Source of the DNA: Pseudoclavibacter terrae
GTDB lineage: Bacteria; Actinomycetota; Actinomycetes; Actinomycetales; Microbacteriaceae
Direction: 5' to 3'
DNA: 64,000 nt
Assembly (NCBI RefSeq): GCF_008831075.1
Contig: NZ_WBJX01000002.1
Span: forward strand, 186,001-250,000
Under the pieces are notes generated by a model. It saw only the letters and a list, made by a program, of their open reading frames with translations. It did no database searches and was not told where the DNA came from. Positions 1 through 64,000 of this stretch are shown piece after piece; the first letter of the stretch is position 1, and the number at the start of each line of letters is the position of its first letter. A program made the translations under genes and the position numbers.

Positions 1-915
1 CGGCCGACGGCGGCAGGTTCCTGGGGCGAGCATCCGGTCGACATCGACCACGCCTATCGCGATGAGCTCGCCGAGCGGGCCCGCATCCTGAGCGCCGACC
101 CCTCGAGACTGCAGTGCCTGCCGCACATGGTGCCGGCCGCGTGGGACGCGATGTTCGTGCTCATGGAGCAGCTCGCCGACGCGTACCCGCAGCACATGAG
201 CCTCACCAGGGAGGGCGGCGGCTGGCACTGGCACAACGGTCTCCTCGGCATCGACCGGTGCTTCGCGGTCGGCGAGACCTCGTCGATGCCGGAGGGACCC
301 CTCGGGTTCATCGGCCAGCAGCTGCAGGAGGATATCGTGCTGCTCGAGCAGCGTGACGGCGAGCTGTGGGCCGACGCCGGCCTCGTGACGTTCGCCGCGG
401 ACTGGTCGTTCGGCTTCGACGTCGGGATGTCGTTCCTCGAGATCCACGGGCCCGTGCCGCGGGTGCACGACGAGGGGGTCATCCCGCGGGCGCAGGCCTT
501 CCTCATGCGGCTCGAGCCCGGGCAGAGCTACCGGCGCACCAACTGGACGCTCACCGTCGACGGCAAGCTGGACACGTCGACGGAGACGTACCCCGAGTGG
601 GGGCCAGACCGGACCACGCTTGTGGACGGCCCGCTCGCCGCGGTCGGCGACAGGCTGCACCTGCGGACCGAGGTGCAGCACCTCATCCGCCTCCCCGAGT
701 CGAACGCCATCATGTTCCTGATCCGCAGCTACCTGCTGCCGTTCGCGGCCCTGGCGACCGTGCCAGAGTGGGCGGCGAGAACGGCGGAGGTGCTCGAGGA
801 GCTGCCAGCCGACATGGCCGAGTACAAGGGCGTGACGCGCACCCGCGAGGCGGGTATCAGGTGGTTGCGCGAGTACGGGGGAGTCTGCGAGGGGAGCGCT
901 GCAGGGGCGGCGTGA
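1..915 (+). CDS. DUF3445 / heme-dependent oxidative N-demethylase family protein (5' end missing)
   Basis: The reading frame is open from the first base of the window to the TGA at 913-915, so the gene begins upstream and only about 304 residues are seen. The sequence carries features I recognise from the DUF3445 family (PF11927): the HMVPAAWD segment, WHWHNGLLG, DWSFGFDVGMSFLEIHGPVP and the downstream RTNWTL block. Some family members are the heme-binding subunit of oxidative N-demethylases acting on methylamines; whether this one does so is inference. An internal ATG at 127 would cut away conserved sequence and is not the start. Its stop is followed by a small hypothetical gene. Confidence 0.8.
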   Translation, partial: RPTAAGSWGEHPVDIDHAYRDELAERARILSADPSRLQCLPHMVPAAWDAMFVLMEQLADAYPQHMSLTREGGGWHWHNGLLGIDRCFAVGETSSMPEGPLGFIGQQLQEDIVLLEQRDGELWADAGLVTFAADWSFGFDVGMSFLEIHGPVPRVHDEGVIPRAQAFLMRLEPGQSYRRTNWTLTVDGKLDTSTETYPEWGPDRTTLVDGPLAAVGDRLHLRTEVQHLIRLPESNAIMFLIRSYLLPFAALATVPEWAARTAEVLEELPADMAEYKGVTRTREAGIRWLREYGGVCEGSAAGAA

Positions 916-958
916 TGCTGGTGCTGTCGCCGCGGGTCGGGGCGCTTCCGTTCCTGTG

Positions 959-964
959 TAGCCT
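959..964 (+). promoter_or_regulatory. -10 element of a leaderless promoter
   Basis: TAGCCT lies 7 nt before the ATG at 972, with no Shine-Dalgarno sequence between. This matches the leaderless arrangement seen many times in this window and decides the start of the downstream gene. Confidence 0.5.
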
Positions 965-971
965 GGCCGAC

Positions 972-1265
972 ATGGCTGATGCAGCGCAGGTCCCGAGCGA
1001 GCGGGAGCAGGGGGTTGGACGTGAGCGCGCTCCCGGGCACGACGCTGAGGGCGATTTCGAGTACAGGCCAGAGGACTCGGCTGTGGACTCAGCCGCCCCG
1101 ACCCCTGCGGGGCCGCTCGAGCTGACGCAGCAGGAGCGGGCTGAGGCCACGCTGCGCTCGATCATGTCCGGCGGCAACCTCACCGCCGAGACGATGAGGC
1201 TCTCGAACGACTTCACCGACCGGCACGTGTCGCGCCTGAAGTCGTTCTTCCGCCGCGGGAAGTAG
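972..1265 (+). CDS. Hypothetical small protein, charged N-terminus and basic C-terminus
   Basis: A 97-residue protein that I do not recognise. The first half is acidic and Pro/Ala rich and looks disordered; residues about 55-97 look helical (TQQERAEATLRSIM...) and end in a basic tail SFFRRGK. I chose ATG 972 because a TAGCCT -10 element sits 7 nt upstream; an earlier ATG at 915 overlaps the stop of the preceding gene and would add 19 mostly hydrophobic residues. The gene converges on a TauE-type gene across a hairpin. No function can be assigned. Confidence 0.55.
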   Translation: MADAAQVPSEREQGVGRERAPGHDAEGDFEYRPEDSAVDSAAPTPAGPLELTQQERAEATLRSIMSGGNLTAETMRLSNDFTDRHVSRLKSFFRRGK

Positions 1266-1280
1266 ACGGCGTCTCGAGCC

Positions 1281-1325
1281 CCGGCGCTGCCCGCACGCAC
1301 CACTCGGTGCCTCGCGCAGCGCCGG
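1281..1325. terminator. Hairpin between convergent genes
   Basis: CCGGCGCTGC (1281-1290) and GCAGCGCCGG (1316-1325) are a perfect 10 bp inverted repeat in the 67 bp gap between two convergent genes. It could end transcription in both directions. The 25 nt loop is long and there is no T tract, so efficiency is uncertain. Confidence 0.4.
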
Positions 1326-1332
1326 CGCGCCC

Positions 1333-2085
1333 TCACACGAGCAGGTAGACGGCGCCGGCGATCGTGAGCACCAGCACGATCCGGTCGAAGAGTTGCTGGC
1401 TCAGCCGCGGGGCGAGCCAGCGCCCCAGGAATGCGCCGCCGATGAGGAGCGGAACGAGCAGCAGATCCAGCACCAGCGTGCTCGGCGTGATGAGGCCAAG
1501 CCCGATCGAGAACGGCAGCTTGGCGATGTTGACGATCGTGAAGAACCAGGCTGCCGTTCCGAGGAACGCCTTGACGGGGAACTTGGCGGCGAGGAAGTAC
1601 ATCGCCATCACGGGACCACCGGCGTTGGCGACCATCGTCGTGAACCCGCCGAGCGATCCGTAGCCGACGCGTGCGATCTTGGCGGCGCGGTCGCTTGGCG
1701 TCTCCGGGGTGCGGTACCGGCGCCACACGGTGATGGCGACGAGGATGAGCAGGATGATGCCGATGACGCGGCGCACCCAGTTGTCGTCGGCGAAGGCGAG
1801 GAAGGCGGCGCCCGCGAGCAGACCGACCGCGACGGCGGGGATGAGCTTGACGAGCGTCGACCAGTCGGCGTGCCGCCGGTAGGTCCACAGCGCGAACATG
1901 TCGCCGACGATGAGCAGCACCAGCAGGGCCCCGGTCGACTGCTTGGCCGGGAGCACGGCCGCGAAGGTCGCGACCGACAGGGTTGTGACGCCGGGCAGCG
2001 CCGTCTTCGAGATTCCGACGGCGAAGGCGGCCACTGCGAGCAGGACCCATCCGAGGGTGGGGAGTTGGGGGATCAGGTCGAGCAC
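1333..2085 (-). CDS. TauE/SafE family (sulfite/organosulfonate exporter-type) membrane protein
   Basis: 250 residues with about eight hydrophobic segments, the N-terminal G-rich motif AVGISKTALPGV typical of the TSUP family (PF01925), and a central LGGFTTMVANAGGPVMAMYFL segment that repeats the family signature. TSUP proteins move sulfur-containing or other small organic anions across the membrane; the substrate here is not evident. The GTG start at 2085 is preceded by TAGACT at 6 nt, so the mRNA is probably leaderless. No sulfur-metabolism gene lies beside it. Confidence 0.85.
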   Translation of the reverse strand: MLDLIPQLPTLGWVLLAVAAFAVGISKTALPGVTTLSVATFAAVLPAKQSTGALLVLLIVGDMFALWTYRRHADWSTLVKLIPAVAVGLLAGAAFLAFADDNWVRRVIGIILLILVAITVWRRYRTPETPSDRAAKIARVGYGSLGGFTTMVANAGGPVMAMYFLAAKFPVKAFLGTAAWFFTIVNIAKLPFSIGLGLITPSTLVLDLLLVPLLIGGAFLGRWLAPRLSQQLFDRIVLVLTIAGAVYLLV

Positions 2086-2091
2086 CTGTCG

Positions 2092-2097
2092 AGTCTA
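2092..2097 (-). promoter_or_regulatory. -10 element of a leaderless promoter (TauE gene)
   Basis: TAGACT on the minus strand, 6 nt before the GTG start at 2085, with no ribosome binding site. Confidence 0.5.
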
Positions 2098-2182
2098 GGG
2101 CCGGGGCTGTCCTTGTCCTGTCGTGACGACAATCGCCGTCGTGGCGGAGGTGGATTCGGCCCCGTCACGCCTCGGCTCGGCG

Positions 2183-3268
2183 TCACGCCGTGGCGAGCTC
2201 TTCCGGCCACGGCGGGTTCGCGCCGGCGCGGGCCACCGTGATGGCTGCGCTCCGTGCGGCTGTCGCGAGGGCAGCATCCACCCACGAGTCGTCGAAGGCA
2301 CTGCCGTCGAGGGTGCTGCCGTCAGCGGTGCTGCCGGCATCGCCGCCGAGGAGTGCTCGCCGGATGCTCGGTGCGGAGACGGCGTGCAGGAGGCCCGACA
2401 TGAAGGCGTCGCCCGCGCCGACGGTGTCGACGACTCGGACCGACGGGGCTGGCACGGCGAACGCTCGCTCAGCGGTGCGTGCGAGGGCGCCGTCGCGGCC
2501 GCGCGTCATGAGGGCGAGGCGGGCGCCGAGCTCGGTGAAGCGAAGGAGCACCTCGGAGGGGCTGAGCTGCGGGTACAGCCAGGCGGCGTCCTCGTCGCTG
2601 AGCTTCACGACGTGGCTGAGGGCGACCAGGGCCTCGACGCGTCCGACGACCGCCTCGCGCTCGCCCATGATGGCGGCGCGAACGTTGGGGTCGTAGCTCG
2701 TGAGGATGCCGCCGCGGTTCCTCGCTTCCGCGAACACGGCTCGGACGACCGCGCCTCCGGGGTCGACGACCGCGCCGATGGACCCCGTGTGCAGCACGTC
2801 GATGCCCGTGAGGTCTGGCGTGGGCAGCGAGAAGTCGAGATCGAACTCGTAGCTCGCGCTGCTGTTCTCGTCGAGGGTCGCTCTCGCGGTCGAGGTGCGC
2901 TGACCGTCGAGTGCGCCGTCGACCAGTTCGACGCCGGACTCCGCAAGGTGGGCGATCACGAGCCCGCCGAGCTCGTCGTCGGCGAGCCGTGCGGCGAGCT
3001 GAGAGCGGTGGCCGAGCCGGGCCAGGCCGACGGCGACGTTCATGGGGGAGCCTCCGGGGAGGGCCCGCCCCTCCGGTGCATGCGCGTCACCGGGCAGCAG
3101 GTCGACAAGCGCCTCGCCGATCACGAGCACGCTCGCCAGCTTCCCGTCAGCAGCGTCGTTCATCCTCGCGTCTGCCGTCCCCGCGCGGGCGTGGTCCGGG
3201 TCTGCACTGATCGGGTCGTGCTTCGCATCGTTCTGCGTGTCCTCGGTGGGTGCTGCACGTTCGTTCAT
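2183..3268 (-). CDS. PfkB-family carbohydrate kinase (fructokinase-like)
   Basis: 361 residues. PfkB signature 1 is visible as ALPGGSPMNVAVGLARLG (about 70-87) and signature 2 as DTVGAGDAF (281-289), with Asp287 the expected catalytic base; it should phosphorylate a sugar with ATP, and the closest-looking group is fructokinases. The N-terminal 35 residues before MNDAADG are not part of the fold; a later ATG at 3163 is an alternative start, but the ATGA overlap with the upstream gene favours 3268. Residues about 309-326 hold a Gly/Ser/Asp insertion encoded by three 15 bp tandem repeats. Confidence 0.85.
   Translation of the reverse strand: MNERAAPTEDTQNDAKHDPISADPDHARAGTADARMNDAADGKLASVLVIGEALVDLLPGDAHAPEGRALPGGSPMNVAVGLARLGHRSQLAARLADDELGGLVIAHLAESGVELVDGALDGQRTSTARATLDENSSASYEFDLDFSLPTPDLTGIDVLHTGSIGAVVDPGGAVVRAVFAEARNRGGILTSYDPNVRAAIMGEREAVVGRVEALVALSHVVKLSDEDAAWLYPQLSPSEVLLRFTELGARLALMTRGRDGALARTAERAFAVPAPSVRVVDTVGAGDAFMSGLLHAVSAPSIRRALLGGDAGSTADGSTLDGSAFDDSWVDAALATAARSAAITVARAGANPPWPEELATA
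2297..2341. repeat. Three 15 bp tandem repeats inside the PfkB gene
   Basis: Three adjoining copies (2297-2311, 2312-2326, 2327-2341) of a 15 bp unit around CTGCCGTC encode a five-residue repeat (GSTxD-like) in frame. It expands a surface loop after the active-site helix and could vary in copy number without a frameshift. Confidence 0.6.
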
Positions 3269-3882
3269 GAGATCGCCTCCGGTGCGATGTCGCGACCGCT
3301 CAGCCAGAGGAGCAGGTCGATGGCGGTTCCTCGGACGGGCGGGCCTTCGCCGAGGGAGAGGGACTCTCCGGCGGTGTCGCCCGCGTCCGTCGCGATGAGG
3401 GTGCGGCCGGCGGCGAGCTCGCGACCGCCACCCATCGAGACGGGGGTCTTCCGCTGATGGGCGATCGCGGCGAGCACAGCGCCCTGCGGATAGTCGTGGG
3501 CGATCCCAAGGGGGCGGCGAATGTCCTCGCCGTGCACGAACGCTTCGACGTAGCGCGTCGCGGCCGGCGTCGGGGCGCTCGAGGTGCGGTCGGCGACTTC
3601 ACGGAACCGGGCGAGTGTGTCGCGCGGGTGCGCTCGACGCTCTGCCTCGACGCCTCGCTGGTTGAGGGCGTCGAAGTCGAAGCGCGCGGCCACGAGCTGC
3701 GCGACGAAGCCGAGTCGCGTCGTCGTCGCATCGTTGACGAGGTGCGCGAGGACGTCGTGCACCGTCCACCCCGTGCAGAGCGACGAGGTGGCCCAGTCGG
3801 TGTCGTCGAGGTTCCGGAGGTCGGCGATCAGCGCCGCGCGTTCTGCGTGCACGATGCTCCAGTGCGCTCCCAGTCGACTCAC
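3265..3882 (-). CDS. Maleylpyruvate isomerase family, mycothiol-dependent DinB-fold protein
   Basis: 205 residues with the start typical of the TIGR03083/MDMPI group: a helical bundle with LCTGWTVHDVLAHLV (about 37-51) and the later ATRYVEAFVHGEDIRRPLG block that carries candidate metal-binding His/Glu/Asp residues. Members use mycothiol and a divalent metal in isomerase or S-transferase reactions; the substrate is unknown. The GTG start at 3882 is 7 nt after TAGCGT and appears leaderless. Its stop overlaps the start of the PfkB gene by ATGA, so the two are translationally coupled. Confidence 0.8.
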   Translation of the reverse strand: MSRLGAHWSIVHAERAALIADLRNLDDTDWATSSLCTGWTVHDVLAHLVNDATTTRLGFVAQLVAARFDFDALNQRGVEAERRAHPRDTLARFREVADRTSSAPTPAATRYVEAFVHGEDIRRPLGIAHDYPQGAVLAAIAHQRKTPVSMGGGRELAAGRTLIATDAGDTAGESLSLGEGPPVRGTAIDLLLWLSGRDIAPEAIS

Positions 3883-3889
3883 AGTGCCG

Positions 3890-3895
3890 ACGCTA
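3890..3895 (-). promoter_or_regulatory. -10 element of a leaderless promoter (MDMPI-PfkB operon)
   Basis: TAGCGT on the minus strand, 7 nt before the GTG at 3882. Confidence 0.5.
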
Positions 3896-4043
3896 CCGCG
3901 TCGACGCCCCGTCGGCGAGCCGCGGGCGCGGCTGTGAAGTCAACCCCGCGCATCCGGGCCGCCTTCCTTCGTAGCCTCGAGGCGTACCCCCGAATGTCTG
4001 GTGCCCGCTCGAAGATGGCGCCACCCCGACGAGAGGAATCCCC

Positions 4044-5237
4044 ATGCGCGCGCTCACCTGGCAGTCGACCGGCGAAGTGTCCGTCGAGACGGTCCCCAAG
4101 CCGACGATCGAAGAGGCGGGTGACGCCGTCATCCGCGTGACGTCCGCGGCCATCTGCGGCTCCGACCTCCACCTGTACAGCGTGTTCGGGCCGTTCCTCG
4201 AGAAGGGCGACATCCTCGGCCACGAGACGATGGGCATCGTCGAGGAAGTCGGGTCCGGCGTGACGAAGCTGAGTGTGGGCGACCGAGTCGTCGTGCCCTT
4301 CGTGATCGCCTGCGGCGATTGCGTGGCCTGCCATTCCGGGCTGTCCACGCAGTGCGAGGTGACGCAGAACACCGAGCAGGGCACCGGTGCCGACCTCTAC
4401 GGGTACACGGAGCTCTACGGCTCGGTGCCCGGCGGGCAAGCCGAGTACCTGCGGGTGCGCCTCGCCGACAACAACGCCATCAAGGTCGGGCACGAGCTGT
4501 CCGACGAACGGTACCTCTTCCTCAGCGACATCCTTCCGACAGCTTGGCAGGGCGTGAAGTACGCCGCTGTGCCAGAGGGCGGGACGCTCGCCGTCGTCGG
4601 CCTCGGACCGGTCGGCCAGTTCGCGGCCCGCATCGGAAAGCACCTGGGCTACCGGGTGCTCGGCGTCGACCCGGTGCCCGAGCGTCGGGCGCTCGCGGAG
4701 CGCTACGGGGTCGAGGTCTTCGACTACGACGACGAGACCGCGGACGCGCTTCGCGCCGCCACTGACGGGCGTGGCCCCGATTCCGTCGTGGATGCGGTCG
4801 GCCTGGAGGCGCACGGTTCCGGAGACGGCTCCGGCTTCGCGGAGCTCGCGCAGAAGGGTGCCGGCCTGCTCCCGGACGCCGTCGCGAAGAAGGTCATCAA
4901 GACCGCCGGTGTCGACCGGCTGTCGGCGATCATGCTCGCCGTCGACGCGGTCCGCCGCGGCGGCACGGTGTCGCTGAGCGGTGTGTACGCGGGCACGGCC
5001 GACCCGATGCCGATGATGACCATGTTCGACAAGCAGCTGACCCTGCGCATGGGCCAGTGCAATGTGCAGCGCTGGATCCCGGAGCTGCTGCCGCTCGTCG
5101 AAGACCGCAGCGACCCGCTCGGCACGGAGGATCTCGTGACGCACCGCATGCCGCTCGAGGACGCGCCCCGGATGTACGAGGTGTTCCAGAAGAAGGCCGA
5201 AGGCTGCATCAAGGTCGTGCTGAAGCCGCGCGGCTGA
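4044..5237 (+). CDS. Zinc-dependent alcohol dehydrogenase (formaldehyde-dehydrogenase-like)
   Basis: 397 residues of the medium-chain dehydrogenase fold. Catalytic-zinc ligands are in ICGSDLH and GHE (GHETMGIVEEVG); a structural-zinc lobe is seen as the four cysteines of CGDCVACHSGLSTQC; the nucleotide-binding motif is VVGLGPVGQFAARIG. The long form and the inserted segment after the zinc lobe resemble glutathione-independent formaldehyde dehydrogenases, but the substrate cannot be read from sequence. A GAGAGGA ribosome binding site precedes ATG 4044. The gene stands alone, and its end almost touches the convergent XRE gene (16 bp gap). Confidence 0.88.
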   Translation: MRALTWQSTGEVSVETVPKPTIEEAGDAVIRVTSAAICGSDLHLYSVFGPFLEKGDILGHETMGIVEEVGSGVTKLSVGDRVVVPFVIACGDCVACHSGLSTQCEVTQNTEQGTGADLYGYTELYGSVPGGQAEYLRVRLADNNAIKVGHELSDERYLFLSDILPTAWQGVKYAAVPEGGTLAVVGLGPVGQFAARIGKHLGYRVLGVDPVPERRALAERYGVEVFDYDDETADALRAATDGRGPDSVVDAVGLEAHGSGDGSGFAELAQKGAGLLPDAVAKKVIKTAGVDRLSAIMLAVDAVRRGGTVSLSGVYAGTADPMPMMTMFDKQLTLRMGQCNVQRWIPELLPLVEDRSDPLGTEDLVTHRMPLEDAPRMYEVFQKKAEGCIKVVLKPRG

Positions 5238-5253
5238 CCCTCGTCCAGAGGAG

Positions 5254-5469
5254 TCACTCGGCCGCGGCGGGCTCCCAGCGGAGGAGCTCGCCCGGCTGAC
5301 ACTCGAGGGCGACGCAGAGCGCCTCGAGCGTCGTGAAGCGAACGGCCTTGGCTCGGCCGTTCTTCAAGACGGCGAGGTTGGCCGGGGTGATGCCGACCCG
5401 CTCCGCGAGCTCGCCCACGGACATCTTCCTCCGCGCGAGCATGACGTCGATATCGATGGCGATCGGCAT
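5254..5469 (-). CDS. Small Cro/C1-type (XRE) helix-turn-helix regulator
   Basis: 71 residues, nearly all one HTH: VMLARRKMSVGELAERVGITPANLAVLKNGRAKAVRFTTLEALCVALECQPGELL. It resembles the YozG family of very small regulators that travel with DUF2975 membrane proteins, as here. Its start overlaps the stop of the DUF2975 gene, so the two are made together. I infer that it binds the palindrome upstream of the pair (5985-6003) and controls the pair itself. Confidence 0.85.
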   Translation of the reverse strand: MPIAIDIDVMLARRKMSVGELAERVGITPANLAVLKNGRAKAVRFTTLEALCVALECQPGELLRWEPAAAE

Positions 5470-5954
5470 CAGATGACCTCGCCGAGCTCGCCGCGGAGGG
5501 CTTCGGCCTCGGCCTCACGCCTCGTGGCGAGACGCAGCAGCATCCGCATCACCACCATTAGGAGGGCGCCGCCGGCCGTGACGAGCGCGGCACCGCAGAG
5601 AAGGCCGATCAGGCCGGGCGCCGCGGGTCCCGGAGCGAGCAGGATGGCCAGCGTGAGGATGGTCAGTGAGGCGACGGCGATCGCGCCGATGATCGTGTCG
5701 ACGTAGCGGAAGGCCCCTGCGGAGAAGACGGAGCCTCGGCGGACCATCGTCAGAAGACGCCAGATGCTGATAGCGCTGACCTGCAGGGTGAGCACGAAGA
5801 TCGCGGCGAGCGCGACGAGAGCGACCCGGGCCGGTGTCGGAACGCCCGCGAGGTCCGCCCAGGCGAGCGGCAGGAGCAGGATCTGGACGGCGAGCGACCC
5901 GAGGAGCGAGACCGCGATGACGGCCTTGAGTACGAAGATGGTGACGGTGCCCAT
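5469..5954 (-). CDS. DUF2975 four-helix membrane protein
   Basis: 161 residues with four clear hydrophobic segments (about 5-30, 45-65, 90-110, 115-140) and a charged C-terminal tail REAEAEALRGELGEVI. This matches DUF2975 membrane proteins, which are of unknown function and are usually encoded with a YozG-type XRE regulator, as here. The start at ATG 5954 has a GGAGG ribosome binding site 7 nt upstream. It is the first gene of the two-gene operon, directly downstream of a 19 bp palindrome. Confidence 0.8.
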   Translation of the reverse strand: MGTVTIFVLKAVIAVSLLGSLAVQILLLPLAWADLAGVPTPARVALVALAAIFVLTLQVSAISIWRLLTMVRRGSVFSAGAFRYVDTIIGAIAVASLTILTLAILLAPGPAAPGLIGLLCGAALVTAGGALLMVVMRMLLRLATRREAEAEALRGELGEVI

Positions 5955-5984
5955 GGGTGACCTCCTGCTGACTAGCGATGCTTT

Positions 5985-6003
5985 TCTATCGACTTTCGAT
6001 AGA
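5985..6003. promoter_or_regulatory. Perfect palindrome, candidate operator for the XRE/DUF2975 pair
   Basis: TCTATCGA, 3 nt spacer, TCGATAGA: arms of 8 bp without mismatch, AT-rich against its surroundings, 31 bp upstream of the DUF2975 start. Position and symmetry fit an operator for the coupled XRE regulator. Confidence 0.6.
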
Positions 6004-6098
6004 TTACAGCAGGAGGACGCGAAAACGCGACACGTTCACCTGTCCATGCTCACCTCGGCGCCTCGATCGACCCTGGTGTGGTGAGGACCCTGATGTGG

Positions 6099-6563
6099 TT
6101 ATCGGGCGAGGTGGGCGGCGAGGTTGTCGAGCGCCTGCATCCAGCCGTCGTAGACGTTGTCGTCACCGGGCTCGCCGGGGATTCCCCGCACGTGCAGGGC
6201 GACGTGGGTCCCGGTCTCTCGGGAGCCCGTCGTGAGGTCGACGCTGACGACGGGGGACGCCGCTGGATCGTCGTCGGGCGAGCCCCACGTGAAGACGAGG
6301 CGTCCCGGTTCGGCCACCAGCAGGTAAATGCCCGCCGTCGGATACTCGTCACCCGTCTCGTCGTTGACCATCGTGTAGGCGTAGGTGCCGCCTTCTCGGA
6401 CATCGAGGTCGATCGTCTCCCGAGGCGTCGAGACCTTCACGGGATGATGCCAGTGGCTCAGCTCGTCGGCATCCGTCCACGCGCGCCAGACGCGCTCGCG
6501 AGGTGCGGCGACGGTGCGGCTCAGGCTGAACTCCGGCTGTGCGACGGTCTCCGGGCTGGTCAT
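6099..6563 (-). CDS. SRPBCC / AHSA1-like domain protein
   Basis: 154 residues with the AHSA1 (activator of Hsp90 ATPase homologue 1-like) pattern: FSLSRTVAAPRERVWRAWTDADELSHWHHP at the N-terminus, GRLVFTWG in the middle and the helix DGWMQALDNLAAHLA at the C-terminus. These proteins bind hydrophobic ligands in a helix-grip cavity; no specific role can be given. A GGAG sequence lies 8 nt before ATG 6563. The probable 5' region contains four copies of a 17 bp repeat. Confidence 0.8.
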   Translation of the reverse strand: MTSPETVAQPEFSLSRTVAAPRERVWRAWTDADELSHWHHPVKVSTPRETIDLDVREGGTYAYTMVNDETGDEYPTAGIYLLVAEPGRLVFTWGSPDDDPAASPVVSVDLTTGSRETGTHVALHVRGIPGEPGDDNVYDGWMQALDNLAAHLAR

Positions 6564-6575
6564 GGCTGGCTCCTC

Positions 6576-6643
6576 TGTGTCCTCGTCGACGGTGTGTCCT
6601 CGTCGGCTCTGTGTCCTCGTCCGCGCAGTGTCCTCGTCGACGC
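6576..6643. repeat. Four tandem copies of a 17 bp repeat in the 5' region of the SRPBCC gene
   Basis: Copies at 6576-6592, 6593-6609, 6610-6626 and 6627-6643 share a core GTGTCCTCGTC and differ only near their ends. They start 13 bp upstream of the gene starting at 6563. The unit is not a multiple of three and no gene spans it. Confidence 0.85.
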
Positions 6644-6720
6644 TACGTGCTCACGATGCAGCGTCTTCGCGGATCTCGTCGCGGCTGGCCTCGGCGTGGC
6701 CAGCTCGTCGGGCTGCCGCA

Positions 6721-6726
6721 AGGCTA
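6721..6726 (-). promoter_or_regulatory. Possible -10 element upstream of the 17 bp repeats
   Basis: TAGCCT on the minus strand. If used, transcription would begin near 6714 and the four 17 bp repeats would lie in an approximately 150 nt 5' untranslated region. Confidence 0.25.
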
Positions 6727-6828
6727 GGTTCCCAGGGTTGGAATCTCCTCGACAGCGCCAGCGGCTGCTGCGTCGTCGGTGGTGACTGGGCGCCGCGCCG
6801 CGCCGGAACGCGGCCGAGGGTCCGCGTC

Positions 6829-7746
6829 TCAGAAGAGCGGCCAGGGCGCCGCGGGCATGTCGCCCTCCGGGGCCGGGAACTCGCGTTCGGCCGCGAGGCG
6901 TTCGGTGCGGGCGGCGAGCTGCTCGAGCTCGGCGACCGAGAGCAGCTCGGCGAGCTTGGCTCCGAGGCCGCCGTCACGCGTGTCGGCGAGGGCCTCGTGG
7001 AGCCTCCGGATGCTCGTCGTCTCGTCGTCGCTGATCGGCTCGCCGACCCACCCCCACAGGACGGTGCGCAGCTTCGGCTCCACGTGGAACGAGAGGCCGT
7101 GGTCGACGCCGTAGCGGTGCCCGTCCGGCATGGCGAGCACGTGGCCGCCCTTGCGATCAGCGTTGTTGACGATGGCGTCGAAGATCGCCATGCGCCGCAT
7201 GATGGGGGAGTCCTCGTGGACGAGGACGACCTCGCGACCTGTCTCGTCTTCGCCGCTGAGGACCGTCCGCCAACCGTCTCCCGGTACCTCGCTCGCTTCG
7301 ACGAGATCGACGGGGTCTTGAGCTTCGTCGATGTCCTGCCACAGCTGGAGCATCCCTGGCCCGAACTGGCCGTCGCCGAGCCAGGTTCGCGGCACGATGT
7401 TCCAGCCGAGGGATTCCGAGACGAGGTACGCGGCGACTTCGCGATTGGCGAGGTCGTTGTTCGGGAAGTCCCACAGCGGCTTCTCGCCGCGGGACGGCTT
7501 GTAGACGACGTCGACCGGGTCGGCACCTGGGACCGTGTAGGTGCCGACGAAGGTCGCGTTCGACGCGCTCATGAGCCGGGCGGTGAGCTCGAGCGTCTGG
7601 GCGCTTGCAGCGGTGTCACCCGAGGCGGCATCGCCCGGATCGGAGTCACCCGGTTCGGAGGCGCTCGTGGTGGACGCCGTCGACGCCTCGGAGTCGGGCG
7701 CTTGAGCCGCCCCCGCGGTGTCCCCGTTCGGCTCGGTCTCGGTCAC
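6829..7746 (-). CDS. SCO1664 family protein (TIGR03843-type)
   Basis: 305 residues. After an acidic, Ala/Ser/Asp-rich leader of about 60 residues comes a conserved part with VYKPSRGEKPLWDFP, AYLVSESLGWNIVPRTW and FDAIVNNADRKGGHVL, and DHGLSF, a layout like PI3/4-kinase or HipA-type folds. Function is unknown. The GTG start at 7746 overlaps the stop of the DUF3090 gene by GTGA. It is the last gene of the actinobacterial trio phosphomutase-DUF3090-SCO1664, which elsewhere lies near mshC; mshC is not in this window. Confidence 0.85.
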   Translation of the reverse strand: MTETEPNGDTAGAAQAPDSEASTASTTSASEPGDSDPGDAASGDTAASAQTLELTARLMSASNATFVGTYTVPGADPVDVVYKPSRGEKPLWDFPNNDLANREVAAYLVSESLGWNIVPRTWLGDGQFGPGMLQLWQDIDEAQDPVDLVEASEVPGDGWRTVLSGEDETGREVVLVHEDSPIMRRMAIFDAIVNNADRKGGHVLAMPDGHRYGVDHGLSFHVEPKLRTVLWGWVGEPISDDETTSIRRLHEALADTRDGGLGAKLAELLSVAELEQLAARTERLAAEREFPAPEGDMPAAPWPLF

Positions 7747-8351
7747 AGGCCGTCGTCTGCCGGGCAGTCGTGGCCCTCCGGGTCCATCGGGAGGCCGCAG
7801 CGGGGGCACAGCGATCGGCCGGCGCCGACGATCTCGAGGGTGCGCTTCGCGAAGGCGCGTGCCGACCCGACGGGGATGCGAACGCGGAGCAGCTCCTCGG
7901 GTTCGGCGGCTTCGACGAGCTCGTCGAGGCCGGCCATGCGGGCCAGCTCGGCTTCGAGAGCCTCGGTGTCCACGTCGGCGTCGATCTCGAGCTCGACCTC
8001 GACGACGGGGATCACCTCGAGGACGACCTGCGCGGTCGCCGGCTCCCAGCCGAGGCCGATCGTGCCGACTCTGAAGCGGCCGTCGACCGGGGTGTCGAGC
8101 GGCTCCTCGTCGATGAGCTCGATGGGGGTCGAGCTGGGCACGCTGTAGCGGTTGCCGTCTTCGAGCATCAGCTGGTCGAGGATCTCGTCGACCTTCTCGG
8201 CGAGCAGAGCGGACTGCTCTTTCTCGAGGATGACGCTCACGACGCGGGAGCCGTCGCGTGCCTGCAGGTAGAAGGTTCGCTCGCCGGGCTTGCCGAGCGT
8301 GCCGACGACAAATCGGTCCGGCCAGTCGAATTCGTGCACGAGGGTCGTCAT
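7743..8351 (-). CDS. DUF3090 family protein
   Basis: 202 residues, recognisable from the conserved N-terminus (VHEFDWPDRFVVGTLGKPGERTFYLQARDG) and the C-terminal zinc-ribbon-like CPRCGLPMDPEGHDC (about 182-196), which offers three Cys and one His. Function is unknown. The gene has its own -10 element (TAGGCT, 7 nt before ATG) embedded at the end of the upstream phosphomutase gene, so it can be transcribed separately as well as within the operon. Confidence 0.88.
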   Translation of the reverse strand: MTTLVHEFDWPDRFVVGTLGKPGERTFYLQARDGSRVVSVILEKEQSALLAEKVDEILDQLMLEDGNRYSVPSSTPIELIDEEPLDTPVDGRFRVGTIGLGWEPATAQVVLEVIPVVEVELEIDADVDTEALEAELARMAGLDELVEAAEPEELLRVRIPVGSARAFAKRTLEIVGAGRSLCPRCGLPMDPEGHDCPADDGL

Positions 8352-8358
8352 GGTCTCA

Positions 8359-8364
8359 AGCCTA
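8359..8364 (-). promoter_or_regulatory. -10 element of a leaderless promoter (DUF3090 gene)
   Basis: TAGGCT on the minus strand, 7 nt before ATG 8351, within the 17 bp between the upstream stop and this start. Confidence 0.5.
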
Positions 8365-8367
8365 TGC

Positions 8368-9105
8368 TCAGGAGGCTCTGCCCGCGCCGCCGCCGACGGT
8401 CGCGTCTCCGGTCTGGGAGCCGCCCGCCGCGGCAGAGCGGGAGGGGGCGAGCCAGGACAGGTCTCCGGCGTCGGAGTTGATGATGGGGACGCTCGGGCGT
8501 GCCTTGCCGTAGCTGATGATCGATGTCGACGCGGGTCCGACGGCGAGCCGTTGGAACAGGTCGAGGTGCATCCCGAGGGCGTCGGCGAGGACGGCCTTGA
8601 TGATGTCGCCGTGGCTCACGGCGACCCAGACGGCACCCTGGCCGAACTCGCGCTCGACGTCGGCGTCGTGCCGGCGGACAGCGGCGACTGCTCTCGCCTG
8701 CATGGCGGCCATCGATTCTCCGTCGGGGAACGTGACGGCGGACGGCTGCGTCTGGACGGTCGTCCAGAGGTCTTCCTTCGCGAGGTCGGCGAGGCTTCGG
8801 TTCTGCCAGGCGCCGTAGCCGCATTCGGTGAGGTCTTCGTCGATGACGTCGAGCGATGGGTCGATGTGCGGGTCGTCGAAGGGAGCGGTCGGCTGCTGCG
8901 CGCGAATCGCGGCCGCGGTCTCGACGCATCGCTCCAGTGGGCTCGTGACGAGGCGGGCGAGGGGCACCGACGCGATTCTCGCCCCGGTCGCGGCGGCTTG
9001 CGCCCGCCCGGTCTCGTCGAGGAGGACTCCCGGGGTGCGTCCCGCGAGGAGTCCGCTCGCGTTCGCCGTGGTGCGTCCGTGGCGGACGAGGATGACGGTG
9101 GCCAT
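8368..9105 (-). CDS. MSMEG_4193-family histidine phosphatase / putative phosphomutase
   Basis: About 245 residues. The RHG catalytic motif is at the start (ATVILVRHGRTTANASG), the second conserved region is SPLERCVETA, and the later SHGD (VAVSHGDIIKAVLAD) supplies the second catalytic His. The branch is that of the actinobacterial MSMEG_4193 group, substrate unknown. I place the start at ATG 9105, 7 nt after TAGGGT (leaderless), rather than at the in-frame GTG 9114 that overlaps this element. First gene of the trio with DUF3090 and SCO1664. Confidence 0.88.
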   Translation of the reverse strand: MATVILVRHGRTTANASGLLAGRTPGVLLDETGRAQAAATGARIASVPLARLVTSPLERCVETAAAIRAQQPTAPFDDPHIDPSLDVIDEDLTECGYGAWQNRSLADLAKEDLWTTVQTQPSAVTFPDGESMAAMQARAVAAVRRHDADVEREFGQGAVWVAVSHGDIIKAVLADALGMHLDLFQRLAVGPASTSIISYGKARPSVPIINSDAGDLSWLAPSRSAAAGGSQTGDATVGGGAGRAS

Positions 9106-9112
9106 GCGAGTC

Positions 9113-9118
9113 ACCCTA
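9113..9118 (-). promoter_or_regulatory. -10 element of a leaderless promoter (phosphomutase operon)
   Basis: TAGGGT on the minus strand, 7 nt before ATG 9105. Confidence 0.5.
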
Positions 9119-9150
9119 ATCGGTGCGCCACGGGAAGTCCCTGCGCGGCG

Positions 9151-10800
9151 TCAGCGCTCGGTGAGCTGCCCGCCTTCGACGTGCCAGGCCCGGTTCAGCC
9201 GCACCGTCTCGAGCATCCGCCGGTCGTGGGTGACGAGCAGGAGGGTGCCGTCGTAGGATTCGAGCGCCTGTTCGAGCTGCTCGATGGCGACGAGGTCCAG
9301 GTGGTTCGTCGGCTCGTCGAGCACCAGCAGGTTCACGCCGCGGGCCTGGAGGAGGGCGAGGCCCGCCCGGGTTCGCTCGCCGGGCGAGAGCTCGTCGGCG
9401 CTGCGTCCGACATGGTCGGCTTTCAGCCCGAACTTGGCGAGGAGGGTGCGCACCTCTGCGGTCGGCCAGTCGGGCACCTGCGCTTCGAACTGCTCGGCGA
9501 GCGGTGAGGGCCCCGCGAGGGCGGCCCTCGCCTGGTCGATCTCGCCGATGGCGACGCTCGAGCCCAGACTCGAGGTTCCTGAGTCCGGCTCGATGTGGCC
9601 GAGGAGGAGTCGCAGGAGGGTCGACTTGCCTGCCCCGTTCGGGCCGGTGATGCCGATGCGGTCACCCGCGTCGACCTGCACGGACACGGGGCCGAACGTG
9701 AACTCGCCCAGGTGGAGTTCCGCGCGCGACAGGGTGGAGACGACGGTGCTCGACCGCGGAGCCGAGCCGATCGTGAACTGCAGCTGCCATTCCTTGCGTG
9801 GCTCCTCGACCTCGTCGAGGCGGGCGATGCGGCTCTCCATCTGACGCACCTTCTGCGCCTGCTTCTCGCTGGACTCGGTGGATGCCTTGCGGCGGATCTT
9901 GTCGTTGTCCGGTGCCTTGCGCATGGCGTTGCGCACGCCCTGGCTCGACCACTCGCGCTGCGTGCGCGCGCGACCCACGAGGTCTGCCTTCTTCTCCGCG
10001 AATTCCTCGTACTCTTCGCGAGCGTGCCGCTTCGCGGTGGCGCGCTCCTCGAGGAATGCTTCGTAGCCGCCCCCGTAGACGCGGTTGCTGTGCTGGGCGA
10101 GGTCGAGCTCGAGCACACGCGTGACGCTGCGGGCCAGGAACTCGCGGTCGTGGCTGACGAGGACCACTCCGCCGCGAAGTCCCTGGATGAACGCCTCGAG
10201 GCGATCGAGGCCGTCGAGGTCGAGGTCGTTGGTCGGCTCGTCGAGGAGCACGATGTCGAAGCGTGAGAGGAGCAGCGCCGCCAGGCCGACTCGAGCAGCC
10301 TGTCCGCCGGAGAGGGAGGTCATGAGGGCGTCGGCGCTCAGTTCGAGCCCGAGCTCGGCGAGCACTGCGGGGATCCGCTCCTCGAGGTCGGCGGCCCCGC
10401 TCGCGAGCCAGCGCTCGAGGGCGACGGCGTATGTCTCGCCGGGGTCGGGGGCGCCGGGCTTCGCCTCTTCGGCAAGGGCTTCGGCGGCCGCATCCATGTC
10501 CCTGGTCGCCGCGGTGGCTCCGGTTCGGCGGCCCACGTACTGCGCGACGGTCTCGCCCGCGACACGCTCGTGCTCCTGGGGCAGCCAGCCGATGAAGGCG
10601 TCGGCGGGCGCGAGCGAGACGCTGCCCTCCTGAGGCTCGTCGATGCCGGCGAGGAGGCGCAGGAGCGTCGACTTGCCGGCGCCGTTCGCGCCCACGACGC
10701 CGACGACGTCACCCGGGGCGACGACGAGGTCGAGGGCGGAGAAGAGCGTTCGATGGTCGTGGCCACCGGCGAGGTCCTTGGCGACGAGGGTTGCGGTCAT
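9151..10800 (-). CDS. ABC-F family ATP-binding protein
   Basis: 549 residues with two ATPase domains and no membrane segment. Domain 1 has GANGAGKS and LSGGQAARVGLAALLL; domain 2 has GPNGAGKS and LSPGERTRAGLALL. Between them lies a Lys/Arg/Glu-rich linker (ERATAKRHAREEYEEFAEKKADL...) as in ABC-F proteins, which act on the ribosome in translation or antibiotic protection. Whether this one gives resistance cannot be told. The chosen ATG 10800 begins the conserved MTATLVAKDL; an upstream start at 10851 would add unrelated residues. Confidence 0.88.
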   Translation of the reverse strand: MTATLVAKDLAGGHDHRTLFSALDLVVAPGDVVGVVGANGAGKSTLLRLLAGIDEPQEGSVSLAPADAFIGWLPQEHERVAGETVAQYVGRRTGATAATRDMDAAAEALAEEAKPGAPDPGETYAVALERWLASGAADLEERIPAVLAELGLELSADALMTSLSGGQAARVGLAALLLSRFDIVLLDEPTNDLDLDGLDRLEAFIQGLRGGVVLVSHDREFLARSVTRVLELDLAQHSNRVYGGGYEAFLEERATAKRHAREEYEEFAEKKADLVGRARTQREWSSQGVRNAMRKAPDNDKIRRKASTESSEKQAQKVRQMESRIARLDEVEEPRKEWQLQFTIGSAPRSSTVVSTLSRAELHLGEFTFGPVSVQVDAGDRIGITGPNGAGKSTLLRLLLGHIEPDSGTSSLGSSVAIGEIDQARAALAGPSPLAEQFEAQVPDWPTAEVRTLLAKFGLKADHVGRSADELSPGERTRAGLALLQARGVNLLVLDEPTNHLDLVAIEQLEQALESYDGTLLLVTHDRRMLETVRLNRAWHVEGGQLTER

Positions 10801-10934
10801 TGCTCTATGGTCGCTCACTCCGGCCCTGCGCGGTGACGGCGTCCCCGGCAACGCCCGGTCGCGGCCTCGGTTCCGGGCCAGTGGTCCGAGGCTCGGTATC
10901 GAGCCCCCGCCGTTGGTCCTTGCGGCGGGAGTGG

Positions 10935-11381
10935 CTACACGAGGGTGTCGGCGTGGAGGGCTCCGACGAGTGGTGCGAGCTCAGGCACATCCGCTGCCTC
11001 GGACAAGGACTGCTCGAGCACTGAATCGTGGGTGGGGCGTGCACGCTCGAGGAGGTCGCGGCCGAGCGGCGTCAGCTCGGTGTAGATGCCGCGTCGGTCG
11101 TCGTCGCACAGGATGCGCGTCAGCAGCTTTCGGTCCTCCAAGCGGGTCACGAGGCGAGTGGTCGCGCTGCTCGAGAGTGCGGCGGCGCGGGCGAGCTGGC
11201 GCATCCGCATGTGCCATCCGTCCTGGCGGCTCAGGGCGTCGAGGACGGTGAACTCGACGACCGAGAGCTTGTGCTCGCGTTGCAGGGAGCGCTCGAGCTC
11301 CATCTCGATGAGTCCGTGGAGAGCGGCGAGCGTGCGCCAGCCTCTGGCGCGGATCTCCACGGCGTCGTCGGCGATTCCCAT
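10935..11381 (-). CDS. MarR-family transcriptional regulator
   Basis: 148 residues with the MarR winged helix: LSVVEFTVLDALSRQDGWHMRMRQLARAAALSSSATTRLVTRLEDRKLLTR and the wing DDRRGIYTELTPLGRDLL. The ribosome binding site GGAGG precedes ATG 11381. It is divergent from an MFS drug/proton antiporter-type gene, and the 121 bp between them holds overlapping dyads suited to a MarR dimer, so it probably represses the transporter and itself until a ligand binds. Confidence 0.9.
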   Translation of the reverse strand: MGIADDAVEIRARGWRTLAALHGLIEMELERSLQREHKLSVVEFTVLDALSRQDGWHMRMRQLARAAALSSSATTRLVTRLEDRKLLTRILCDDDRRGIYTELTPLGRDLLERARPTHDSVLEQSLSEAADVPELAPLVGALHADTLV

Positions 11382-11441
11382 GTGCCCTCCTCAGGTGCGT
11401 GACTGCCAATGCTACTCCACTTGCGCGCATATAGCGCGTGT

Positions 11442-11461
11442 GCAACGATCTTCTTCGTTGC
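11442..11461. promoter_or_regulatory. Dyad in the MarR-MFS intergenic region
   Basis: GCAACGA (11442-11448), 6 nt, TCGTTGC (11455-11461): 7 bp perfect arms. It shares its right arm with the adjoining GTTGC/GCAAC palindrome. Confidence 0.5.
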
Positions 11462-11470
11462 GTGTGCAAC
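11457..11470. promoter_or_regulatory. Candidate MarR operator
   Basis: GTTGC-GTGT-GCAAC, 5 bp arms with 4 bp spacer, the size usual for MarR sites, 33 bp upstream of the transporter start. The 11-mer GCGTGTGCAAC occurs twice here (11436-11446, 11460-11470). Confidence 0.55.
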
Positions 11471-11502
11471 TACTGCACGCGCCGTATATCGCTGGAGGAA
11501 AC

Positions 11503-12717
11503 ATGCCAATCGCGCTCTTCGCGCTCGCACTCGGCGGGTTCGGGATCGGTCTGACCGAGTTCGTCATCATGGGGTTGCTCCCCGAGGTCGCGGCCGACTT
11601 CGCCGTCTCGGAGTCTGTCGCCGGCTACCTGATCTCCGGCTACGCCTTGGCGGTGGCGGTCGGCGCGATCGGACTCACGGTCGCTCTCACCCGCTTGGAC
11701 CGCAAGAAGGCGCTGGTGGGGCTCATGGTCATCTTCATCGCGGGCAACGTGCTCTCGGCGCTGGCGCCCAGCTACGAGGTGATGATGCTCGGACGCATCG
11801 TCGCGGCCCTCAGCCACGGCGCCTTCTTCGGGATCGGCGCGGTCGTCGCCGCGAACCTTGTTCCCGCGAACAGGAAGGCCGCGGCAATCTCGCTGATGTT
11901 CGCGGGTCTCACGGTCGCTAACGTGCTCGGCGTGCCGATCGGGACGTTCATCGGACAAGCCACGGGGTGGCGTTCGACGTTCTGGGTGATCGCGTCGATC
12001 GGCGTCGTCGCTCTCGTCGGCATGGCGGTGCTGATCCCCGCGTCCGCCGGGCGCGGCGGCGGCAGCGTCCTCGCCGAGTTCCGCATCTTCCGCTCCGGGC
12101 AGGTCTGGGCCTCGATGGCCATCACAGTGCTCGGCTACGGTGGCATGTTCGGGGCGTTCAGCTACATCGCCTTCACGCTGACCGGGGTGTCCGGGTTCGC
12201 CGCGTCCACCGTGCCCTGGCTCCTGGTGCTCTTCGGCGTCGGCCTCTTCGTCGGCAACATCGTCGGCGGGAGGGCCGCCGACCGGAACCTCGGGCGCACC
12301 CTGCTGGTTCTGCTGGTCGGGCTCATCGTGATCCTCGTCGCGTTTGCGCTGCTCGCGTCGAGCCAGGTCGCGACGCTGGTGCTGCTTGTCCTCATGGGCG
12401 GCTTCGGGTTCGCGACGGTCCCCGGACTGCAGATGCGCATCATGAACTTCGCTGGCGACGCCCCGATGCTCGCCTCCGGCGCGAACATCGCCGCCTTCAA
12501 CGTCGGCAACGCCTTCGGCGCCTGGATCGGAGGGATGACCATCGCTGCCGGGCTCGGCTACGCTTCGCCGCTCTGGGCCGGAGCCGCGGTGACGCTTGCC
12601 GGGCTCGCCGCGCTGGTGATCGCCGGCGTCATGCCCGGCGGTGAGCTCCGGCGTGCCTCGCGGGGAGGCGAGGCGCTGAAGAAGCGGCCGGAACTCGCGT
12701 CAACGCCTGCTGCTTGA
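11503..12717 (+). CDS. MFS transporter (DHA1-type drug:proton antiporter)
   Basis: 404 residues with 12 predicted membrane segments, starting MPIALFALALGGFGIGLTEFVIMGLLPEVA; the motif region LTRLDRKKALVG lies between segments 2 and 3. It resembles AraJ/YdhP-like efflux carriers; the exported compound is unknown. A GGAGGA ribosome binding site lies 5 nt upstream of ATG 11503. The divergent MarR gene and the operator-like dyads between them indicate inducible control. Confidence 0.9.
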   Translation: MPIALFALALGGFGIGLTEFVIMGLLPEVAADFAVSESVAGYLISGYALAVAVGAIGLTVALTRLDRKKALVGLMVIFIAGNVLSALAPSYEVMMLGRIVAALSHGAFFGIGAVVAANLVPANRKAAAISLMFAGLTVANVLGVPIGTFIGQATGWRSTFWVIASIGVVALVGMAVLIPASAGRGGGSVLAEFRIFRSGQVWASMAITVLGYGGMFGAFSYIAFTLTGVSGFAASTVPWLLVLFGVGLFVGNIVGGRAADRNLGRTLLVLLVGLIVILVAFALLASSQVATLVLLVLMGGFGFATVPGLQMRIMNFAGDAPMLASGANIAAFNVGNAFGAWIGGMTIAAGLGYASPLWAGAAVTLAGLAALVIAGVMPGGELRRASRGGEALKKRPELASTPAA

Positions 12718-12948
12718 CCGCATGCCTGGGCGGAGGTGCAGTGCCCGTGGTGGGCGACGACCAGGGAGGGGGCAGAGCGCTTCGGGGCGCAGGAGGACCC
12801 GCGGTGCGAGTGTGCGAAATGGAGCGGATGCGGAGCGACCACTCGCCTGGCGTGCACCCTGCTCGAAGACTTCAGTGCTTACGTGAGAGGCAGGAGGGCG
12901 GCAGTCAGCTGCCCGCATCGATCCGAGCGCAGTGAGGCGGCGACGATC
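12718..12948. other. Intergenic stretch without a supported gene
   Basis: Open frames cross this region but their translations (rich in Cys, Trp and Arg in unlikely patterns) do not look like protein. It holds the 16-mer TGCGAAATGGAGCGGA (12813-12828), nearly repeated at 61059-61074. I see nothing else in it. Confidence 0.4.
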
Positions 12949-13113
12949 ATGGGTGAAGTCAACTTCGATGAGGGAGTTCCGGAGGGCGAGGAACGCTGGA
13001 GGGATGAGGGCGGCTCCGGCGAGAGCACGCACTTTCATCCACACGGCTGGCAGCCCGACCCGGCAGCGGCCGTAGCGGGGCCGGAGGACGACGCGGATGC
13101 CAACGGCGACTGA
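12949..13113 (+). CDS. Hypothetical 54-residue acidic protein
   Basis: A short frame beginning ATG 12949 with GAGG 11 nt upstream. The product (MGEVNFDEGVPEGEERWRDE...) is acidic, without Cys or hydrophobic segments, and ends AGPEDDADANGD. Third-position GC is high as in neighbouring genes, and a hairpin follows the stop. I do not recognise it, and it may be chance; the opposite strand is also open here. Confidence 0.35.
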   Translation: MGEVNFDEGVPEGEERWRDEGGSGESTHFHPHGWQPDPAAAVAGPEDDADANGD

Positions 13114-13126
13114 GTCTCGTGGTGCT

Positions 13127-13143
13127 GGCCGCAGGCTGCGGCC
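13127..13143. terminator. Short GC hairpin between convergent genes
   Basis: GGCCGC (13127-13132), 5 nt loop, GCGGCC (13138-13143), followed by CCCCGCCGGGG. It lies between the end of the small frame at 13113 and the convergent gene ending at 13183. No T tract. Confidence 0.3.
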
Positions 13144-13182
13144 CCGCCGGGGCTCCGGAACGGAACCTCGGCGGAGTGAGGG

Positions 13183-13557
13183 TTATCCGGCGGCGAGGGC
13201 GCTGACGACGCCCCGCCGTCCGGTGCGACGGCGACGTGGTCGTGCCGCTGCCACGTCGGACTGGTCGTGCTCGACGGGGAACAGGGCTTCGGCGAGTGCC
13301 TCCTGGGCTTCGTCGAGCGTTCCGTAGTCTCCGATGCTCTGCCCCTGGGGGCCCTGGAGCGTGTGCAGACCGGTGTCTGCGATCGTGATGAAGCCAGCGA
13401 ACTCGTCGCTGATGGTCGCCGCGTACACGTCGTCGTCGGCTTGTCGCCAAGAGACTCGGGGTGTGGGCAGGGTGAATGGTATTGCGAGTGTGATGCGATT
13501 CTTCGTTTCGTTGCGGCGCAGCCCGCCTGCGTTGGCAGGGCGCGGTATTTCAAGCAT
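13183..13557 (-). CDS. Hypothetical protein, about 124 residues
   Basis: The frame has coding character from ATG 13557 (MLEIPRPANAGGLRRNETKNRITLA...). The middle part, ATISDEFAGFITIADTGLHTLQGPQGQSIGDYGTLDEAQEALAEALFP, alternates predicted strands and one helix like a small beta-sheet domain; the tail is basic (RPRRRRTGRRG). The frame stays open upstream to 13695 across a 21 bp direct repeat that would encode a seven-residue repeat, so the true start is uncertain. I do not recognise a family. Confidence 0.5.
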   Translation of the reverse strand: MLEIPRPANAGGLRRNETKNRITLAIPFTLPTPRVSWRQADDDVYAATISDEFAGFITIADTGLHTLQGPQGQSIGDYGTLDEAQEALAEALFPVEHDQSDVAAARPRRRRTGRRGVVSALAAG

Positions 13558-13591
13558 GTGAGCGCCGGAGTGGGGCGCGTGCTGGTCAGCC

Positions 13592-13631
13592 GATTCGTGC
13601 TTTCGAGCAGTGGATTCGTGCTCTCGGGCAG
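13592..13631. repeat. Two-copy 21 bp direct repeat upstream of the hypothetical gene
   Basis: GATTCGTGCTTTCGAGCAG (13592-13610) recurs as GATTCGTGCTCTCGGGCAG (13613-13631): 17 of 19 bases match, period 21. Confidence 0.7.
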
Positions 13632-13780
13632 ATTGGGCGTCTCGGACTTGGGTCCTGGTGGCCACGGATCCGGTGGCGCGGATGGCGACTGGCAAGATCT
13701 GGAATGTCCGCGAGAAGCGGGGTGATCATGCGTCGACTCCACGACTATACGGCACAAAGCCTGAGTGAGAGAGTTTTCTT

Positions 13781-14299
13781 ATGAGCGATGACACGAACAG
13801 CGGCGTCGGCGAGGATGGCGGCGCGAGCGAGAGCGGTGAGGTGACGGAGCTTGGTTTCACGGTTTCGGGCTTCATCTCGAAGCCGGTGCGCGAGGTCTAC
13901 GAGGCGGTCGCCGACCCCGCCGTCCTCTCCGAGTACTTCACGACGGGAGGCGCGAAGGGGCGGCTCGAGGCCGGAGCGGAGGTGCAGTGGGACTTCGCGG
14001 ACTTCCCCGGGGCGTTCCCCGTCGACGTCATCGAGGCGGTTGCACCGAGCCGCATCGTCGTCCGGTGGGAGGCCGAGGAGGACAGCGCGGGGCAGGGGTA
14101 CACGACGACGACGTTCGAGTTCGATCCTGTGGACGACGGCTCCCGCACGAGGGTGCGCATCAGCGAGTCGGCCTGGCGCCTGAGCGATGCCGGTGCGAAG
14201 GCTGCCTTCGGCAACTCGATGGGGTGGACGGGCATGCTCGCGGCCATGAAGGTGTGGCTCGAGCACGGTATCCGTCTCCGCGAAGGGTTCTACAAGTAG
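13781..14299 (+). CDS. SRPBCC family protein
   Basis: 172 residues of the START-like helix-grip fold: FTVSGFISKPVREVYEAVADPAVLSEYFTTGGAKGRLEAG near the N-terminus, FPVDVIEAVAPSRIVVRWE in the middle and the C-terminal helix WTGMLAAMKVWLEHGI. It differs from the SRPBCC protein at 6099-6563, so the two are not recent duplicates. About 22 acidic, Gly/Ser-rich residues precede the domain. A TATACG element (13745-13750) could be its -10. No specific ligand can be inferred. Confidence 0.8.
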   Translation: MSDDTNSGVGEDGGASESGEVTELGFTVSGFISKPVREVYEAVADPAVLSEYFTTGGAKGRLEAGAEVQWDFADFPGAFPVDVIEAVAPSRIVVRWEAEEDSAGQGYTTTTFEFDPVDDGSRTRVRISESAWRLSDAGAKAAFGNSMGWTGMLAAMKVWLEHGIRLREGFYK

Positions 14300-14376
14300 C
14301 CGGCGAGACCCGCGAGCTGTGGGACGGCGCTCTCAACCTGCGTGCTGCGCCCTGCGCTCTCCCTCGCAGCGTCTCG

Positions 14377-15126
14377 CTACTCCGTGACGACGCGTTCGAG
14401 GGTCGAGTACTTGGCCGTGCGGGTGTCGCCCGACGATTTCCCGGTGAGGCGCCGGCCGATCCAGGGGAGGACGTATTCGCGCCAGTACGCGGAGTTGCGG
14501 GGGCGCTGGATGCTCGGGGCGCGGGGGCCGAAGTCCGGGGCGGGAACGTCGAGGGCGGCGAGCACGTTGGCCGCCACTCGTTGATGCCCGCTGACGCCCA
14601 TGTGGAGCCGGTCGCGCGACCAGTAGTCGAGGTGCCTGAGCTCGGGGTCGGCCCAGTTGTCGACGAAGGTGAGGCCCGGCTGGGCGGGGATCTTCGCGTG
14701 GACGGCGGCCGCGAGGGCGTCGCCGCGGGCGCTGATGCGCTTGCCCATCGGCAGGTGGTCGGAGGGGTTGGCGCCCGAGAGAAGGATCACGTGGATGCCC
14801 GCGTCGAGGGCCTGCTTGGCGCCGTCGACGAGGCGCTGGGCGACGGCGTCGATGGAGACGCGCGGGCGCAGGATGTCGTTGCCGCCGCCGTTGAGGCTCA
14901 GGAGCTGTGGCTTGAGTGCGATGGCGGCGGGAAGCTGCTCCTCGAGGATCGCGTCGAGCAGGCGACCGCGGATCGCGAGGTTGGCGTAGCTGACCGGTTC
15001 CGCAGACGAGAATGCGAGCCCCTGCGCGACCAGGTCGGCCCACCCACGGACGCGTCCATCCGGGAGCTCGTCGCCGACACCCTCGGTGAAGCTGTCTCCG
15101 ACGGCCGCGAAACTCGTGAATCCCAT
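14377..15126 (-). CDS. SGNH/GDSL-type hydrolase
   Basis: 249 residues with SGNH blocks: block I GDSFTEGVGDE (nucleophile Ser in GDSF, about residue 12), the Gly block in ANLAIRG, block III LNGGGNDILRP (Asn), and block V near the end in DRLHMGVSGHQRVA with Asp and His. It has no signal peptide, so an intracellular esterase or lipase-like activity is likely; the substrate is unknown. It converges on the SRPBCC gene with a 77 bp gap. Confidence 0.88.
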   Translation of the reverse strand: MGFTSFAAVGDSFTEGVGDELPDGRVRGWADLVAQGLAFSSAEPVSYANLAIRGRLLDAILEEQLPAAIALKPQLLSLNGGGNDILRPRVSIDAVAQRLVDGAKQALDAGIHVILLSGANPSDHLPMGKRISARGDALAAAVHAKIPAQPGLTFVDNWADPELRHLDYWSRDRLHMGVSGHQRVAANVLAALDVPAPDFGPRAPSIQRPRNSAYWREYVLPWIGRRLTGKSSGDTRTAKYSTLERVVTE

Positions 15127-15162
15127 GCGGGAGAGTCCATCACACCGGAGCCGAGGTGACGT

Positions 15163-15336
15163 TCAGATGAGGCATGAGTCGCCTTCGCAGGCGGTCCCCG
15201 CTGCGCCGAGCATCGTGAAACCGCCGGCGGCCGGAGCCGCCCCGTCGGTCGGGGCCTCTGCCTCTGCTCCTGGCAGCTCGTCGAGCATCGTGGTCGCAGT
15301 CGTGCTGGCGTCGCTCAGGCCGGTCTCGTTGCTCAT
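15163..15336 (-). CDS. 57-residue peptide ending in ACEGDSCLI, coupled to a FrnE-like oxidoreductase
   Basis: The ATG at 15334-15336 overlaps the TGA of the FrnE-like gene (ATGA), the usual sign of translational coupling. The product begins MSNETGLSDASTTATTMLDE, has a flexible Ala/Gly/Pro middle and ends GGFTMLGAAGTACEGDSCLI, with its only two cysteines spaced CX4C at residues 50 and 55. There is no signal peptide. A disulfide substrate or partner of the upstream thioredoxin-fold protein, or a ribosomally made precursor peptide, are both possible; I do not recognise a named family. Confidence 0.55.
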   Translation of the reverse strand: MSNETGLSDASTTATTMLDELPGAEAEAPTDGAAPAAGGFTMLGAAGTACEGDSCLI

Positions 15337-16055
15337 GCGTTCGCTTCCTCGCGGTCGCTGGTGATCTTTGCGAGGACGTCGGCGAAGGTCGCGGCTTCCT
15401 GGGCGCCGGAGACACCGTACTTGCCGTCGATGACGAAGAAGGGCACGCCCTGGATGCCGTAGGCCTGCGCCTGCTGCTGATCGGCGAGCACGTCGTCGTG
15501 GTGCACACGCTCCTCCAGAGCGTGGACTGCGGCGGCCCGGTCGAGACCGAGTTCTTCTGCGAGGTCGGCGAGCACGGCGATGTCGCTGAGGTCCTGCCCC
15601 TCGACGAAGTAGGCCTTGAGGAGGCGTTCCTTGGCCTCGAGCTGGCGGCCGTTCGCCTTGGCGAAGTGGATGAGCTCGTGGGCGCGCACAGTGTTCACGT
15701 GCTGCACGGAGTCGAAGTCGTAGTCGAGGCCGACGTCTTTTGCGATGCCGGTCACACGGTCGAGCATCTGCTCCACCTGCACGAGGGGGAGTCCCTTGCG
15801 CTCGGCGAGATACTCGGTCGTCGACCCGTGGAAGTCGATGGGCGTATCCGGCGACAGCTCGTAGCTGTGGTACTCGACCTCCACGGCCGGGGCATCGCCC
15901 GACGCGGAGAACTGCTCGATGCCGCTCTCCAGCTTCCGCTTCCCGATGTAGCACCAGGGGCACGCGATGTCCGACCAGATGTCGATGCGGATCGGTGCCT
16001 GCTCTGGGCTGGCTTGCGGAGAGGTCTGGGGTGCGTTCTGCGCTGCTGTCGTCAC
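15333..16055 (-). CDS. DsbA-family oxidoreductase (FrnE-like)
   Basis: About 240 residues. The thioredoxin-fold active site is WSDIACPWCYIGKRKLE (CPWC about residues 32-35 from the chosen start), followed by a helical insertion and the cis-Pro region GIQGVPFFVIDGKYGVSGAQ. This is the FrnE group of cytoplasmic disulfide isomerase-like proteins. The GTG start at 16055 is my choice; a TTG 6 nt upstream is possible, and extension to 16139 would add low-complexity residues. It is coupled to the small CX4C peptide gene. Confidence 0.85.
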   Translation of the reverse strand: MTTAAQNAPQTSPQASPEQAPIRIDIWSDIACPWCYIGKRKLESGIEQFSASGDAPAVEVEYHSYELSPDTPIDFHGSTTEYLAERKGLPLVQVEQMLDRVTGIAKDVGLDYDFDSVQHVNTVRAHELIHFAKANGRQLEAKERLLKAYFVEGQDLSDIAVLADLAEELGLDRAAAVHALEERVHHDDVLADQQQAQAYGIQGVPFFVIDGKYGVSGAQEAATFADVLAKITSDREEANA

Positions 16056-16110
16056 ACGCAATGCAACAGGCCCCCGTTCGCAGCTATTCCCAGCCGCCGA
16101 GTCCCCGAAC

Positions 16111-17415
16111 TCACTCCGCCTTGACGACCGCCAGCTCATCCCAGTGCGTCGTGGCGCGCGGGGAGATCATCTCGCGCCGCATCGTCCAGCTTCGGCCGCC
16201 GCGCAGTCCCGCGATGCCCAGGCCGAGCGACTCCTGCCCGAACTTCGCGGCGACGGCGTCGAGGGCTTCCCCCACGCGCCGGTCCTCGCTGCGCTCGCCG
16301 AAGATGTCGAGCGCGGCATAGGAGTCCCGAGCGACGAACTCGAACAGCGAGACGCCCACCCGCACGTACTTCAGGTCGCTGCGCAGCTGCGGGCCCAGGG
16401 CCGTTGCGGCGGCTCGGAACAGGACGACCGGGTCATCGGTGGGCTCTGGGAAGGCGACGGACACGGCGTGCGACTCGTGCCCCTCTCGGAAGGGGGAGGT
16501 GGCCGCGTAGCAGCTCATCGCCCGGGCCAGTGAGCCCTGCGACCGCAGTCGCGCCGAGGCGCGCTGCGTGTACACGGAGAGCACCTCCTCGAGCTCCTGC
16601 ACGGTCGAGATGGGCACGGCGAACGACCTCGAGAACTGGATCTGCTCGCGCTCCGACGGCACCTCATCCATGGGGAGGCAGTCGACGCCGCGAAGCTCCT
16701 GCACGACTCGCTCCTGCACGACCCCGTAGCGTCGTCGGATCGCGGTCGGCGACGACTCTCGGAGGTCGAGGGCGGTGCGGATGCCGAGGCCCACGTACTT
16801 CGCCGCCATCTTGCGGCCGACGCCCCACACGTCTCCGACGTCGATCGTGCCGAGGATGCCGCTCAGCTGCTCCCGGCCGTAGGAGTCGAGGTGGCAGACC
16901 CCGCCGAGCGAGGGCTCGGACTTGGAGCCGCGGTTCGCGAGCTTGGCGAGGGTCTTGCTCGGCGCGATGCCGATGCTCACGGGAATGCCGATGAGCTTGC
17001 GCATGGCGACCCTGATCTCCCGCGCGACGGCGAGCGCCTCCGCACGGCTGCCCGGGAGGCGGATGAAGCTCTCGTCGATCGAGTAGACCTCCTGCGACGG
17101 CGTGTACCGGCCGAGGAGTTCGATGGTGCGCGCGTTGATGTCGCCGTAGAGCTCGTAGTTGCTCGATCGGGCGACGACGCCCTTCATCGCCGCTTCTGGC
17201 GCGATGGCCTGCCAGGGAGCACCCATCGGGATTCCCGCCGCTTTCGCTTCCTCCGAGCGCGCGATGACGCATCCGTCGTTGTTGGAGAGCACGACGATGG
17301 GCTTCCCCTCGAGGCTCGGGTCGAAGATGCGCTCGCAGGATGCGTAGAAGTTGTTGGCGTCGACGATCGCGATCGCTGACTGCGGGGCGTCATGAGGCTG
17401 GCTTGGCTCAGACAC
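16111..17415 (-). CDS. umuC: Y-family DNA polymerase UmuC
   Basis: 434 residues. The palm motif is AIVDANNFYASCERIFDP at the N-terminus and SIDESFI supplies further catalytic acids; the helix-hairpin-helix region is GVGRKMAAKYVGLGI. The C-terminal part carries the little-finger domain and the DUF4113-like end. It performs error-prone bypass of DNA lesions with UmuD'. The GTG start at 17415 lies inside the last codons of umuD (8 bp overlap), so both are made from one mRNA. An upstream in-frame ATG would run far into umuD and is not used. Confidence 0.9.
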   Translation of the reverse strand: MSEPSQPHDAPQSAIAIVDANNFYASCERIFDPSLEGKPIVVLSNNDGCVIARSEEAKAAGIPMGAPWQAIAPEAAMKGVVARSSNYELYGDINARTIELLGRYTPSQEVYSIDESFIRLPGSRAEALAVAREIRVAMRKLIGIPVSIGIAPSKTLAKLANRGSKSEPSLGGVCHLDSYGREQLSGILGTIDVGDVWGVGRKMAAKYVGLGIRTALDLRESSPTAIRRRYGVVQERVVQELRGVDCLPMDEVPSEREQIQFSRSFAVPISTVQELEEVLSVYTQRASARLRSQGSLARAMSCYAATSPFREGHESHAVSVAFPEPTDDPVVLFRAAATALGPQLRSDLKYVRVGVSLFEFVARDSYAALDIFGERSEDRRVGEALDAVAAKFGQESLGLGIAGLRGGRSWTMRREMISPRATTHWDELAVVKAE

Positions 17416-17869
17416 GGTGCAGGCACCTCGTGACGACGCCCCACACGGTGAGCTCGCTTTGCTCCTCGAGCACGATGTCGGCGTAGGCGGGGTTCTCGGG
17501 GACCAGTCGAACGCGGCCGTGGTCGAAGCGGAGGCGCTTGACGGTGAGCTCACCGTCGACGACGGCGATGACGACGTTGCCGTCGTGCGGTTCGAGGGAG
17601 CGGTCGACGATGATCTCGTCGCCGTCGAAGATGCCGGCTCCGATCATGCTGTCGCCGCTGACGCGCACGATGAAGGTCGCCGCGGGGTCGTTGATGAGGT
17701 GCCGGTTGAGGTCCACTGGCCCGGTGTAGTAGCCCTGCGCGGGCGACGGGAAGCCGGCGGGCACGGCCTCCTCGGCACGTTCCGCGAGCGGCGCGGGCGA
17801 CTCCGAGCTGCTCGCGCCCTCAGCGGGCGGCGAGACGGAGGCGAGGACTTCGACGCCTGCATCGCTCAT
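17408..17869 (-). CDS. umuD: UmuD-like S24 peptidase
   Basis: 153 residues of the LexA/UmuD S24 family. The self-cleavage site is Ala38-Gly39 (VPAGF), the nucleophile Ser74 in SGDSM and the general base Lys111 in ELTVKRL. The first 37 residues are low-complexity Ala/Glu/Ser/Pro. After RecA-stimulated cleavage it should partner UmuC. An AGGAGG sequence precedes ATG 17869. I looked for the actinobacterial SOS box (TCGAAC N4 GTTCGA type) upstream and did not find one; a different palindrome lies at 17918-17942. Confidence 0.88.
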   Translation of the reverse strand: MSDAGVEVLASVSPPAEGASSSESPAPLAERAEEAVPAGFPSPAQGYYTGPVDLNRHLINDPAATFIVRVSGDSMIGAGIFDGDEIIVDRSLEPHDGNVVIAVVDGELTVKRLRFDHGRVRLVPENPAYADIVLEEQSELTVWGVVTRCLHRV

Positions 17870-17917
17870 GCGCCGCCTCCTGTCCTTCGTCTGGCAGGCG
17901 GGCCGGTGCTGGCGCGC

Positions 17918-17942
17918 GTGCATCACACGGTTGTGCGAGCAC
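17918..17942. promoter_or_regulatory. Nested inverted repeat upstream of umuDC
   Basis: Read on the plus strand, outer arms GTGC/GCAC enclose inner arms CACA/TGTG around CGGT. It covers the stop of the ABC ATPase gene and lies about 50 bp upstream of umuD. It does not match the known SOS box. Confidence 0.35.
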
Positions 17943-18783
17943 CAATTGTCGCGGATGAACCTTCGGAGTGCGTGACGGATGCGCCCGGCGAGTGGTGTCG
18001 CCCGATCGGCACCATGAGCGGTCGGCCGGAGACGGGGTCGTCGACGATGAGGCTCTCGAGTCCGAACACGGCGCGCACGGTGTCGACCGTGAGCACGTCG
18101 CCGGGCTGACCGGCAGCGTGGAGTCCGCCGTCGGCGAGCGCGATGAGGTGGTCGGCGTAGCGGGCTGCCAGGTTGAGGTCGTGCAGCACCATGACGATCG
18201 TGGTGCCACGCGAGCGGTTCAGGTCGGTGAGGAGGTCCAGCACTTCGACTTGGTGGCTGACGTCGAGGAAGGTCGTCGGCTCGTCGAGCAGCAGGAGGTC
18301 GGTCTGCTGGGCGAGCGCCATGGCGATCCACACGCGCTGACGCTGCCCGCCGGAGAGCTCGTCGACGTGCCGGTCGGCGAGCGCCGTCGTCTCGGTCGCC
18401 TCGAGGGCGGCGGCGACGGCGAGGTCGTCGTCGTGGCTCCACCTGGAGAGGAGGTTCTGGTGCGGGTGGCGGCCGCGGCCCACGAGGTCGGCGACCGTGA
18501 TGCCCTCTGGGGCGATCGGCGACTGCGGGAGGAGTCCGAGTAGCCGCGCCAGCTGCTTCGCCGGTGTCTTGTGCACTTCCTTGCCGTCGAGGAGCACGTG
18601 CCCGTCTCGCGGCGAGAGGAGCCGCGACATGGAGCGCAGCAGCGTCGACTTCCCGCACGCGTTCGCGCCGACGATGGCGGTGACCTTGCCGGGCGGCACG
18701 AGCAGGTCGAGCTCGTCGATGACGACTCGGTCGCCGTAGCCGAGGCTCAGCTTCTCGACGAGGAGGGTGTGGTCTGCGGTCAT
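17923..18783 (-). CDS. Ferric siderophore ABC importer A, ATP-binding subunit
   Basis: 286 residues, single ABC domain: Walker A GANACGKS, Q loop LLPQSPIAPEG, signature LSGGQRQRVWIAMALAQ, Walker B LLLLDEPTTFLD and HDLNLAARYAD. This is the FecE/FepC branch for ferric siderophores. The start overlaps the stop of the preceding permease by ATGA. It is the last gene of importer A. The C-terminal 25 residues (SPGASVTHSEGSSATIGARTTV) extend beyond the usual domain. Confidence 0.92.
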   Translation of the reverse strand: MTADHTLLVEKLSLGYGDRVVIDELDLLVPPGKVTAIVGANACGKSTLLRSMSRLLSPRDGHVLLDGKEVHKTPAKQLARLLGLLPQSPIAPEGITVADLVGRGRHPHQNLLSRWSHDDDLAVAAALEATETTALADRHVDELSGGQRQRVWIAMALAQQTDLLLLDEPTTFLDVSHQVEVLDLLTDLNRSRGTTIVMVLHDLNLAARYADHLIALADGGLHAAGQPGDVLTVDTVRAVFGLESLIVDDPVSGRPLMVPIGRHHSPGASVTHSEGSSATIGARTTV

Positions 18784-19892
18784 AGTGAGCCTCCCGCGCG
18801 GTTCGTGCGGATGATCAGGTAGATGAGGAACGGTGCGCCGAGCACACCGGTGACGACGCCGACGGGGTAGCGGGTGCCGAGGAGGAACTGGCCGACGAGG
18901 TCGGCGACGAGCACCAGCAGGGCGCCGACGAGCCCGGCGGGGATGAGGAGCGACCCGCCCCCGCCGAAGAGGCGCGCGGCGATGGGGCCGGCGAGGAATG
19001 CGACGAACGCGATGGGTCCGGCGGCGGCGGTCGCGAAGGACAGCACGCCGACCGCTGTGACGATGACGACGAGTCTCGTCCGGTTGACGCGCACCCCCAG
19101 CGCGGCCGCCGTGTCGTCGCCGAGCTGCGTCGCGGCGAGGTTGCGGCTCTGCGCGAGGAGGATGGGCACGAGTACGACGATCGCTATGGCCACCGGCGTG
19201 ATGGCGTTCCAGGATGCACCGTTGAGGCTGCCGTTGAGCCAGCGCAGCGCTTCCTGCAGGTCCCACTGCGCGGCCTGCGAGAGCACGTAGTTGGTGATGC
19301 TGTCGAGCATCGCCGCGATGCCGATGCCGATGAGGATGAGCCTCGTGCCGGTGACGCCGCCCTTGAACGACAGCACGTAGATGAGGATCGCGACGCCGAG
19401 CCCGACGAAGATCGCGAAGAACGAGACTTCGCTCGCGCCGAGGGACAGGGTGATGATGCCGAACGCGGCGGCTGCGCTGGCGCCGGAGGAGATGCCGATG
19501 ATGTCCGGACTCGCGAGGGGGTTGCGCAGCATCGTCTGGAAGGTGACGCCGGCGAGGCCGAAGGAGAGGCCCGCGAGGATCGCGAGCACGGCGCGGGGGA
19601 GCCGGAGGCGTCCGATCGTGAAGGTCGCTCCCTGCACGTCCTGGCCCATGATGACGGCGATGACCTGGTCGATGCCGTAGAAGGTCTGCCCGAACATGAG
19701 CGAGAACACGAAGACGACCGCGATGAGCGCGACGAGCACGAGCATGAGCAGGCGGCGGCGCGCGGAGCGTCGGCCGCGGCTGGCGGCGACGGCGCGTGCT
19801 GTCGCCTCGATCGCCGAGTTGGGTGAGGAGGGGGCCAGCGACTTCGGCGACGAGGCGGGGGAGCGACGGTCGGATGCGCGCGTTGCGGTCAC
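18780..19892 (-). CDS. Ferric siderophore ABC importer A, FecCD permease
   Basis: 370 residues with a 45-residue Ser/Arg/Ala-rich cytoplasmic leader, then about nine or ten membrane segments. FecCD family features are RLRLPRAVLAILAGLSFGLAGVTFQTMLRNPLASPDIIGISSGA and the C-terminal AGPIAFVAFLAGPIAARLFG. It forms the channel with the other permease of importer A. GTG start at 19892 overlaps the upstream stop by GTGA. Confidence 0.92.
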   Translation of the reverse strand: MTATRASDRRSPASSPKSLAPSSPNSAIEATARAVAASRGRRSARRRLLMLVLVALIAVVFVFSLMFGQTFYGIDQVIAVIMGQDVQGATFTIGRLRLPRAVLAILAGLSFGLAGVTFQTMLRNPLASPDIIGISSGASAAAAFGIITLSLGASEVSFFAIFVGLGVAILIYVLSFKGGVTGTRLILIGIGIAAMLDSITNYVLSQAAQWDLQEALRWLNGSLNGASWNAITPVAIAIVVLVPILLAQSRNLAATQLGDDTAAALGVRVNRTRLVVIVTAVGVLSFATAAAGPIAFVAFLAGPIAARLFGGGGSLLIPAGLVGALLVLVADLVGQFLLGTRYPVGVVTGVLGAPFLIYLIIRTNRAGGSL

Positions 19893-20935
19893 AGGGCACG
19901 CACCTTCGAGCGGCGGACGATCCAGATGAAGATGGGGGCTCCGATGATGGCGGTGATGATGCCGACGTCGATCTCGGAGGGGCGGGTGAGGATGCGCCCC
20001 AGGACGTCTGCGCCCGTCAGCAGCGACGCCCCGACGACGGCCGAGAACGGCAGCACCCAGCGGTGGTCGACGCCGAACATGAGGCGGCAGGCGTGCGGCA
20101 CGACGAGGCCGACGAACGCGATGGGGCCGGTGACGGCGGTCGCCGCGCCGCAGAGGATGACGGCGCCGAGGGCCGCGGCGCCGCGCGTGAGCGCGACCTT
20201 CTCGCCGAGGCCCGCCGCGAGGTCATCGCCAAGTGCGAGCGAGTTGAGCCCCTTCGCCGACAGGAGGCTGATGAGGAACCCGACGATCAGGAAGGGCAGC
20301 ACCTGCGAGATGCTGTCCCAGGTTCCGCCGCCGACACCGCCGATCTGCCAGGATCTGGCGCTCTGGCTGATGTCGCCTCGGGGCAGGATGATGGCGGTCA
20401 CGAAGGACGCGAGGGCTGCCGAGGTCGCCGCCCCGGCGAGTGCGAGCTTGAGCGGGGTCGCGCCGCCTCTGCCCAGGGAGCCGACCACGTAGACGAACAC
20501 GGCCGCGAAGGCGGCGCCGGTGATGGCGACCCAGATGAAGCTGGACGCCGACGTCAGGCCGAAGTAGGCGATGCCGGTGACGACGGCCAGGGATGCCCCC
20601 ATGTTGACGCCCAGGATGCCCGGGTCTGCGAGCGGGTTGCGCGTCACGCCCTGCATGACGGCGCCGGAGACGCCGAGCGCGGCACCGACCGCGACGGCGA
20701 GGAAGGTTCGTGGGATGCGCTTCGCGACCGCGGCCTCGTCGAAGCCGTTGGTCGAGCCGCCGAGCGCGGCAACCGCATCCGCCCAGCTGACGTCGCGTGA
20801 GCCGATCATGACGGAGACGACGACCAGCGCTCCCAGTGAGGCGAGCGCGAGGATGAACCACAGCGCCCGCAGCCGCCGGGGGCGTCGCACGGTGGCGACA
20901 CCCCCGGCGGCTGCGGGAGGAGCGGTGAGGGTCAC
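19889..20935 (-). CDS. Ferric siderophore ABC importer A, FecCD permease
   Basis: 348 residues. FecCD motifs: RIPRTFLAVAVGAALGVSGAVMQGVTRNPLADPGILGVNMGA and the C-terminal TGPIAFVGLVVPHACRLMFGVDHR. The GTG start at 20935 overlaps the stop of the binding-protein gene; upstream open sequence in the same frame is antisense-like shadow of that gene. Pairs with the next permease as a heterodimer. Confidence 0.92.
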   Translation of the reverse strand: MTLTAPPAAAGGVATVRRPRRLRALWFILALASLGALVVVSVMIGSRDVSWADAVAALGGSTNGFDEAAVAKRIPRTFLAVAVGAALGVSGAVMQGVTRNPLADPGILGVNMGASLAVVTGIAYFGLTSASSFIWVAITGAAFAAVFVYVVGSLGRGGATPLKLALAGAATSAALASFVTAIILPRGDISQSARSWQIGGVGGGTWDSISQVLPFLIVGFLISLLSAKGLNSLALGDDLAAGLGEKVALTRGAAALGAVILCGAATAVTGPIAFVGLVVPHACRLMFGVDHRWVLPFSAVVGASLLTGADVLGRILTRPSEIDVGIITAIIGAPIFIWIVRRSKVRAL

Positions 20936-21969
20936 TGGACCTTGTCGGCTGCCTGCGAGAGGAGTGCGACGTAGTCGTCGAGGATCCACGAGATGGAGAG
21001 CGGCGTCGGGTTCGCGGCCGTGCCGAGCGGTTCGGTGCCTGGCAGGTTGACGATCGAGCCGTTCGCGACGGCGGGGATCTGCGAGAGGACCGGGTCGCCC
21101 TGGAGGGTCTGGACGAGTTCCTCGCCACCGTAGGTGACGATGATCTCGACGTCGGCGAGCGTGTCGGTCTGCTCGGCGCTGATCGTCTGCGAGAACTGGT
21201 CGGTGCTCGCGGAGGCGTCGACGAGGCTCTGCGGGAAGGTCATGCCGAGGTCCTCGAAGAAGGCGCTCCGCGTGTCGTGCGTCGTGTAGAAGCTGACCTG
21301 GCTCAGGTCGGTCTCGTCGACGTGCGTCAGGAACATCGTCTTCTTGCCCTGGATGGACGGGTACTTCGCGGCCGTGGCCTCGATCTCGCCCTCGAGCTCG
21401 GTGATGAGCGCGTCGCCTTCGGTCTCGAGGCCCATGCCCTGGCTGTTGAGGCGGATCATGTCGCGCCACGAGGTCGCCCAAGCTGTCTCCGGGTAGGCGA
21501 CGACCGGCGCGATCTCGGAGAGCGTGTCGTAGTCCTCCTGCGTGAGGCCCGAGTAGGCGGCGAGGATGACGTCGGGGTTCGTGTCGGCGACTGCCTCGAA
21601 GTCGACGCCGTCAGTCTCGTCGAAGAGAACTGGCGTCTCGCCGCCGAGTTCGTCGAGCTTCTCGCTCACCCAGGGGAGGATGCCGTCGCCGTTGTCGTCG
21701 CCGAAGTCTGCGCGGGCCATGCCGACGGGGACGACGCCGAGCGCGAGGGGGACCTCCTGGTTCGCCCAGTTGACGGTCGCGATGCGCTCCGGCTTCTCGG
21801 TGATCTCGGTCGTGCCGAGCGCGTGCTCGATGGTGATCGGCGTGAAGTCGCCACTCGCCGAGCCGGGCTCCGCACCGGTGTCGGCGGCCGGGGAGGTCGA
21901 GCAGGCGGCGAGGCCTGCGGTGAGCAACGCGGTCGCGGCGAGCGCGACGAGCTTGGAGGCGCGGGGCAT
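20932..21969 (-). CDS. Ferric siderophore ABC importer A, lipoprotein binding protein
   Basis: 345 residues. Lipoprotein signal with lipobox LAAC (Cys23), then a helical-backbone type III binding fold: ITIEHALGTTEITEKPERIATVNWANQEVPLALGV and PDVILAAYSGLTQEDYDTL. It should capture a ferric siderophore outside the membrane. AAAGGA lies 7 nt upstream of ATG 21969. It is first in importer A and lies behind an IdeR/DmdR-like iron box at 22093-22111, so iron repression is likely. Confidence 0.92.
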   Translation of the reverse strand: MPRASKLVALAATALLTAGLAACSTSPAADTGAEPGSASGDFTPITIEHALGTTEITEKPERIATVNWANQEVPLALGVVPVGMARADFGDDNGDGILPWVSEKLDELGGETPVLFDETDGVDFEAVADTNPDVILAAYSGLTQEDYDTLSEIAPVVAYPETAWATSWRDMIRLNSQGMGLETEGDALITELEGEIEATAAKYPSIQGKKTMFLTHVDETDLSQVSFYTTHDTRSAFFEDLGMTFPQSLVDASASTDQFSQTISAEQTDTLADVEIIVTYGGEELVQTLQGDPVLSQIPAVANGSIVNLPGTEPLGTAANPTPLSISWILDDYVALLSQAADKVQ

Positions 21970-22092
21970 GGTGTCCTTTCGGGGGCGGAGCTGAAGCATT
22001 TGCCGCGCGCCGATCATCGCCGGCGGGCGGCGGAGAGGCGGGGCGAGGCGTCGAAGTCAGCGGCAGCCGGCCGGGCTCGAGATCGTTCCCTG

Positions 22093-22111
22093 TTAGGCGT
22101 GCCTTACCAAA
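22093..22111 (-). promoter_or_regulatory. IdeR/DmdR1-like iron box for importer A
   Basis: TTTGGTAAGGCACGCCTAA matches 14 of 19 positions of the actinobacterial iron-box consensus TTAGGTTAGGCTAACCTAA. It lies about 125 bp upstream of the binding-protein start, beside a TAGCTT element. Confidence 0.7.
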
Positions 22112-22204
22112 GCTAAGGGACGCGCGCCTGGTTTGCAATCGAGGCGAACCGACACGATCCTTCGCGAAACGGACACGGGTGGAGCAGGTGCGGGAGCACC
22201 GGGC

Positions 22205-22996
22205 TCATTGCGCGCGGAACCGCCCGGGGCTCGAACCGGTCACCCGCCGGAACGCCGTCCCGAAGGCGCTCGCCGAGCGGAAGCCGACGGCCGCCGCGAC
22301 ATCGTCGATGCGCTCGCCCTCGGTGAGCAGCACGATCGCGCGCTGGATGCGGGACGCGGCGACCCAGCGGCTGAAGCCGAGCCCCGTCTCCGCTTGGAAC
22401 TGGCGCGTGATGGTGCGCGCGCTGACTCCGAGCCGCGCCGCCCACTCGTCGAGGGTGCCGGCAGCTCGCACGTCGGCGTCCACCGCCGCGACGATCGGTG
22501 CCAGCAGTTCCGAGGCGGGGACGTGCGTGAGCAGCTCGTACGGAGACGGCGCGAGCACGTCGAGCACCATCGCCTCGGTCGTGGCCCGGGACGCGGCGTG
22601 GAGACCCGGCTCGACGAGTCGGTCGAGGAGGAGACGCAGGAGGTCGGTCACGTCGACCGCCACGGGCTCGTCGGCGATCGGCACGGTGGTCTGCACGCTG
22701 AACATCGCGGTCCGGTACCAGGTGCCAGCTGGGGTCCACGCTGTGTGGCGCACACCGGCGGGAATCCAGAGGCCGACTGACGGTGTGATGGTCCAGGTGC
22801 GCGAGCCCACGGTCAGCGACGAGGCGCCCCGCGTGTTCCAGATGAGCTCGTGCGTGGGGTGGGAGTGCTCCTCCCAGAACGTGTTGCGCTGGATCGACTC
22901 GTCCATGCCGTCGATGACGTATGGAACGTCGACGGAGCCCGCCTCGTAGAGGGGCAGGCTCCGCCGGTCGACGTCCGGCACATCGAGGGTGCTCAC
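22205..22996 (-). CDS. AraC-family regulator with N-terminal cupin-like domain
   Basis: 263 residues. Residues about 30-110 form an AraC-type sensing domain (EEHSHPTHELIWNTRGASSLTVGSRTWTITPSVGLWIPAGVRH); the last 100 hold two HTH units (LDEWAARLGVSARTITRQFQAETGLGFSRWVAASRIQRAIVLL and IDDVAAAVGFRSASAFGTAFRRVTGSSPGRFR). It lies just upstream of importer A on the same strand and may activate it when the ligand siderophore is present, as for FepR/YbtA-type regulators; that is inference. The GTG start at 22996 follows TAGGCT by 6 nt (leaderless). Confidence 0.88.
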   Translation of the reverse strand: MSTLDVPDVDRRSLPLYEAGSVDVPYVIDGMDESIQRNTFWEEHSHPTHELIWNTRGASSLTVGSRTWTITPSVGLWIPAGVRHTAWTPAGTWYRTAMFSVQTTVPIADEPVAVDVTDLLRLLLDRLVEPGLHAASRATTEAMVLDVLAPSPYELLTHVPASELLAPIVAAVDADVRAAGTLDEWAARLGVSARTITRQFQAETGLGFSRWVAASRIQRAIVLLTEGERIDDVAAAVGFRSASAFGTAFRRVTGSSPGRFRAQ

Positions 22997-23002
22997 GGGC
23001 CA

Positions 23003-23008
23003 AGCCTA
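23003..23008 (-). promoter_or_regulatory. -10 element of a leaderless promoter (AraC gene)
   Basis: TAGGCT on the minus strand, 6 nt before GTG 22996. Confidence 0.5.
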
Positions 23009-23028
23009 CGGAGTCTGGCGTCCGCGGC

Positions 23029-23868
23029 TCAGCTGCGGTCGGTGCCGAGCCAGTCCGCCGGGGTCGGCACCCAGCCGTAGGCCTCGCGCGCGTACCGACC
23101 GGTTGCCGCCTGGTCCTGCAGGAGCGCCCCCGCGAGGTCGGACCCGAGTCGTGCGCGGGTCTCGTCGGCCGTCTCCTCGACGAGCTCCGGCATCTCCTCG
23201 ATGCCCCGGTAGGCCGACGCTGCGATCTCCCGCACCGTCGGGTTCTCGCCGCCGGCGGCGATGACGTAGCCGACGGCCGCGCCCTTCTCGAGGACCCGCA
23301 CGTAGAGGTCGGCGAGGTCGTCGACGTGCACGAGTGTCCAGCGCTGCGTGCCGTCGCCGACCAGCGGGATCGGTGCGGAGCCGTCACCGGCGAGGAGCTG
23401 GGTGAGGCCGCCCCGCCCGCCGTACACGACCGCTGGCGCCACGATGGCCGTGTTCACGTTGCTGTTGATGACCTGGCGGTCGATCGCGACCCGCCAGGAC
23501 ACGATCTCGGGCGGGTTCGGCTCCGACTCCTCCGTGATGGCGGGGTTGTCGCCGAAGAGCCAGATGCCGCTTGTGTGGACGAACTGCGTGGGGGAGTGCA
23601 CGAGCTCGTTGAGCACGGCAGGCACGAAGACCGGGTCCACCTCGGGTCCGGAGGCGGTGTGGATGACACCCTCGGCCTGGCGGAGCAGCGGGGCGAGCGC
23701 TGCGCGGTCGCGCAGGTCGACGACAACGGCCTTCGCGCCGGCCTCGCGTACGGTGGCCGCCTTCTCCTCGTTGCGCACGGCCGCCGTCACGACGTGGCCG
23801 TTCGCGAGGAGCGCCCGCAGGACTGCGGAGCCGATGTAGCCGGTCGCCCCGGTCAGAAACACCTTCAT
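23029..23868 (-). CDS. NAD(P)-dependent epimerase/dehydratase-like protein (extended SDR)
   Basis: 279 residues. Rossmann motif VFLTGATGYIGSAVLRALLANGH at the N-terminus, then the conserved substrate region with IHTASG and VAPAVVYGGRGG, and TLVHVDDLADLYVRVLE. The usual YxxxK active-site pair is not clear (WRVAIDRQVINS in that position), as in atypical extended SDRs, so the activity may be reductase-like or only binding. ATG 23868 begins the Rossmann motif with AAGG upstream; an earlier start is unlikely. Confidence 0.82.
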   Translation of the reverse strand: MKVFLTGATGYIGSAVLRALLANGHVVTAAVRNEEKAATVREAGAKAVVVDLRDRAALAPLLRQAEGVIHTASGPEVDPVFVPAVLNELVHSPTQFVHTSGIWLFGDNPAITEESEPNPPEIVSWRVAIDRQVINSNVNTAIVAPAVVYGGRGGLTQLLAGDGSAPIPLVGDGTQRWTLVHVDDLADLYVRVLEKGAAVGYVIAAGGENPTVREIAASAYRGIEEMPELVEETADETRARLGSDLAGALLQDQAATGRYAREAYGWVPTPADWLGTDRS

Positions 23869-23973
23869 GTGATCGCCTTCCGTCGTGTCGAAGTGGGCTG
23901 TCACCCCGTGACACAGCAGTGCAACCGCGGCGGGGCTGGCAGCATTCCGACGGCGCCGCACCCCGCCGGGTGC

Positions 23974-25509
23974 TCAGCTCTCTTCTGGCCCCGCCTTTCG
24001 CGCCCGGGTCCCGTGCTCGACGGGTGCAGTGTCCGGCTCGTAGGAGTGCTCGTCGAGGGAGCCGCCGGACTTCAGCACACGGAGCTCCTCGGTCTGGACA
24101 CGCATCGCCGGGGCCGCGGCAAGGTTCGACGGCGTGCTCGGTGTGCCTGGCAGCCACACGTTGAAGAAGAGGTTGAGGACGACGGCGACGATAGCCGCTG
24201 AGCTGATGCCGGAGTCGAAGATCGTCACGAACCAGTCCGGGAAGGCGTGCCAGAACTGCGGGGAGACGACCGGGATGAGGCCGAAGGCGAGCGACGAGGC
24301 GACGATGATCATGTTGTTGTTGCCGGTGTAGTCGACCTTGGAGAGGGTGCGCACGCCGCTCGCCGCGACGCTGCCGAAGAGCACGATGCCGGCGCCTCCC
24401 AGCACGGGGCTCGGGATGACGCTGAAGACGGCCGCGGCCATCGGGGAGAGGCCGAGGATCACGAGGAGGCCGCCGCCGGCCGCGACGGCGAAGCGGCTCT
24501 TGATGCCGGTGAGGGCGACGAGCCCGACGTTCTGGGCGAAGGCCGTCGCGGGGAACGAGTTGAAGACGGGCGCGATGAGCGAGGACACCATGTCGGCTCG
24601 GAGTCCGTCGCCGACTCGGCGGGAGTCGACCTTGGTGCCGACGACCTCGCCGACGGCGAGCACGTCGGCCGTGGTCTCGACCATGATGACGAGGATCACG
24701 ATGGTCATGGAGACGATGGCACCGATCTCGAAGATGGGCATGCCGAACGCGAAGGGCTGCGGGAACGCGAAGACGGATGCCGACCCGACGGCATCGAAGT
24801 CGGCCTGCCCCATGAGGAGCGCGCCGACCGTGCCGATGGCGAGCCCGAGGAGGACGGCGAGACGGGAGAGCGCCCTGATCTTGCTCAGGATGAGGACCAC
24901 CGCGAAGGTGAAGAGCGCCAGGCCGATCTTGTCAGCGGAGGCGAAGCCCTCTGCGGTCGGGTCGGAGCCGGTCACCCACCTCCCGGCGACAGGCATGAGG
25001 GAGAGGCCGATGACCGTGATGATGGACCCGGTCACGACGGAGGGGAAGAAGCGCACGATCCTGGCGAAGAACGGCGCGACGATGAGGCCGATGGCGCTGG
25101 CGACGATGACCGCGCCGAAGACGGTCTGCAGGCCGGCCTCGCCGTTGTTGCCGATGATGGCGAGCATGGTCGAGACGGCGGCGAACGAGATGCCCTGGAC
25201 GAGCGGCAGCTTCGAGCCGAAGTAGGGCACGCCGATGGTCTGCAGAATGGTCGCGGCGCCGCTGACGAAGAGTGCGCAGGCCACGAGGAGCGCCTTCTGG
25301 CCGACGTCGAGGCCTGCCGCGCCGCCCACGATGAGGGGTACCGCGATGACGCCGCCGAACATCGCGAGGATGTGCTGGACGCCGTAGCCGATCGTCGTCG
25401 CCGGGCTCAGGCGCTCGTCCTCCGGGCGGGTCGCGGCCGCCGATGACTTGGTCGCGGCTGTTGCAGCTGCCGCTTCGGACGCTGCCGGGATGTTGGGTTC
25501 TGGAGACAT
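23974..25509 (-). CDS. Purine/urate permease (nucleobase:cation symporter-2 family)
   Basis: 511 residues with about 12-14 membrane segments. NCS2 features are IGYGVQHILAMFGGVIAVPLIVGGAAG and QNVGLVALTGIKSRFAVAAGG in the middle, with SGADVL-like VVETTADVLAVGE before it. Position as the last gene of the urate breakdown operon points to uptake of uric acid or xanthine. AGAGGT lies upstream of ATG 25509. The N-terminal 32 residues are an Ala/Thr/Ser tail outside the membrane. Confidence 0.9.
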   Translation of the reverse strand: MSPEPNIPAASEAAAATAATKSSAAATRPEDERLSPATTIGYGVQHILAMFGGVIAVPLIVGGAAGLDVGQKALLVACALFVSGAATILQTIGVPYFGSKLPLVQGISFAAVSTMLAIIGNNGEAGLQTVFGAVIVASAIGLIVAPFFARIVRFFPSVVTGSIITVIGLSLMPVAGRWVTGSDPTAEGFASADKIGLALFTFAVVLILSKIRALSRLAVLLGLAIGTVGALLMGQADFDAVGSASVFAFPQPFAFGMPIFEIGAIVSMTIVILVIMVETTADVLAVGEVVGTKVDSRRVGDGLRADMVSSLIAPVFNSFPATAFAQNVGLVALTGIKSRFAVAAGGGLLVILGLSPMAAAVFSVIPSPVLGGAGIVLFGSVAASGVRTLSKVDYTGNNNMIIVASSLAFGLIPVVSPQFWHAFPDWFVTIFDSGISSAAIVAVVLNLFFNVWLPGTPSTPSNLAAAPAMRVQTEELRVLKSGGSLDEHSYEPDTAPVEHGTRARKAGPEES

Positions 25510-25581
25510 GAGGTGACCTCTCTTGGGGTCGACAGACAGCGCCACCGTGTTGAGCGGGGGTGTGGTGCGCTGCTGCGGGTG

Positions 25582-26499
25582 CTAGATGAACGAGGGCGTG
25601 TCGGTCCACGCTTCGGGCGCCGGTGCGACGCCGTCTCGGATGACGGTTCCTTCGATGAGGCCGTACGGGCGGTCCGCGGCGAAGAACACCTCGCCGGGGT
25701 TGTCGAGCTCGAACGGCGAGAGGTCGACGAGGAAGTGGTGCTTGTTGGGCATCGCGAAGCGCACCTCGGCGATCTCGGGGAACTGCTCGATCGCGGCCTT
25801 GCCCATCTGCCAGAGGGACTGCTGCAGTGCGAGGGAGTGCACGGTCGCGAAGGTGGAGACGAGTGCGGCCGAGATCCCCTCGTAGAGAGCGTTGTAGTCG
25901 GGCTCTGCCTCGACGGCCTCTGGGGTGTAGCGCCAGCGGGCGGTGACCGAGGTCGCGAGGATCCTGTCGGTCGTCTCCACGAGCGTCGTGTACTTGTCGC
26001 GTGGGAAGCCGTGGAACTCGCTGCCCGTCGACTTGAGTACCGTCAGGTCCTTGAGGCCTGCCGTGACGTGGGTCGTGCCGTTGATCTTCTGCACGGTCGC
26101 GAGCCTGGTCGCCTGCCCTTTGCGGACGAAGGCGTGGTCGTGCTCGTCGCCGTCCACGAGGATGCGCTCCCAGGCGAACTGCTCCGCCTGCCAGAGGCCG
26201 CCGTCGATCCATTCGAACGCGTCGACGAAGTGCGCGCCGAGCTTCAGCAGGAAGCTCTCGGGTGAGCCGACGCCGTGCTCGCGTGCGAACGCGTACACGG
26301 TGTTCTTCTGGGTGTCGGTCGCCACGACCAGCGAGTTGTCTCCCTCGAGGTAGGAGCTCACGAGCGCTGCGCCCCGGAGCTGGCTCGTGATGTTGAGGTC
26401 CTCGATCTCGTGGCGGTCGGTGTCTCGGGTGATCTTGACGAGGCGGTTCTCCGCCTTGCCGTACTTGTTGGCGCCGAGGCTCACGGTGACATCGGTCAT
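25582..26499 (-). CDS. Urate oxidase (uricase)
   Basis: 305 residues, the usual length. Two T-fold repeats are seen; the first has SLGANKYGKAENRLVKITRD with the Lys of the catalytic pair, later LKSTGSEFHGFPRDKYTTLVETTDRILATSVTARWRY and the C-terminal MPNKHHFLVDLSPF. It converts uric acid to 5-hydroxyisourate without cofactor. The gene sits 2 bp after uraH and next to the permease, completing the route urate to allantoin. Confidence 0.93.
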   Translation of the reverse strand: MTDVTVSLGANKYGKAENRLVKITRDTDRHEIEDLNITSQLRGAALVSSYLEGDNSLVVATDTQKNTVYAFAREHGVGSPESFLLKLGAHFVDAFEWIDGGLWQAEQFAWERILVDGDEHDHAFVRKGQATRLATVQKINGTTHVTAGLKDLTVLKSTGSEFHGFPRDKYTTLVETTDRILATSVTARWRYTPEAVEAEPDYNALYEGISAALVSTFATVHSLALQQSLWQMGKAAIEQFPEIAEVRFAMPNKHHFLVDLSPFELDNPGEVFFAADRPYGLIEGTVIRDGVAPAPEAWTDTPSFI

Positions 26500-26501
26500 G
26501 G

Positions 26502-26855
26502 TCAGGTCCCCCTGTAGGTCGAGTACGCGAACGGGCTGAGCAGGAGTGGCACGTGGAAGTGCGGTGGGGTCTCGTCGCCGGACCCCGAGTCGGCGCTGGT
26601 GATCTCGATCGCGACGGTGATGTGCGGGTAGAACGTGTCCACGCCGCGCGCCGCGAAGTAGGCGCCGGTCTCGAAGACGAGCTCGTAGGTTCCGGCGGGC
26701 AGGAGGGCCGGGCCGAGGTCGGAGACGCGACCGTCCGCATCCGTCACGGCCCGCGCCAGCTCTTGGCCTCCGAGGGCTCGGAGGTGGATGCGGACGCCCT
26801 CGGCGGCACGTCCGACGGAGCTGTCGAGCACGTGGCTCGTGATCTGGCTGGTCAC
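26502..26855 (-). CDS. uraH: 5-hydroxyisourate hydrolase (transthyretin-like)
   Basis: 117 residues, standard length. N-terminal SHVLDSSVGRAAEGVRIHL supplies the active-site His, and the family C-terminus YSTYRGT is intact. It hydrolyses 5-hydroxyisourate to OHCU between uricase and UraD. The GTG start at 26855 overlaps the uraD stop by GTGA. Confidence 0.94.
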   Translation of the reverse strand: MTSQITSHVLDSSVGRAAEGVRIHLRALGGQELARAVTDADGRVSDLGPALLPAGTYELVFETGAYFAARGVDTFYPHITVAIEITSADSGSGDETPPHFHVPLLLSPFAYSTYRGT

Positions 26856-27349
26856 TCTGTCACCGATTCGTCGAGTCGCAGGAGAGTGATGTCGCGCAGC
26901 TCGGAGGCGACGACGGCGAGCTCGGTCGCATCGTCGTTGCCGAGGCGCTCTTCGAGCTGCGCGAGGATCTCGGCTGGCGTGCGGCCTGCGGCTCTGACGA
27001 GGAAGATGCGGTCGAAGCGAGCCTCGTAGCGTCGGTTGCCCTCCGCGATGCGGGCGAGCACATCCGCTTCCGCCCCCTGCACCGCTCCCTGCTCGCGCGC
27101 CGAGTGCTCGGCGCCTGGCTCGGATCGGTCAGGACGCTCGCCGATGCGCGGGTGGCCGGCCAGGGCGAGCTCCACCTCCTCGTCGTCCCAGGCGGCGGCG
27201 GCCTCGGCGGCACGTTCCCGAAGCTCGCTTTTCGACGCGAACGGGCGAGAGCTGGCGAGCGCGGCCGTGAAGCTGGGGATCGCGACGAGCGTCGCTGCGA
27301 AGTCGATGGCGCTGGCTTCGCCGAGCCGGTTGTATTCGCTGATGAGCAA
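26852..27349 (-). CDS. uraD: OHCU decarboxylase
   Basis: 165 residues. The family motif AGHPRIGE with the catalytic His is present, with upstream FASKSELRERAAEAAAAWDDEEV and C-terminal LEERLGNDDATELAVVASELRDITLLRL. It makes S-allantoin from OHCU. The start appears to be TTG at 27349 preceded by GGAGGG at 10 nt; no ATG fits the expected length. First structural gene of the urate operon. Confidence 0.92.
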   Translation of the reverse strand: MLISEYNRLGEASAIDFAATLVAIPSFTAALASSRPFASKSELRERAAEAAAAWDDEEVELALAGHPRIGERPDRSEPGAEHSAREQGAVQGAEADVLARIAEGNRRYEARFDRIFLVRAAGRTPAEILAQLEERLGNDDATELAVVASELRDITLLRLDESVTE

Positions 27350-27380
27350 AGCTGGTTTCCCTCCGTGGTGGCTAGCCGTA

Positions 27381-27386
27381 AAGCTA
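27381..27386 (-). promoter_or_regulatory. -10 element of the urate operon
   Basis: TAGCTT on the minus strand would start transcription near 27374, leaving a 24 nt leader with the GGAGGG ribosome binding site of uraD. Confidence 0.4.
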
Positions 27387-27404
27387 TCCCTTCACGCCCG
27401 GCGG

Positions 27405-27434
27405 GAGATTTCAGCGAGGTAAAAGCGAGATTTC
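27405..27434. promoter_or_regulatory. Paired GAGATTTC repeats, candidate operator of the urate operon
   Basis: GAGATTTC at 27405-27412 and 27427-27434, 22 bp apart or two helical turns, directly upstream of the operon -10. The spacing suits a dimeric regulator such as the XRE-cupin protein encoded next door. Confidence 0.5.
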
Positions 27435-27508
27435 GGTGCGTTTCGGGAACGGAGGCGGCGGCAGGCGCGACAGCAGAAGCCGCTCGCGGCGACGACGCGG
27501 CGAACCGG

Positions 27509-28216
27509 CTAGCCGTGGGAGGCGCGCGCCTCCGAGAAGAGCGGATTGCTGGGATCGGACTGCGGCGCGCGAGCGATGACCCAGTTCGCGACGCACGGCT
27601 GCGAGCTGCGGTTGCTCACCCGGTGCGGGGTCTCCGACGAGTACGTGATCGAGTCACCAGGGCGCAGCGTCACGGTGTCGCCGTGCACCTCGACCGTCAG
27701 CTCCCCGGAGATCACGACCCCTGACTCGACCCCCGCGTGGGTGGCGAACGAGGCGGAGTCGCCGGCGCTCGCGGACGTCATGGGCGGGAAGGTCGACTCG
27801 AAGTGGTCGATGCCCGAGGTGCGCGAGCCGGACAGTCGCCGGTAGACGACGCCGCTCTCCAGCGTCACCGCCGCGATCTCGCCCCTGCGGAGCAGGCTGT
27901 AGCTGCCGAAGCTCGAGCGCTCCGCGTAGGAGCTCGTGCCTCCAGCGAAGACGTCGGTGATGGATGCGCCGAGCTCACCGACGATCGCGATGAGCCGGTT
28001 GACGCTCGGGCGCATGACGCCCCGCTCGATCTGCGATACGGCGCTCGCGGAGATGTCGAGTCGTCGAGCCAGCTCCCTCAGCGAGAGCCCGGCCTCCTCG
28101 CGGAGCGCACGCAGTCGCGCGCCGAGCTCGGCGGCGTCTCCCGACTGCTCCGTGAGCGTTGTGACGGCCGCCAGCTCGGCGGCCGACCTCGGGGTGAGCG
28201 TCTCTGGTTCTGGCAC
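27509..28216 (-). CDS. XRE-family regulator with C-terminal cupin domain
   Basis: 235 residues. An N-terminal HTH (ELGARLRALREEAGLSLRELARRLDISASAVSQIERGVMRPSVNRLIAI) is joined to a cupin (VVISGELTVEVHGDTVTLRPGDSITYSSETPHRVSN). Its place upstream of the urate genes on the same strand suggests it senses a purine breakdown product. GTG 28216 is the best start: TACGCT lies 35-40 bp upstream, GAGAGG is the ribosome binding site, and an 18 bp near-palindrome overlaps the leader. Upstream in-frame sequence is not domain-like. Confidence 0.87.
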   Translation of the reverse strand: MPEPETLTPRSAAELAAVTTLTEQSGDAAELGARLRALREEAGLSLRELARRLDISASAVSQIERGVMRPSVNRLIAIVGELGASITDVFAGGTSSYAERSSFGSYSLLRRGEIAAVTLESGVVYRRLSGSRTSGIDHFESTFPPMTSASAGDSASFATHAGVESGVVISGELTVEVHGDTVTLRPGDSITYSSETPHRVSNRSSQPCVANWVIARAPQSDPSNPLFSEARASHG

Positions 28217-28234
28217 TCTGCACGCGCCTCTCGA

Positions 28235-28252
28235 CTCTGGGGATCCACAGAG
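28235..28252. promoter_or_regulatory. Near-palindrome in the leader of the XRE-cupin gene
   Basis: CTCTGGGGATCCACAGAG is symmetric at 16 of 18 positions and overlaps the expected transcription start after the TACGCT element (minus strand, 28251-28256). Possible site of autoregulation. Confidence 0.45.
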
Positions 28253-28338
28253 CGTAGCAAGCCCGAGCTTCACACCCCTGGGGGCCGGAGGCCGTGGCGG
28301 CAGGTGTCCTGGCGCCACGGGCCCCCGGTGACTCGCAG

Positions 28339-28725
28339 CTACGACGTGGTCGGGCCGAGGTCGGGGTCGGTGGCCTGCGCTGAGGGTGCCGGGGCAGCGA
28401 CGTCGCTCCTCGGGACGCCGTCGGCGCCAACGGGGCTCTCGTCCGCGTCGGAAGCCGAGCCAGGCTCCCGCCGGTCAACGCCAACCGTGACCTGCGTGAC
28501 GAGCGCTGCGATGGCGCCAACAGCCACCAGGACGGGGGCGAGCGCAGCCGCCACGACGGTGACCGCGAGGCCCGCCGTCAGCGGGATCTCGAGGAGGGTG
28601 GTGCCGTCGTCGTTCTTGATGAACACCCGACGCACGTTGCCCTCGTGGATGAGCTCCTTGACCTTGCCGAGCAGGTTCTCGCCGGAGACCTTGAACTCCT
28701 CGTAGCCGTTCTTCTTCTCAGTCAT
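28339..28725 (-). CDS. DUF4342 family protein
   Basis: 128 residues. The N-terminal 75 residues match DUF4342: YEEFKVSGENLLGKVKELIHEGNVRRVFIKNDDGTTLLEIPLTAGLAVTVV, followed by a hydrophobic segment (AAALAPVLVAVGAIAALVTQVTVGV) that probably inserts in the membrane, then an acidic/Ser-rich tail. Function is unknown. ATG 28725 follows AGAAGGA; the open frame upstream to 28851 is Pro/Ser-rich and not domain-like. Confidence 0.8.
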   Translation of the reverse strand: MTEKKNGYEEFKVSGENLLGKVKELIHEGNVRRVFIKNDDGTTLLEIPLTAGLAVTVVAAALAPVLVAVGAIAALVTQVTVGVDRREPGSASDADESPVGADGVPRSDVAAPAPSAQATDPDLGPTTS

Positions 28726-28847
28726 GTTCTGCGTCCTTCTTTCGAGTGGTGTGGGACTAGCGGATGGTTTAAGACCGACGGATGGTGCGGGACCCGCGGG
28801 TTGCGGGAGTCCGCTGGCCGGTGCGCTGGGCGGGTGAGAGACGCTGG

Positions 28848-29267
28848 TCAACGTGGCGCGTCGATGCCGTGCTCTTCCTGTGAGGCGGCCATCTTCGAGT
28901 AGTCGGGCAGCTCCTGGATCGACCAGGTGTTGCCGTCAGGATCGGCGAAGTACACGAACCGGCCCCAGGGCTGGTCGTCGATGTCGCTCACCCCGACACC
29001 GCGGCCGCTGAGGTCGGCGTGCGCCTCCTCGATGGAGGTGACAACGCACTGGAGGGCTCGCAGCGAACCGGCCTGCATCTCGCTGATGCCGTTGCCGAAG
29101 GCGATGGAGCAGGCGGAGCCAGGAGGAGTGACCTGAACGAAGCGGATCTCGTCGCTCACGACCTGGTCGTGGTCGACCGGCCATCCCAGTGTGTCGCCGT
29201 AGAAGGCTCGCGAGCGGTCGACGTCGGCGACCGGAAGGCCGACGAGCTCGATGCGGTACTCGACCAT
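28848..29267 (-). CDS. VOC (glyoxalase/bleomycin-resistance fold) protein
   Basis: 139 residues with the two half-repeats of the vicinal oxygen chelate fold: YRIELVGLPVADVDRSRAFYGDTLGWPVDHD and VSDIDDQPWGRFVYFADPDGNTWSIQELP. Such proteins bind a metal and act on thiol conjugates or bind drugs; this one has no assignable substrate. The ATG at 29267 lies behind AAGGGG. Confidence 0.82.
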   Translation of the reverse strand: MVEYRIELVGLPVADVDRSRAFYGDTLGWPVDHDQVVSDEIRFVQVTPPGSACSIAFGNGISEMQAGSLRALQCVVTSIEEAHADLSGRGVGVSDIDDQPWGRFVYFADPDGNTWSIQELPDYSKMAASQEEHGIDAPR

Positions 29268-29389
29268 GATGTTCCCCTTGGTGTTCGTCAGCGTGCGTCG
29301 CTCGACTTCCCTGCGACCTGAGCGTGCGGGCAATGTAGCACCGGCCTCCGACAGTTCGGAGAGATACGTCGCTCGCAGCGGGCTCGGCG

Positions 29390-30751
29390 TCAGCGAACCT
29401 CCCGCCAGGCCGCGAGGGCGGCTTCCCGGCCTTCCTTGAGTCCGACGATCGGTGCCGGATAGTCCTCTGTCCCGGCCTCCGGCACCCAGCGCTGCACGTA
29501 CGCCCCGTGCGGGTCGAAGCGTTCGGCCTGTCGCTCCGGGTTGAAGACGCGGAAGTAGGGGGCGGCATCCACTCCAGAACCGGCGACCCACTGCCAGTTG
29601 AACGGGTTCGACGCCTGGTCGGCGTCGACGAGCGTGTCCCAGAACCACTCCTCCCCTCGACGCCAGTCCGTCAGCAGGTGCTTGGTGAGGAACGAGGCGG
29701 TGACCATGCGGATGCGGTTGTGCATGCTGCCGGTGCGCCACAGTTCCCGCATCCCCGCATCCACGATGGGAATGCCGGTGCTGCCCCGCTGCCACGCCTC
29801 GAGGGCGTCGCGGTCGAGTTCAGGCCACGGGAAGTCCTCGTAGGACGCGCGCCACGGGCGCGTGTGCAGCTCGGGGAAGCTGTACAGGGTGTGCCAGGCG
29901 AACTCCCGCCAGAGGAGCTCACGCCGGAAGGTCGCCGCGCCTTCCCCGGTCAGCCCGTCGAGTGCATGCCAGGCTTGCGCGGAAGAGATCTCGCCCCAGC
30001 GGAGGTGCGGGCTCAGCCGGCTCGTTCCCACGAGGTCCGGCCGGTCTCGGTCCGCCTTGTAGCCGTCGACGACTCCGTCGAGGAACTCCTCGAGCCGGTC
30101 GTGGGCGCCCTGCTCACCCGGCGTCCACTCCTCGCGCAGTCCCTCGGCCCAGTCGGGCCTGGTTGGCAGCAGCTGCCACGAGTCGAGCGCGTCGGAGTCG
30201 AGGGAGGTCGCCCTCGAACCGTGGGGGAGCGCCTCCGGTGCTGGCAGAGGCAGCCGCGGGGGCTCGTGGTCGAAGCGGCTCTGGCAGGCGTTGGCGAACG
30301 GCGTGTACACCCGGTACGCCTCGCCCTGCCCTGTCTGGATCTGCCACGGCTCCGTGAGGAGCGAGCCGGGGAGGCTGCGGGCCTCGGCACCGCCATCGAT
30401 GAGGCCCTGCTTGATGCGTGCGTCGATGTCGCGCTCGGCCCCGCCGTAGCGGCGGTTCCAGACGATGAGGCCCGCGCCTGCCTGTTCGGCGACGCTCGGC
30501 ACGACCTCCTCGGCGCGCCCGCGGCGCAGCACGAGTGACCCACCGATGTCTTCGAGGCTCGCGCGCAGGGCATCGAGGCTGTGGTGCAGCCACCACTTGG
30601 CTGCGCCTCCGAGCGCGCGCACACCGGGGGACTCCTCATCGAGCACGTACAGCGCGATGACGGGCCCGCCGCGTTCCAGGGCAAGGTGCAGAGCCGGGTG
30701 GTCGTGGAGGCGCAGGTCGTCACGGAACCAGACGAGCGTTGGGGAGGCCAT
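29390..30751 (-). CDS. phr: Deoxyribodipyrimidine photolyase
   Basis: 453 residues. N-terminal antenna domain (TLVWFRDDLRLHDHPALHLALE) and C-terminal FAD-binding helical domain with WREFAWHTLYSFPEL, IVDAGMRELWRTGSMHNRIRMVTASFLTKHLLTDWRRGEEWFWDTLVDADQASNPFNWQWVAGSG. It repairs UV-induced cyclobutane dimers with light. ATG 30751 follows TAGCCT by 6 nt (leaderless). Confidence 0.93.
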   Translation of the reverse strand: MASPTLVWFRDDLRLHDHPALHLALERGGPVIALYVLDEESPGVRALGGAAKWWLHHSLDALRASLEDIGGSLVLRRGRAEEVVPSVAEQAGAGLIVWNRRYGGAERDIDARIKQGLIDGGAEARSLPGSLLTEPWQIQTGQGEAYRVYTPFANACQSRFDHEPPRLPLPAPEALPHGSRATSLDSDALDSWQLLPTRPDWAEGLREEWTPGEQGAHDRLEEFLDGVVDGYKADRDRPDLVGTSRLSPHLRWGEISSAQAWHALDGLTGEGAATFRRELLWREFAWHTLYSFPELHTRPWRASYEDFPWPELDRDALEAWQRGSTGIPIVDAGMRELWRTGSMHNRIRMVTASFLTKHLLTDWRRGEEWFWDTLVDADQASNPFNWQWVAGSGVDAAPYFRVFNPERQAERFDPHGAYVQRWVPEAGTEDYPAPIVGLKEGREAALAAWREVR

Positions 30752-30757
30752 GCGGTC

Positions 30758-30763
30758 AGGCTA
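30758..30763 (-). promoter_or_regulatory. -10 element of a leaderless promoter (photolyase)
   Basis: TAGCCT on the minus strand, 6 nt before ATG 30751. Confidence 0.5.
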
Positions 30764-30868
30764 TTGCTCGAACCTCGGTCGGAGGCTGGACGCGAGGCGC
30801 GGCAGTGTCATCCCAGAGGACCATGCGGGCGAGACCAGGGGCGGACGCGGCGTGCGCGCTGCCATCCG

Positions 30869-30874
30869 TAGCGT
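30869..30874 (+). promoter_or_regulatory. -10 element of a leaderless promoter (MacB-like ABC operon)
   Basis: TAGCGT, 7 nt before ATG 30882. Confidence 0.5.
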
Positions 30875-30881
30875 CGTCGAC

Positions 30882-31631
30882 ATGAACACCACATCCTCCC
30901 TTGTCGCGAGCGTCGTCGACGTTCGAAAGATCTACGGCACCCACGGCAGCGTCGCGGCCCTCGATGGCGTCAGCCTCGGCATCCGAAGCGGCGAGTTCAC
31001 GGCGATCATGGGCCCGAGCGGTTCCGGCAAATCGACGCTCATGCACGTCATGGCGGGGCTCGACGGCGCCACCTCCGGCCGCGTGTTCCTCGGCGACACC
31101 GAGATCACGGGCATGAACGACGCCGAGCTGACCGTGCTCCGACGCCGAGCGGTCGGCTTCATCTTCCAGGCCTTCAACCTCGTGCCCACGCTGGATGTGC
31201 GCGGCAACATCATGCTGCCGTTCGACCTCGACGGCCGGTCCGTCTCCCGCGACGAGGAGCAGTGGATCACGCACCTCATCCAGACCCTCGGCCTGGCGCA
31301 GCGACTCGCGCACCGCCCCTACGAGCTGTCCGGTGGGCAGCAGCAGCGAGTTGCCATCGCGCGAGCCCTCGCGACGCGGCCCAAGCTGATCTTCGCCGAC
31401 GAGCCGACGGGAAACCTCGACTCCAAGACGGGGCGAGAGGTGCTGTCGCTGCTCTCCACGGCGAGCAGCCAGTACGGCCAGTCGATCGCGATGGTGACGC
31501 ACGACCCGATCGCCGCCAGCCACGCCGATCGTGTCGTGTTCCTCGCCGACGGCAAGGTCGTCGCCGACCGGCCCCGCACGAGCGCCGCCGAGATCTCCAA
31601 CCTCATGCTCTCCATGGAGACGGCAGCATGA
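30882..31631 (+). CDS. ABC transporter ATP-binding protein (MacB/LolD type)
   Basis: 249 residues: Walker A GPSGSGKS, the MacB-like FIFQAFNLVPTLDVRGNIMLP Q-loop region, signature LSGGQQQRVAIARAL and Walker B LIFADEPTGNLD. It powers the FtsX-type permease encoded next (ATGA overlap). Such pairs export peptides, lipids or drugs or act as mechanotransmitters; the substrate is unknown. The mRNA appears leaderless from ATG 30882. Confidence 0.92.
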   Translation: MNTTSSLVASVVDVRKIYGTHGSVAALDGVSLGIRSGEFTAIMGPSGSGKSTLMHVMAGLDGATSGRVFLGDTEITGMNDAELTVLRRRAVGFIFQAFNLVPTLDVRGNIMLPFDLDGRSVSRDEEQWITHLIQTLGLAQRLAHRPYELSGGQQQRVAIARALATRPKLIFADEPTGNLDSKTGREVLSLLSTASSQYGQSIAMVTHDPIAASHADRVVFLADGKVVADRPRTSAAEISNLMLSMETAA

Positions 31632-33091
31632 GCGCCGCCGGAACCGCGACCGCCGCGAGCAGTGCGGGGACCCGGAGCGCCGGCAAGCCACGGCGCGCCC
31701 CGGAGTCGCAGCAGAACAGCGGAGGTGCGGCTGTCGTGCTGGTGTCCGCGCTGTCGGCCGCCTTCGGCACGGTGCTCATCATGATCGTCGCCGACCTCGC
31801 CGCCTACTTCGACGCCATGGGCCTCAGCGAGATCGGCCAGCTCGCCACGGTGCTCGGCACCGTCGCGGCCCTGTTCTTCACGATCGCCCTCTTCGTGGGC
31901 GCCGTGGTCACCTCCAACTCGGTTGCGACCGTCATCGCCGGGCGCACGAAGGAGATCGCGCTGCTGCGCCTCATCGGCGCATCGGGGAAGTCGCTCCGAT
32001 CCCGGACCGTCCGCGAAGGACTCGTGCAGGGAGCATCGGGCGCGCTCGCCGGGGCCGTCCTCGGCATCGGGCTGACCGCCCTCGGCGCGCAGCTCGCGAT
32101 CATGAACGGCGCACTCGAGCCGTTCACCTTCCCCATCGTGCATCCCGCGGTGCTCGCCCCCGTCATCGCCGTCACCGCGGCGACGATCATCGCGTCCTGG
32201 GTGGGTTCCCGCCGAGTCCTGTCGGTGTCCCCGATCGCGGCGACCTCATCCACGGCTGAGCCGACCATGCAGGAGCTGCGCGCCGGGCGCGGGCGGAGCG
32301 TCACGGCCGTCATCCTCATCGTCCTGGGCGTCGCGATGCTCGTCGGCGGTGTCTTCCTGGGCCTCGCCAGCCCGACCGGTGTGCTCGTGAGCGTCGGCGG
32401 CGGCATGCTGTCGTTCGTCGGCGTCGTCATCGGCTCGCCGGTCATCCTCCCGCCCCTCATGAGCCTCGCCGGGAGGGCGCTGGGGCGCGGCCCGGTGCCG
32501 CGGCTCGCGGCCGCCAACGCCGTGCGCAACCCGTCGCGGAGCAGCAGGGCGGTCATCGGCCTCGTCATCGGCATCACGCTCGTCACGATGTTTGCCGTCG
32601 CCACGGAGACGTTCCGCACCATCACCCTCGAGTTCGGGGAGATGGAGCCCGAGATGTACGCCGCGTTCGAGCAGGTCATCGACGTCACGACCGCCATCAT
32701 GAGCGTGCTCCTGGGCTTCTCGGTGCTCCTCGCCGCGGTCGGCATGGTCAACACCCTGTCGCTCAGCGTCATGCAGCGCAGGCGCGAGCTCGGCCTGCTG
32801 CGGGCGCTCGGGTTCACGGCGGGGCAGGTGCGGCGGATGATCGTGACCGAGGCCGTCGCCATGATCGCCTCGTCGGCGATCTTCGGCCTGCTGCTCGGTG
32901 TCTTCTACGGCTGGGTGGGCGCGCAGGCCACCTTCGGGTCCCTGGTGGGGCGCATCATGATGCCGAGCATCCCGTGGGTCACCGTCGCGGGTGTGCTGCT
33001 GGTGACGCTGCTCATCACCGTCGCGGCGTCGCTGCTGCCCGCGCGGCGGGCGACGCGCGTCTCCCCGGTCGCCGCGCTCGCCGTCGACTGA
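31628..33091 (+). CDS. FtsX-like ABC transporter permease
   Basis: 487 residues. An N-terminal membrane block (ALSAAFGTVLIMIVADLAAYF, FFTIALFVGAVVTSNSVATVIAGRTKEIALLRLIGASGKSLRSRTVREG) and a C-terminal block (LLAAVGMVNTLSLSVMQRRRELGLLRALGFTAGQVRRMIVTEAVAMI) repeat the FtsX motif, separated by a central pair of helices; there is no large outer domain. Works with the ATPase upstream. Confidence 0.9.
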   Translation: MSAAGTATAASSAGTRSAGKPRRAPESQQNSGGAAVVLVSALSAAFGTVLIMIVADLAAYFDAMGLSEIGQLATVLGTVAALFFTIALFVGAVVTSNSVATVIAGRTKEIALLRLIGASGKSLRSRTVREGLVQGASGALAGAVLGIGLTALGAQLAIMNGALEPFTFPIVHPAVLAPVIAVTAATIIASWVGSRRVLSVSPIAATSSTAEPTMQELRAGRGRSVTAVILIVLGVAMLVGGVFLGLASPTGVLVSVGGGMLSFVGVVIGSPVILPPLMSLAGRALGRGPVPRLAAANAVRNPSRSSRAVIGLVIGITLVTMFAVATETFRTITLEFGEMEPEMYAAFEQVIDVTTAIMSVLLGFSVLLAAVGMVNTLSLSVMQRRRELGLLRALGFTAGQVRRMIVTEAVAMIASSAIFGLLLGVFYGWVGAQATFGSLVGRIMMPSIPWVTVAGVLLVTLLITVAASLLPARRATRVSPVAALAVD

Positions 33092-33156
33092 GGCGGCGCT
33101 CCCGCGCCGCGCACCCGCCCACGTTCTGCCGCGCTCCCGCGCCGCACCCACCTCGC

Positions 33157-33214
33157 AAGAGTTGTGGCCCGTTGCTGTTCCCGGAGTCGGGAACAGCAAC
33201 AGGCCACAACTCTT
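33157..33214. terminator. Long near-perfect hairpin between convergent genes
   Basis: Arms of 27 nt (33157-33183 and 33188-33214) around a GAGT loop, with one mismatch (33170/33201). It starts AAGAGTTGTGGCC and would form a very stable stem reading in either direction, between the FtsX gene and the convergent aldo/keto reductase. It may also be a dispersed palindromic repeat unit. Confidence 0.7.
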
Positions 33215-33267
33215 CGCGCCGTCGGCGGCGTCAGGTGGCCCGGGAGGCCTCGCGCGGGCGGAGCTGG

Positions 33268-34197
33268 CTACGGCAGCGTGTGGCCGGCCGCCGTGAAGAT
33301 GCGGTAGTACTCCTCGCGCGTGAGGTGCACGTCGGAGCCAGCCGCCGACTCTGCGACGCGCGATGGGGTCGTCGTGCCGAGCACCACCTGGATGTTCGCG
33401 GGGTGTCGGGTGATCCAGGCCGTTGCGATGCCCGTCGGCGTGACGCCGTACTTCTCTGCGAGCGCATCCAGGACGTCGTTGAGGTCCGCGAAGTTCTCGC
33501 GGTCGCCGATGAAGACGCCGTCGAAGAACGCCTTCTGGAACGGCGACCAGGCCTGCAGCGTGATGCCGTTCAGGCGCGCGTAGTCGAGCATGCCGTTGTC
33601 TCGGTCGATGGACTGGTCGAGGCCCACCATGTTGGCGGCGATACCCGACGCGATGATGGGGGCGTGCGTGACGCTGAGCTGCACCTGGTTGATGATGAGC
33701 GGCTGCGCGACGACCGACTTGAGCAGCTCGACCTGCCCGGGCGTGTGGTTGGAGACGCCGAAGTGGCGGACCTTGCCGCGGTTGTGGAGCTCGCTGAAGG
33801 CCGTCGCGACCTCGTCGGGCTCGACGAGCGTGTCAGGGCGGTGGAGGAGGAGCACGTCGAGGTACTCCGTGCCGAGAGCCTCCAGCGATTCGTCGACGGT
33901 GCGCATGATGTGCTCGGCCGAGAAGTCGAAGTAGCCCTCGCGGATACCGACCTTTGACTGGATGAGCACGTTCTCGCGTTCGGCGGGGGAGAAGCGGATG
34001 GCTTCGCCGAAGCGACGCTCGCAAGCGTGGCGTTCGCCGCCGTAGATGTCGGCGTGGTCGATGACGTTGACGCCGGCGTCGAGGGCCGTGCCGACCAGGG
34101 TGCGCAGCTGCTCGTCGTCGAGGTCCATGATGCGCATCTGGCCGAGGACGATGCTGGACGCGCGCACGTCGGTCTGCGGGAGTGTGAAGGTCTTCAT
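33268..34197 (-). CDS. Aldo/keto reductase
   Basis: 309 residues with the TIM-barrel AKR pattern: GVNVIDHADIYGG (Asp/Tyr of the tetrad), VLIQSKVGI, LLLHRPDTLVEPDEVA and the C-terminal cofactor region WITRHPANIQVVLGTTTPSRVAESA. It resembles the YdhF group of oxidoreductases; substrate unknown. It is divergent from a LysR gene with only 18 bp between starts, a common regulator-target layout. Confidence 0.88.
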   Translation of the reverse strand: MKTFTLPQTDVRASSIVLGQMRIMDLDDEQLRTLVGTALDAGVNVIDHADIYGGERHACERRFGEAIRFSPAERENVLIQSKVGIREGYFDFSAEHIMRTVDESLEALGTEYLDVLLLHRPDTLVEPDEVATAFSELHNRGKVRHFGVSNHTPGQVELLKSVVAQPLIINQVQLSVTHAPIIASGIAANMVGLDQSIDRDNGMLDYARLNGITLQAWSPFQKAFFDGVFIGDRENFADLNDVLDALAEKYGVTPTGIATAWITRHPANIQVVLGTTTPSRVAESAAGSDVHLTREEYYRIFTAAGHTLP

Positions 34198-34215
34198 GCT
34201 GGCATCATCTCAACT

Positions 34216-35118
34216 ATGAAGCCGCAGAGTCTGGACCATCTTCGAGCAGTCGTCGCGGTGTATCGGGCTGGTTCGATGTCGGAGGCGGCGCGGTGGCTCG
34301 GCCTGTCTCAGCCGACCGTCTCGGCGCACCTTCGCAGCGTGGAGGACCAGCTGGGGATTCGGCTCTTCGATCGGGAGTCCGCCCGTCTCGTGCCGACCGC
34401 GGCGGCGCATGAACTGGCCCGAACGGCCGGGGCGCATGTGGATGCCCTCGACGAGCTGCTGTACCCGTCGCTGGCCGACGCCCGTGCGGCCGTGCTTCGG
34501 GTCGGGGGCGCCGCCGAGTTCCTCCGCGAGGTCGTCGCGCCGAGCCTGCCAAGGCTGCTCGCGAATGTGGAAGCGTCGGTGAGTCTGCGATTCGGCCTCG
34601 CCGAGGAACTCCTGGAGGCGCTCGCGGCCGGCGAGCTCGACGTGGTCGTGAGCGCCGTTCGCCCACATGGGAAGACGATTCGAGCCCTCCACCTGTTCGA
34701 CGAGGACTTCCTGCTCGTCGGAGCGCCGTCCTGGCGGCCCAGCTCAAGCGGGGATGCGCTCGTCGAGCTCGAGCGCATCCCGCTCATCGCCTACGCGGGG
34801 CACCTGCCGATCGTGCGCCGCTATTGGCGGACCGTGTTCGACCGCAGGCCGGACGCCTTGACGGTGGCAGCCATCGTCCCCGATCTGGTCGCGATCCGGT
34901 CGTCGCTGCTCGCCGGGGCTGGCATGTCGGTGCTGCCCGGCTACCTTGTCCGGCGCGAACTCGAGCAGGGCACGCTTGCGGTCCTGCACGAGCCCGCTTA
35001 CGCGCCGCTCAACTCGGTCTACGTCGCGCTGCGCCGCGGTGCGGAAGCCACAGAGCCCGCGGTCGAGCGCTTCGCGGCCGCACTGGTCGAGTTGGTCAAG
35101 AGCCGGCCAGTGCGCTGA
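34216..35118 (+). CDS. LysR-family transcriptional regulator
   Basis: 300 residues. N-terminal winged helix (LDHLRAVVAVYRAGSMSEAARWLGLSQPTVSAHLRSVEDQLGIRLFDRES) and a periplasmic-binding-like effector domain. The start at 34216 lies 18 bp from the divergent aldo/keto reductase start, so their promoters overlap, and it likely controls that gene. Its last 23 bp overlap the convergent PfpI-family gene. Confidence 0.9.
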   Translation: MKPQSLDHLRAVVAVYRAGSMSEAARWLGLSQPTVSAHLRSVEDQLGIRLFDRESARLVPTAAAHELARTAGAHVDALDELLYPSLADARAAVLRVGGAAEFLREVVAPSLPRLLANVEASVSLRFGLAEELLEALAAGELDVVVSAVRPHGKTIRALHLFDEDFLLVGAPSWRPSSSGDALVELERIPLIAYAGHLPIVRRYWRTVFDRRPDALTVAAIVPDLVAIRSSLLAGAGMSVLPGYLVRRELEQGTLAVLHEPAYAPLNSVYVALRRGAEATEPAVERFAAALVELVKSRPVR

Positions 35119-35800
35119 GGAGCTCGTCGGCGACGGCGTCGCTGGACTGCGGATTCTGTCCGCTGATCAGGTTGCCGTCACGCACCACGAAGCTGCTCCA
35201 GGAGGGGCCGTTGGAGAGCACCGCTCCCCGTTCGGCCAGGCGGGTCGCGACGAACCACGGAGTGGCGGCGCCGGTTCCGCCGGTCCGCTCCTCCTCGTCG
35301 GTGAACACCGTCAGGTTTCGGCCGGTGAAGACGAACGTCCCGTCCTCGCGGATCGCGCTGAGCAGTCCGGCCGGGCCGTGGCAGAACGGTGCGATGAAGG
35401 TGCCCGCCGCATCGGCGTCGGTCAGGAGTCGGCCGAGGTCCTCGTCGTCGGCGAGGTCGGCCATGGGACCGTGGCCGCCCGGCAGGACCAGCGCATCGAA
35501 GTCGCTCGCGTCGATGCCGGCCAGCGCCTCCGGATGCGCGAGGGCGTCCGCGATTCCCTCCAGGTAGGAGCTGAGCTCCTCGCTTCGTGTCATGCCGCCG
35601 GTGTTGCTCGGCAGGAGGGAGCCCGGATCGACGGGCGCGGCCGCCCCACCTGGCGTCGCGAACCGAATGCTGTGGCCGGCGGACGAGAGGCGCTGGTGCG
35701 CGACGACGAGCTCTTCCGCCCAGAAGCCGGTCGGATGACTGCTTCCGTCCGAGAGCTGCAGGCTGTCGGCCGCGGTGACGATCATGAGGATGCGAGACAT
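35096..35800 (-). CDS. DJ-1/PfpI-family (class I glutamine amidotransferase-like) protein
   Basis: 234 residues. The nucleophile elbow is FIAPFCHGPAGLL (Cys about 140) after ALVLPGGHGPMADL. This is the Hsp31/YhbO-like subgroup, which includes glyoxalase III-type enzymes that detoxify methylglyoxal; the exact activity is inference. Start ATG 35800 follows GGAC-rich leader AGAAGGACCCC. Its 3' end runs into the convergent LysR gene. Confidence 0.86.
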   Translation of the reverse strand: MSRILMIVTAADSLQLSDGSSHPTGFWAEELVVAHQRLSSAGHSIRFATPGGAAAPVDPGSLLPSNTGGMTRSEELSSYLEGIADALAHPEALAGIDASDFDALVLPGGHGPMADLADDEDLGRLLTDADAAGTFIAPFCHGPAGLLSAIREDGTFVFTGRNLTVFTDEEERTGGTGAATPWFVATRLAERGAVLSNGPSWSSFVVRDGNLISGQNPQSSDAVADELLSALAGS

Positions 35801-35997
35801 GGGGTCCTTCTCTGGTTGGGGTTCGCCTGGTCGCTGACGAGTGTGCGCGTTCGCGCCGCGCGACCCGATCAGGATTCTTGGCAGGGGGTATCGACGACCT
35901 GATGGGGCCATTGGGTGGCTGGCTCTCGAGCTTGGGTGTCCGCGTCGGGCGCTCGGAATCTCGACCGTTCGACCTCCGGATATGCGAGGCTGTCCGC

Positions 35998-36438
35998 GTG
36001 GACGCATCAGTGGTGTTGCTCGTGATCATGGCGCTTGTGCTCATCGTGGCCGTGGTCGGCTGGGTCGCCAGACGCGGCGTGAGTCGCTTCGACGGCGAAG
36101 GGGAGCCGGAGCTCGAGCAGTCCGAGATCGACCTCGAACTGCTGCCGGAGGGCGTGCTCCCCGGTCGCCGCGCGACCATCGTGCTCTTCACCGCCCCGGA
36201 CAGCCCCGAATGCGCCGTGACGCGGTGGATGCTGCAGGATGTCGCCGCCACCTCGGCGGGGGTTGTGCTCGCCGAAGTGGACACGAGCATCCGCCCGGAG
36301 CTCGTGCTGCCGTACGACATCGTCGTCACCCCCACGGTGCTGCTCCTCGACGCCGACGGCAACCGGGTCGGCCGCTTCGACGGGGCGCCGTTGCGAGAGT
36401 CGGTGGAGGCGCAGCTCATCGAGCTCAGCGTGCGCTGA
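35998..36438 (+). CDS. Membrane-anchored thioredoxin-fold protein without CXXC
   Basis: About 146 residues from GTG 35998. One membrane segment (VVLLVIMALVLIVAVVGWVARR) is followed by a thioredoxin-like domain: ATIVLFTAPDSPECAVTRWMLQDVA, DTSIRPELVLPYDIVVTPTVLLLDADGNRVGRFDG with the cis-Pro (VTPT). Where thioredoxin has CXXC this has DSPEC, with a single Cys, so redox activity of the usual kind is unlikely. GAGGCT lies 6 nt before the start. Convergent with the GAP-family gene. Confidence 0.7.
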   Translation: MDASVVLLVIMALVLIVAVVGWVARRGVSRFDGEGEPELEQSEIDLELLPEGVLPGRRATIVLFTAPDSPECAVTRWMLQDVAATSAGVVLAEVDTSIRPELVLPYDIVVTPTVLLLDADGNRVGRFDGAPLRESVEAQLIELSVR

Positions 36439-36483
36439 CCCTCCCGCGGAGGCCTTCGCTGATCCTCCGCATCGTTGGCGGCG

Positions 36484-37281
36484 TCAGGAGTTGAAGGGCC
36501 AGAACTCGAAGCCCGAGGAGTGCGAGAGCGCGTCGCGCAGAAGCAGGAAGCCGACGATGCCGATGATCCAGGCGGTGTTCTCGGCGGCGTTGCGGCTCAG
36601 CCAGTCCGAGAGTCGCCGCAGGGTGGGTTCGACGACGCGGCGCGCTGCGACTCGTCCCAGCAGGAGCAGCAGCGCCGGGACGATCATGACGACGCAGTAG
36701 GCGGCGAGCAGCGGCGTCGACCCGGAGACGCCGAGTCCCGAGTTCGTGAGCAGGCCGACGGCCGCGAGATAGGGGATCATCGTTGCCAGCTCGATCAGAC
36801 CAGCCGCGAGGGCGAGCACGATGACGGTCGCCGGGGAGCCACCGCCGAGCGCCCGCTCGCGCCAGCGACCAAGGCGACCGGGAACGGCCGATGCCGGCCC
36901 GGACTGCGGGGTCGGGCGTGCGGGAGGAGCGCCGCTCCCGGCAGGGGCGACCTCTGCGGACGCTCGCTGCGGCTCCTTCTTCTTCGTCGGCATGAGGATG
37001 GCGACCGCGAGCAGGCCCGCGCCGAGGACCAGCTGCACGGCGTAGGCCGTCGGCGTCTCGAGCACCGCGGCAGTGCTCTCGAGGAACGCGGATGCGCCCG
37101 CGGTGAGCGCCAGCCCCACGACGAAGTAGAAGCCGGCGATCGTGCCCAGGTAGGTGAGCATGCGCCCGAGGCGGACGCGGCCGGGCGCGAGCAGGAAGAA
37201 GATCGGGATGAGCAGCGTGCCCGCACTCAGGCTGTCGACGAGCGCGAGTCCGAGGAGCGAGAGCAGCAGTTCCGTGGTCAT
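36484..37281 (-). CDS. GAP/Sap-family membrane protein (LysE-like fold)
   Basis: 265 residues with about six hydrophobic segments: LLLSLLGLALVDSLSAGTLLIPIFFLLAPG, MLTYLGTIAGFYFVVGLAL, and C-terminal PATVIVLALAAGLIELATMIPYLAAVGLL and LLAAYCVVMIVPALLLLLG. A cytoplasmic loop of about 50 residues is Pro/Ala rich. It matches the PF11139 group linked in mycobacteria to glycolipid addressing; the role here is unknown. Confidence 0.78.
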   Translation of the reverse strand: MTTELLLSLLGLALVDSLSAGTLLIPIFFLLAPGRVRLGRMLTYLGTIAGFYFVVGLALTAGASAFLESTAAVLETPTAYAVQLVLGAGLLAVAILMPTKKKEPQRASAEVAPAGSGAPPARPTPQSGPASAVPGRLGRWRERALGGGSPATVIVLALAAGLIELATMIPYLAAVGLLTNSGLGVSGSTPLLAAYCVVMIVPALLLLLGRVAARRVVEPTLRRLSDWLSRNAAENTAWIIGIVGFLLLRDALSHSSGFEFWPFNS

Positions 37282-37398
37282 GCAGCAACCATTCCTCGCA
37301 CGAGTGCGGGGCCGCGTCGCCCGAACGAAGTCCACTCGGGCGACCGGGTACATCGTTCGGGTGACACGGCGCGCGTGGGCGTGTGCTGGGATGGTCGC

Positions 37399-38607
37399 AT
37401 GACGGAACCCGGCGGGACGCTCGCAGCGGCGAAGACGCGCATCCGGCACCTCGACGAGGACACGACGTCGACCATTGTCGTCGTGGCGATCGCCGTCGTG
37501 CTGGCGCTCTTCGACTCCGCTGAGCAGCTCGGTCCGACGCTCGGCGCGATCGCGATCGGCGCGGCAGCGCTCACGCAGAAGCGAAGGTTTCCGGTGGCCG
37601 TGCTCACCGTCTGCGTTGTGCTGGCCACGCTCACACTCGTCGTCGGCGGCGCGCTCGGTGTGGTCGTGCTGGTGCTCGACGCGCTGTATGTCGTGGGGAG
37701 GTTCGCCTCGAGGGGCGCGCTCCGCGTCGTGCAGGGGATCGTCAGCGCGGCGGTGCTGGCGGCGTTCGCCCTGCCCCTGCTGCTCGGGGCATCGCTCCGG
37801 GAGGCGGTCTTCTTCTGTCTGCAGGCCCTCGCCATCCTCTGCACCCCGCTGTGGTGGGCGAGCTCGGTGCGTCAGAGCGCCGAACTGGCGCGCGTGCAGG
37901 AGGCGCGCGCCGACGACGCCGAGCGCCTGCTCGTGCTGGAACGCGAAGAAGCAGTGCGCGCTGAACGCGAGCGCATGGCCCGCGACCTCCACGACGTCGT
38001 CGCCGCGAATCTCTCGGCGATCGCGATCACCTCGGAGGCGGCGCTCGCGGGGCCCGAGGTGGCTCCCCGGGAGGCCGACGCGCTGCATGCCGTCCGCGCC
38101 TCCGCACTTGAGGGACTCGACGAGATGCGGTCGATGATCCTCATCCTGCGCAGCGGCGAGCCCGGCCTCGGCGGTGAGGTGACGGCGGCGCCGCGCCTCG
38201 CCCAGGTGCCCGCCATCGTCGCAGCGGTCGCGGCGGTTGACGCGACCCTCGTCGGGGACGTGCCGAGCGCATCCGCCGCGACCGAGCAGGCGCTGGCGCG
38301 AGTCGTGGCAGAGGCGGTCGCGAACGCCGAGCGCCACTCACCGGGTGCCGCGCTCGAGGTGCGCTTCACGGAGGACGCCGACGCTGTCTCGGTCGTCGTC
38401 ACCTCAACGGGCGGCACGCTCATCGACGGCGCCCCGGGCACCGGGAACGGGCTCGGGCTGATCCGCGAGCGGGCCGAGCGTCTCGGCGGGCGCCTCGAGG
38501 CTGGGCCCATCGCGGACGGCCGAGGGTGGCGCGTCAGCGCACGAGTGCCCCGCAACGCCGGGGACGCGGAGCGCGGGGCCGATGCACGCACGGGGAGGGC
38601 GCCATGA
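37399..38607 (+). CDS. Sensor histidine kinase (NarL/DesK type)
   Basis: 402 residues. Five or six membrane segments fill residues about 25-155; a coiled linker (SAELARVQEARADDAERLLVLEREEAVRAERERM) leads to the HisKA_3 box ARDLHDVVAANLSAIAI (His198), and the ATPase has an N box (AEAVANAERHSPGA) and G box GTGNGLGLIRERAERLGG. It senses an unknown signal and phosphorylates the response regulator encoded next (ATGA overlap). TGGGAT 6 nt before ATG suggests a leaderless mRNA. Confidence 0.9.
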   Translation: MTEPGGTLAAAKTRIRHLDEDTTSTIVVVAIAVVLALFDSAEQLGPTLGAIAIGAAALTQKRRFPVAVLTVCVVLATLTLVVGGALGVVVLVLDALYVVGRFASRGALRVVQGIVSAAVLAAFALPLLLGASLREAVFFCLQALAILCTPLWWASSVRQSAELARVQEARADDAERLLVLEREEAVRAERERMARDLHDVVAANLSAIAITSEAALAGPEVAPREADALHAVRASALEGLDEMRSMILILRSGEPGLGGEVTAAPRLAQVPAIVAAVAAVDATLVGDVPSASAATEQALARVVAEAVANAERHSPGAALEVRFTEDADAVSVVVTSTGGTLIDGAPGTGNGLGLIRERAERLGGRLEAGPIADGRGWRVSARVPRNAGDAERGADARTGRAP

Positions 38608-39356
38608 ACGAAGCAGGCGGGCCGGTCGAGGAAGATCGGGCGAGGGAAGCAGACCGAGCCGCCGGGGCAGGCCGGGCAGGCCAGGGAGGCGACGCCGGCG
38701 CGGCTCGAGTGCGCGTGCTCATCGCGGACGATCACGCCGCGATCAGGGCGGGCCTGCGGCTGCTGCTCGAGGCCCACGGCTTCGAGGTCGTGGGCGAGGC
38801 CGCCGACGGAGCCTCAGCGGTCGGCAACGCGCGGGCGCTCCGACCAGACGTGGTGCTCATGGACGTCCGCATGCCAGGCACCGACGGCATCGAGGCGACG
38901 AGGACGATCGTCTCGGACGCGCTGTCTGAGGTGCTCGTGCTGACCACCTTCGACCTCGACGAGTACGTCTTCGGCGCGGTCCGTGCCGGCGCGGCGGGGT
39001 TCCTGCTGAAGTCCACGACAGGCGCGGCGCTGCAGGCTGCTGTCGAGGCGGTGGCGAGGGGCGACGGTGCGCTCTCGCCTGAGGTCACGCGGCGCCTCCT
39101 CGACCGCTTCGCGGAGACGCGCGACCCGCTGGTCGCCGAGCCACCGGCGGTGGCCGGCATCGAGCACCTCACGAGCCGAGAGCGGGAGGTCCTCGCCGCC
39201 CTCGGCGAGGGGCTCTCGAACGTCGGCATCGGTCAGCGGATGCACATCAGCGCGTCGACCGCGAAGACCCACGTCTCCCGTGTGCTCGCGAAGCTCGGCG
39301 TCGCGTCGCGCATGGAGGCCGCGGTGCTCGCGAGGCGTGCGGGACTCACGGACTGA
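38604..39356 (+). CDS. LuxR/NarL-family response regulator
   Basis: 250 residues. An unusual 35-residue acidic Ala/Gly leader precedes the receiver domain (VRVLIADDHAAIRAGLRLLLEAHGF), with phospho-acceptor Asp87 in VVLMDVRMPGTDG; the C-terminal LuxR HTH is LTSREREVLAALGEGLSNVGIGQRMHISASTAKTHVSRVLAKLG. Coupled to the kinase upstream. Targets are not known; it may regulate its own operon. Confidence 0.91.
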   Translation: MNEAGGPVEEDRAREADRAAGAGRAGQGGDAGAARVRVLIADDHAAIRAGLRLLLEAHGFEVVGEAADGASAVGNARALRPDVVLMDVRMPGTDGIEATRTIVSDALSEVLVLTTFDLDEYVFGAVRAGAAGFLLKSTTGAALQAAVEAVARGDGALSPEVTRRLLDRFAETRDPLVAEPPAVAGIEHLTSREREVLAALGEGLSNVGIGQRMHISASTAKTHVSRVLAKLGVASRMEAAVLARRAGLTD

Positions 39357-39378
39357 GTCCCGCACGCATCCGCTCGCC

Positions 39379-39945
39379 CTACCGGACGACGTCGAAGACC
39401 TGCTTCTGGATGCCGTTCGAGTACACCTCGTGCTCGACGAGATCGAGGTGCTGGGTGGCCTTGTCGGTCTCGCTGAAGAGCCGCCTGCCTCCACCCAGGA
39501 GCAGTGGGAAGACCAGCAGGTTGTAACGGTCGACGAGTCCGGCGTCGGCGAGTGCCTGGCCGAGCTCGGCGCTGCCGTGCACGATGATCGGGTCGCCGTC
39601 GCCCTCCTTCAGCGCGGCGACGTCGTCAATGGAGCGCAGCACGGTCGCGGGCCACCGCGGGTCGTCAGCCTCGAGCGTCGTCGAGACGACGTAGCGGGGC
39701 ATCGAGTTGTACTTCGGGAACTCCTCGGTCATGCCGGGCCAGACCGGCGCGAAGGCCTCGTAGCTCTTGCGGCCGAGGAGGAGCGCGCCGGCTTCGAGCT
39801 GCTCGGTGCCCTTGATCGTGTACGCGGCCGGGTCGAATTCGATGCCCTGCCAGGTCCACCCGGAATTGCGGTAGCCCTCTTCACCTCCGGGGGCTTCCAT
39901 GACCCCGTCGGCGGAGACGAAGGCGGTGACGATGAGCTGGCGCAT
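39379..39945 (-). CDS. Dihydrofolate reductase-family (RibD C-terminal-like) protein
   Basis: 188 residues: MRQLIVTAFVSADGVMEAPGG at the start, LLLGRKSYEAFAPVWPG in the middle and IIVHGSAELGQALADAGLVDRYNLLVFPLLLGGGRRLF at the end, the YyaP/YwjB type. It probably binds NADPH; the substrate is unknown and it is not the primary folate enzyme. AGGAG precedes ATG 39945. Confidence 0.86.
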   Translation of the reverse strand: MRQLIVTAFVSADGVMEAPGGEEGYRNSGWTWQGIEFDPAAYTIKGTEQLEAGALLLGRKSYEAFAPVWPGMTEEFPKYNSMPRYVVSTTLEADDPRWPATVLRSIDDVAALKEGDGDPIIVHGSAELGQALADAGLVDRYNLLVFPLLLGGGRRLFSETDKATQHLDLVEHEVYSNGIQKQVFDVVR

Positions 39946-40105
39946 TGGATTCTCCTGACGGCGTGCGATCGATTCGCGCCTGCGCGAACCCGGGGAAATG
40001 CTAGATCACTTCCGGCTAGGTCGGAGGCCAGCAGGAGAACGTGGACGACGGCTCTCGCGTGTGGCATCGTGGCTCGAGCTCTGGCGGGTTCGCCGGTCGC
40101 GCCGC

Positions 40106-40111
40106 TAGAGT
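40106..40111 (+). promoter_or_regulatory. -10 element of a leaderless promoter (Gfo/Idh/MocA gene)
   Basis: TAGAGT, 7 nt before GTG 40119; the ATG at 40122 is next in frame. Confidence 0.5.
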
Positions 40112-40118
40112 CTTCCCG

Positions 40119-41114
40119 GTGATGACCAGGCGCGTTCGGTGGGGAATTCTCGGGGCAGGCAACATCGCGAAGACCTTCGTGGCCGACCTGCTGGCGCAGG
40201 GGCTCGAAGTGGCCGCGGTCGGTTCGCGGGATGCCGCGAAGGCGGCTGCGTTCGCCGCCCAGTTCTCCATCCCCGCCTCTCACGGCAGCTATGAGGACCT
40301 CGTCGCCGACCCGCACGTGGATGTGGTCTACATCGCGACGCCGCAGACGCTCCACGCGGAGCAGGCGCTGCTCGCGATCGGGGCAGGCAAGCCCGTGCTC
40401 GTCGAGAAGTCGTTCACCAGCACGGCCGCTGAGGCGGAGCGCGTCGTCGCGGCCGCCCGTGCCAAGGGCGTCTTCGCGATGGAGGCGATGTGGACCCGCT
40501 TCCTGCCGACAGCGGACGCGATCGGCGACGCGCTGGAGCGCGGGGCGATCGGCGAGCTCGTGAGCTTCACGAGCTCGCACTTCCAGAACCTCGACGTGTC
40601 TCCGAGGAGCCGGCACGGCGACCCCTCGCTCGGCGGCGGAGTCATGGCCGACCTCGGGGTGTACGGCATCTCGATGGCCTCGCAGCTGCTCGGGCCGGCC
40701 ACGTCTATCCTCGTCGACGGCGAGGCCTCCGACCTCGGGGTCGACCTCGCTGCCTCCGTGCTGATGCGCCACGGCGCTGGTCGCAGCTCGGCGACGCTCA
40801 CGCGCATGGACGCACCGGGTTCGAACCGCGCGGCCATCGTCGGGACCGACGGGTGGATCGACATCGATGCGGTCTTCTACGCGTCGACCTCGTTCACGGT
40901 CTACGACGGCGGTAGGCCGCAGCGTGAGCTGCTGCGCTTCGACCGACCGCAGCACGTTGGTCGCGGCATGCAGTTCCAGGCGCTCGAGGTGGAGCGCTGC
41001 CTGCACGCCGGAGAACTCGAGAGCCCGCGCATGCCGCTCGACGAGTCGGTCGCCATCATGGCGGTGCTCGACGAGGTGCGAGCCAGCATCACCGCGCAGG
41101 CGGCATCGCTCTAG
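40119..41114 (+). CDS. Gfo/Idh/MocA-family oxidoreductase
   Basis: About 331 residues. N-terminal Rossmann motif WGILGAGNIAKTFVADLLAQG, the AVGSRDAAKAAAFAAQF strand, VYIATPQTLHAEQALLAIGAGKPVLVEKSFT with the conserved EK pair and the C-terminal beta-sheet domain. It oxidises or reduces a sugar or cyclitol-like compound with NAD(P). I place the start at GTG 40119, 7 nt after TAGAGT; ATG 40122 is equally possible. It stands alone. Confidence 0.88.
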   Translation: MMTRRVRWGILGAGNIAKTFVADLLAQGLEVAAVGSRDAAKAAAFAAQFSIPASHGSYEDLVADPHVDVVYIATPQTLHAEQALLAIGAGKPVLVEKSFTSTAAEAERVVAAARAKGVFAMEAMWTRFLPTADAIGDALERGAIGELVSFTSSHFQNLDVSPRSRHGDPSLGGGVMADLGVYGISMASQLLGPATSILVDGEASDLGVDLAASVLMRHGAGRSSATLTRMDAPGSNRAAIVGTDGWIDIDAVFYASTSFTVYDGGRPQRELLRFDRPQHVGRGMQFQALEVERCLHAGELESPRMPLDESVAIMAVLDEVRASITAQAASL

Positions 41115-41156
41115 CGAGCTCGAGCGATCCCCCCCCGAGAGCTCGACCGGGACGCG

Positions 41157-41468
41157 CTAGGAGGTCGACCAGACGCCAAGCTCGTTGCCAGCAGGGTCGG
41201 TGAAGTGGAAGCGTCGGCCGCCGGGGAACTCGTACGGTCCGCTGACGATCTCCCCACCCGCCGCACGCACCTGGGAGACGCTCGCCTCGAGGTCCTCGGA
41301 GTAGAGGAGCACAAGCGCGCCACCTGGCGTGACCTGGGGGTCGAGGCGGAAGCCGCCCACCTCGTCGGTCTCCTCGCCACCCGGTCGACGGATGCCGACG
41401 TAGGTGGGGCCGGGGCCATAGTCGTTGAACGTCCACCCGAAGGCGTCGCCGTAGAACTGCTTGGCCAC
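41157..41468 (-). CDS. VOC-fold protein with no proper start codon
   Basis: The frame shows a glyoxalase-fold protein, AKQFYGDAFGWTFNDYGPGPTYVGIRRPG ... GGRRFHFTDPAGNELGVW. Homology appears to begin earlier, at HHSIDYLEFGVTDLAVAKQFYG, but between the TGA of the biotin carboxylase gene (41538-41540) and residue Val of LAVAK there is no ATG, GTG or TTG in frame. The first usable codon is the GTG at 41466-41468, which would remove the first strand. Either an unusual start (ATC), read-through of the TGA, or a damaged gene explains this. Confidence 0.6.
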   Translation of the reverse strand: MAKQFYGDAFGWTFNDYGPGPTYVGIRRPGGEETDEVGGFRLDPQVTPGGALVLLYSEDLEASVSQVRAAGGEIVSGPYEFPGGRRFHFTDPAGNELGVWSTS

Positions 41469-41537
41469 GGCGAGGTCGGTGACGCCGAACTCGAGGTAGT
41501 CGATCGAATGGTGGGCGCGGGCGCGGCAGCTCGGAGC

Positions 41538-43316
41538 TCAGCTCGCCTGGGCGACCTCCGCGAGCACCTCGCCGGCGGCGATCGGGCTGCCAGCCTCGGT
41601 GCGGTGGCGGAGGGTGCCGGCATCCTTCACCTGCACGGGCGTCTCCATCTTCATGGCCTCGACCACGGCGACCGCGGTGCCCGCCTCGACCTCAGCGCCG
41701 TCATCGACGAGCCAGCGCAGGAGCGTGCCTGCCATGGGGGCCGTGACCGACGAGCCCGACTCGCCGCCAGCATCCGCTGCCCCTGCAGGACCTGCCGTGC
41801 TGGCGGGCGACGTCGCGGCAGCCGAGCCACCGGCAGCGAAGAGCGTCGCCGGGAGGCGCAGGGCGACGCGTCGCCCGTCGAGCTCGATCCAGGTCGACAC
41901 GACGGATGGGTCCGTCGGCTCGACGGAGAGCGACTGCTCTGGGATTCGCTCGGCGAAGGTCGTCTCGATCCACTGCGTGTGCACGCCGAAGCCGGGCGCT
42001 CCGTCGGCGCGTTCGCCGCCGATGAAGTCGGGGTCGTCGAGCACGGCGCGGTGGAAGGGCAGCACCGTCGGCACGCCCTCGACCTCGAACTCGGCGAGCG
42101 CGCGGCGCGCGCGGCGCAGGGCCTCATCGCGGGTGGCCCCTGTGACGATGAGCTTCGCGAGCATCGAGTCGAACTGGCCCGAGACCACCGAGCCGGTCTC
42201 GACGCCGGTGTCGATGCGCACGCCTGGACCAGACGGCGCGCGGAACAGCGTGATGGTGCCTGGCCCTGGCAGGAAGCCGCGCGCCGGGTCCTCCGCGTTG
42301 ATGCGGAACTCGAATGCGTGCCCGCGCGGCTCGAACTCGGACGCCTCCAGCGCGAGCCCGTCGGCGATGCGCAGCTGCTGCACGACGAGGTCGACGCCTG
42401 CGGTCTCCTCGGTGACGGGGTGCTCGACCTGCAGGCGCGTGTTGACCTCGAGGAAGGAGATGACGCCGTTCGCGTCGAGGAGGAACTCGACCGTGCCTGC
42501 ACTGCGGTAGCCGGCCTCTGCGCAGATGTCGCGGGCCGAGGTGTGGATGCGCTCCCGCTGCTCGGGGGTCAGGAAGGGGGCTGGGGCCTCCTCGACGAGC
42601 TTCTGGTTGCGGCGCTGCAGCGAGCAGTCGCGCGTGCCGACGACCACCACGTTGCCGTGCTCGTCGGCGATCACCTGGGCCTCGATGTGTCGAGGGGACT
42701 CGAGGAACTGCTCGACGAAGCACTCGCCGCGGCCGAAGGCGGCGACGGCCTCGCGACCTGCTGCAGCGAAGAGCTCCTCGACCTCGTCGAGTCGGCGCGC
42801 GACGCGGAGGCCGCGGCCGCCACCGCCGAACGCGGCCTTGATGGCGATGGGGAGGCCGTGCTCCTCGGCGAAGGCGCTCGCCTCCGCGGGGGAGTCGACG
42901 GGGCCGCTCGTGCCGGCGACGAGCGGCGCGCCGACCCGCTCGGCGAGGCGGCGGGCGGAGATCTTGTCGCCGAGGAGCTCGATGGCCGCTGGCGGCGGCC
43001 CGATCCAGACGAGGCCGGCGGACTCGACGGCGCGCGCGAAGTCGGCGTTCTCCGAGAGGAAGCCGTAGCCGGGGTGCACGGCGTCGGCACCCGTCGCCTT
43101 GGCCGCGGCGAGGAGCTTCTCGGCGTCGAGGTAGGTCTCTTTCGAGGTCGCGCCCTCGAGCGGCACGGCCTCGTCGGCGAGGCGCACGTGCAGGGCGTCG
43201 GCGTCGGAGTCGGCGTAGACGGCGACGGATGCGACCCCGTAGTCGGCGCAGGCGCGGGCGACGCGCCCCGCGATCTCGCCGCGGTTCGCGATGAGGACCT
43301 TGCTGATGCGGGTCAT
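41538..43316 (-). CDS. Biotin carboxylase / biotin carboxyl carrier fusion (acyl-CoA carboxylase alpha-type)
   Basis: 592 residues. Biotin carboxylase domain 1-450: [52 protein letters not shown] (ATP grasp), [24 protein letters not shown]. Then a BCCP domain with EAMKM, biotinylated Lys556. It shares ATGA with the pxpBC gene, so it belongs to the 5-oxoproline operon, where accB/accC-like genes are often found; a carboxyltransferase partner is not in the window, and its exact substrate here is uncertain. Confidence 0.9.
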
Positions 43317-44959
43317 CGGAGTTCTCCTGAGGTCTGGGTGCGTGGAGGGTGGGTGCGTGGTTGGTGGGTGCGCGGGTCGACGATGCGGAAACGCACCGTC
43401 GCTCCGACGGGCAGCTGGCCAGCGAGGGGCAGGTCGTCGGTGATGACGGCGCCGAGCACGGGGTAGCCGCCCGTGAGGGGGTGGTCGGCGAGGAAGAGCA
43501 CGGGCTGCCCGCTCGGCGACATCTGCAGGGCCCCGCTGACGCAGCCCTCGCTTGGCAGCTCGCCGCTCTTGGCGCGGGTGAGGGCGTCGCCCTCGAGGCG
43601 CACGCCGACGCGGTTCGACTGCGGTGTCACGCGCCACTCCTGGCTCGTGAAGCGGGTGATCTCCTCGGCGGAGAACCAGTCGTCGCGCGGTCCGAGCACG
43701 ATGCGCAGCTCGATGCTGTCGCCACCGGCTGCAGGCAGGTCCTGGTGCATCTCGTCGGCGACGGACGTCACCGGGGCGAGGGGGGCCGCGGGGTCGCGGA
43801 CGCCGAGGACGTCACCGGTCGCGAGCGGGTCGGGGCCGAGTCCGGCGAGCAGGTCGGTCGCGAGGCTCTCCAGCACGGGCTTGGCATCGAATCCACCGCG
43901 CACCGCGAGGTAGCTGCGCACGCCGGCGGTGGGCGAGCCGAGCTGCAGTTCGTCACCGTCGTCGAGGGCGAAGGCGGCGCCGAACGGCACGGTGCGCGGG
44001 AGGGCGCCGTCGACCGTGACCTCGACCTCGGCACCGGCGATGGCCACGACCTGCGGTCCGTGCGCCCGCAGGCGCAAGCCGCCGTATGCGACTTCCAGCG
44101 TCGGTTCGCCCGGGCTGTTGCCGACGAGTCGGTTCGCCTGCCGGTGGGCGGGCGCATCCAGTGCGCCGGAGGCCGAGACGCCCATGCTGGCGTAGCCGTC
44201 TCGCCCGAGGTCCTGGAACAGGGTCTGCAGGCCGGGGGAGCGCACTTCGAGGGCGGAAGCGCGGTCGGCGGCTTCGGGTTGCGCCAGCTCGGCCGGCTCT
44301 GGTGCGCTCGCGTGTTCAGCGCTCACGGTCGAGCGGGCCCGCTCCGTCGCGGGGTCGACGCTGAAGGTGACGACGTCGCCCGGTGCCATGAAGGCGGCGG
44401 GGTCCCGTGCCAGGTCCCACATGGGGACCTCCGTGGTGCCGATGAGCTGCCAGCCGCCGGGGCTCTCGCGCGGGTAGACGCCGCTGTAGGTGCCTGCGAG
44501 GGCGACCGAGCCGGCGGGGATGCGGGTGCGCGGTGTCGACCGGCGCGGCACGTCGAGCAGCGGGTCGTCTCCCGTCAGATAGGCGAAGCCGGGCGCGAAG
44601 CCCACGAACCCGACCGTGAAGGTCGAGTTCGTGTGGCGACGCACGACTTCGTCGGCGGAGATGCCGAGGAGCTCGGCGACCTCCGCGAGGTCCTCACCGT
44701 CGTACCGCGTCGGGATGTCGAGGCGTCGCGGCGTGCCCGCTCGCACGCCGCTGAGGTCGGCCGCGCGGGCGGCGGCTTCGATCTCCTGGGCGGTGACCCG
44801 TGCGGGTCGGAACGGGACGAGCAGGGTGCGGGCACCCGGCACCATCTCGCCGACTCCGGGGATGCGCAGGGCGGTCATGGCATCGAAGAGCGCGATCGTC
44901 TCGTCGAGGCTGTCGCACTCGATGAGGACCGCGTCGTCGCGGGCGGTGAGGACTCTCAT
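43313..44959 (-). CDS. pxpBC: Fused 5-oxoprolinase subunits PxpB-PxpC
   Basis: 548 residues. Residues 1-220 are PxpB/KipI-like ([38 protein letters not shown] and [17 protein letters not shown]); residues about 240-548 are PxpC/KipA-like ([72 protein letters not shown]). In Bacillus and E. coli these are separate genes; here they are one. With PxpA it converts 5-oxoproline to glutamate using ATP. Confidence 0.92.
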
Positions 44960-44968
44960 GGGGTGAGC

Positions 44969-45772
44969 TCAGCTCCTCGCGGTCGTGGACGTGGTGGCCG
45001 CGGCCGCCGCCGCGAAGGGGCGCAGCTCCACGCCGGCCTCGGTGAGCGCAAGCCGCACCTGCTTGGCCATGTCGGTGGCTCCCGGACTGTCGCCGTGCAC
45101 GCAGATCGAGTCGGCGCGAAGTTCGAGCATGCTGCCATCGATGGCCTCGAGAAGGCCATCGGTCGCGAGGCGCACCATGCGCTTCGCGACCTCGTCGACG
45201 TCGTGCAGCACGGCACCCGGCTCCCGTCGGGAGACGAGGGTGCCCTGCGGCGTGTACGCGCGGTCGGCGAACGCCTCGATCGCGGTGGGGATGCCCGCCT
45301 CGGTCGCGAGTCGGAGCACGGCCGATCCCGGCATGCCGAGGAGCACGAGGGTCGGGTCGACGAGGCGCACGGCCTCGACGACGTCGGCTGCCTGACGCTC
45401 GTCGTGCACGATCGTGTTGTAGAGGGCACCGTGCGGCTTCACGTAGCTGACGCTGGTCCCCTCGGCTGCCGCGAGGGCCTGGAGCGCGCCGATCTGGTAG
45501 ATGACGTCGGCCACGAGGTCGTCGGAGGCGACGTCGATGTTGCGCCGCCCGAAGCCGGCCAGGTCGCGGTAGCCGACGTGGGCGCCGATCGCGACCCCCG
45601 CATCCGCCGCCCCCGTGACGGTGGAGCGGATGGCGCGGGGGTCGCCGGCGTGGAAGCCGCAGGCGACGTTGGCGCTCGTGACGATGCCGAGCATCTCCTG
45701 GTCGTCGCCGAGGGTCCAGCGGCCGAAGCCCTCGCCGAGGTCGCTGTTGAGGTCGATGGCACGTGCGTTCAT
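44969..45772 (-). CDS. pxpA: 5-oxoprolinase subunit PxpA (LamB/YcsF family)
   Basis: 267 residues starting [45 protein letters not shown], the family signature, with the later KPHGALYN and [16 protein letters not shown] motifs. It forms the ATP-dependent 5-oxoprolinase with the PxpB-PxpC fusion, 9 bp downstream. The start at ATG 45772 begins the conserved block. Confidence 0.94.
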
Positions 45773-45801
45773 GTGGTCAGCCTTTCGCTCGGGGATGCGG
45801 A

Positions 45802-47094
45802 TCAGGTGTTGAGGAGGTCGAAGATCGGTCCGACCGCGTTGACCGCCATGTACCAGGTGATGACCGTCGCGAGCGTGCCGATGATGAGCAGCCACTTCGG
45901 GTACTTCGCGCCGCCGAGCTTCGACGGGCGGAACCAGCCGATGTACATGAACAGCGTGAGGCCGATGGGCAGGATGAGGCCGTTGAAGCCGCCGACGAAC
46001 ACGAGCAGGGTGGCCGGCGGCGTGCCGATGGAGAGGTAGACGGCGAGCGAGAAGACGATGAAGCCGACGGTCCAGAAGTCGGCGGCGCGGCCGGCGATGC
46101 GCTTCGAGAAGACGGGCAGGAACGACACCGACGTGTAGGCGGCGCCGATGATGCTCGTGAGGGCGGCGAGCCAGAAGATGGCGCCGAAGATGCGGAAGCC
46201 GGCTTCGCCGGCGGCGGCCTGGAAGGCGTCCGCGGCGGGGTTGAGGGTCGTGTCGAGGACGACGCCGCTTGCGACGACGCCCAGGATCGCGAGGAACAGC
46301 ACGTAGCGCATGATGCCGGTGATGACGATGCCGGTCACGGCGGCGCGGTTGACCTGCTTGATGTGCTCGGGGCCGGCGTTGCCGGAGTCGAGGAGCTTGT
46401 GAGCGCCCGAGTAGACGATGTAGCCGCCGACGGTGCCTCCGACGATCGTCGTGATGGTCGCGAAGTTGATGGTGTCGGGGAGGATCGTCTGGCGGAGGGC
46501 GTCGCCGACGGGCGGCTGGGCCACGATGGCGACGATGACCGTGAGCACGATCATCGCGAGGCCCGCGACGATGACGACCCGATCCATCACGATGCCGGCG
46601 CGCTTGATGAGGAAGATGGCGATGGCGATGGCGGCGCTGATGACGGCGCCGATCTTCACGTCGAGGCCGAGCAGCACGTTGAGGCCGAGCCCAGCGCCGC
46701 CGATGTTCCCGATGTTGAAGACGAGCCCGCCGATGACGATGAGCACGGCGAGGACGTAGCCGCTGCCCGGCAGGGCGTCGTTCGCGAGGTCGCTCGCGCG
46801 CTTCCCGGAGAGCGTGATCATGCGCCAGATGTTGAGCTGCACGGCGAGGTCGATGAGCACCGAGATGAGGATGCCGAAGGCGAAGGCGGCACCCAGCTGC
46901 TGGGTGAAGGTCGCGGTCTGCGTGATGAAGCCGGGGCCGATGGCCGACGTGGCCATGAGGAAGAGGGCGCCGATGAGCGAGTTGCGGCGCGCCTTCGCGT
47001 AGTGCTTGAGCTTCTCGGGGGTGCTCGCCTCGTCGGCGGCGGCGGCAGAGCTGGCGGGGGAGGCCGATGATGCGGGAGGAGGTGTAGAGGACAT
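45802..47094 (-). CDS. NRAMP-family divalent metal transporter-like protein (YcsG type)
   Basis: 430 residues with about 11 membrane segments. NRAMP pattern: [22 protein letters not shown] near the N-terminus and [17 protein letters not shown]; the classical DPGN metal-binding motif of segment 1 is replaced by GPGF, as in YcsG-like relatives linked to pxp genes, so its cargo may not be a metal. It heads the 5-oxoproline operon. ATG 47094 follows GGAACGAG. Confidence 0.88.
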
Positions 47095-47146
47095 GACTCG
47101 TTCCAGTTCGGTAGGGGAGCAGCGAGTGATTGCGGCAACCCTACGG

Positions 47147-47206
47147 TTGTTCAACGCTGAGCAACAGATTGTTCAACGATAGACGCGTAAATGTCTTGTT
47201 ACAAGA
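47147..47206. promoter_or_regulatory. Repeats of GntR-operator type upstream of the pxp operon
   Basis: TTGTTCAACG occurs at 47147-47156 and 47169-47178 (22 bp apart), and the palindrome TCTTG-TTA-CAAGA lies at 47194-47206, containing TTGTTACAA as expected of FCD/GntR sites. They lie between the pxp operon and the divergent GntR gene. Confidence 0.55.
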
Positions 47207-47262
47207 TGTATCGGGGTTGTTTCCGGAGTCAGATCGACGAGCTCGGGGCCCGAGCTCGCCGG

Positions 47263-47268
47263 TAGAGT
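47263..47268 (+). promoter_or_regulatory. -10 element of a leaderless promoter (GntR gene)
   Basis: TAGAGT, 7 nt before GTG 47276. Confidence 0.5.
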
Positions 47269-47275
47269 TCGAAGC

Positions 47276-47944
47276 GTGAACGCAGCCGACGAGACCCTCG
47301 ACAGGGCCGAACGGGCGGCCTCGAGCCTCCGCCAGATGATCGTCGCGGGCGAGATCGCCCCCGGCCAGCGCCTCTCGGAGAGCGCGATGACGGAGCGGCT
47401 CGAGGTCTCGCGCAACACCCTCCGCGAGGCGTTCCGCATGCTCACGGCGGAGCGGCTGCTCACCCGCCGCCCCAATGCCGGCGTCTTCGTCGCCATCCCC
47501 TCGCTCGCATCCATCCTCGACATCTACCGGGTGCGACGCATGATCGAGGTGCAGGCCCTGCGCGCGGCCCCCGGCCGACACCCGGCGGGCGCGCGGATGC
47601 GCGAGGCCGTCGAACGTGCGCTCGTGGGGCGCGAGGCCGGCGACTGGGCCGCCGTCGGCACCGCCAACATGGAGTTCCACACGGCGATCGTCGGGCTCGC
47701 GGACAGCGAGCGGCTCGACCGCGTCTATGCGAACGTCTCCGCCGAGCTGCGTCTCGCGTTCGGGTTCCTCGAGGACCTCGAGTACCTGCACGCCCCGTAC
47801 ATCGAGCTCAACCAGCGTGTGCTCGAGCTCCACACCGCGGGAGATACAGAAGGCGCTGCGCAGGCACTCGACGAGTACCTCGTGCGGTCGGAGCGCACCG
47901 TGCTGGCCGCCTACGCGCGCATCGCGCCTGAGCCGACGATCTGA
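47276..47944 (+). CDS. GntR-family regulator with FCD domain
   Basis: 222 residues. Winged helix ASSLRQMIVAGEIAPGQRLSESAMTERLEVSRNTLREAFRMLTAERLLTRRPNAGVFV, then an all-helical FCD ligand domain with candidate metal-binding Asp/His (MEFHTAIVGLA, ELHTAGD). Divergent from the pxp operon and the likely controller of it. Leaderless GTG start at 47276. Confidence 0.9.
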   Translation: MNAADETLDRAERAASSLRQMIVAGEIAPGQRLSESAMTERLEVSRNTLREAFRMLTAERLLTRRPNAGVFVAIPSLASILDIYRVRRMIEVQALRAAPGRHPAGARMREAVERALVGREAGDWAAVGTANMEFHTAIVGLADSERLDRVYANVSAELRLAFGFLEDLEYLHAPYIELNQRVLELHTAGDTEGAAQALDEYLVRSERTVLAAYARIAPEPTI

Positions 47945-48031
47945 TCCGAACATCGCGTCCGACGCTCTGCCGCGCCGAGCGAATCGGTGCATCCAACGTT
48001 CCACCCCGAACCGCCCTTGAAGGAGCCCGCC

Positions 48032-48736
48032 GTGTCGCCCACCGCCCTCGTCGTCCGCCACGTGGTCTTCGAAGACCTCGGCCTGCTCCGTGAGGTGCTC
48101 ACCGAGCGCGGGTACGGCATCCGCTACCTGGAAGCCGGGCAGGACGAGATCACGGCGGGGGAGCTGCTCGCGGCCGACCTCGTCGTGGTGCTCGGCGGGC
48201 CGATCGGGGTGGGGGATGCGGATCGCTACCCGTTCCTCGCGCCGGAGATCGCGGCGATCACCGCGCGAGTCGAGGCCAACCGCCCGACGCTCGGCGTGTG
48301 CCTGGGAGCCCAGCTCATGGCGGCGGCCATGGGGGTCGCCGTTGCGCCGACGGGCGGGGTCGAGATCGGCTTCTCGCCGCTGACGCTCACGGAAGCGGGA
48401 GCAGGATCGGTGCTCGAAGGGCTGCGCGACGTGCCGGTGCTGCACTGGCACGGCGACCAGTTCGAGATCCCCGCCGGCGCCGACCGGTTGGCGGAGACCC
48501 CTGGCTTTCCGAACCAGGCCTTCGCCGCTGGCCCGAACCTGCTCGGTCTCCAGTTCCACCTCGAGGTCGACCCGCAGATGGTCGAGACGTGGCTCATCGC
48601 GAACGCCTACGAGCTGGCGATGCACGACCTCGACCCGCGGGAGATCAGGGCGGATGCGCTCGAGCTCGCGCCCCGCCTCACGGACGCCGCGCGCGGCGTC
48701 GTCGGCGCCTGGATCGATGAGCTCGAGCGCTCCTAG
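48032..48736 (+). CDS. Class I glutamine amidotransferase domain protein
   Basis: 234 residues. GATase1 features: VVVLGGPIGVGDADRYPFLAPEIA, nucleophile elbow PTLGVCLGAQLMAAAMG (Cys about 90), and WHGDQFEIP / LLGLQFHLEVDPQMVETW with the His-x-Glu of the triad. It resembles GMP synthase-like or gamma-glutamyl hydrolase-type proteins without a synthase domain. GTG 48032 has GGAG 7 nt upstream. Its end overlaps the convergent ATPase gene by 4 bp. Confidence 0.86.
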   Translation: MSPTALVVRHVVFEDLGLLREVLTERGYGIRYLEAGQDEITAGELLAADLVVVLGGPIGVGDADRYPFLAPEIAAITARVEANRPTLGVCLGAQLMAAAMGVAVAPTGGVEIGFSPLTLTEAGAGSVLEGLRDVPVLHWHGDQFEIPAGADRLAETPGFPNQAFAAGPNLLGLQFHLEVDPQMVETWLIANAYELAMHDLDPREIRADALELAPRLTDAARGVVGAWIDELERS

Positions 48737-49635
48737 GCCGGTACGCCGGTCGCATCGGCGCCGCGCACTTCCCGGGAGAACGGCACCCCGCGCGGCACGA
48801 CGAGTGGGCCACCCGTGACGGGGTCTTCGATGACGACGTTCGGCAGGCCGTAGATCTCCTCGACCCGCGAGCTCGTCACCACCTCGCTCGGCGTTCCCGA
48901 CGCGAGGATGCGGCCGTCGCGCATCGCGATGATGTGGTCGGCGTAGCGCGCCGCGTGGTTGAGGTCGTGGAGCACGGCCACGATGGTACGGCCGCTGCGG
49001 TTGAGGTGCGCGAAGAGCTCCATGAGCTCCACTTGGTGGGCGATGTCGAGGAAGGTCGTCGGCTCGTCGAGGAGGAGGAGGTCGGTCTGCTGCGCGAGGA
49101 CCATGGCAACCCAGACGCGCTGCCGCTGGCCGCCGGAGAGCTCGTCGACGCGTCGCGCCGCGAGCGGCAGGGTGCCGGTCGCGTCGAGCGCGTCGCGGAC
49201 GGCGCGCTCGTCGGCTGAGGTCCACTGGCGGAGGAGGCGCTGGTGCGCGAACCGGCCGCGTCCGACGAGGTCGGCGACGGTGATGCCGTCCGGGGCGAGC
49301 GCCGACTGCGGCAGGAGGCCGAGGCGTCGCGCGACGTCCTTCGCCGGCATGCTCGTGATCGCCTTGCCGTCGAGCACGACCCGACCGGCTTCGGGGGCGA
49401 GGAGCCGCGAGAGGCCACGCAGCAGGGTCGACTTGCCGCACGCGTTCGGGCCGATGATGACGGTGAAGGATCCGTCTGGGATCTCGGCGCTGAGCCCGCT
49501 GATGATGGGCGAGCCGTCGTAGCCGAGGGTCACGTCCACGGCTTCGAGGCGTGGCGCGCCCCGAGCCGGGGTGGCGGCGTCGGTCGGTGTGCGCTCGTCT
49601 CGGCTACCGGGAGCTGGGGTCTGGTGGCTAGGCAC
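48733..49635 (-). CDS. Ferric siderophore ABC importer B, ATP-binding subunit
   Basis: 300 residues: Walker A GPNACGKS, LLPQSALAPDGITVADLVGRGRF, signature LSGGQRQRVWVAMVLAQ, Walker B LLLLDEPTTFLD. It is closely similar to the ATPase of importer A, so the two importers may be related by duplication. A 27-residue Pro/Thr-rich leader precedes the domain. GTG start overlaps the upstream permease by 8 bp. Confidence 0.92.
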   Translation of the reverse strand: MPSHQTPAPGSRDERTPTDAATPARGAPRLEAVDVTLGYDGSPIISGLSAEIPDGSFTVIIGPNACGKSTLLRGLSRLLAPEAGRVVLDGKAITSMPAKDVARRLGLLPQSALAPDGITVADLVGRGRFAHQRLLRQWTSADERAVRDALDATGTLPLAARRVDELSGGQRQRVWVAMVLAQQTDLLLLDEPTTFLDIAHQVELMELFAHLNRSGRTIVAVLHDLNHAARYADHIIAMRDGRILASGTPSEVVTSSRVEEIYGLPNVVIEDPVTGGPLVVPRGVPFSREVRGADATGVPA

Positions 49636-50692
49636 GACGGCGGATCTCCTGAACGATGGTGACGATGAGGTAGAGGCCGCCGACGGACACGGTGACGACG
49701 CCCACGGGCAGCGTGACGGGAAGCACGTGCTGTGCGATCAGGTCGGAGCCGAGGAGCAGCAGGGCTCCGACGAGCGCGGAGAGTGGCAGGGAGAGGTACG
49801 GCGTCCGCGCGATCCTGCGGGCGATCTGCGGGGCGGCGAGGGCGACGAAGGCGACAGGGCCGATGACGGCGGTGGAGATCGACACGAGGCCGACGGCTGC
49901 GAGCAGCACGACGGCGCGCACGAGCTGCGGCCGAGCTCCCGTCGCGGCCGCCACGTCGTCGCCGAGATCGAGCTGGCGCAGCTGGGGAGCCATCAGCAGG
50001 AGGAGTGCGAGGAGCGGGACGCCGCAGACGATCGCACCGGCGAGGGGTGGACCCGTCACTCCGTTGAGGGTGCCGGCTCCCCATGCGGAGGCGAACATGG
50101 CGGTCTCGAGTTCGACCTCGAGCAGCATCCACGTGTTCACGGACGCGAGCATGGCCGAGATTCCGATGCCGATGACGATGAGGCGGAAGCCCTGCGCGCC
50201 GCCCCCGTGCGCGAGCCCCCAGATGAGGAGGGCCGTGACGAGTCCGCCGAGCACGGCGCCCGCGGTCACGAGCGGCCACGAGGCTGAGAAGGCGACGACG
50301 CTCACGAGCATCCCGGTGAATGCGCCGTTGGACAGGCCGAGGATGTCTGGACTCGCGAGGGGGTTCCTGGTGACCGTCTGGAAGAGGGCTCCGGCGATCG
50401 CGAGGAATCCGCCGAGCACGATGGCCGCCACCACCCTGGCCATGCGCCATTCGTAGACGACCGTGCGGTCGAGCGCATCCCCGCCACCGAGCAGGGCGCG
50501 CACGACGGCGTCCGGGGCAAGCGGATACGTGCCGAGGCCGAGGGCGACGATGCCGAGCACGAGAAGAACGGCGGCAGTGAGTGCGCCGACGACGAGGGTC
50601 CGCACGCGGAGGGGCACCGCGAGGGGCCCGGCCGTGAGGAGCAGCTGCCGGTAGCCGACGTCGACGCGGTCCGGGATGCGGGTGGTGCTCAT
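49628..50692 (-). CDS. Ferric siderophore ABC importer B, FecCD permease
   Basis: 354 residues. FecCD features: RMARVVAAIVLGGFLAIAGALFQTVTRNPLASPDILGLSNGAFTGML and C-terminal GPVAFVALAAPQIARRIARTPYLSLPLSALVGALLLLGSDL. Second permease of importer B; start ATG 50692 overlaps the stop of the preceding permease gene. Confidence 0.92.
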   Translation of the reverse strand: MSTTRIPDRVDVGYRQLLLTAGPLAVPLRVRTLVVGALTAAVLLVLGIVALGLGTYPLAPDAVVRALLGGGDALDRTVVYEWRMARVVAAIVLGGFLAIAGALFQTVTRNPLASPDILGLSNGAFTGMLVSVVAFSASWPLVTAGAVLGGLVTALLIWGLAHGGGAQGFRLIVIGIGISAMLASVNTWMLLEVELETAMFASAWGAGTLNGVTGPPLAGAIVCGVPLLALLLLMAPQLRQLDLGDDVAAATGARPQLVRAVVLLAAVGLVSISTAVIGPVAFVALAAPQIARRIARTPYLSLPLSALVGALLLLGSDLIAQHVLPVTLPVGVVTVSVGGLYLIVTIVQEIRRRA

Positions 50693-51735
50693 GAGAGGGT
50701 GCTCGCCTTCCGCTGTCGTGCGAGGGTGATGAGCAGGGGCGCGCCCACGAACGCGGTGACGATGCCGACGGGGATCTCGGCTGGCGCGATGAGGACTCGA
50801 CCGAGCACATCCGACAGGAGCACGATGACCGGGGCGAGCACGACGGAGATCGTGAGGATCACGCGCTGGTCGACGCCGAACACCCACCTCGCGACGTGCG
50901 GCACCATGAGGCCGACAAAGGCGATCGGCCCGGCCAGAGCCGTCGCGGCCCCGGCGAGCACCGTGACGGTGATGATCACGCCCACGCGGATGGCTGCGAC
51001 GTTCGCTCCTTGCGCGCGCGCGACGTCCTCGCCGAGCGCAAGCGCGTTGAGCCCGGGGGCGAGCAGCAGCGCGCCGATCAGCGCGAGGACGATGAAGGGG
51101 AGGACCGGCAGGAGGACGTCGAATCCCCTGCCGAGGAGCGAGCCAGCGTTCCACGAGCGCATCCGGTCGAACGCATCCGGGTTGCTCAGGGTCATGCCCG
51201 TTGTCATGCCGGAGAAGACGGCGCCGATGGCGACGCCGGCCAGGGTGAGGCGGATGGGGTCGGCGGGTCCGCGTCCGGCGGAACCGATGAGGGAGACGGC
51301 GAGGGTCACGGCGAGCGCGCCGAGGAAGCCGAGCCACACGAACGAGGAGATGTCGCGGAGACCGAAGACGGCGACGCCGATGGCGATCGCGAATGCGGCT
51401 CCGGCGTTGACGCCGAGGATGCCGGGGTCCGCGAGCGGGTTGCGGGTGAACGCCTGGATCAGCGCGCCGGCGACGCCGAGGGCGACGCCCACGATGATCC
51501 CCGTCGTTGTGCGGGGCACCCGGAGCTCGCCGACGACGTAGCGGGCCTCGGAGGAGCCGCCGCCCCGCAGCACGTCGAGGACGACGTGCGGCGGGAGCGA
51601 GTTCGAGCCGACCATGAGGGAGAGCACGACCGAGATCACGAGCAGCACCGCGAGGGCGGCGAGGCCGAGGGATGCTCGGCTTCGCCCGTTCACGCCGAGC
51701 GGCCTCGGCGCGTGGTCGGCGTGGGCGAGCGTCAC
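50689..51735 (-). CDS. Ferric siderophore ABC importer B, FecCD permease
   Basis: 348 residues. ELRVPRTTTGIIVGVALGVAGALIQAFTRNPLADPGILGVNAGA and AGPIAFVGLMVPHVARWVFGVDQR mark the FecCD family. GTG start at 51735 overlaps the stop of the binding-protein gene by GTGA. Confidence 0.92.
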   Translation of the reverse strand: MTLAHADHAPRPLGVNGRSRASLGLAALAVLLVISVVLSLMVGSNSLPPHVVLDVLRGGGSSEARYVVGELRVPRTTTGIIVGVALGVAGALIQAFTRNPLADPGILGVNAGAAFAIAIGVAVFGLRDISSFVWLGFLGALAVTLAVSLIGSAGRGPADPIRLTLAGVAIGAVFSGMTTGMTLSNPDAFDRMRSWNAGSLLGRGFDVLLPVLPFIVLALIGALLLAPGLNALALGEDVARAQGANVAAIRVGVIITVTVLAGAATALAGPIAFVGLMVPHVARWVFGVDQRVILTISVVLAPVIVLLSDVLGRVLIAPAEIPVGIVTAFVGAPLLITLARQRKASTLS

Positions 51736-52676
51736 TGCTGCGCTGCGAGGAAGCGCTCGATGTCGTCGAGCACCAGGGCTCCACCCTTGGGGCCGACGCC
51801 GGAGACCCAGTAGCTCGTGTCGACGAGGGTGACGGACGGGAACTCGGTGGCGTTCTGGGTGATCGCGGTCGGCACGGTCGACGCGTCCTCGACGTCTGCC
51901 GTCGTCACGAAGACGTAGTCGGCCTTGGCCTCGAGGATGTTCTCCGGCGAGATGTCAGCCTGCAGTCCGTCCTCCCACTGCTGCTCGGGAATGGTGAGCC
52001 CGGCGCATTCGAGCGCCCCGCCAGCGAACGACGTGGGGCCGTAGAGACTGAGCATCGTCTCGTCGCGCGGCCGGATGAGGTTGGCGGTCTTCCCTGCCGA
52101 TCCCGTCTGGCTCTTGATCTCCTCGCAGCGGTCGTTGAAGCCGGTGAGGAGTTCCTGGGCCTCGTCCTGCTGTCCCAGCGCCTCGCCGATGAGGAGCACG
52201 TTCTCCTGCCACGGGTCGGCCTGCGTGGCCATGAACACGGTCGGCGCGATGGCTCCGAGCTGGTCGTAGAGCTTCGAGTGGCGGGATTCGGTGCCGAGGA
52301 TGAGGTCGGGCTTCAGAGCGGCGATGGCCTCGAGGTCGGGTTCCGGCACCGTACCGACGGGTTCGACGCCGTCGACGCCGAGGTATTCGGGGATGCCCGC
52401 GACGTTGCTGGCGACGGCCGCACCGACCGGGGTCACGCCGAGCGCGACGGCCGTGTCGAGCTCGACGGGCTCGAGGACCACGACGCGCTGCGGGTCGGCG
52501 GGGACCGCGGCCGTGCCTCTGGCGTGCTCGACGGAGCGGGTCGCGGATGCTCCGCCCTCGTTGTCCCCGGATGCGGGGGTCTCCGCGGCGCCGGTCGCGC
52601 ATCCGGCGAGGAGCAGGCCGGTGAGGGTGGCGGAGGCGATGAGGGCCGATGCCCTCCGTGTCGGGGATGAGTGCAT
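51732..52676 (-). CDS. Ferric siderophore ABC importer B, lipoprotein binding protein
   Basis: 314 residues. Lipobox LAGC with Cys26; then the helical-backbone binding fold (SVEHARGTAAVPADPQRVVVLEPVELDTAVALGVTPVGAA and PDLEAIAALKPDLILGTESRHSKLYDQL). GGAAG precedes ATG 52676. There is no iron box immediately upstream, so it is probably transcribed together with importer C from 56.9 kb. Confidence 0.92.
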   Translation of the reverse strand: MHSSPTRRASALIASATLTGLLLAGCATGAAETPASGDNEGGASATRSVEHARGTAAVPADPQRVVVLEPVELDTAVALGVTPVGAAVASNVAGIPEYLGVDGVEPVGTVPEPDLEAIAALKPDLILGTESRHSKLYDQLGAIAPTVFMATQADPWQENVLLIGEALGQQDEAQELLTGFNDRCEEIKSQTGSAGKTANLIRPRDETMLSLYGPTSFAGGALECAGLTIPEQQWEDGLQADISPENILEAKADYVFVTTADVEDASTVPTAITQNATEFPSVTLVDTSYWVSGVGPKGGALVLDDIERFLAAQQ

Positions 52677-52747
52677 GGGAGTCGACTTCCGTGGAGGTGG
52701 ATGGGGTGGATCGCTGCGTGTCGAGTGCGGTTTGGGTGGGCCGCGGC

Positions 52748-53506
52748 TCAGCGGTAGTAGACGGCGAGCGGGTAGTCGCCGTCGTGGCGCACCTCGATGG
52801 GGGTGCCGAAGACGTGCTCGAGGGTCTCGGTCGTCATGAGGTCCTTCGGGCTGCCGGAGTGCGCGAGCTGCCCGTCGGTGAGGGCGATGATGTTGTCGGC
52901 GTAGGCGGCGGCGAAGTTGATGTCGTGGATGACGATCACGAACGTCTTGCCGAGCTCATCCGCGGCCCGACGAAGCTGGCCCATCATGGCGACGGCGTGC
53001 TTCATGTCGAGGTTGTTGAGCGGCTCGTCGAGGAGGATGTAGTCGGTGTCCTGTGCGAGCACCATGGCGACGTAGGCACGCTGCCGTTGCCCGCCGGAGA
53101 GCTGGTCGAGGTAGCGGTTCTCGAGGGCCGTGAGGTCGAGGAACTCGATGGCCCGGTCGATGTGCTGCTTGTCGTCTGGTGTGAGCCGCCCCTGCGAGTG
53201 GGGGAAGCGGCCGAAGCCGACGAGCTCGCGCACCGTGAGGCGGGTGACGAAGTGGTTCTCCTGGCGGAGGATCGAGACGACCTTCGCGAGGTCGCGGCTC
53301 TTCGCCTTCGTCACGTCGTGGCCGCCGACCGTGACCGTGCCGGTGCTCGCATCCGTCAGCCTGCCGACGATCGTGAGCAGCGTCGACTTGCCGGCGCCGT
53401 TCGGGCCGACGAGGGCGGTGATGCCGCCGGCGGGGATGTCGAGCGTGACGGGCCCGAGCACGGTCGCCTTGCCGTAGGTCTTGGTGACGTTCGAGAGCGA
53501 GATCAC
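52748..53506 (-). CDS. Ferric siderophore ABC importer C, ATP-binding subunit (YclP-like)
   Basis: 252 residues: Walker A GPNGAGKS, Q loop ILRQENHFVTRLTVRELVGFGRFPHSQGRL, signature LSGGQRQRAYVAMVLAQ, Walker B YILLDEPLNNLDMKH. The DTDYILLDEPLNNLDMKHAV and HDINFAAAYAD blocks are those of the YclP/FatE branch, linked to petrobactin or catechol siderophores. GTG 53506 overlaps the TGA of a displaced second copy of the upstream permease tail (53503-53529). Confidence 0.92.
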   Translation of the reverse strand: MISLSNVTKTYGKATVLGPVTLDIPAGGITALVGPNGAGKSTLLTIVGRLTDASTGTVTVGGHDVTKAKSRDLAKVVSILRQENHFVTRLTVRELVGFGRFPHSQGRLTPDDKQHIDRAIEFLDLTALENRYLDQLSGGQRQRAYVAMVLAQDTDYILLDEPLNNLDMKHAVAMMGQLRRAADELGKTFVIVIHDINFAAAYADNIIALTDGQLAHSGSPKDLMTTETLEHVFGTPIEVRHDGDYPLAVYYR

Positions 53507-53567
53507 AGGGCGCCCTTTCGGAGCAGGTAGCTAAGCGGAGTCACAGCGCACCTTTACGTAATAGGTA
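53503..53567. repeat. Duplicated, synonymously recoded gene tail
   Basis: 53541-53567 (minus strand) is the real end of the permease gene and encodes YLLRKGAL-stop. 53503-53529 encodes the same eight residues and stop again, in a different frame, 38 bp further on. All seven differences in 27 bases are synonymous. The first copy uses AT-rich codons (CTA TTA CGT AAA GGT) unlike the rest of the gene, and forms the near-palindrome ACCTATTACGTAAAGGT. Confidence 0.85.
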
Positions 53568-54590
53568 ACAGATGAAGAAGAGGCCGCCGACGAACTCGAT
53601 GATGATCGAGAGGGTGCCGGCCGCGTAGAACACGTGGCGCAGCACGAAGTACCCGCCGAGCAGGGTGAGCATGCCGAGGAGCATCGCGAACGGGATGACG
53701 TGCTTGTGCTGCGACGACCCGGTCAGCTGGTAGGCGAGGGTCGCGACGATGAAGCCGAAGAACGTCATGGGGCCGACGAGGGTCGTCGAGATGGAGATGA
53801 GCACGGCCGTCAGGATGAGCAGCACCGTGACCTTGCGCTTGTAGGCGACGCCGAGGTTGACGGCGGTGTCGCGGCCGAGGGCGAGCACGTCGAGGGTGTT
53901 CCTGGTGCGCCAGATGAAGGCGAGCACGACCGCGATGATGATCGCCGCCCACGGCAGGTACTCGGGGTTCGAGTTGCTGAGGTTGCCGAAGAGCTTCGCT
54001 GAGAGCACGTCGAACTCGCTCGGCGTGAGGAGGCGCTGCATGAACGTCGAGAGCGAGCCGAAGCCCACGCCGAAGACGACGCCGATGAGCAGCATGATGT
54101 GCAGGTTGCCGCGCTTGCCGGAGAAGAGCCACGTGTAGAGCACGGTTGCGAAGCCGACCATGAGGAAGCTCTGCAGGAACACCTTGGGGAGGCCGTCGGT
54201 CGAGGCGAGTGCGGCACCGCCGAGGAAGAACACGAGGGCGGTCTGGAAGACGACGTAGATCGCGTCGAACCCCATGATCGAGGGGGTCAGGATGCGGTTG
54301 CCGGTCGCGGTGTGGAAGAGGACCGTGGCGACGGCCTGGCAGGCGGCGACGATGATGACGGTCGCGACCGTGACGACACGCAGGTTCACGGCGAGCCAGA
54401 AGCCGCGGCTGCCCGGCTCCATGGCGATGTCGTAGGTGAGCACGCCGACGGCCGAGAGCACGACGAGCGCGCCGAGGATGCTGAACCGCAGCCACGGGCG
54501 GGGAGGCTTGGCGGGCTTGGAGGCGTCGCTGACCTTGTCGCCGACGCGGCGGGACGTAGATCTCGGGAAGCGGGGCACGGTGTCAGCCAT
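53541..54590 (-). CDS. Ferric siderophore ABC importer C, FecCD permease (YclO-like)
   Basis: 349 residues, about nine membrane segments: LRVVTVATVIIVAACQAVATVLFHTATGNRILTPSIMGFDAIYVVFQT and TLVGPMTFFGFIVATLAYQLTG mark the YclO branch of FecCD permeases. Its start overlaps the other permease gene by 8 bp. The last nine codons are AT-rich and followed, 11 bp after the stop, by a GC-rich copy of the same tail that would have overlapped the ATPase start. Confidence 0.92.
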   Translation of the reverse strand: MADTVPRFPRSTSRRVGDKVSDASKPAKPPRPWLRFSILGALVVLSAVGVLTYDIAMEPGSRGFWLAVNLRVVTVATVIIVAACQAVATVLFHTATGNRILTPSIMGFDAIYVVFQTALVFFLGGAALASTDGLPKVFLQSFLMVGFATVLYTWLFSGKRGNLHIMLLIGVVFGVGFGSLSTFMQRLLTPSEFDVLSAKLFGNLSNSNPEYLPWAAIIIAVVLAFIWRTRNTLDVLALGRDTAVNLGVAYKRKVTVLLILTAVLISISTTLVGPMTFFGFIVATLAYQLTGSSQHKHVIPFAMLLGMLTLLGGYFVLRHVFYAAGTLSIIIEFVGGLFFICYLLRKGAL

Positions 54591-55596
54591 CGCGCCGCAT
54601 CCGGAGCAGGAGGGTGATGAAGACGGCGGCGCCGACCATGCCGAGGATCATCGAGACGGGCAGCTCGAAGGGCATGCGGATGACGCGGCCGATGATGTCG
54701 CAGACGATGATGATGCCGACGCCGAGCACGCACACCCACGGCAGGTTCGACCTGAGGTTGTCGCCGCGGGCCATGGAGACGAGGTTCGGCACGATGAGCC
54801 CGAGGAACGGAAGGAAGCCGACGACGACGGTCGTGACGCCGGTCGCGATGGCGACGAGCGCGGTGCCGATGAACATGACGAGGTTGTAGTTGACGCCGAA
54901 GTTCGTGGCGATGTCCTTGCCGAGGCCGGCGACGGTGAAGCGGTCGGCGACGAAGTAGGCGATGACGACGATGATGGCGACGATCCACAGCACCTCGTAG
55001 CGGCCGCGCACGACGCTCGTGAAGCTGCCCATGAACCAGGTGCCGAGCATCTGCAGGTAGTTTGTCTCGATCGCGAGCCAGGTGGTGAAGGCGGAGACGA
55101 CGGCGCCGAGCATGATGCCGATGAGGGGCACGATGAGGGCCGAGCGGAGGGCGACTCGGCGCAGCACGGCGAGGAACACCATGGTGCCGATGAAGGCGGA
55201 AGCGCTCGCCATGACCATGCGCGTCGTGAGGCCGGCTGCCGGGACGAGGATGTAGCTCACGAGCAGGCCGAGCGCCGACCACTCGGTGGTGCCCGTCGTG
55301 GTGGGCTCGACGAAGCGGTTCTGGGTGAGGAGCTGCAGGATGAGGCCGGAGACGCTCATGGCGCATCCGGCCAGCACGAGGGAGACGGTGCGGGGGACGC
55401 GGGAGATCCAGATCATCTCGCCGCCGAACTCGTTGCCCGCGATGTCGTAGGCGCCCACGAAGAGGGAGAGCACGGCGAGGCCGAGGACCACCGCGATGCC
55501 AACCGGGAGGGCGCCTCGGCGGTTGAGGAGCGGCACGCGGGGTACGGGAGTGGCCCGCGGCGCCGATGCGGCCGGGGGTGGGGCTGTTGCTGTCAT
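54583..55596 (-). CDS. Ferric siderophore ABC importer C, FecCD permease (YclN-like)
   Basis: 337 residues: ISRVPRTVSLVLAGCAMSVSGLILQLLTQNRFVEPTTTGTTEWSALGLL and VVVGFLPFLGLIVPNLVSMARGDNLRSNLPW are typical of the YclN branch. The start at ATG 55596 is chosen because the frame upstream is antisense-like; it is 125 bp after the binding-protein gene, a gap with no evident signal. Confidence 0.92.
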   Translation of the reverse strand: MTATAPPPAASAPRATPVPRVPLLNRRGALPVGIAVVLGLAVLSLFVGAYDIAGNEFGGEMIWISRVPRTVSLVLAGCAMSVSGLILQLLTQNRFVEPTTTGTTEWSALGLLVSYILVPAAGLTTRMVMASASAFIGTMVFLAVLRRVALRSALIVPLIGIMLGAVVSAFTTWLAIETNYLQMLGTWFMGSFTSVVRGRYEVLWIVAIIVVIAYFVADRFTVAGLGKDIATNFGVNYNLVMFIGTALVAIATGVTTVVVGFLPFLGLIVPNLVSMARGDNLRSNLPWVCVLGVGIIIVCDIIGRVIRMPFELPVSMILGMVGAAVFITLLLRMRRDG

Positions 55597-55721
55597 TCGC
55601 TCGCTGTCATGGGCTGGCGGGCTGGGTGCTGTGCTGTGCTGGGTCTGCTGCGCTGTGCCCCGCCGCCCGGACGACGTGGGGGCGCCTTCCGAGCGGCGGG
55701 GCACAGGGCGGGGTGCGCTGC

Positions 55722-56738
55722 CTAGCTGCTGGCTCCGGCGAACGCCGCGGCGACGTCGGCGTAGAGGCCGGTGTAGGCCTGGATGCCCTCGTCGAGGTAG
55801 AACGTCGGGTCGAGGTAGACGATCTGGTTCTTCTGCACGGCCGGCACGTTCTGGAGGGCCTCGGCGCCTGCGATGAGGTCGGCTGCCGCGGTTGCGCCCT
55901 CTTCGCCGGTGCCGGCGTCGCGGTCGAGCACGATCATCCACTCGGGGTTGGCCTGTGCGATGGCCTCGACGCTGATGTCGTCGCCGTGGGAGGCGTCTTC
56001 AGCGGCCTGGTCGATGGCCGGGGTGAGGCCGATCGTTGGGAAGAGCTGGCCGACGCCGCGGCCCTCGCCCGGTGCCGCGTAGGCGATCTCGCCGCCGGAC
56101 GTGATGAGGCCCACGACCGTGTCGGTGCCGTTGTAGGCGCTCTTGGCGTCTGCGATGGCCGTGTCGAAGGCGGCGATCGTCTCGGCGGCTTCTTCTTCCT
56201 TGTCGAAGATCTGGCCGAGGATCTCGACCTGGCGCTTCAGCTCGCTGGTCGCCTCTTCGCCGTCGCGGGCGTTGATCTCGATCGTGGTCGGCTGGATCGC
56301 CTTGAGGTCCTCGTAGTAGTCCTGGAAGCGGTAGCCGCCGATGATGAGGTCGGGGTCTGCCTCGATGATGGCCTCGAGGTCGGGCTCTCGGTGGAGGCCG
56401 ACGTCGAGCACCTCGTCGCCACCTGCGAGGTCCGGCCAGACGCTCTCCATGAGCGGCTTGGGGGCTGCGACGACGTCGATGCCCCAGTCGCTGAGGGTCT
56501 GGAACGTGGTGTTGTCGAGGGCGACGACTCGCTCCGGGTTCACGGGCACTTCGATCTCGCCGTGGTTGTCGGTGATCGTGACGGTTCCGGATGCTGCTGC
56601 CGCCGCGTCTGCGTCGGCGGCCGGTGCGGAGTCGGCGGGGGCGCATCCGGCGAGCAGGAGCGCCGAGATGGCGAGGAGGCCGGCTCCCTGGATACGTGCG
56701 GCGGTGCGCCGGGTTGGGGCGGTGAGCGTTTTGGGCAT
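55722..56738 (-). CDS. Ferric siderophore ABC importer C, lipoprotein binding protein (YclQ-like)
   Basis: 338 residues. Twin-Arg-free lipoprotein signal with lipobox LAGC, Cys32, after an 18-residue basic leader; mature protein begins with an Ala/Asp linker, then VTITDNHGEIEVPVNPERVVALDNTTFQTLSDWGIDVVAAPKPLM and PDLIIGGYRFQDYYEDLKAIQPTTIEINAR. This is the YclQ/FatB type. First gene of the 48.7-56.7 kb importer array, behind the iron box at 56893-56911. Confidence 0.92.
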   Translation of the reverse strand: MPKTLTAPTRRTAARIQGAGLLAISALLLAGCAPADSAPAADADAAAAASGTVTITDNHGEIEVPVNPERVVALDNTTFQTLSDWGIDVVAAPKPLMESVWPDLAGGDEVLDVGLHREPDLEAIIEADPDLIIGGYRFQDYYEDLKAIQPTTIEINARDGEEATSELKRQVEILGQIFDKEEEAAETIAAFDTAIADAKSAYNGTDTVVGLITSGGEIAYAAPGEGRGVGQLFPTIGLTPAIDQAAEDASHGDDISVEAIAQANPEWMIVLDRDAGTGEEGATAAADLIAGAEALQNVPAVQKNQIVYLDPTFYLDEGIQAYTGLYADVAAAFAGASS

Positions 56739-56892
56739 GGCGGATCCTCGGTTCGGGGATGGGCTGTGCTTCGCGCACAGGTGGTGTTTCGGGCACGGAT
56801 GTGAAGCCGCTGCAGGGGCCGCACGGGCGCTTCGGGGCGGACGGGCCAAGCCTGCGAATCGTGCTGATCATCCAGCGCGACTCGGCTTCGAG

Positions 56893-56911
56893 TAAGGCGA
56901 GCCTATCTTAA
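56893..56911 (-). promoter_or_regulatory. IdeR/DmdR1-like iron box for importers C and B
   Basis: TTAAGATAGGCTCGCCTTA matches 14 of 19 positions of the iron-box consensus and includes a TAGGCT that could be the -10 itself. It lies 155 bp upstream of the YclQ-like gene and about 80 bp from the divergent FUSC gene. Confidence 0.7.
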
Positions 56912-56993
56912 GTTCCGGGGCGGCGTCGGGCGAGGTTGAGCCGAGTTCGGGGGAGAAGTGCCCGGAGCGAGACAGGCGCGAGACAATGGGGTA

Positions 56994-58199
56994 ATGCCTT
57001 CTCCTCGTCCTTCGATGATCCCCGGTTGGCGTGACCTCACGACGATGGGCCCCTACCGCCGAGACCACTGGGTGGCGCTGCGAGTCGCCTTGGCGATCGG
57101 GGTGCCCCTTGTGCTGCTGTGGGCGACCGGGTCGATGCCGCTCGCGATCTTCGCCGTCTTCGGGGCGTTCACGAGCGTCTACGGCCGTGGGCTCAGCGTG
57201 TTCGGACGGTTCCGGATGCAGTCGATCGCGGCGGGTTCGCTCCTCGCGTCGGTCGGGGTGGGCGCCGTCATCGCGTTGTCGCCCGAGCGAGCTCTGCTCG
57301 TGCTGCCCGCTGCGACGGTCTGGGCGTTCCTCATGTCGCTCCTCGGCGACCGGGTGCGGTGGGCTCCGCCAGGGCCGATGTTCCAGATCTTCGCGCTGGC
57401 CGCCATCGCGGCGCTCGCGGTGGGTGGCGAGGTGCTGCTGGTCGGCATCGGTGTCGCGGTTGCGACGGCAGCATGGTCGCTGCTGCTCGGGCTCGCGTTC
57501 GGCGCTGTCGGTGTCGTCGTGGATCGGGCGCGTGCGCGCACCGGGGCCGAGACGTCGGGGCCGACGAGAGCCGCCGCCGCTGGGACCACTGTCGCTGGGG
57601 TCGATCCTGCACGCGCTGGGGCCGCGGATGCTGGTGCTGGTGCCGCGGGTACGGGGCGTTCTGGTCTGGCGCCGGCGACGGGCTCGATTCGGTCGGTGCG
57701 TCCCGTGCGTTCCACGACGGTGGGTCGGGCGGGGATGTTCGCGGTCGGCACCCTGATCGCCGGCGCCATCCCGTTGCTGATCGGCATCGGGCATCCGTAT
57801 TGGGCGATGGTGTCTGCGATCGCGGGGCTGTCGGCGGCGACTGGGTTCCACCGGGTGCTGCGGGCCACGCATCGACTTGTAGGCACCGTGCTGGGTCTTG
57901 GCGTGGCGGCGGTGCTGCTGGCGTTCGAGCCCAGTGGGCTTGTGGTGGTGCTGCTGGTGATCGTCCTGCAGGGCGGAGTCGAGCTCTTCATCGTGCGCAA
58001 CTACACGATCGGGTTGCTGTTCCTGACGCCGCTTGTGCTGGTCATGGGTCGGCTCGCGGGTGACGTCTCTGCGGGCCAGCTGCTGCTGGAGCGCGGAGTG
58101 GAGACGGCCATCGGGGTGGCGGTCGCGATCGGCATCGCGGTGGTGCTCGAGTGGCGGCCGTGGTCGCGCGAGCCGGCGACCGAGACGCAGGCCAGGTGA
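56994..58199 (+). CDS. FUSC-family membrane protein
   Basis: 401 residues. Two membrane blocks (about 30-195 and 255-395) flank a low-complexity Ala/Gly/Thr cytoplasmic segment (ARARTGAETSGPTRAAAAGTTVAG...), as in FUSC/aromatic acid exporter-like proteins; the second block has GHPYWAMVSAIAGLSAATGFHRVLRATHRLVGTVLG. It may export small organic acids. Divergent from importer C with the iron box between, so iron control is possible but not shown. Confidence 0.85.
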   Translation: MPSPRPSMIPGWRDLTTMGPYRRDHWVALRVALAIGVPLVLLWATGSMPLAIFAVFGAFTSVYGRGLSVFGRFRMQSIAAGSLLASVGVGAVIALSPERALLVLPAATVWAFLMSLLGDRVRWAPPGPMFQIFALAAIAALAVGGEVLLVGIGVAVATAAWSLLLGLAFGAVGVVVDRARARTGAETSGPTRAAAAGTTVAGVDPARAGAADAGAGAAGTGRSGLAPATGSIRSVRPVRSTTVGRAGMFAVGTLIAGAIPLLIGIGHPYWAMVSAIAGLSAATGFHRVLRATHRLVGTVLGLGVAAVLLAFEPSGLVVVLLVIVLQGGVELFIVRNYTIGLLFLTPLVLVMGRLAGDVSAGQLLLERGVETAIGVAVAIGIAVVLEWRPWSREPATETQAR

Positions 58200-58290
58200 G
58201 GGCGCGTGTTGTCCGCGGAGCGGGAGCCACGGGCCGACGTGTGAGGCGAGGAACTGCCTGGCAGACCGGGGTCACCTGCCTCTTCCAAGG

Positions 58291-58297
58291 TAGAGAT
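58291..58297 (+). promoter_or_regulatory. Possible -10 element of helR
   Basis: TAGAGAT just upstream of the rifamycin-associated element, so the element would lie at the start of the transcript. Confidence 0.35.
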
Positions 58298-58303
58298 CAC
58301 CAG

Positions 58304-58323
58304 GGGGCTTGCCGCAAGACCCC
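58304..58323. promoter_or_regulatory. Rifamycin-associated element (RAE)
   Basis: GGGGCTTGCCGCAAGACCCC is an inverted repeat that agrees at 18 of 20 positions with the element described upstream of rifamycin-inactivating and helR genes in actinobacteria (GGGGCTTGCGGCAAGGCCCC). It lies 24 bp before the GTG start of the HelR-like gene, the expected position. Confidence 0.8.
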
Positions 58324-58347
58324 GTCGAGGCACCAGAATGAGCGATC

Positions 58348-60513
58348 GTGACATCTCCTGCTGAAGTCTTTGCCCTGCCGCCGCGCCTGTCGTTCAAATC
58401 GGACCCGGAACTCGTCGGTGAGGATGTCAATCAGTTCGCGGCGATCGCCGGGGCGTTGTCGCGCCAGAAGCGTGAGCTGGCGGCGCGCCTTGACGAGCTC
58501 CGGCTCACCGATGGTGGGTCGGGGCAGCAGGCGCTTGATCGGGATACTGAGATCCACCGCCTGTCGCGGCAGCTTCGCGGGCTCGAGCGGTTCGGGGTGG
58601 ATGCGTGCCTGGGGCGTATGACGCCGGCGGACGGGTCTCCGGATATCTACGTGGGGCGCTTCGGCCTGGCGGATGAGGATGGGCGGCGCCTGCTCATCGA
58701 CTGGCGGGTGCCGGCGGCCGAGCCGTTCTTCGCGGCGACGCACGCGAATCCGCTGGGCTTGGCGAGTCGGCGGCGGTACCGGTGGAACGTGGAGCGGGTT
58801 GTCGACTACTGGGACGAGGTGTTCGTTCCCGAGGAGATGGCCGGCCGCGTGGCGCTCGACGACCAGTCGTCGTTCATTGCGAGCCTCGGCTCTGCGCGGT
58901 CTGGGGAGATGCGGGATGTGCTCGGCACGATCCAGGCCGACCAGGACGCGATCATCCGGGCGGGTTCGCGTGGCGCGCTGGTCGTCGATGGCGGACCGGG
59001 AACGGGCAAGACGGTGGTCGCCCTGCACCGCACCGCGTTCCTGCTCTACTCTGACCCGCGTTTCAAGCAGGGCCGTGGCGGGGTGCTCTTCGTGGGGCCG
59101 AGCCGCCCGTATCTGAACTATGTGGCGAACGTGCTGCCGAGCCTGGGGGAGGACAGCGTGCAGCTGTGCACGCTGCGCGATCTGCTGCCTGAGGGGGCGG
59201 ATGCGCGTGAGGAGGCCGACGCATCCGTCGCGCGCCTGAAGTCGTCGCTCGATCTCGTGCGGGCCGTGGGCAAGGCCGTGCGCTACCACCAGCGTCCGCC
59301 CCGTGCGCCGTTCACGGTGACGACGAGCGACTCGCAGGAGCTGACGCTCGACGCGGCCGACTGGGCGGAGGCGTTCGTGGCGTACGAGCCTGGGCTCACC
59401 CACAACGAGGCTCGGGAGCAGGTGTGGGAGGAGGTGCTGCGCCTGCTCGTCGACAAGCGCTCGCCGAGCGCGTCGGAGCACTCGGTGCGGGCGTCGCTGG
59501 TGCGCGACGAGCGGCTGCGGGTTGCGTTCGCGAAGGCCTGGCCGCTGCTCGACCCGGCCTCGGTGATCGCCGACCTGTGGTCGGTGCCGGCGTACCTGCA
59601 GTGGTGCGCTCCCGAGCTGAGCGCCGATGAGGTGCGCAGGCTGCAGCGCTCCGACGCTCGTGCCTGGACTGCCTCGGACCTCCCGCTCATCGACGCGGCG
59701 AGGCGCCTCACGGGTGACCCGAACGAGTTCCGGCAGCGGGCGCGACGGGCTGAGGCGCTGGCATCGCAGCAGGAGAACATGTCGCACGTCGTCGACAACC
59801 TCATCGAGGGTGACGACGACGGGGAGGGGCTGGTCACGATGCTGCGGGTCGAGGATGCGCAGCACTCGCTCATCGACGAGGACTCGCTGCCGCCCGTCGA
59901 CTCCGACGAACTTGCGGGGCCGTTCGCGCATGTGGTGATCGATGAGGCGCAGGAGCTGACGGATGCGGAGTGGGCCATGCTGCTCGCGAGGTGCCCGTCG
60001 AGGAGCTTCACGATCGTCGGGGACCGGGCGCAGGCGCGTCACGGGTTCCGCGAGACGTGGGAGGAGCGGCTGCGGCGCATCGGTCTGCCGAAGGTCGAGG
60101 TCGCCCAGCTCACGATCAACTACCGCACGCCAGAAGAGGTCATGCTCGAGGCCGCACCCGTCATCCTCGAGGCGCTCCCGGATGCGAACGTGCCGGTCTC
60201 GGTCCGCAGCAGTGGTCTTCCGGTCATGTACGGCGATGTCGCTGAGCTTCAGGGAGTGCTGGATGCGTGGCTCGACGAGCACCTCGACGGGATCGCGTGC
60301 GTCATCACAGCGGTGGGCAGCGACTCGTTCCGCGATTTCGACAACCGCGGGCGGGTGCGCTCGCTCACTCCAGAGACCGCCAAGGGGCTCGAGTTCGATC
60401 TTGTGGTGCTCATCGACCCTGACCGCTTCGGAAGAGGCATCGAGGGGGCCGTCGACCGCTACGTCGCGATGACGAGGGCGACGCAGCAGCTGGTGGTGCT
60501 GACCTCGGAATGA
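58348..60513 (+). CDS. helR: HelR, RNA polymerase recycling motor ATPase
   Basis: 721 residues, a superfamily I helicase-like ATPase. Walker A is VDGGPGTGKTVVALHRTAFLLY (about 213-234), the DExx box VIDEAQELTDAEW (about 530) and the C-terminal VVLIDPDRFGRGIEGAVDRYVAMTRATQQLVVL. The N-terminal coiled part (ALSRQKRELAARLDELR) is the HelD-like arm. Known HelR proteins displace rifamycins from RNA polymerase and give resistance; the upstream RAE supports that role. The GTG at 58348 starts the conserved region. Confidence 0.88.
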   Translation: MTSPAEVFALPPRLSFKSDPELVGEDVNQFAAIAGALSRQKRELAARLDELRLTDGGSGQQALDRDTEIHRLSRQLRGLERFGVDACLGRMTPADGSPDIYVGRFGLADEDGRRLLIDWRVPAAEPFFAATHANPLGLASRRRYRWNVERVVDYWDEVFVPEEMAGRVALDDQSSFIASLGSARSGEMRDVLGTIQADQDAIIRAGSRGALVVDGGPGTGKTVVALHRTAFLLYSDPRFKQGRGGVLFVGPSRPYLNYVANVLPSLGEDSVQLCTLRDLLPEGADAREEADASVARLKSSLDLVRAVGKAVRYHQRPPRAPFTVTTSDSQELTLDAADWAEAFVAYEPGLTHNEAREQVWEEVLRLLVDKRSPSASEHSVRASLVRDERLRVAFAKAWPLLDPASVIADLWSVPAYLQWCAPELSADEVRRLQRSDARAWTASDLPLIDAARRLTGDPNEFRQRARRAEALASQQENMSHVVDNLIEGDDDGEGLVTMLRVEDAQHSLIDEDSLPPVDSDELAGPFAHVVIDEAQELTDAEWAMLLARCPSRSFTIVGDRAQARHGFRETWEERLRRIGLPKVEVAQLTINYRTPEEVMLEAAPVILEALPDANVPVSVRSSGLPVMYGDVAELQGVLDAWLDEHLDGIACVITAVGSDSFRDFDNRGRVRSLTPETAKGLEFDLVVLIDPDRFGRGIEGAVDRYVAMTRATQQLVVLTSE

Positions 60514-60548
60514 CGGCGCCGCGGCAGGTCCTGCTTGCAGGGCGGAGC

Positions 60549-60974
60549 TCACGCGGCGACGGCGAAGTACTCGGCTTTCTCGAACAGGCGCACGCCCTCC
60601 CTGGACGCGAGGAGCTGCGCCCGCACGGACAGCTCTCTCACCTCGCAGACGATGCCGAGCGCGGCAGCCCAGAGCCGCTCATCTGACGTCGAGTCGCCGG
60701 GCCCGGGTCTCTCCCACGTGAGCAGGACGCTCGCGGCCTGCAGCTCGTCGATCATGAGGGAGATGACGCTGGCGATGCGCTCGAGCTGCGGGTGGGTCGG
60801 GCGTTGCGGGTAGGCCTCGATCGGCATGAGCACGGGGAGCGCGTGGTCGTCAGCGTCGAGGAACATGAGCCAGAGCTGGCGCCGATAGGCCTGTCCGACG
60901 AGAGCGGTCACGTGACGCAGGACCTCCTCGTCGGTGGTGATGGGTTCGGTCATCGGGGCTGGGATCGCTGTCAT
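60549..60974 (-). CDS. Hypothetical protein, 141 residues
   Basis: I do not recognise this protein. It begins MTAIPAPMTEPITTDEEVLRHVTALVGQAYRRQLWLMFLDADDHALPVLMPIEAYPQRP and continues with amphipathic helices (LERIASVISLMIDELQAASVLLTWERPGPGDSTSDERLWAAALGIVCEVRELSVRAQLL); it has no signal peptide or membrane segment and looks like a small alpha/beta cytoplasmic domain. A second Met at position 8 is an alternative start. CAGACT 6 nt before ATG 60974 suggests a leaderless transcript. Confidence 0.7.
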   Translation of the reverse strand: MTAIPAPMTEPITTDEEVLRHVTALVGQAYRRQLWLMFLDADDHALPVLMPIEAYPQRPTHPQLERIASVISLMIDELQAASVLLTWERPGPGDSTSDERLWAAALGIVCEVRELSVRAQLLASREGVRLFEKAEYFAVAA

Positions 60975-61204
60975 GGGACGAGTCTGCGCTCGGCGACTCG
61001 GGACGCGGCCGCCTCGCTCGCCCGCTGTGCACGGGCCCGCATCCACAGCCCACGTGCATGCGAAGTGGAGCGGAGCGTCTGCAGCACGAGCTCGGGCGAA
61101 GGTAGGTGGAAGCGGGTTCGAAGCGGTGGACGGGCGCCCGAGGTCTGTGACGCCCGTCACTCGCGGGCCTTGGCAGGGTGGCCGCGCCGTGTGAAGCTGA
61201 CTGG

Positions 61205-62236
61205 GTGACGACTTCCCCCGCCGGCAAGCAGGTCTCGCGACGCCTGCGCGGCCCTCGCGATCCGGGTGACGCGTGGGTGTACTCCGAGACCGGCCAGCGG
61301 TACTGGGGCAGGTTCGGCGCGGCGGGTCTTGTTGCGGTGGACCCGCATCGCGGGATCCTCCTGCAGCACCGCGCCGAGTGGAGCCACCACGGTGGCACCT
61401 GGGGCATCCCGGGCGGTGCCCTCCACGAAGGTGAGCTGCCAGCTGTCGGCGCACTGCGCGAGGCCGCCGAGGAGGCCGGAGTTCCCGCGGGCGCCGTGGT
61501 TCCGCTCTTCATGAGCGTGCTTGAGCTCGGTTTCTGGCGCTACACGACGCTCGTCGCCCGCGTCGTCCACCCGTTCGACCCCGTCATCGCAGACGCGGAG
61601 AGCCTCGAGCTGCGGTGGGTGCCCATCGACGACGTGGATGAGCTGCCGCTCCACCACGGGTTCGCTGGCGCCTGGCCCGAGCTGCGGTCCGCGCTCGCGG
61701 TGCGGCCGGTGGTCATCGTCGACGCGGCGAATGTCGTCGGCTCGGTGCCGGACGGCTGGTGGCGGGACCGAGCGGGAGCTGCCGAGCGTCTGCTCGCGAA
61801 GGTGCACGCGTTTGCGCTCGCCGGATCGCGAGCCGCAGTGTCCAGCGTCCCGACCGCTGCCTCCGAGGCGACCTCGGGCGCTCCCTCGCAAGCCTCCCGA
61901 AGTGCCACCAGCGTGGGCGTCCCCGCCGCGGACCTCGGGCTGGCCGGGGATCGCTGGTTCCCCGAGTTCGCTGTCGTCGTCGAGGGTGCCGCGCGGGATG
62001 CCCGCTGCCCGGCTAGCAGCGAATCGGTGAAGAACTCCGCGGTCAGCGTGGTTCGAGCCACAGCATCCGGGGATGACGCGATCGTCGACGAGGCTCGTCG
62101 TCGCGTGGCGCTGGGGGAGTCCGTGACGGTCGCGACGAGCGACCGGGCGCTGGGCGAACGTGCAGTGGCGGTCGGGGCCAGCGTGCGCGGCGTCGGATGG
62201 TTGCGGGATCTCGTCGGCTACGGGGTCCGGCGGTAG
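61205..62236 (+). CDS. NUDIX hydrolase fused to a NYN-like nuclease domain
   Basis: 343 residues. Residues about 35-160 are a NUDIX domain with a complete box (GALHEGE then RE and EE, GX5EX7REUXEEXGU, about 68-91). Residues about 165-343 look like a NYN/PIN-fold domain: VRPVVIVDAANVVGSVPDGWWRDRAGAAERLL (first acidic cluster) and SGDDAIVDEARRRVALGESVTVATSDRALGERAVAVGASVRGVGWLRDLV with the later Asp. A Ser/Ala-rich insertion separates the two halves of the second domain. It suggests sanitation of a nucleotide coupled to RNA cleavage, unproven. GAAGCT 6 nt before GTG suggests leaderless. Confidence 0.8.
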   Translation: MTTSPAGKQVSRRLRGPRDPGDAWVYSETGQRYWGRFGAAGLVAVDPHRGILLQHRAEWSHHGGTWGIPGGALHEGELPAVGALREAAEEAGVPAGAVVPLFMSVLELGFWRYTTLVARVVHPFDPVIADAESLELRWVPIDDVDELPLHHGFAGAWPELRSALAVRPVVIVDAANVVGSVPDGWWRDRAGAAERLLAKVHAFALAGSRAAVSSVPTAASEATSGAPSQASRSATSVGVPAADLGLAGDRWFPEFAVVVEGAARDARCPASSESVKNSAVSVVRATASGDDAIVDEARRRVALGESVTVATSDRALGERAVAVGASVRGVGWLRDLVGYGVRR

Positions 62237-62417
62237 CTCGAGCCCTAGCACTCGGCTTGGGCGGTCCTCCCAGGCGGCACGCCGGGAGTGCACGGCGGGC
62301 GCTCGGGCGACACGAGGGATCTTCGGATGCCGCGTGCGTACGTTCGCGGGGTCCCGGCAACGGGAGCGCCCCGAGCGGGCGTCTCAGCGTGCAGGATCCG
62401 ACCCCGAGGAGCAGTAC

Positions 62418-62942
62418 ATGACTGACCACACCACGCACGACGGCCACGGCACGCACTCGAACGCGTCGCAGTCCGACGAGGTCGCGAAGATCGCGAAGCT
62501 CGTGAAGGACTTCCGCTTCGCCATGCTCACGACGATCGAGGGCTCAGGCTCGCTGGTCGCGCATCCGCTCACGATCCAGGAGGCGGAGTTCGACGGCGAC
62601 CTGTGGTTCCTGATCCAGAAGGACTCGACCACGGTGCGCAACCTGGGCGCGGACTCGCGTGCTGGGGTGTCGCTAAGCTCGAACGACTCGTGGGTCTCGC
62701 TGTCGGGCACTGCCGGACTCGTGGATGCGCCGGAGAAGCTGCGCGAGCTGTGGAACCCCGCGGCTGAGGCGTGGTTCCCGGACGGACCGGAGGACCCGAA
62801 CGTTGGCGTGCTGAAGTTCTCGGCGAGCGGCGCCGAGTACTGGGACAGCCCGGGCGGCCGCATCGCGACTGCCTTCAGCTTCATCAAGTCGAAGGTGTCG
62901 GGCGAGCCGCTCGAGGGTGACAACGGCAAGGTCGAGTTGTAG
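62418..62942 (+). CDS. Pyridoxamine 5'-phosphate oxidase-fold (general stress protein 26-like)
   Basis: 174 residues. After a 25-residue His/Ser/Thr-rich leader comes the split-barrel fold: VAKIAKLVKDFRFAMLTTIEGSGSLVAHPLTIQEAEFDGDLWFLIQKDSTTVRNLG and FSASGAEYWDSPGGRIATAFSFIKSKVSG. These proteins bind flavin or F420 and are often stress-induced. GAGGAG lies 7-8 nt before ATG 62418. Confidence 0.86.
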   Translation: MTDHTTHDGHGTHSNASQSDEVAKIAKLVKDFRFAMLTTIEGSGSLVAHPLTIQEAEFDGDLWFLIQKDSTTVRNLGADSRAGVSLSSNDSWVSLSGTAGLVDAPEKLRELWNPAAEAWFPDGPEDPNVGVLKFSASGAEYWDSPGGRIATAFSFIKSKVSGEPLEGDNGKVEL

Positions 62943-63053
62943 GTCGAACTCCGTCAGGCTTCGGTGGCCCGGTCCCGCGCTCAGCGGGGCCGGGCCACTC
63001 GTCTGTGCGGGCACGGGCTCGTCAACACCCACGGCCCATTCAGTTAGATCGTT

Positions 63054-63059
63054 TAGCTT
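63054..63059 (+). promoter_or_regulatory. -10 element of a leaderless promoter (TspO-like gene)
   Basis: TAGCTT, 6 nt before ATG 63066. Confidence 0.5.
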
Positions 63060-63065
63060 CTTTGC

Positions 63066-63866
63066 ATGTCCTCCGATCTGCTTCGTCGTCTGTTCGTGAC
63101 CGTCTCCGGAATCCTCTGCGTCGTCGGGACCCTCTTCGGGGTGGGCCTGTTCGGCGGCACCGAAGTCAACCAGTCGTCGAGCGGCAACCTCTCCGCCGAC
63201 GCAACCCTCATCGCCCCCGCTGGCACCGCGTTCTCGATCTGGTCGGTCATCTACCTGGGCCTGTTCGCGTACGTCGTCTGGCAGTGGCTGCCGAAGCAGG
63301 CGCATTCCGCCAAGGCGCGGGCCACCGGCTGGTGGGCGGCCCTCTCCATGCTCCTCAACGCCGGGTGGCTGCTCGTGACGCAGTTCGGCCTCATCTGGGT
63401 GAGCGTCGGCATCATCGTGGCGCTGCTCGCCGTCTGCATCGTGCTCGTGAGTCGCATCGCCGCGCATCCGGCCGAGAACTGGGGTGAGCGCCTCGCCGTC
63501 GACACCACGTTCGGCCTGTACCTGGGCTGGGTGTCGGTCGCCACGCTCGCGAACCTGGGCGCCGCGATCGTCTCGACGGGAGTGGAAGCCGAGAGCACGC
63601 TCGGCGAGATCTCCACGACGGCCGCACTGGTCGCCGTCCTCGGTCTTGCGACGTTCTACATCTGGCGTTGGAAGAACCTCGCCGTCTCGGCCGCCATCAT
63701 CTGGGGTGTCGCCTGGGTCGGCTTCGGGCGGCTCTCGGATGCGCCCGAGTCGACGCTGGTCGGCGTCGTCGCGCTTGCGGTTGCGATTCTCATCGCGGTG
63801 ACCGGCGTGCTCGCGAAGTCGATCGACTGGCGCAGCGCCAAGTCGTCGTCGCCGGCCCTGACCTGA
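63066..63866 (+). CDS. TspO/MBR-like membrane protein
   Basis: 266 residues, about seven or eight hydrophobic segments, longer than the 160-residue classical TspO. The stretch PAGTAFSIWSVIYLGLFAYVVWQWLP carries the WSxIY signature; GWWAALSMLLNAGWLLVTQFGLIWVSVGIIVALLAVCIVLV and TFYIWRWKNLAVSAAIIWGVAWVGFG continue the pattern. TspO proteins bind porphyrins and act in stress; the role of this long actinobacterial type is unknown. Confidence 0.84.
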   Translation: MSSDLLRRLFVTVSGILCVVGTLFGVGLFGGTEVNQSSSGNLSADATLIAPAGTAFSIWSVIYLGLFAYVVWQWLPKQAHSAKARATGWWAALSMLLNAGWLLVTQFGLIWVSVGIIVALLAVCIVLVSRIAAHPAENWGERLAVDTTFGLYLGWVSVATLANLGAAIVSTGVEAESTLGEISTTAALVAVLGLATFYIWRWKNLAVSAAIIWGVAWVGFGRLSDAPESTLVGVVALAVAILIAVTGVLAKSIDWRSAKSSSPALT

Positions 63867-63872
63867 GCCGCA

Positions 63873-63929
63873 CCCGTGTCGTCCGTTCTCTCGCGCCCTC
63901 GCCGCCACCGAGAGAGCGGACGACACGGG
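63873..63929. terminator. Long hairpin after the TspO-like gene
   Basis: Arms of 21 nt (63873-63893 and 63909-63929, starting CCCGTGTCGTCCG) with one G-T pair and a 15 nt loop, 6 bp after the stop codon. No T tract. It is built like the 33157-33214 hairpin but not identical. Confidence 0.6.
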
Positions 63930-63946
63930 AATCGGGGATCGAATCC

Positions 63947-63976
63947 TTGACGTTCCACTGAAGCGACGCATACACT
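63947..63976 (+). promoter_or_regulatory. Consensus-like promoter reading out of the window
   Basis: TTGACG (63947-63952), 18 bp spacer, TACACT (63971-63976). An ATG at 63992 preceded by TTGGGGG may be the start of the next gene, which runs past the window edge. Confidence 0.55.
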
Positions 63977-64000
63977 CGGAACCCTTGGGGGATGCGTTCT

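Follow-up and report, generated by a model that had tools for sequence, protein, structure and literature searches.

A 13-codon reading frame at a permease-ATPase junction of Pseudoclavibacter terrae, probably derived by tandem duplication, may relay ribosomes between the two genes

Why should an operon encode the end of one gene twice in succession, and what becomes of the gene that follows? This question is raised by a locus of Pseudoclavibacter terrae (GCF_008831075.1; genome G000) within a 64,000-nt stretch of contig NZ_WBJX01000002.1, referred to here as the window. An initial annotation of this DNA read the doubled gene end as the trace of an insertion, of the kind left by integrating elements at gene 3' ends, that had broken translational coupling between a permease gene and an ATPase gene. 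The features of the junction are as follows.

53541..54590, minus strand: FecCD-type iron-siderophore permease gene (PF01032, E 2.6e-45; YclO-like in the initial annotation), directly upstream of the junction
52748..53506, minus strand: ABC ATPase gene, downstream of the permease (PF00005, E 1.8e-31; the top NCBIfam match is FecE, under its curated cut-off)
53541..53567, minus strand: copy 1, the permease's final eight codons and stop in an AT-rich recoding (from sequence, pattern search, and codon usage)
53530..53540, minus strand: spacer of 11 nt, CTCCGCTTAGC (CTCCGACTGGC in strain AY1H1; from sequence and comparison with that strain)
53503..53529, minus strand: copy 2, a second YLLRKGAL-stop in genome-typical codons, with SD-like CGAAAGGG ahead of the ATPase start (from sequence, pattern search, and codon usage)
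53503..53544, minus strand: relay ORF of 13 codons, VTPLSYLLRKGAL (from sequence; same layout in AY1H1)
53503..53567, minus strand: the whole region, a tandem-like repeat at offset 38 (from self-comparison over 112 offsets)

The permease and ATPase genes are predicted to belong to an importer of the iron-siderophore type, and profile searches identify additional FecCD permeases and periplasmic binding proteins nearby. Read on the minus strand, copy 1 (53567-53541) is TAC CTA TTA CGT AAA GGT GCG CTG TGA and copy 2 (53529-53503) is TAC CTG CTC CGA AAG GGC GCC CTG TGA; they differ at seven of 27 nt, always synonymously. This bears out the initial description of a duplicate gene end 11 bases beyond the permease, as does the overlap of the second TGA with the ATPase GTG, which starts at 53506. 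A degenerate YLLRKGAL-stop pattern, searched with up to three mismatches, matched at exactly two places in the window, well above chance (mean of 0 in 100 shuffles), and copy 1, searched with the same tolerance, has one place in the genome.

What the initial annotation had missed is that the spacer and copy 2 together form an open reading frame, GTG ACT CCG CTT AGC TAC CTG CTC CGA AAG GGC GCC CTG TGA, that overlaps both neighboring genes. Its GTG (53544-53542) lies inside the CTGTGA of copy 1 and shares a 4-nt overlap (GTGA, 53544-53541) with the permease TGA, while its own TGA (53505-53503) shares a 4-nt overlap (53506-53503) with the ATPase GTG, so that the 34-nt gap between permease and ATPase is filled. 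An SD-like AAAGG precedes both GTGs, in P. terrae and likewise in AY1H1. The stop/start overlap of 4 nt or 1 nt by which termination-reinitiation (TeRe) pairs are recognized thus occurs twice in series at this junction, and the break in coupling proposed earlier is nowhere visible.

Reinitiation at gene overlaps is treated in general terms in PMC6728339. The reporter work described in PMC10666635 finds coupling at overlaps to be strongly dependent on distance: a stop-to-start distance of about 20 nt is enough to abolish it almost completely, and the last 15 nt of the upstream gene suffice for reinitiation. Because published coupling is nearly lost at about 20 nt, a 34-nt gap without a relay would be costly. 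In the mechanism that we propose, a ribosome finishing the permease would reinitiate at the overlapping relay GTG, translate VTPLSYLLRKGAL, terminate, and reinitiate once more at the ATPase GTG. Coupling of permease and ATPase therefore appears to be relayed, not broken; we infer from the layout that the relay ORF is translated and keeps the coupling, and such a junction would seem to let a tightly coupled gene pair withstand an insertion in nature.

Comparison with the closest relatives indicates that the 38 bp are indeed an addition, as the initial annotation had supposed. P. helvolus (G001), RFBB5 (G004), and AY1F1 (G006) lack them and have a direct GTGA overlap, and the single-copy gene ends of all three are identical to copy 2 in its last 15 bases. 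The expectation that relatives would have the uninterrupted junction held for these three of the four closest genomes and not for the fourth, AY1H1 (G007), which carries both copies, with much less odd codons. Its homologous 38-bp insert has the identical layout and encodes the relay ORF VTPTGYLLRKGAL; the two spacers have 8 of 11 bases in common, of the four spacer codons that follow the GTG, two have changed amino acid, and the three differences in the codons of copy 2 are all synonymous. The relay also retains the final eight residues of the permease in both species. Since AY1H1 has the homologous 38 bp, the duplication is, on this comparison, neither an artefact nor private to P. terrae. 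An assembly artefact, which the initial annotation had wished to see excluded, has a negligible probability: it is contradicted by the assembly of another species, in which the 38 bp carry substitutions of their own.

The insert is present in two of the five closest genomes (P. terrae included), and a second site was not found in them. In an unrooted tree of the rpoB and recA regions, P. terrae groups with RFBB5 and then AY1H1, against P. helvolus plus AY1F1; the tree of the locus disagrees in places with those of rpoB/recA. If the root lies between the two groups of this tree, a single gain before the AY1H1 split, followed by loss or replacement in RFBB5, would be simplest; if AY1H1 is outermost, as the locus tree suggests, two or more losses would be needed. 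The last 24 coding bases of the permease are identical in RFBB5 and P. helvolus, which would fit replacement in RFBB5.

How did the extra unit arise? Compared with itself at offset 38, the junction is identical at 24 of 34 bases in P. terrae and at 24 of 28 in AY1H1, and in both this offset ranks at the top of the 112 examined. We think it probable that an old tandem duplication of the junction yielded a relay ORF at which ribosomes reinitiate and coupling is kept. The stop/start junction of permease and ATPase would have been duplicated in tandem, as a 38-bp unit, in an ancestor common to AY1H1; the extra unit would have become the 13-codon relay ORF; and the copies would afterwards have diverged synonymously, copy 1 of P. 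terrae most of all. The boundary of the duplication on the ATPase side is unproven because the spacer has no clear match to the ATPase head: at the protein level VTPLS and VISLS are suggestively similar, yet by eye only 4 of 11 bases agree in P. terrae and 2 of 11 in AY1H1. Patchy presence also counts against this explanation, as the sister species RFBB5 lacks the insert and loss or replacement is required there.

The AT-richness of copy 1, to which the initial annotation had drawn attention, is a real codon contrast. Its TTA (53561-53559, minus strand) has no second among 1,639 Leu codons counted in 43 gene-like ORFs chosen from the window, and in 50,000 random draws from window codon usage no score fell as low as that of copy 1; the codons of copy 2 are ordinary (P = 0.54 in P. 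terrae and 0.16 in AY1H1). In AY1H1, the codons of copy 1 deviate only mildly (P = 0.056). Since they are far less unusual there, the AT-richness seems to belong to the P. terrae lineage rather than to an inserted element. At L/R/K/G/A codons, copies 1 and 2 differ at six of seven positions in P. terrae and at four of seven in AY1H1, while synonymous difference between the two species at such codons is 20-40% over six genes of the locus; age alone would predict a few differences between the copies, and six of seven exceeds that number, which also counts against the duplication. For the extreme recoding of copy 1 there is only a partial explanation; release from its former role beside the ATPase start may contribute, as may a survival advantage of repeats that have diverged. 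The core TTACGTAA of the near-palindrome reported in the upstream copy is present in P. terrae and is missing from the homologous copy 1 of AY1H1. A hairpin model based on the near-palindrome was dropped, as folding of the junction gave z scores of -0.19 (P. terrae) and 1.26 (AY1H1), with no unusual stability.

Orthologous permease-ATPase junctions were collected through genus, family, order, class, and Microbacterium searches. The order search matched 169 of 396 genomes (30 loci and 109 further regions taken), the search in Microbacterium 166 of 325 (with 30 loci plus 40 more regions taken), and the class search 32 of 394, so that the survey covers a part of the matches. Nineteen loci (L001, L016, L032-L035, L092-L097, L132, and L260-L265) were set aside as repeats of places already included, wider flanks, or viral or pattern hits. 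Of the 349 loci used, 337 were parsed and 12 were not; with 25 identical duplicates removed, 312 distinct junctions were left, including the distant paralogues L028 (direct) and L031 (extension), with E about 1e-11. A direct overlap was found at 279 of the 312, and one more direct junction (L253, which the motif missed) stands outside that count. Twelve junctions, from about 7 events, carry an in-frame extension of the ATPase from the same overlap, the longest insert of the survey being the 252-255 nt of L200 and L212; in these two the apparent N-terminal extension runs to about 84 residues, partly of low complexity, from an overlapping GTG. Another twelve, from about 8 events, have a relay ORF layout, with inserts of 17-92 bp that are all 2 mod 3 and open. 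Among the nine other junctions, seven have TGACATGA with the start 1 nt past the stop and L231 has a longer overlap, so that in eight of the nine the stop and the start still overlap or lie 1 nt from each other. The ninth, L198, is the sole uncoupled junction of the survey, with a TAG stop and a start codon 32 nt downstream that has its own SD-like AAGGA.

Gaps above 600 nt were unparseable in the survey, and the 12 unparsed loci were therefore inspected individually; as far as they could be read, no insert was found at the junction. L054 and L324 stop inside the permease at a contig end, L253 is the direct overlap already mentioned, and L026, L027, L029, and L030 are distant paralogues. In L101, L102, L103 (genome G003, also entered as L016), L104, and L109, the same permease lacks a following ATPase gene within the stretch compared, and an unrelated convergent ORF takes its place.

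By event, the relay inserts measure 17, 17, 17, 26, 35, 38, 44, and 92 nt. The rows are L108, L248, and L289 (17 nt), L018 (26 nt), four from Microbacterium (35 nt), P. terrae and AY1H1 (38 nt), L074 (44 nt), and L023 (92 nt); for each alone, the chance of an open relay frame lies between 0.47 (92 nt) and 0.91 (17 nt). None of the 15 events (8 relay and 7 extension) is 1 mod 3 (P = 0.0023 under equal phases, post hoc), an absence that is suggestive given that the events are few, their independence is a matter of judgment, and the test was devised after the first cases. Event counts are our own grouping of related rows; the paralogue L031 was left out, the relay count excludes the seven TGACATGA rows, which are 2 nt longer and likewise 2 mod 3, and neither L198 nor L231 is treated as an event. 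More tentatively, and with slightly less than even confidence, we suggest that coupled junctions tolerate inserts mainly in two phases, as an in-frame extension of the downstream protein or as a relay ORF overlapping both neighbors. Relays would then have arisen naturally and independently several times, that of P. terrae included, and would amount to an evolutionary test in which termination-reinitiation across these overlaps proves to be needed.

Duplication may not account for all of these inserts. In L108, CCCTGTGA is repeated at offset 17, the top of 112 offsets, and this insert also resembles a junction duplication; in the other inserts compared (L018, L023, L038, L043, L074, and L248), self-comparison gave no clear duplication signal. 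Tandem duplication is thus well supported by sequence for the junction of P. terrae and AY1H1, not as a general source of relays, and inserts other than these and that of L108 may have arisen differently. The four Microbacterium rows (L038, L043, L307, and L310) share a 35-nt insert with an 11-codon ORF (MLTRSPGRRVP and variants) that overlaps both neighbors; its length is conserved and its peptide is variable. The 92-nt insert of L023 (G005) holds a 31-codon relay frame plus a second possible small ORF, VTRIDPIVLLLRRRPL, with an ATPase-head-like start (VTRIDPIV) and a permease-tail-like end (LLLRRRPL), an SD-like GGAGG ahead of it, and another ahead of the ATPase. This second ORF suggests a junction duplication, yet the self-match at offset 92 is unexceptional, 9 of 111 other offsets scoring at least as high.

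Could the P. terrae junction instead be the scar of an integrating element that bore a recoded gene 3' end, inserted at the permease end, and was later almost wholly deleted? In the case of the e14 prophage at icd, the gene's 3' end is duplicated with synonymous recoding; the layout here resembles such 3'-end integration, and the upstream copy is likewise synonymously recoded, as well as AT-rich and near-palindromic. Unlike at icd, however, neither element nor integrase was found at the junction. There is no integrase among the 10 neighboring proteins (48.7-60.5 kb) and no phage match, four viral 17-mer matches extending by a base or two at most. No element or filled site occurs in relatives among the 312 parsed junctions, and the five genomes without the ATPase have the unrelated convergent ORF. 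The stop-spacer-copy 2 pattern (up to three mismatches) was found once each in P. terrae and AY1H1 and zero times in P. helvolus, RFBB5, and AY1F1; a plasmid search matched 498 records, and among the matches listed the annotated features under the match were importer genes. Moreover, AY1H1 carries the same 38 bp with far less unusual codons, and over window positions 52,706-57,588 these 38 nt are the sole indel of at least 6 nt between P. terrae and RFBB5. With no integrase, phage match, or dispersed repeat in the searches made, the origin favored by the initial annotation is highly improbable.

Recombination could also have brought in the junction, relay ORF included, from the operon of a diverged relative. 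Such an import would account for the recoding in a single step, and it draws on the discordance between locus and rpoB/recA trees and on the seven differences from RFBB5 in the last 24 coding bases of a permease that is otherwise 97% identical where compared. It is nonetheless quite unlikely: P. terrae and RFBB5 are identical for 69 nt on the upstream side of the altered stretch and for 70 nt on its downstream side, limiting the tract to less than about 200 bp and maybe only about 53 nt, and among the 396 genomes of the order, a sample without AY1H1, no donor with a spacer-type junction was found, P. terrae itself being the only case. The duplication might also be a neutral bystander, the ATPase initiating alone from the SD-like element of copy 2 and the frame being open by chance; such an element is present at the ATPase start, and a 38-nt insert in the relay phase is open in about 75% of random sequences. 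Against this stand the near-universal overlap across the survey and the recurrent phase bias, with eight of eight counted events outside frame 0 falling in phase 2, and we consider it possible but unlikely. We therefore retain tandem duplication with a relay as the preferred reading.

Among known systems, the closest in kind are the mycobacterial interspersed repetitive units (MIRUs), likewise short inserts whose ORF shares 4 nt with a flanking gene. As described in a 2025 review (PMC12548453), MIRUs are repetitive and apparently mobile, their ORF is coupled to the neighboring gene at -4 nt, and they are thought to lessen the cost of insertion; the same review notes short ORFs that deliver ribosomes. 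The 38-bp unit differs in looking like a local duplication with one place per genome: dispersed repeats of the MIRU type, sought in P. terrae and AY1H1 with up to three mismatches, gave one place each, a tolerance that more diverged copies would escape. TeRe pairs, as presented in PMC6728339 and PMC10666635, share the NTGA overlap, the subunits of one complex, and the very short stop-start distance, whereas here a 13-codon ORF separates two successive overlaps. In the axe-txe minigene, according to PMC8708949, a tiny ORF acts in cis to raise translation of the next cistron, as the relay ORF would; that minigene has two codons, lies in the toxin gene's leader, and is not built from the end of the upstream gene. 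No description of relays formed by junction duplication was found in the openly licensed literature, which is weak evidence of absence.

What appeared to be an insertion scar thus becomes evidence on how strict the hand-over of ribosomes between genes may be. Junction duplication is suggested as a simple local route to a layout known from the repetitive MIRUs. Annotation pipelines likely skip relay ORFs, which span 6-31 codons in this survey. Should insertions between overlapping genes persist chiefly as relays or in-frame extensions, the junctions at which coupling is essential could be located by comparative genomics alone.
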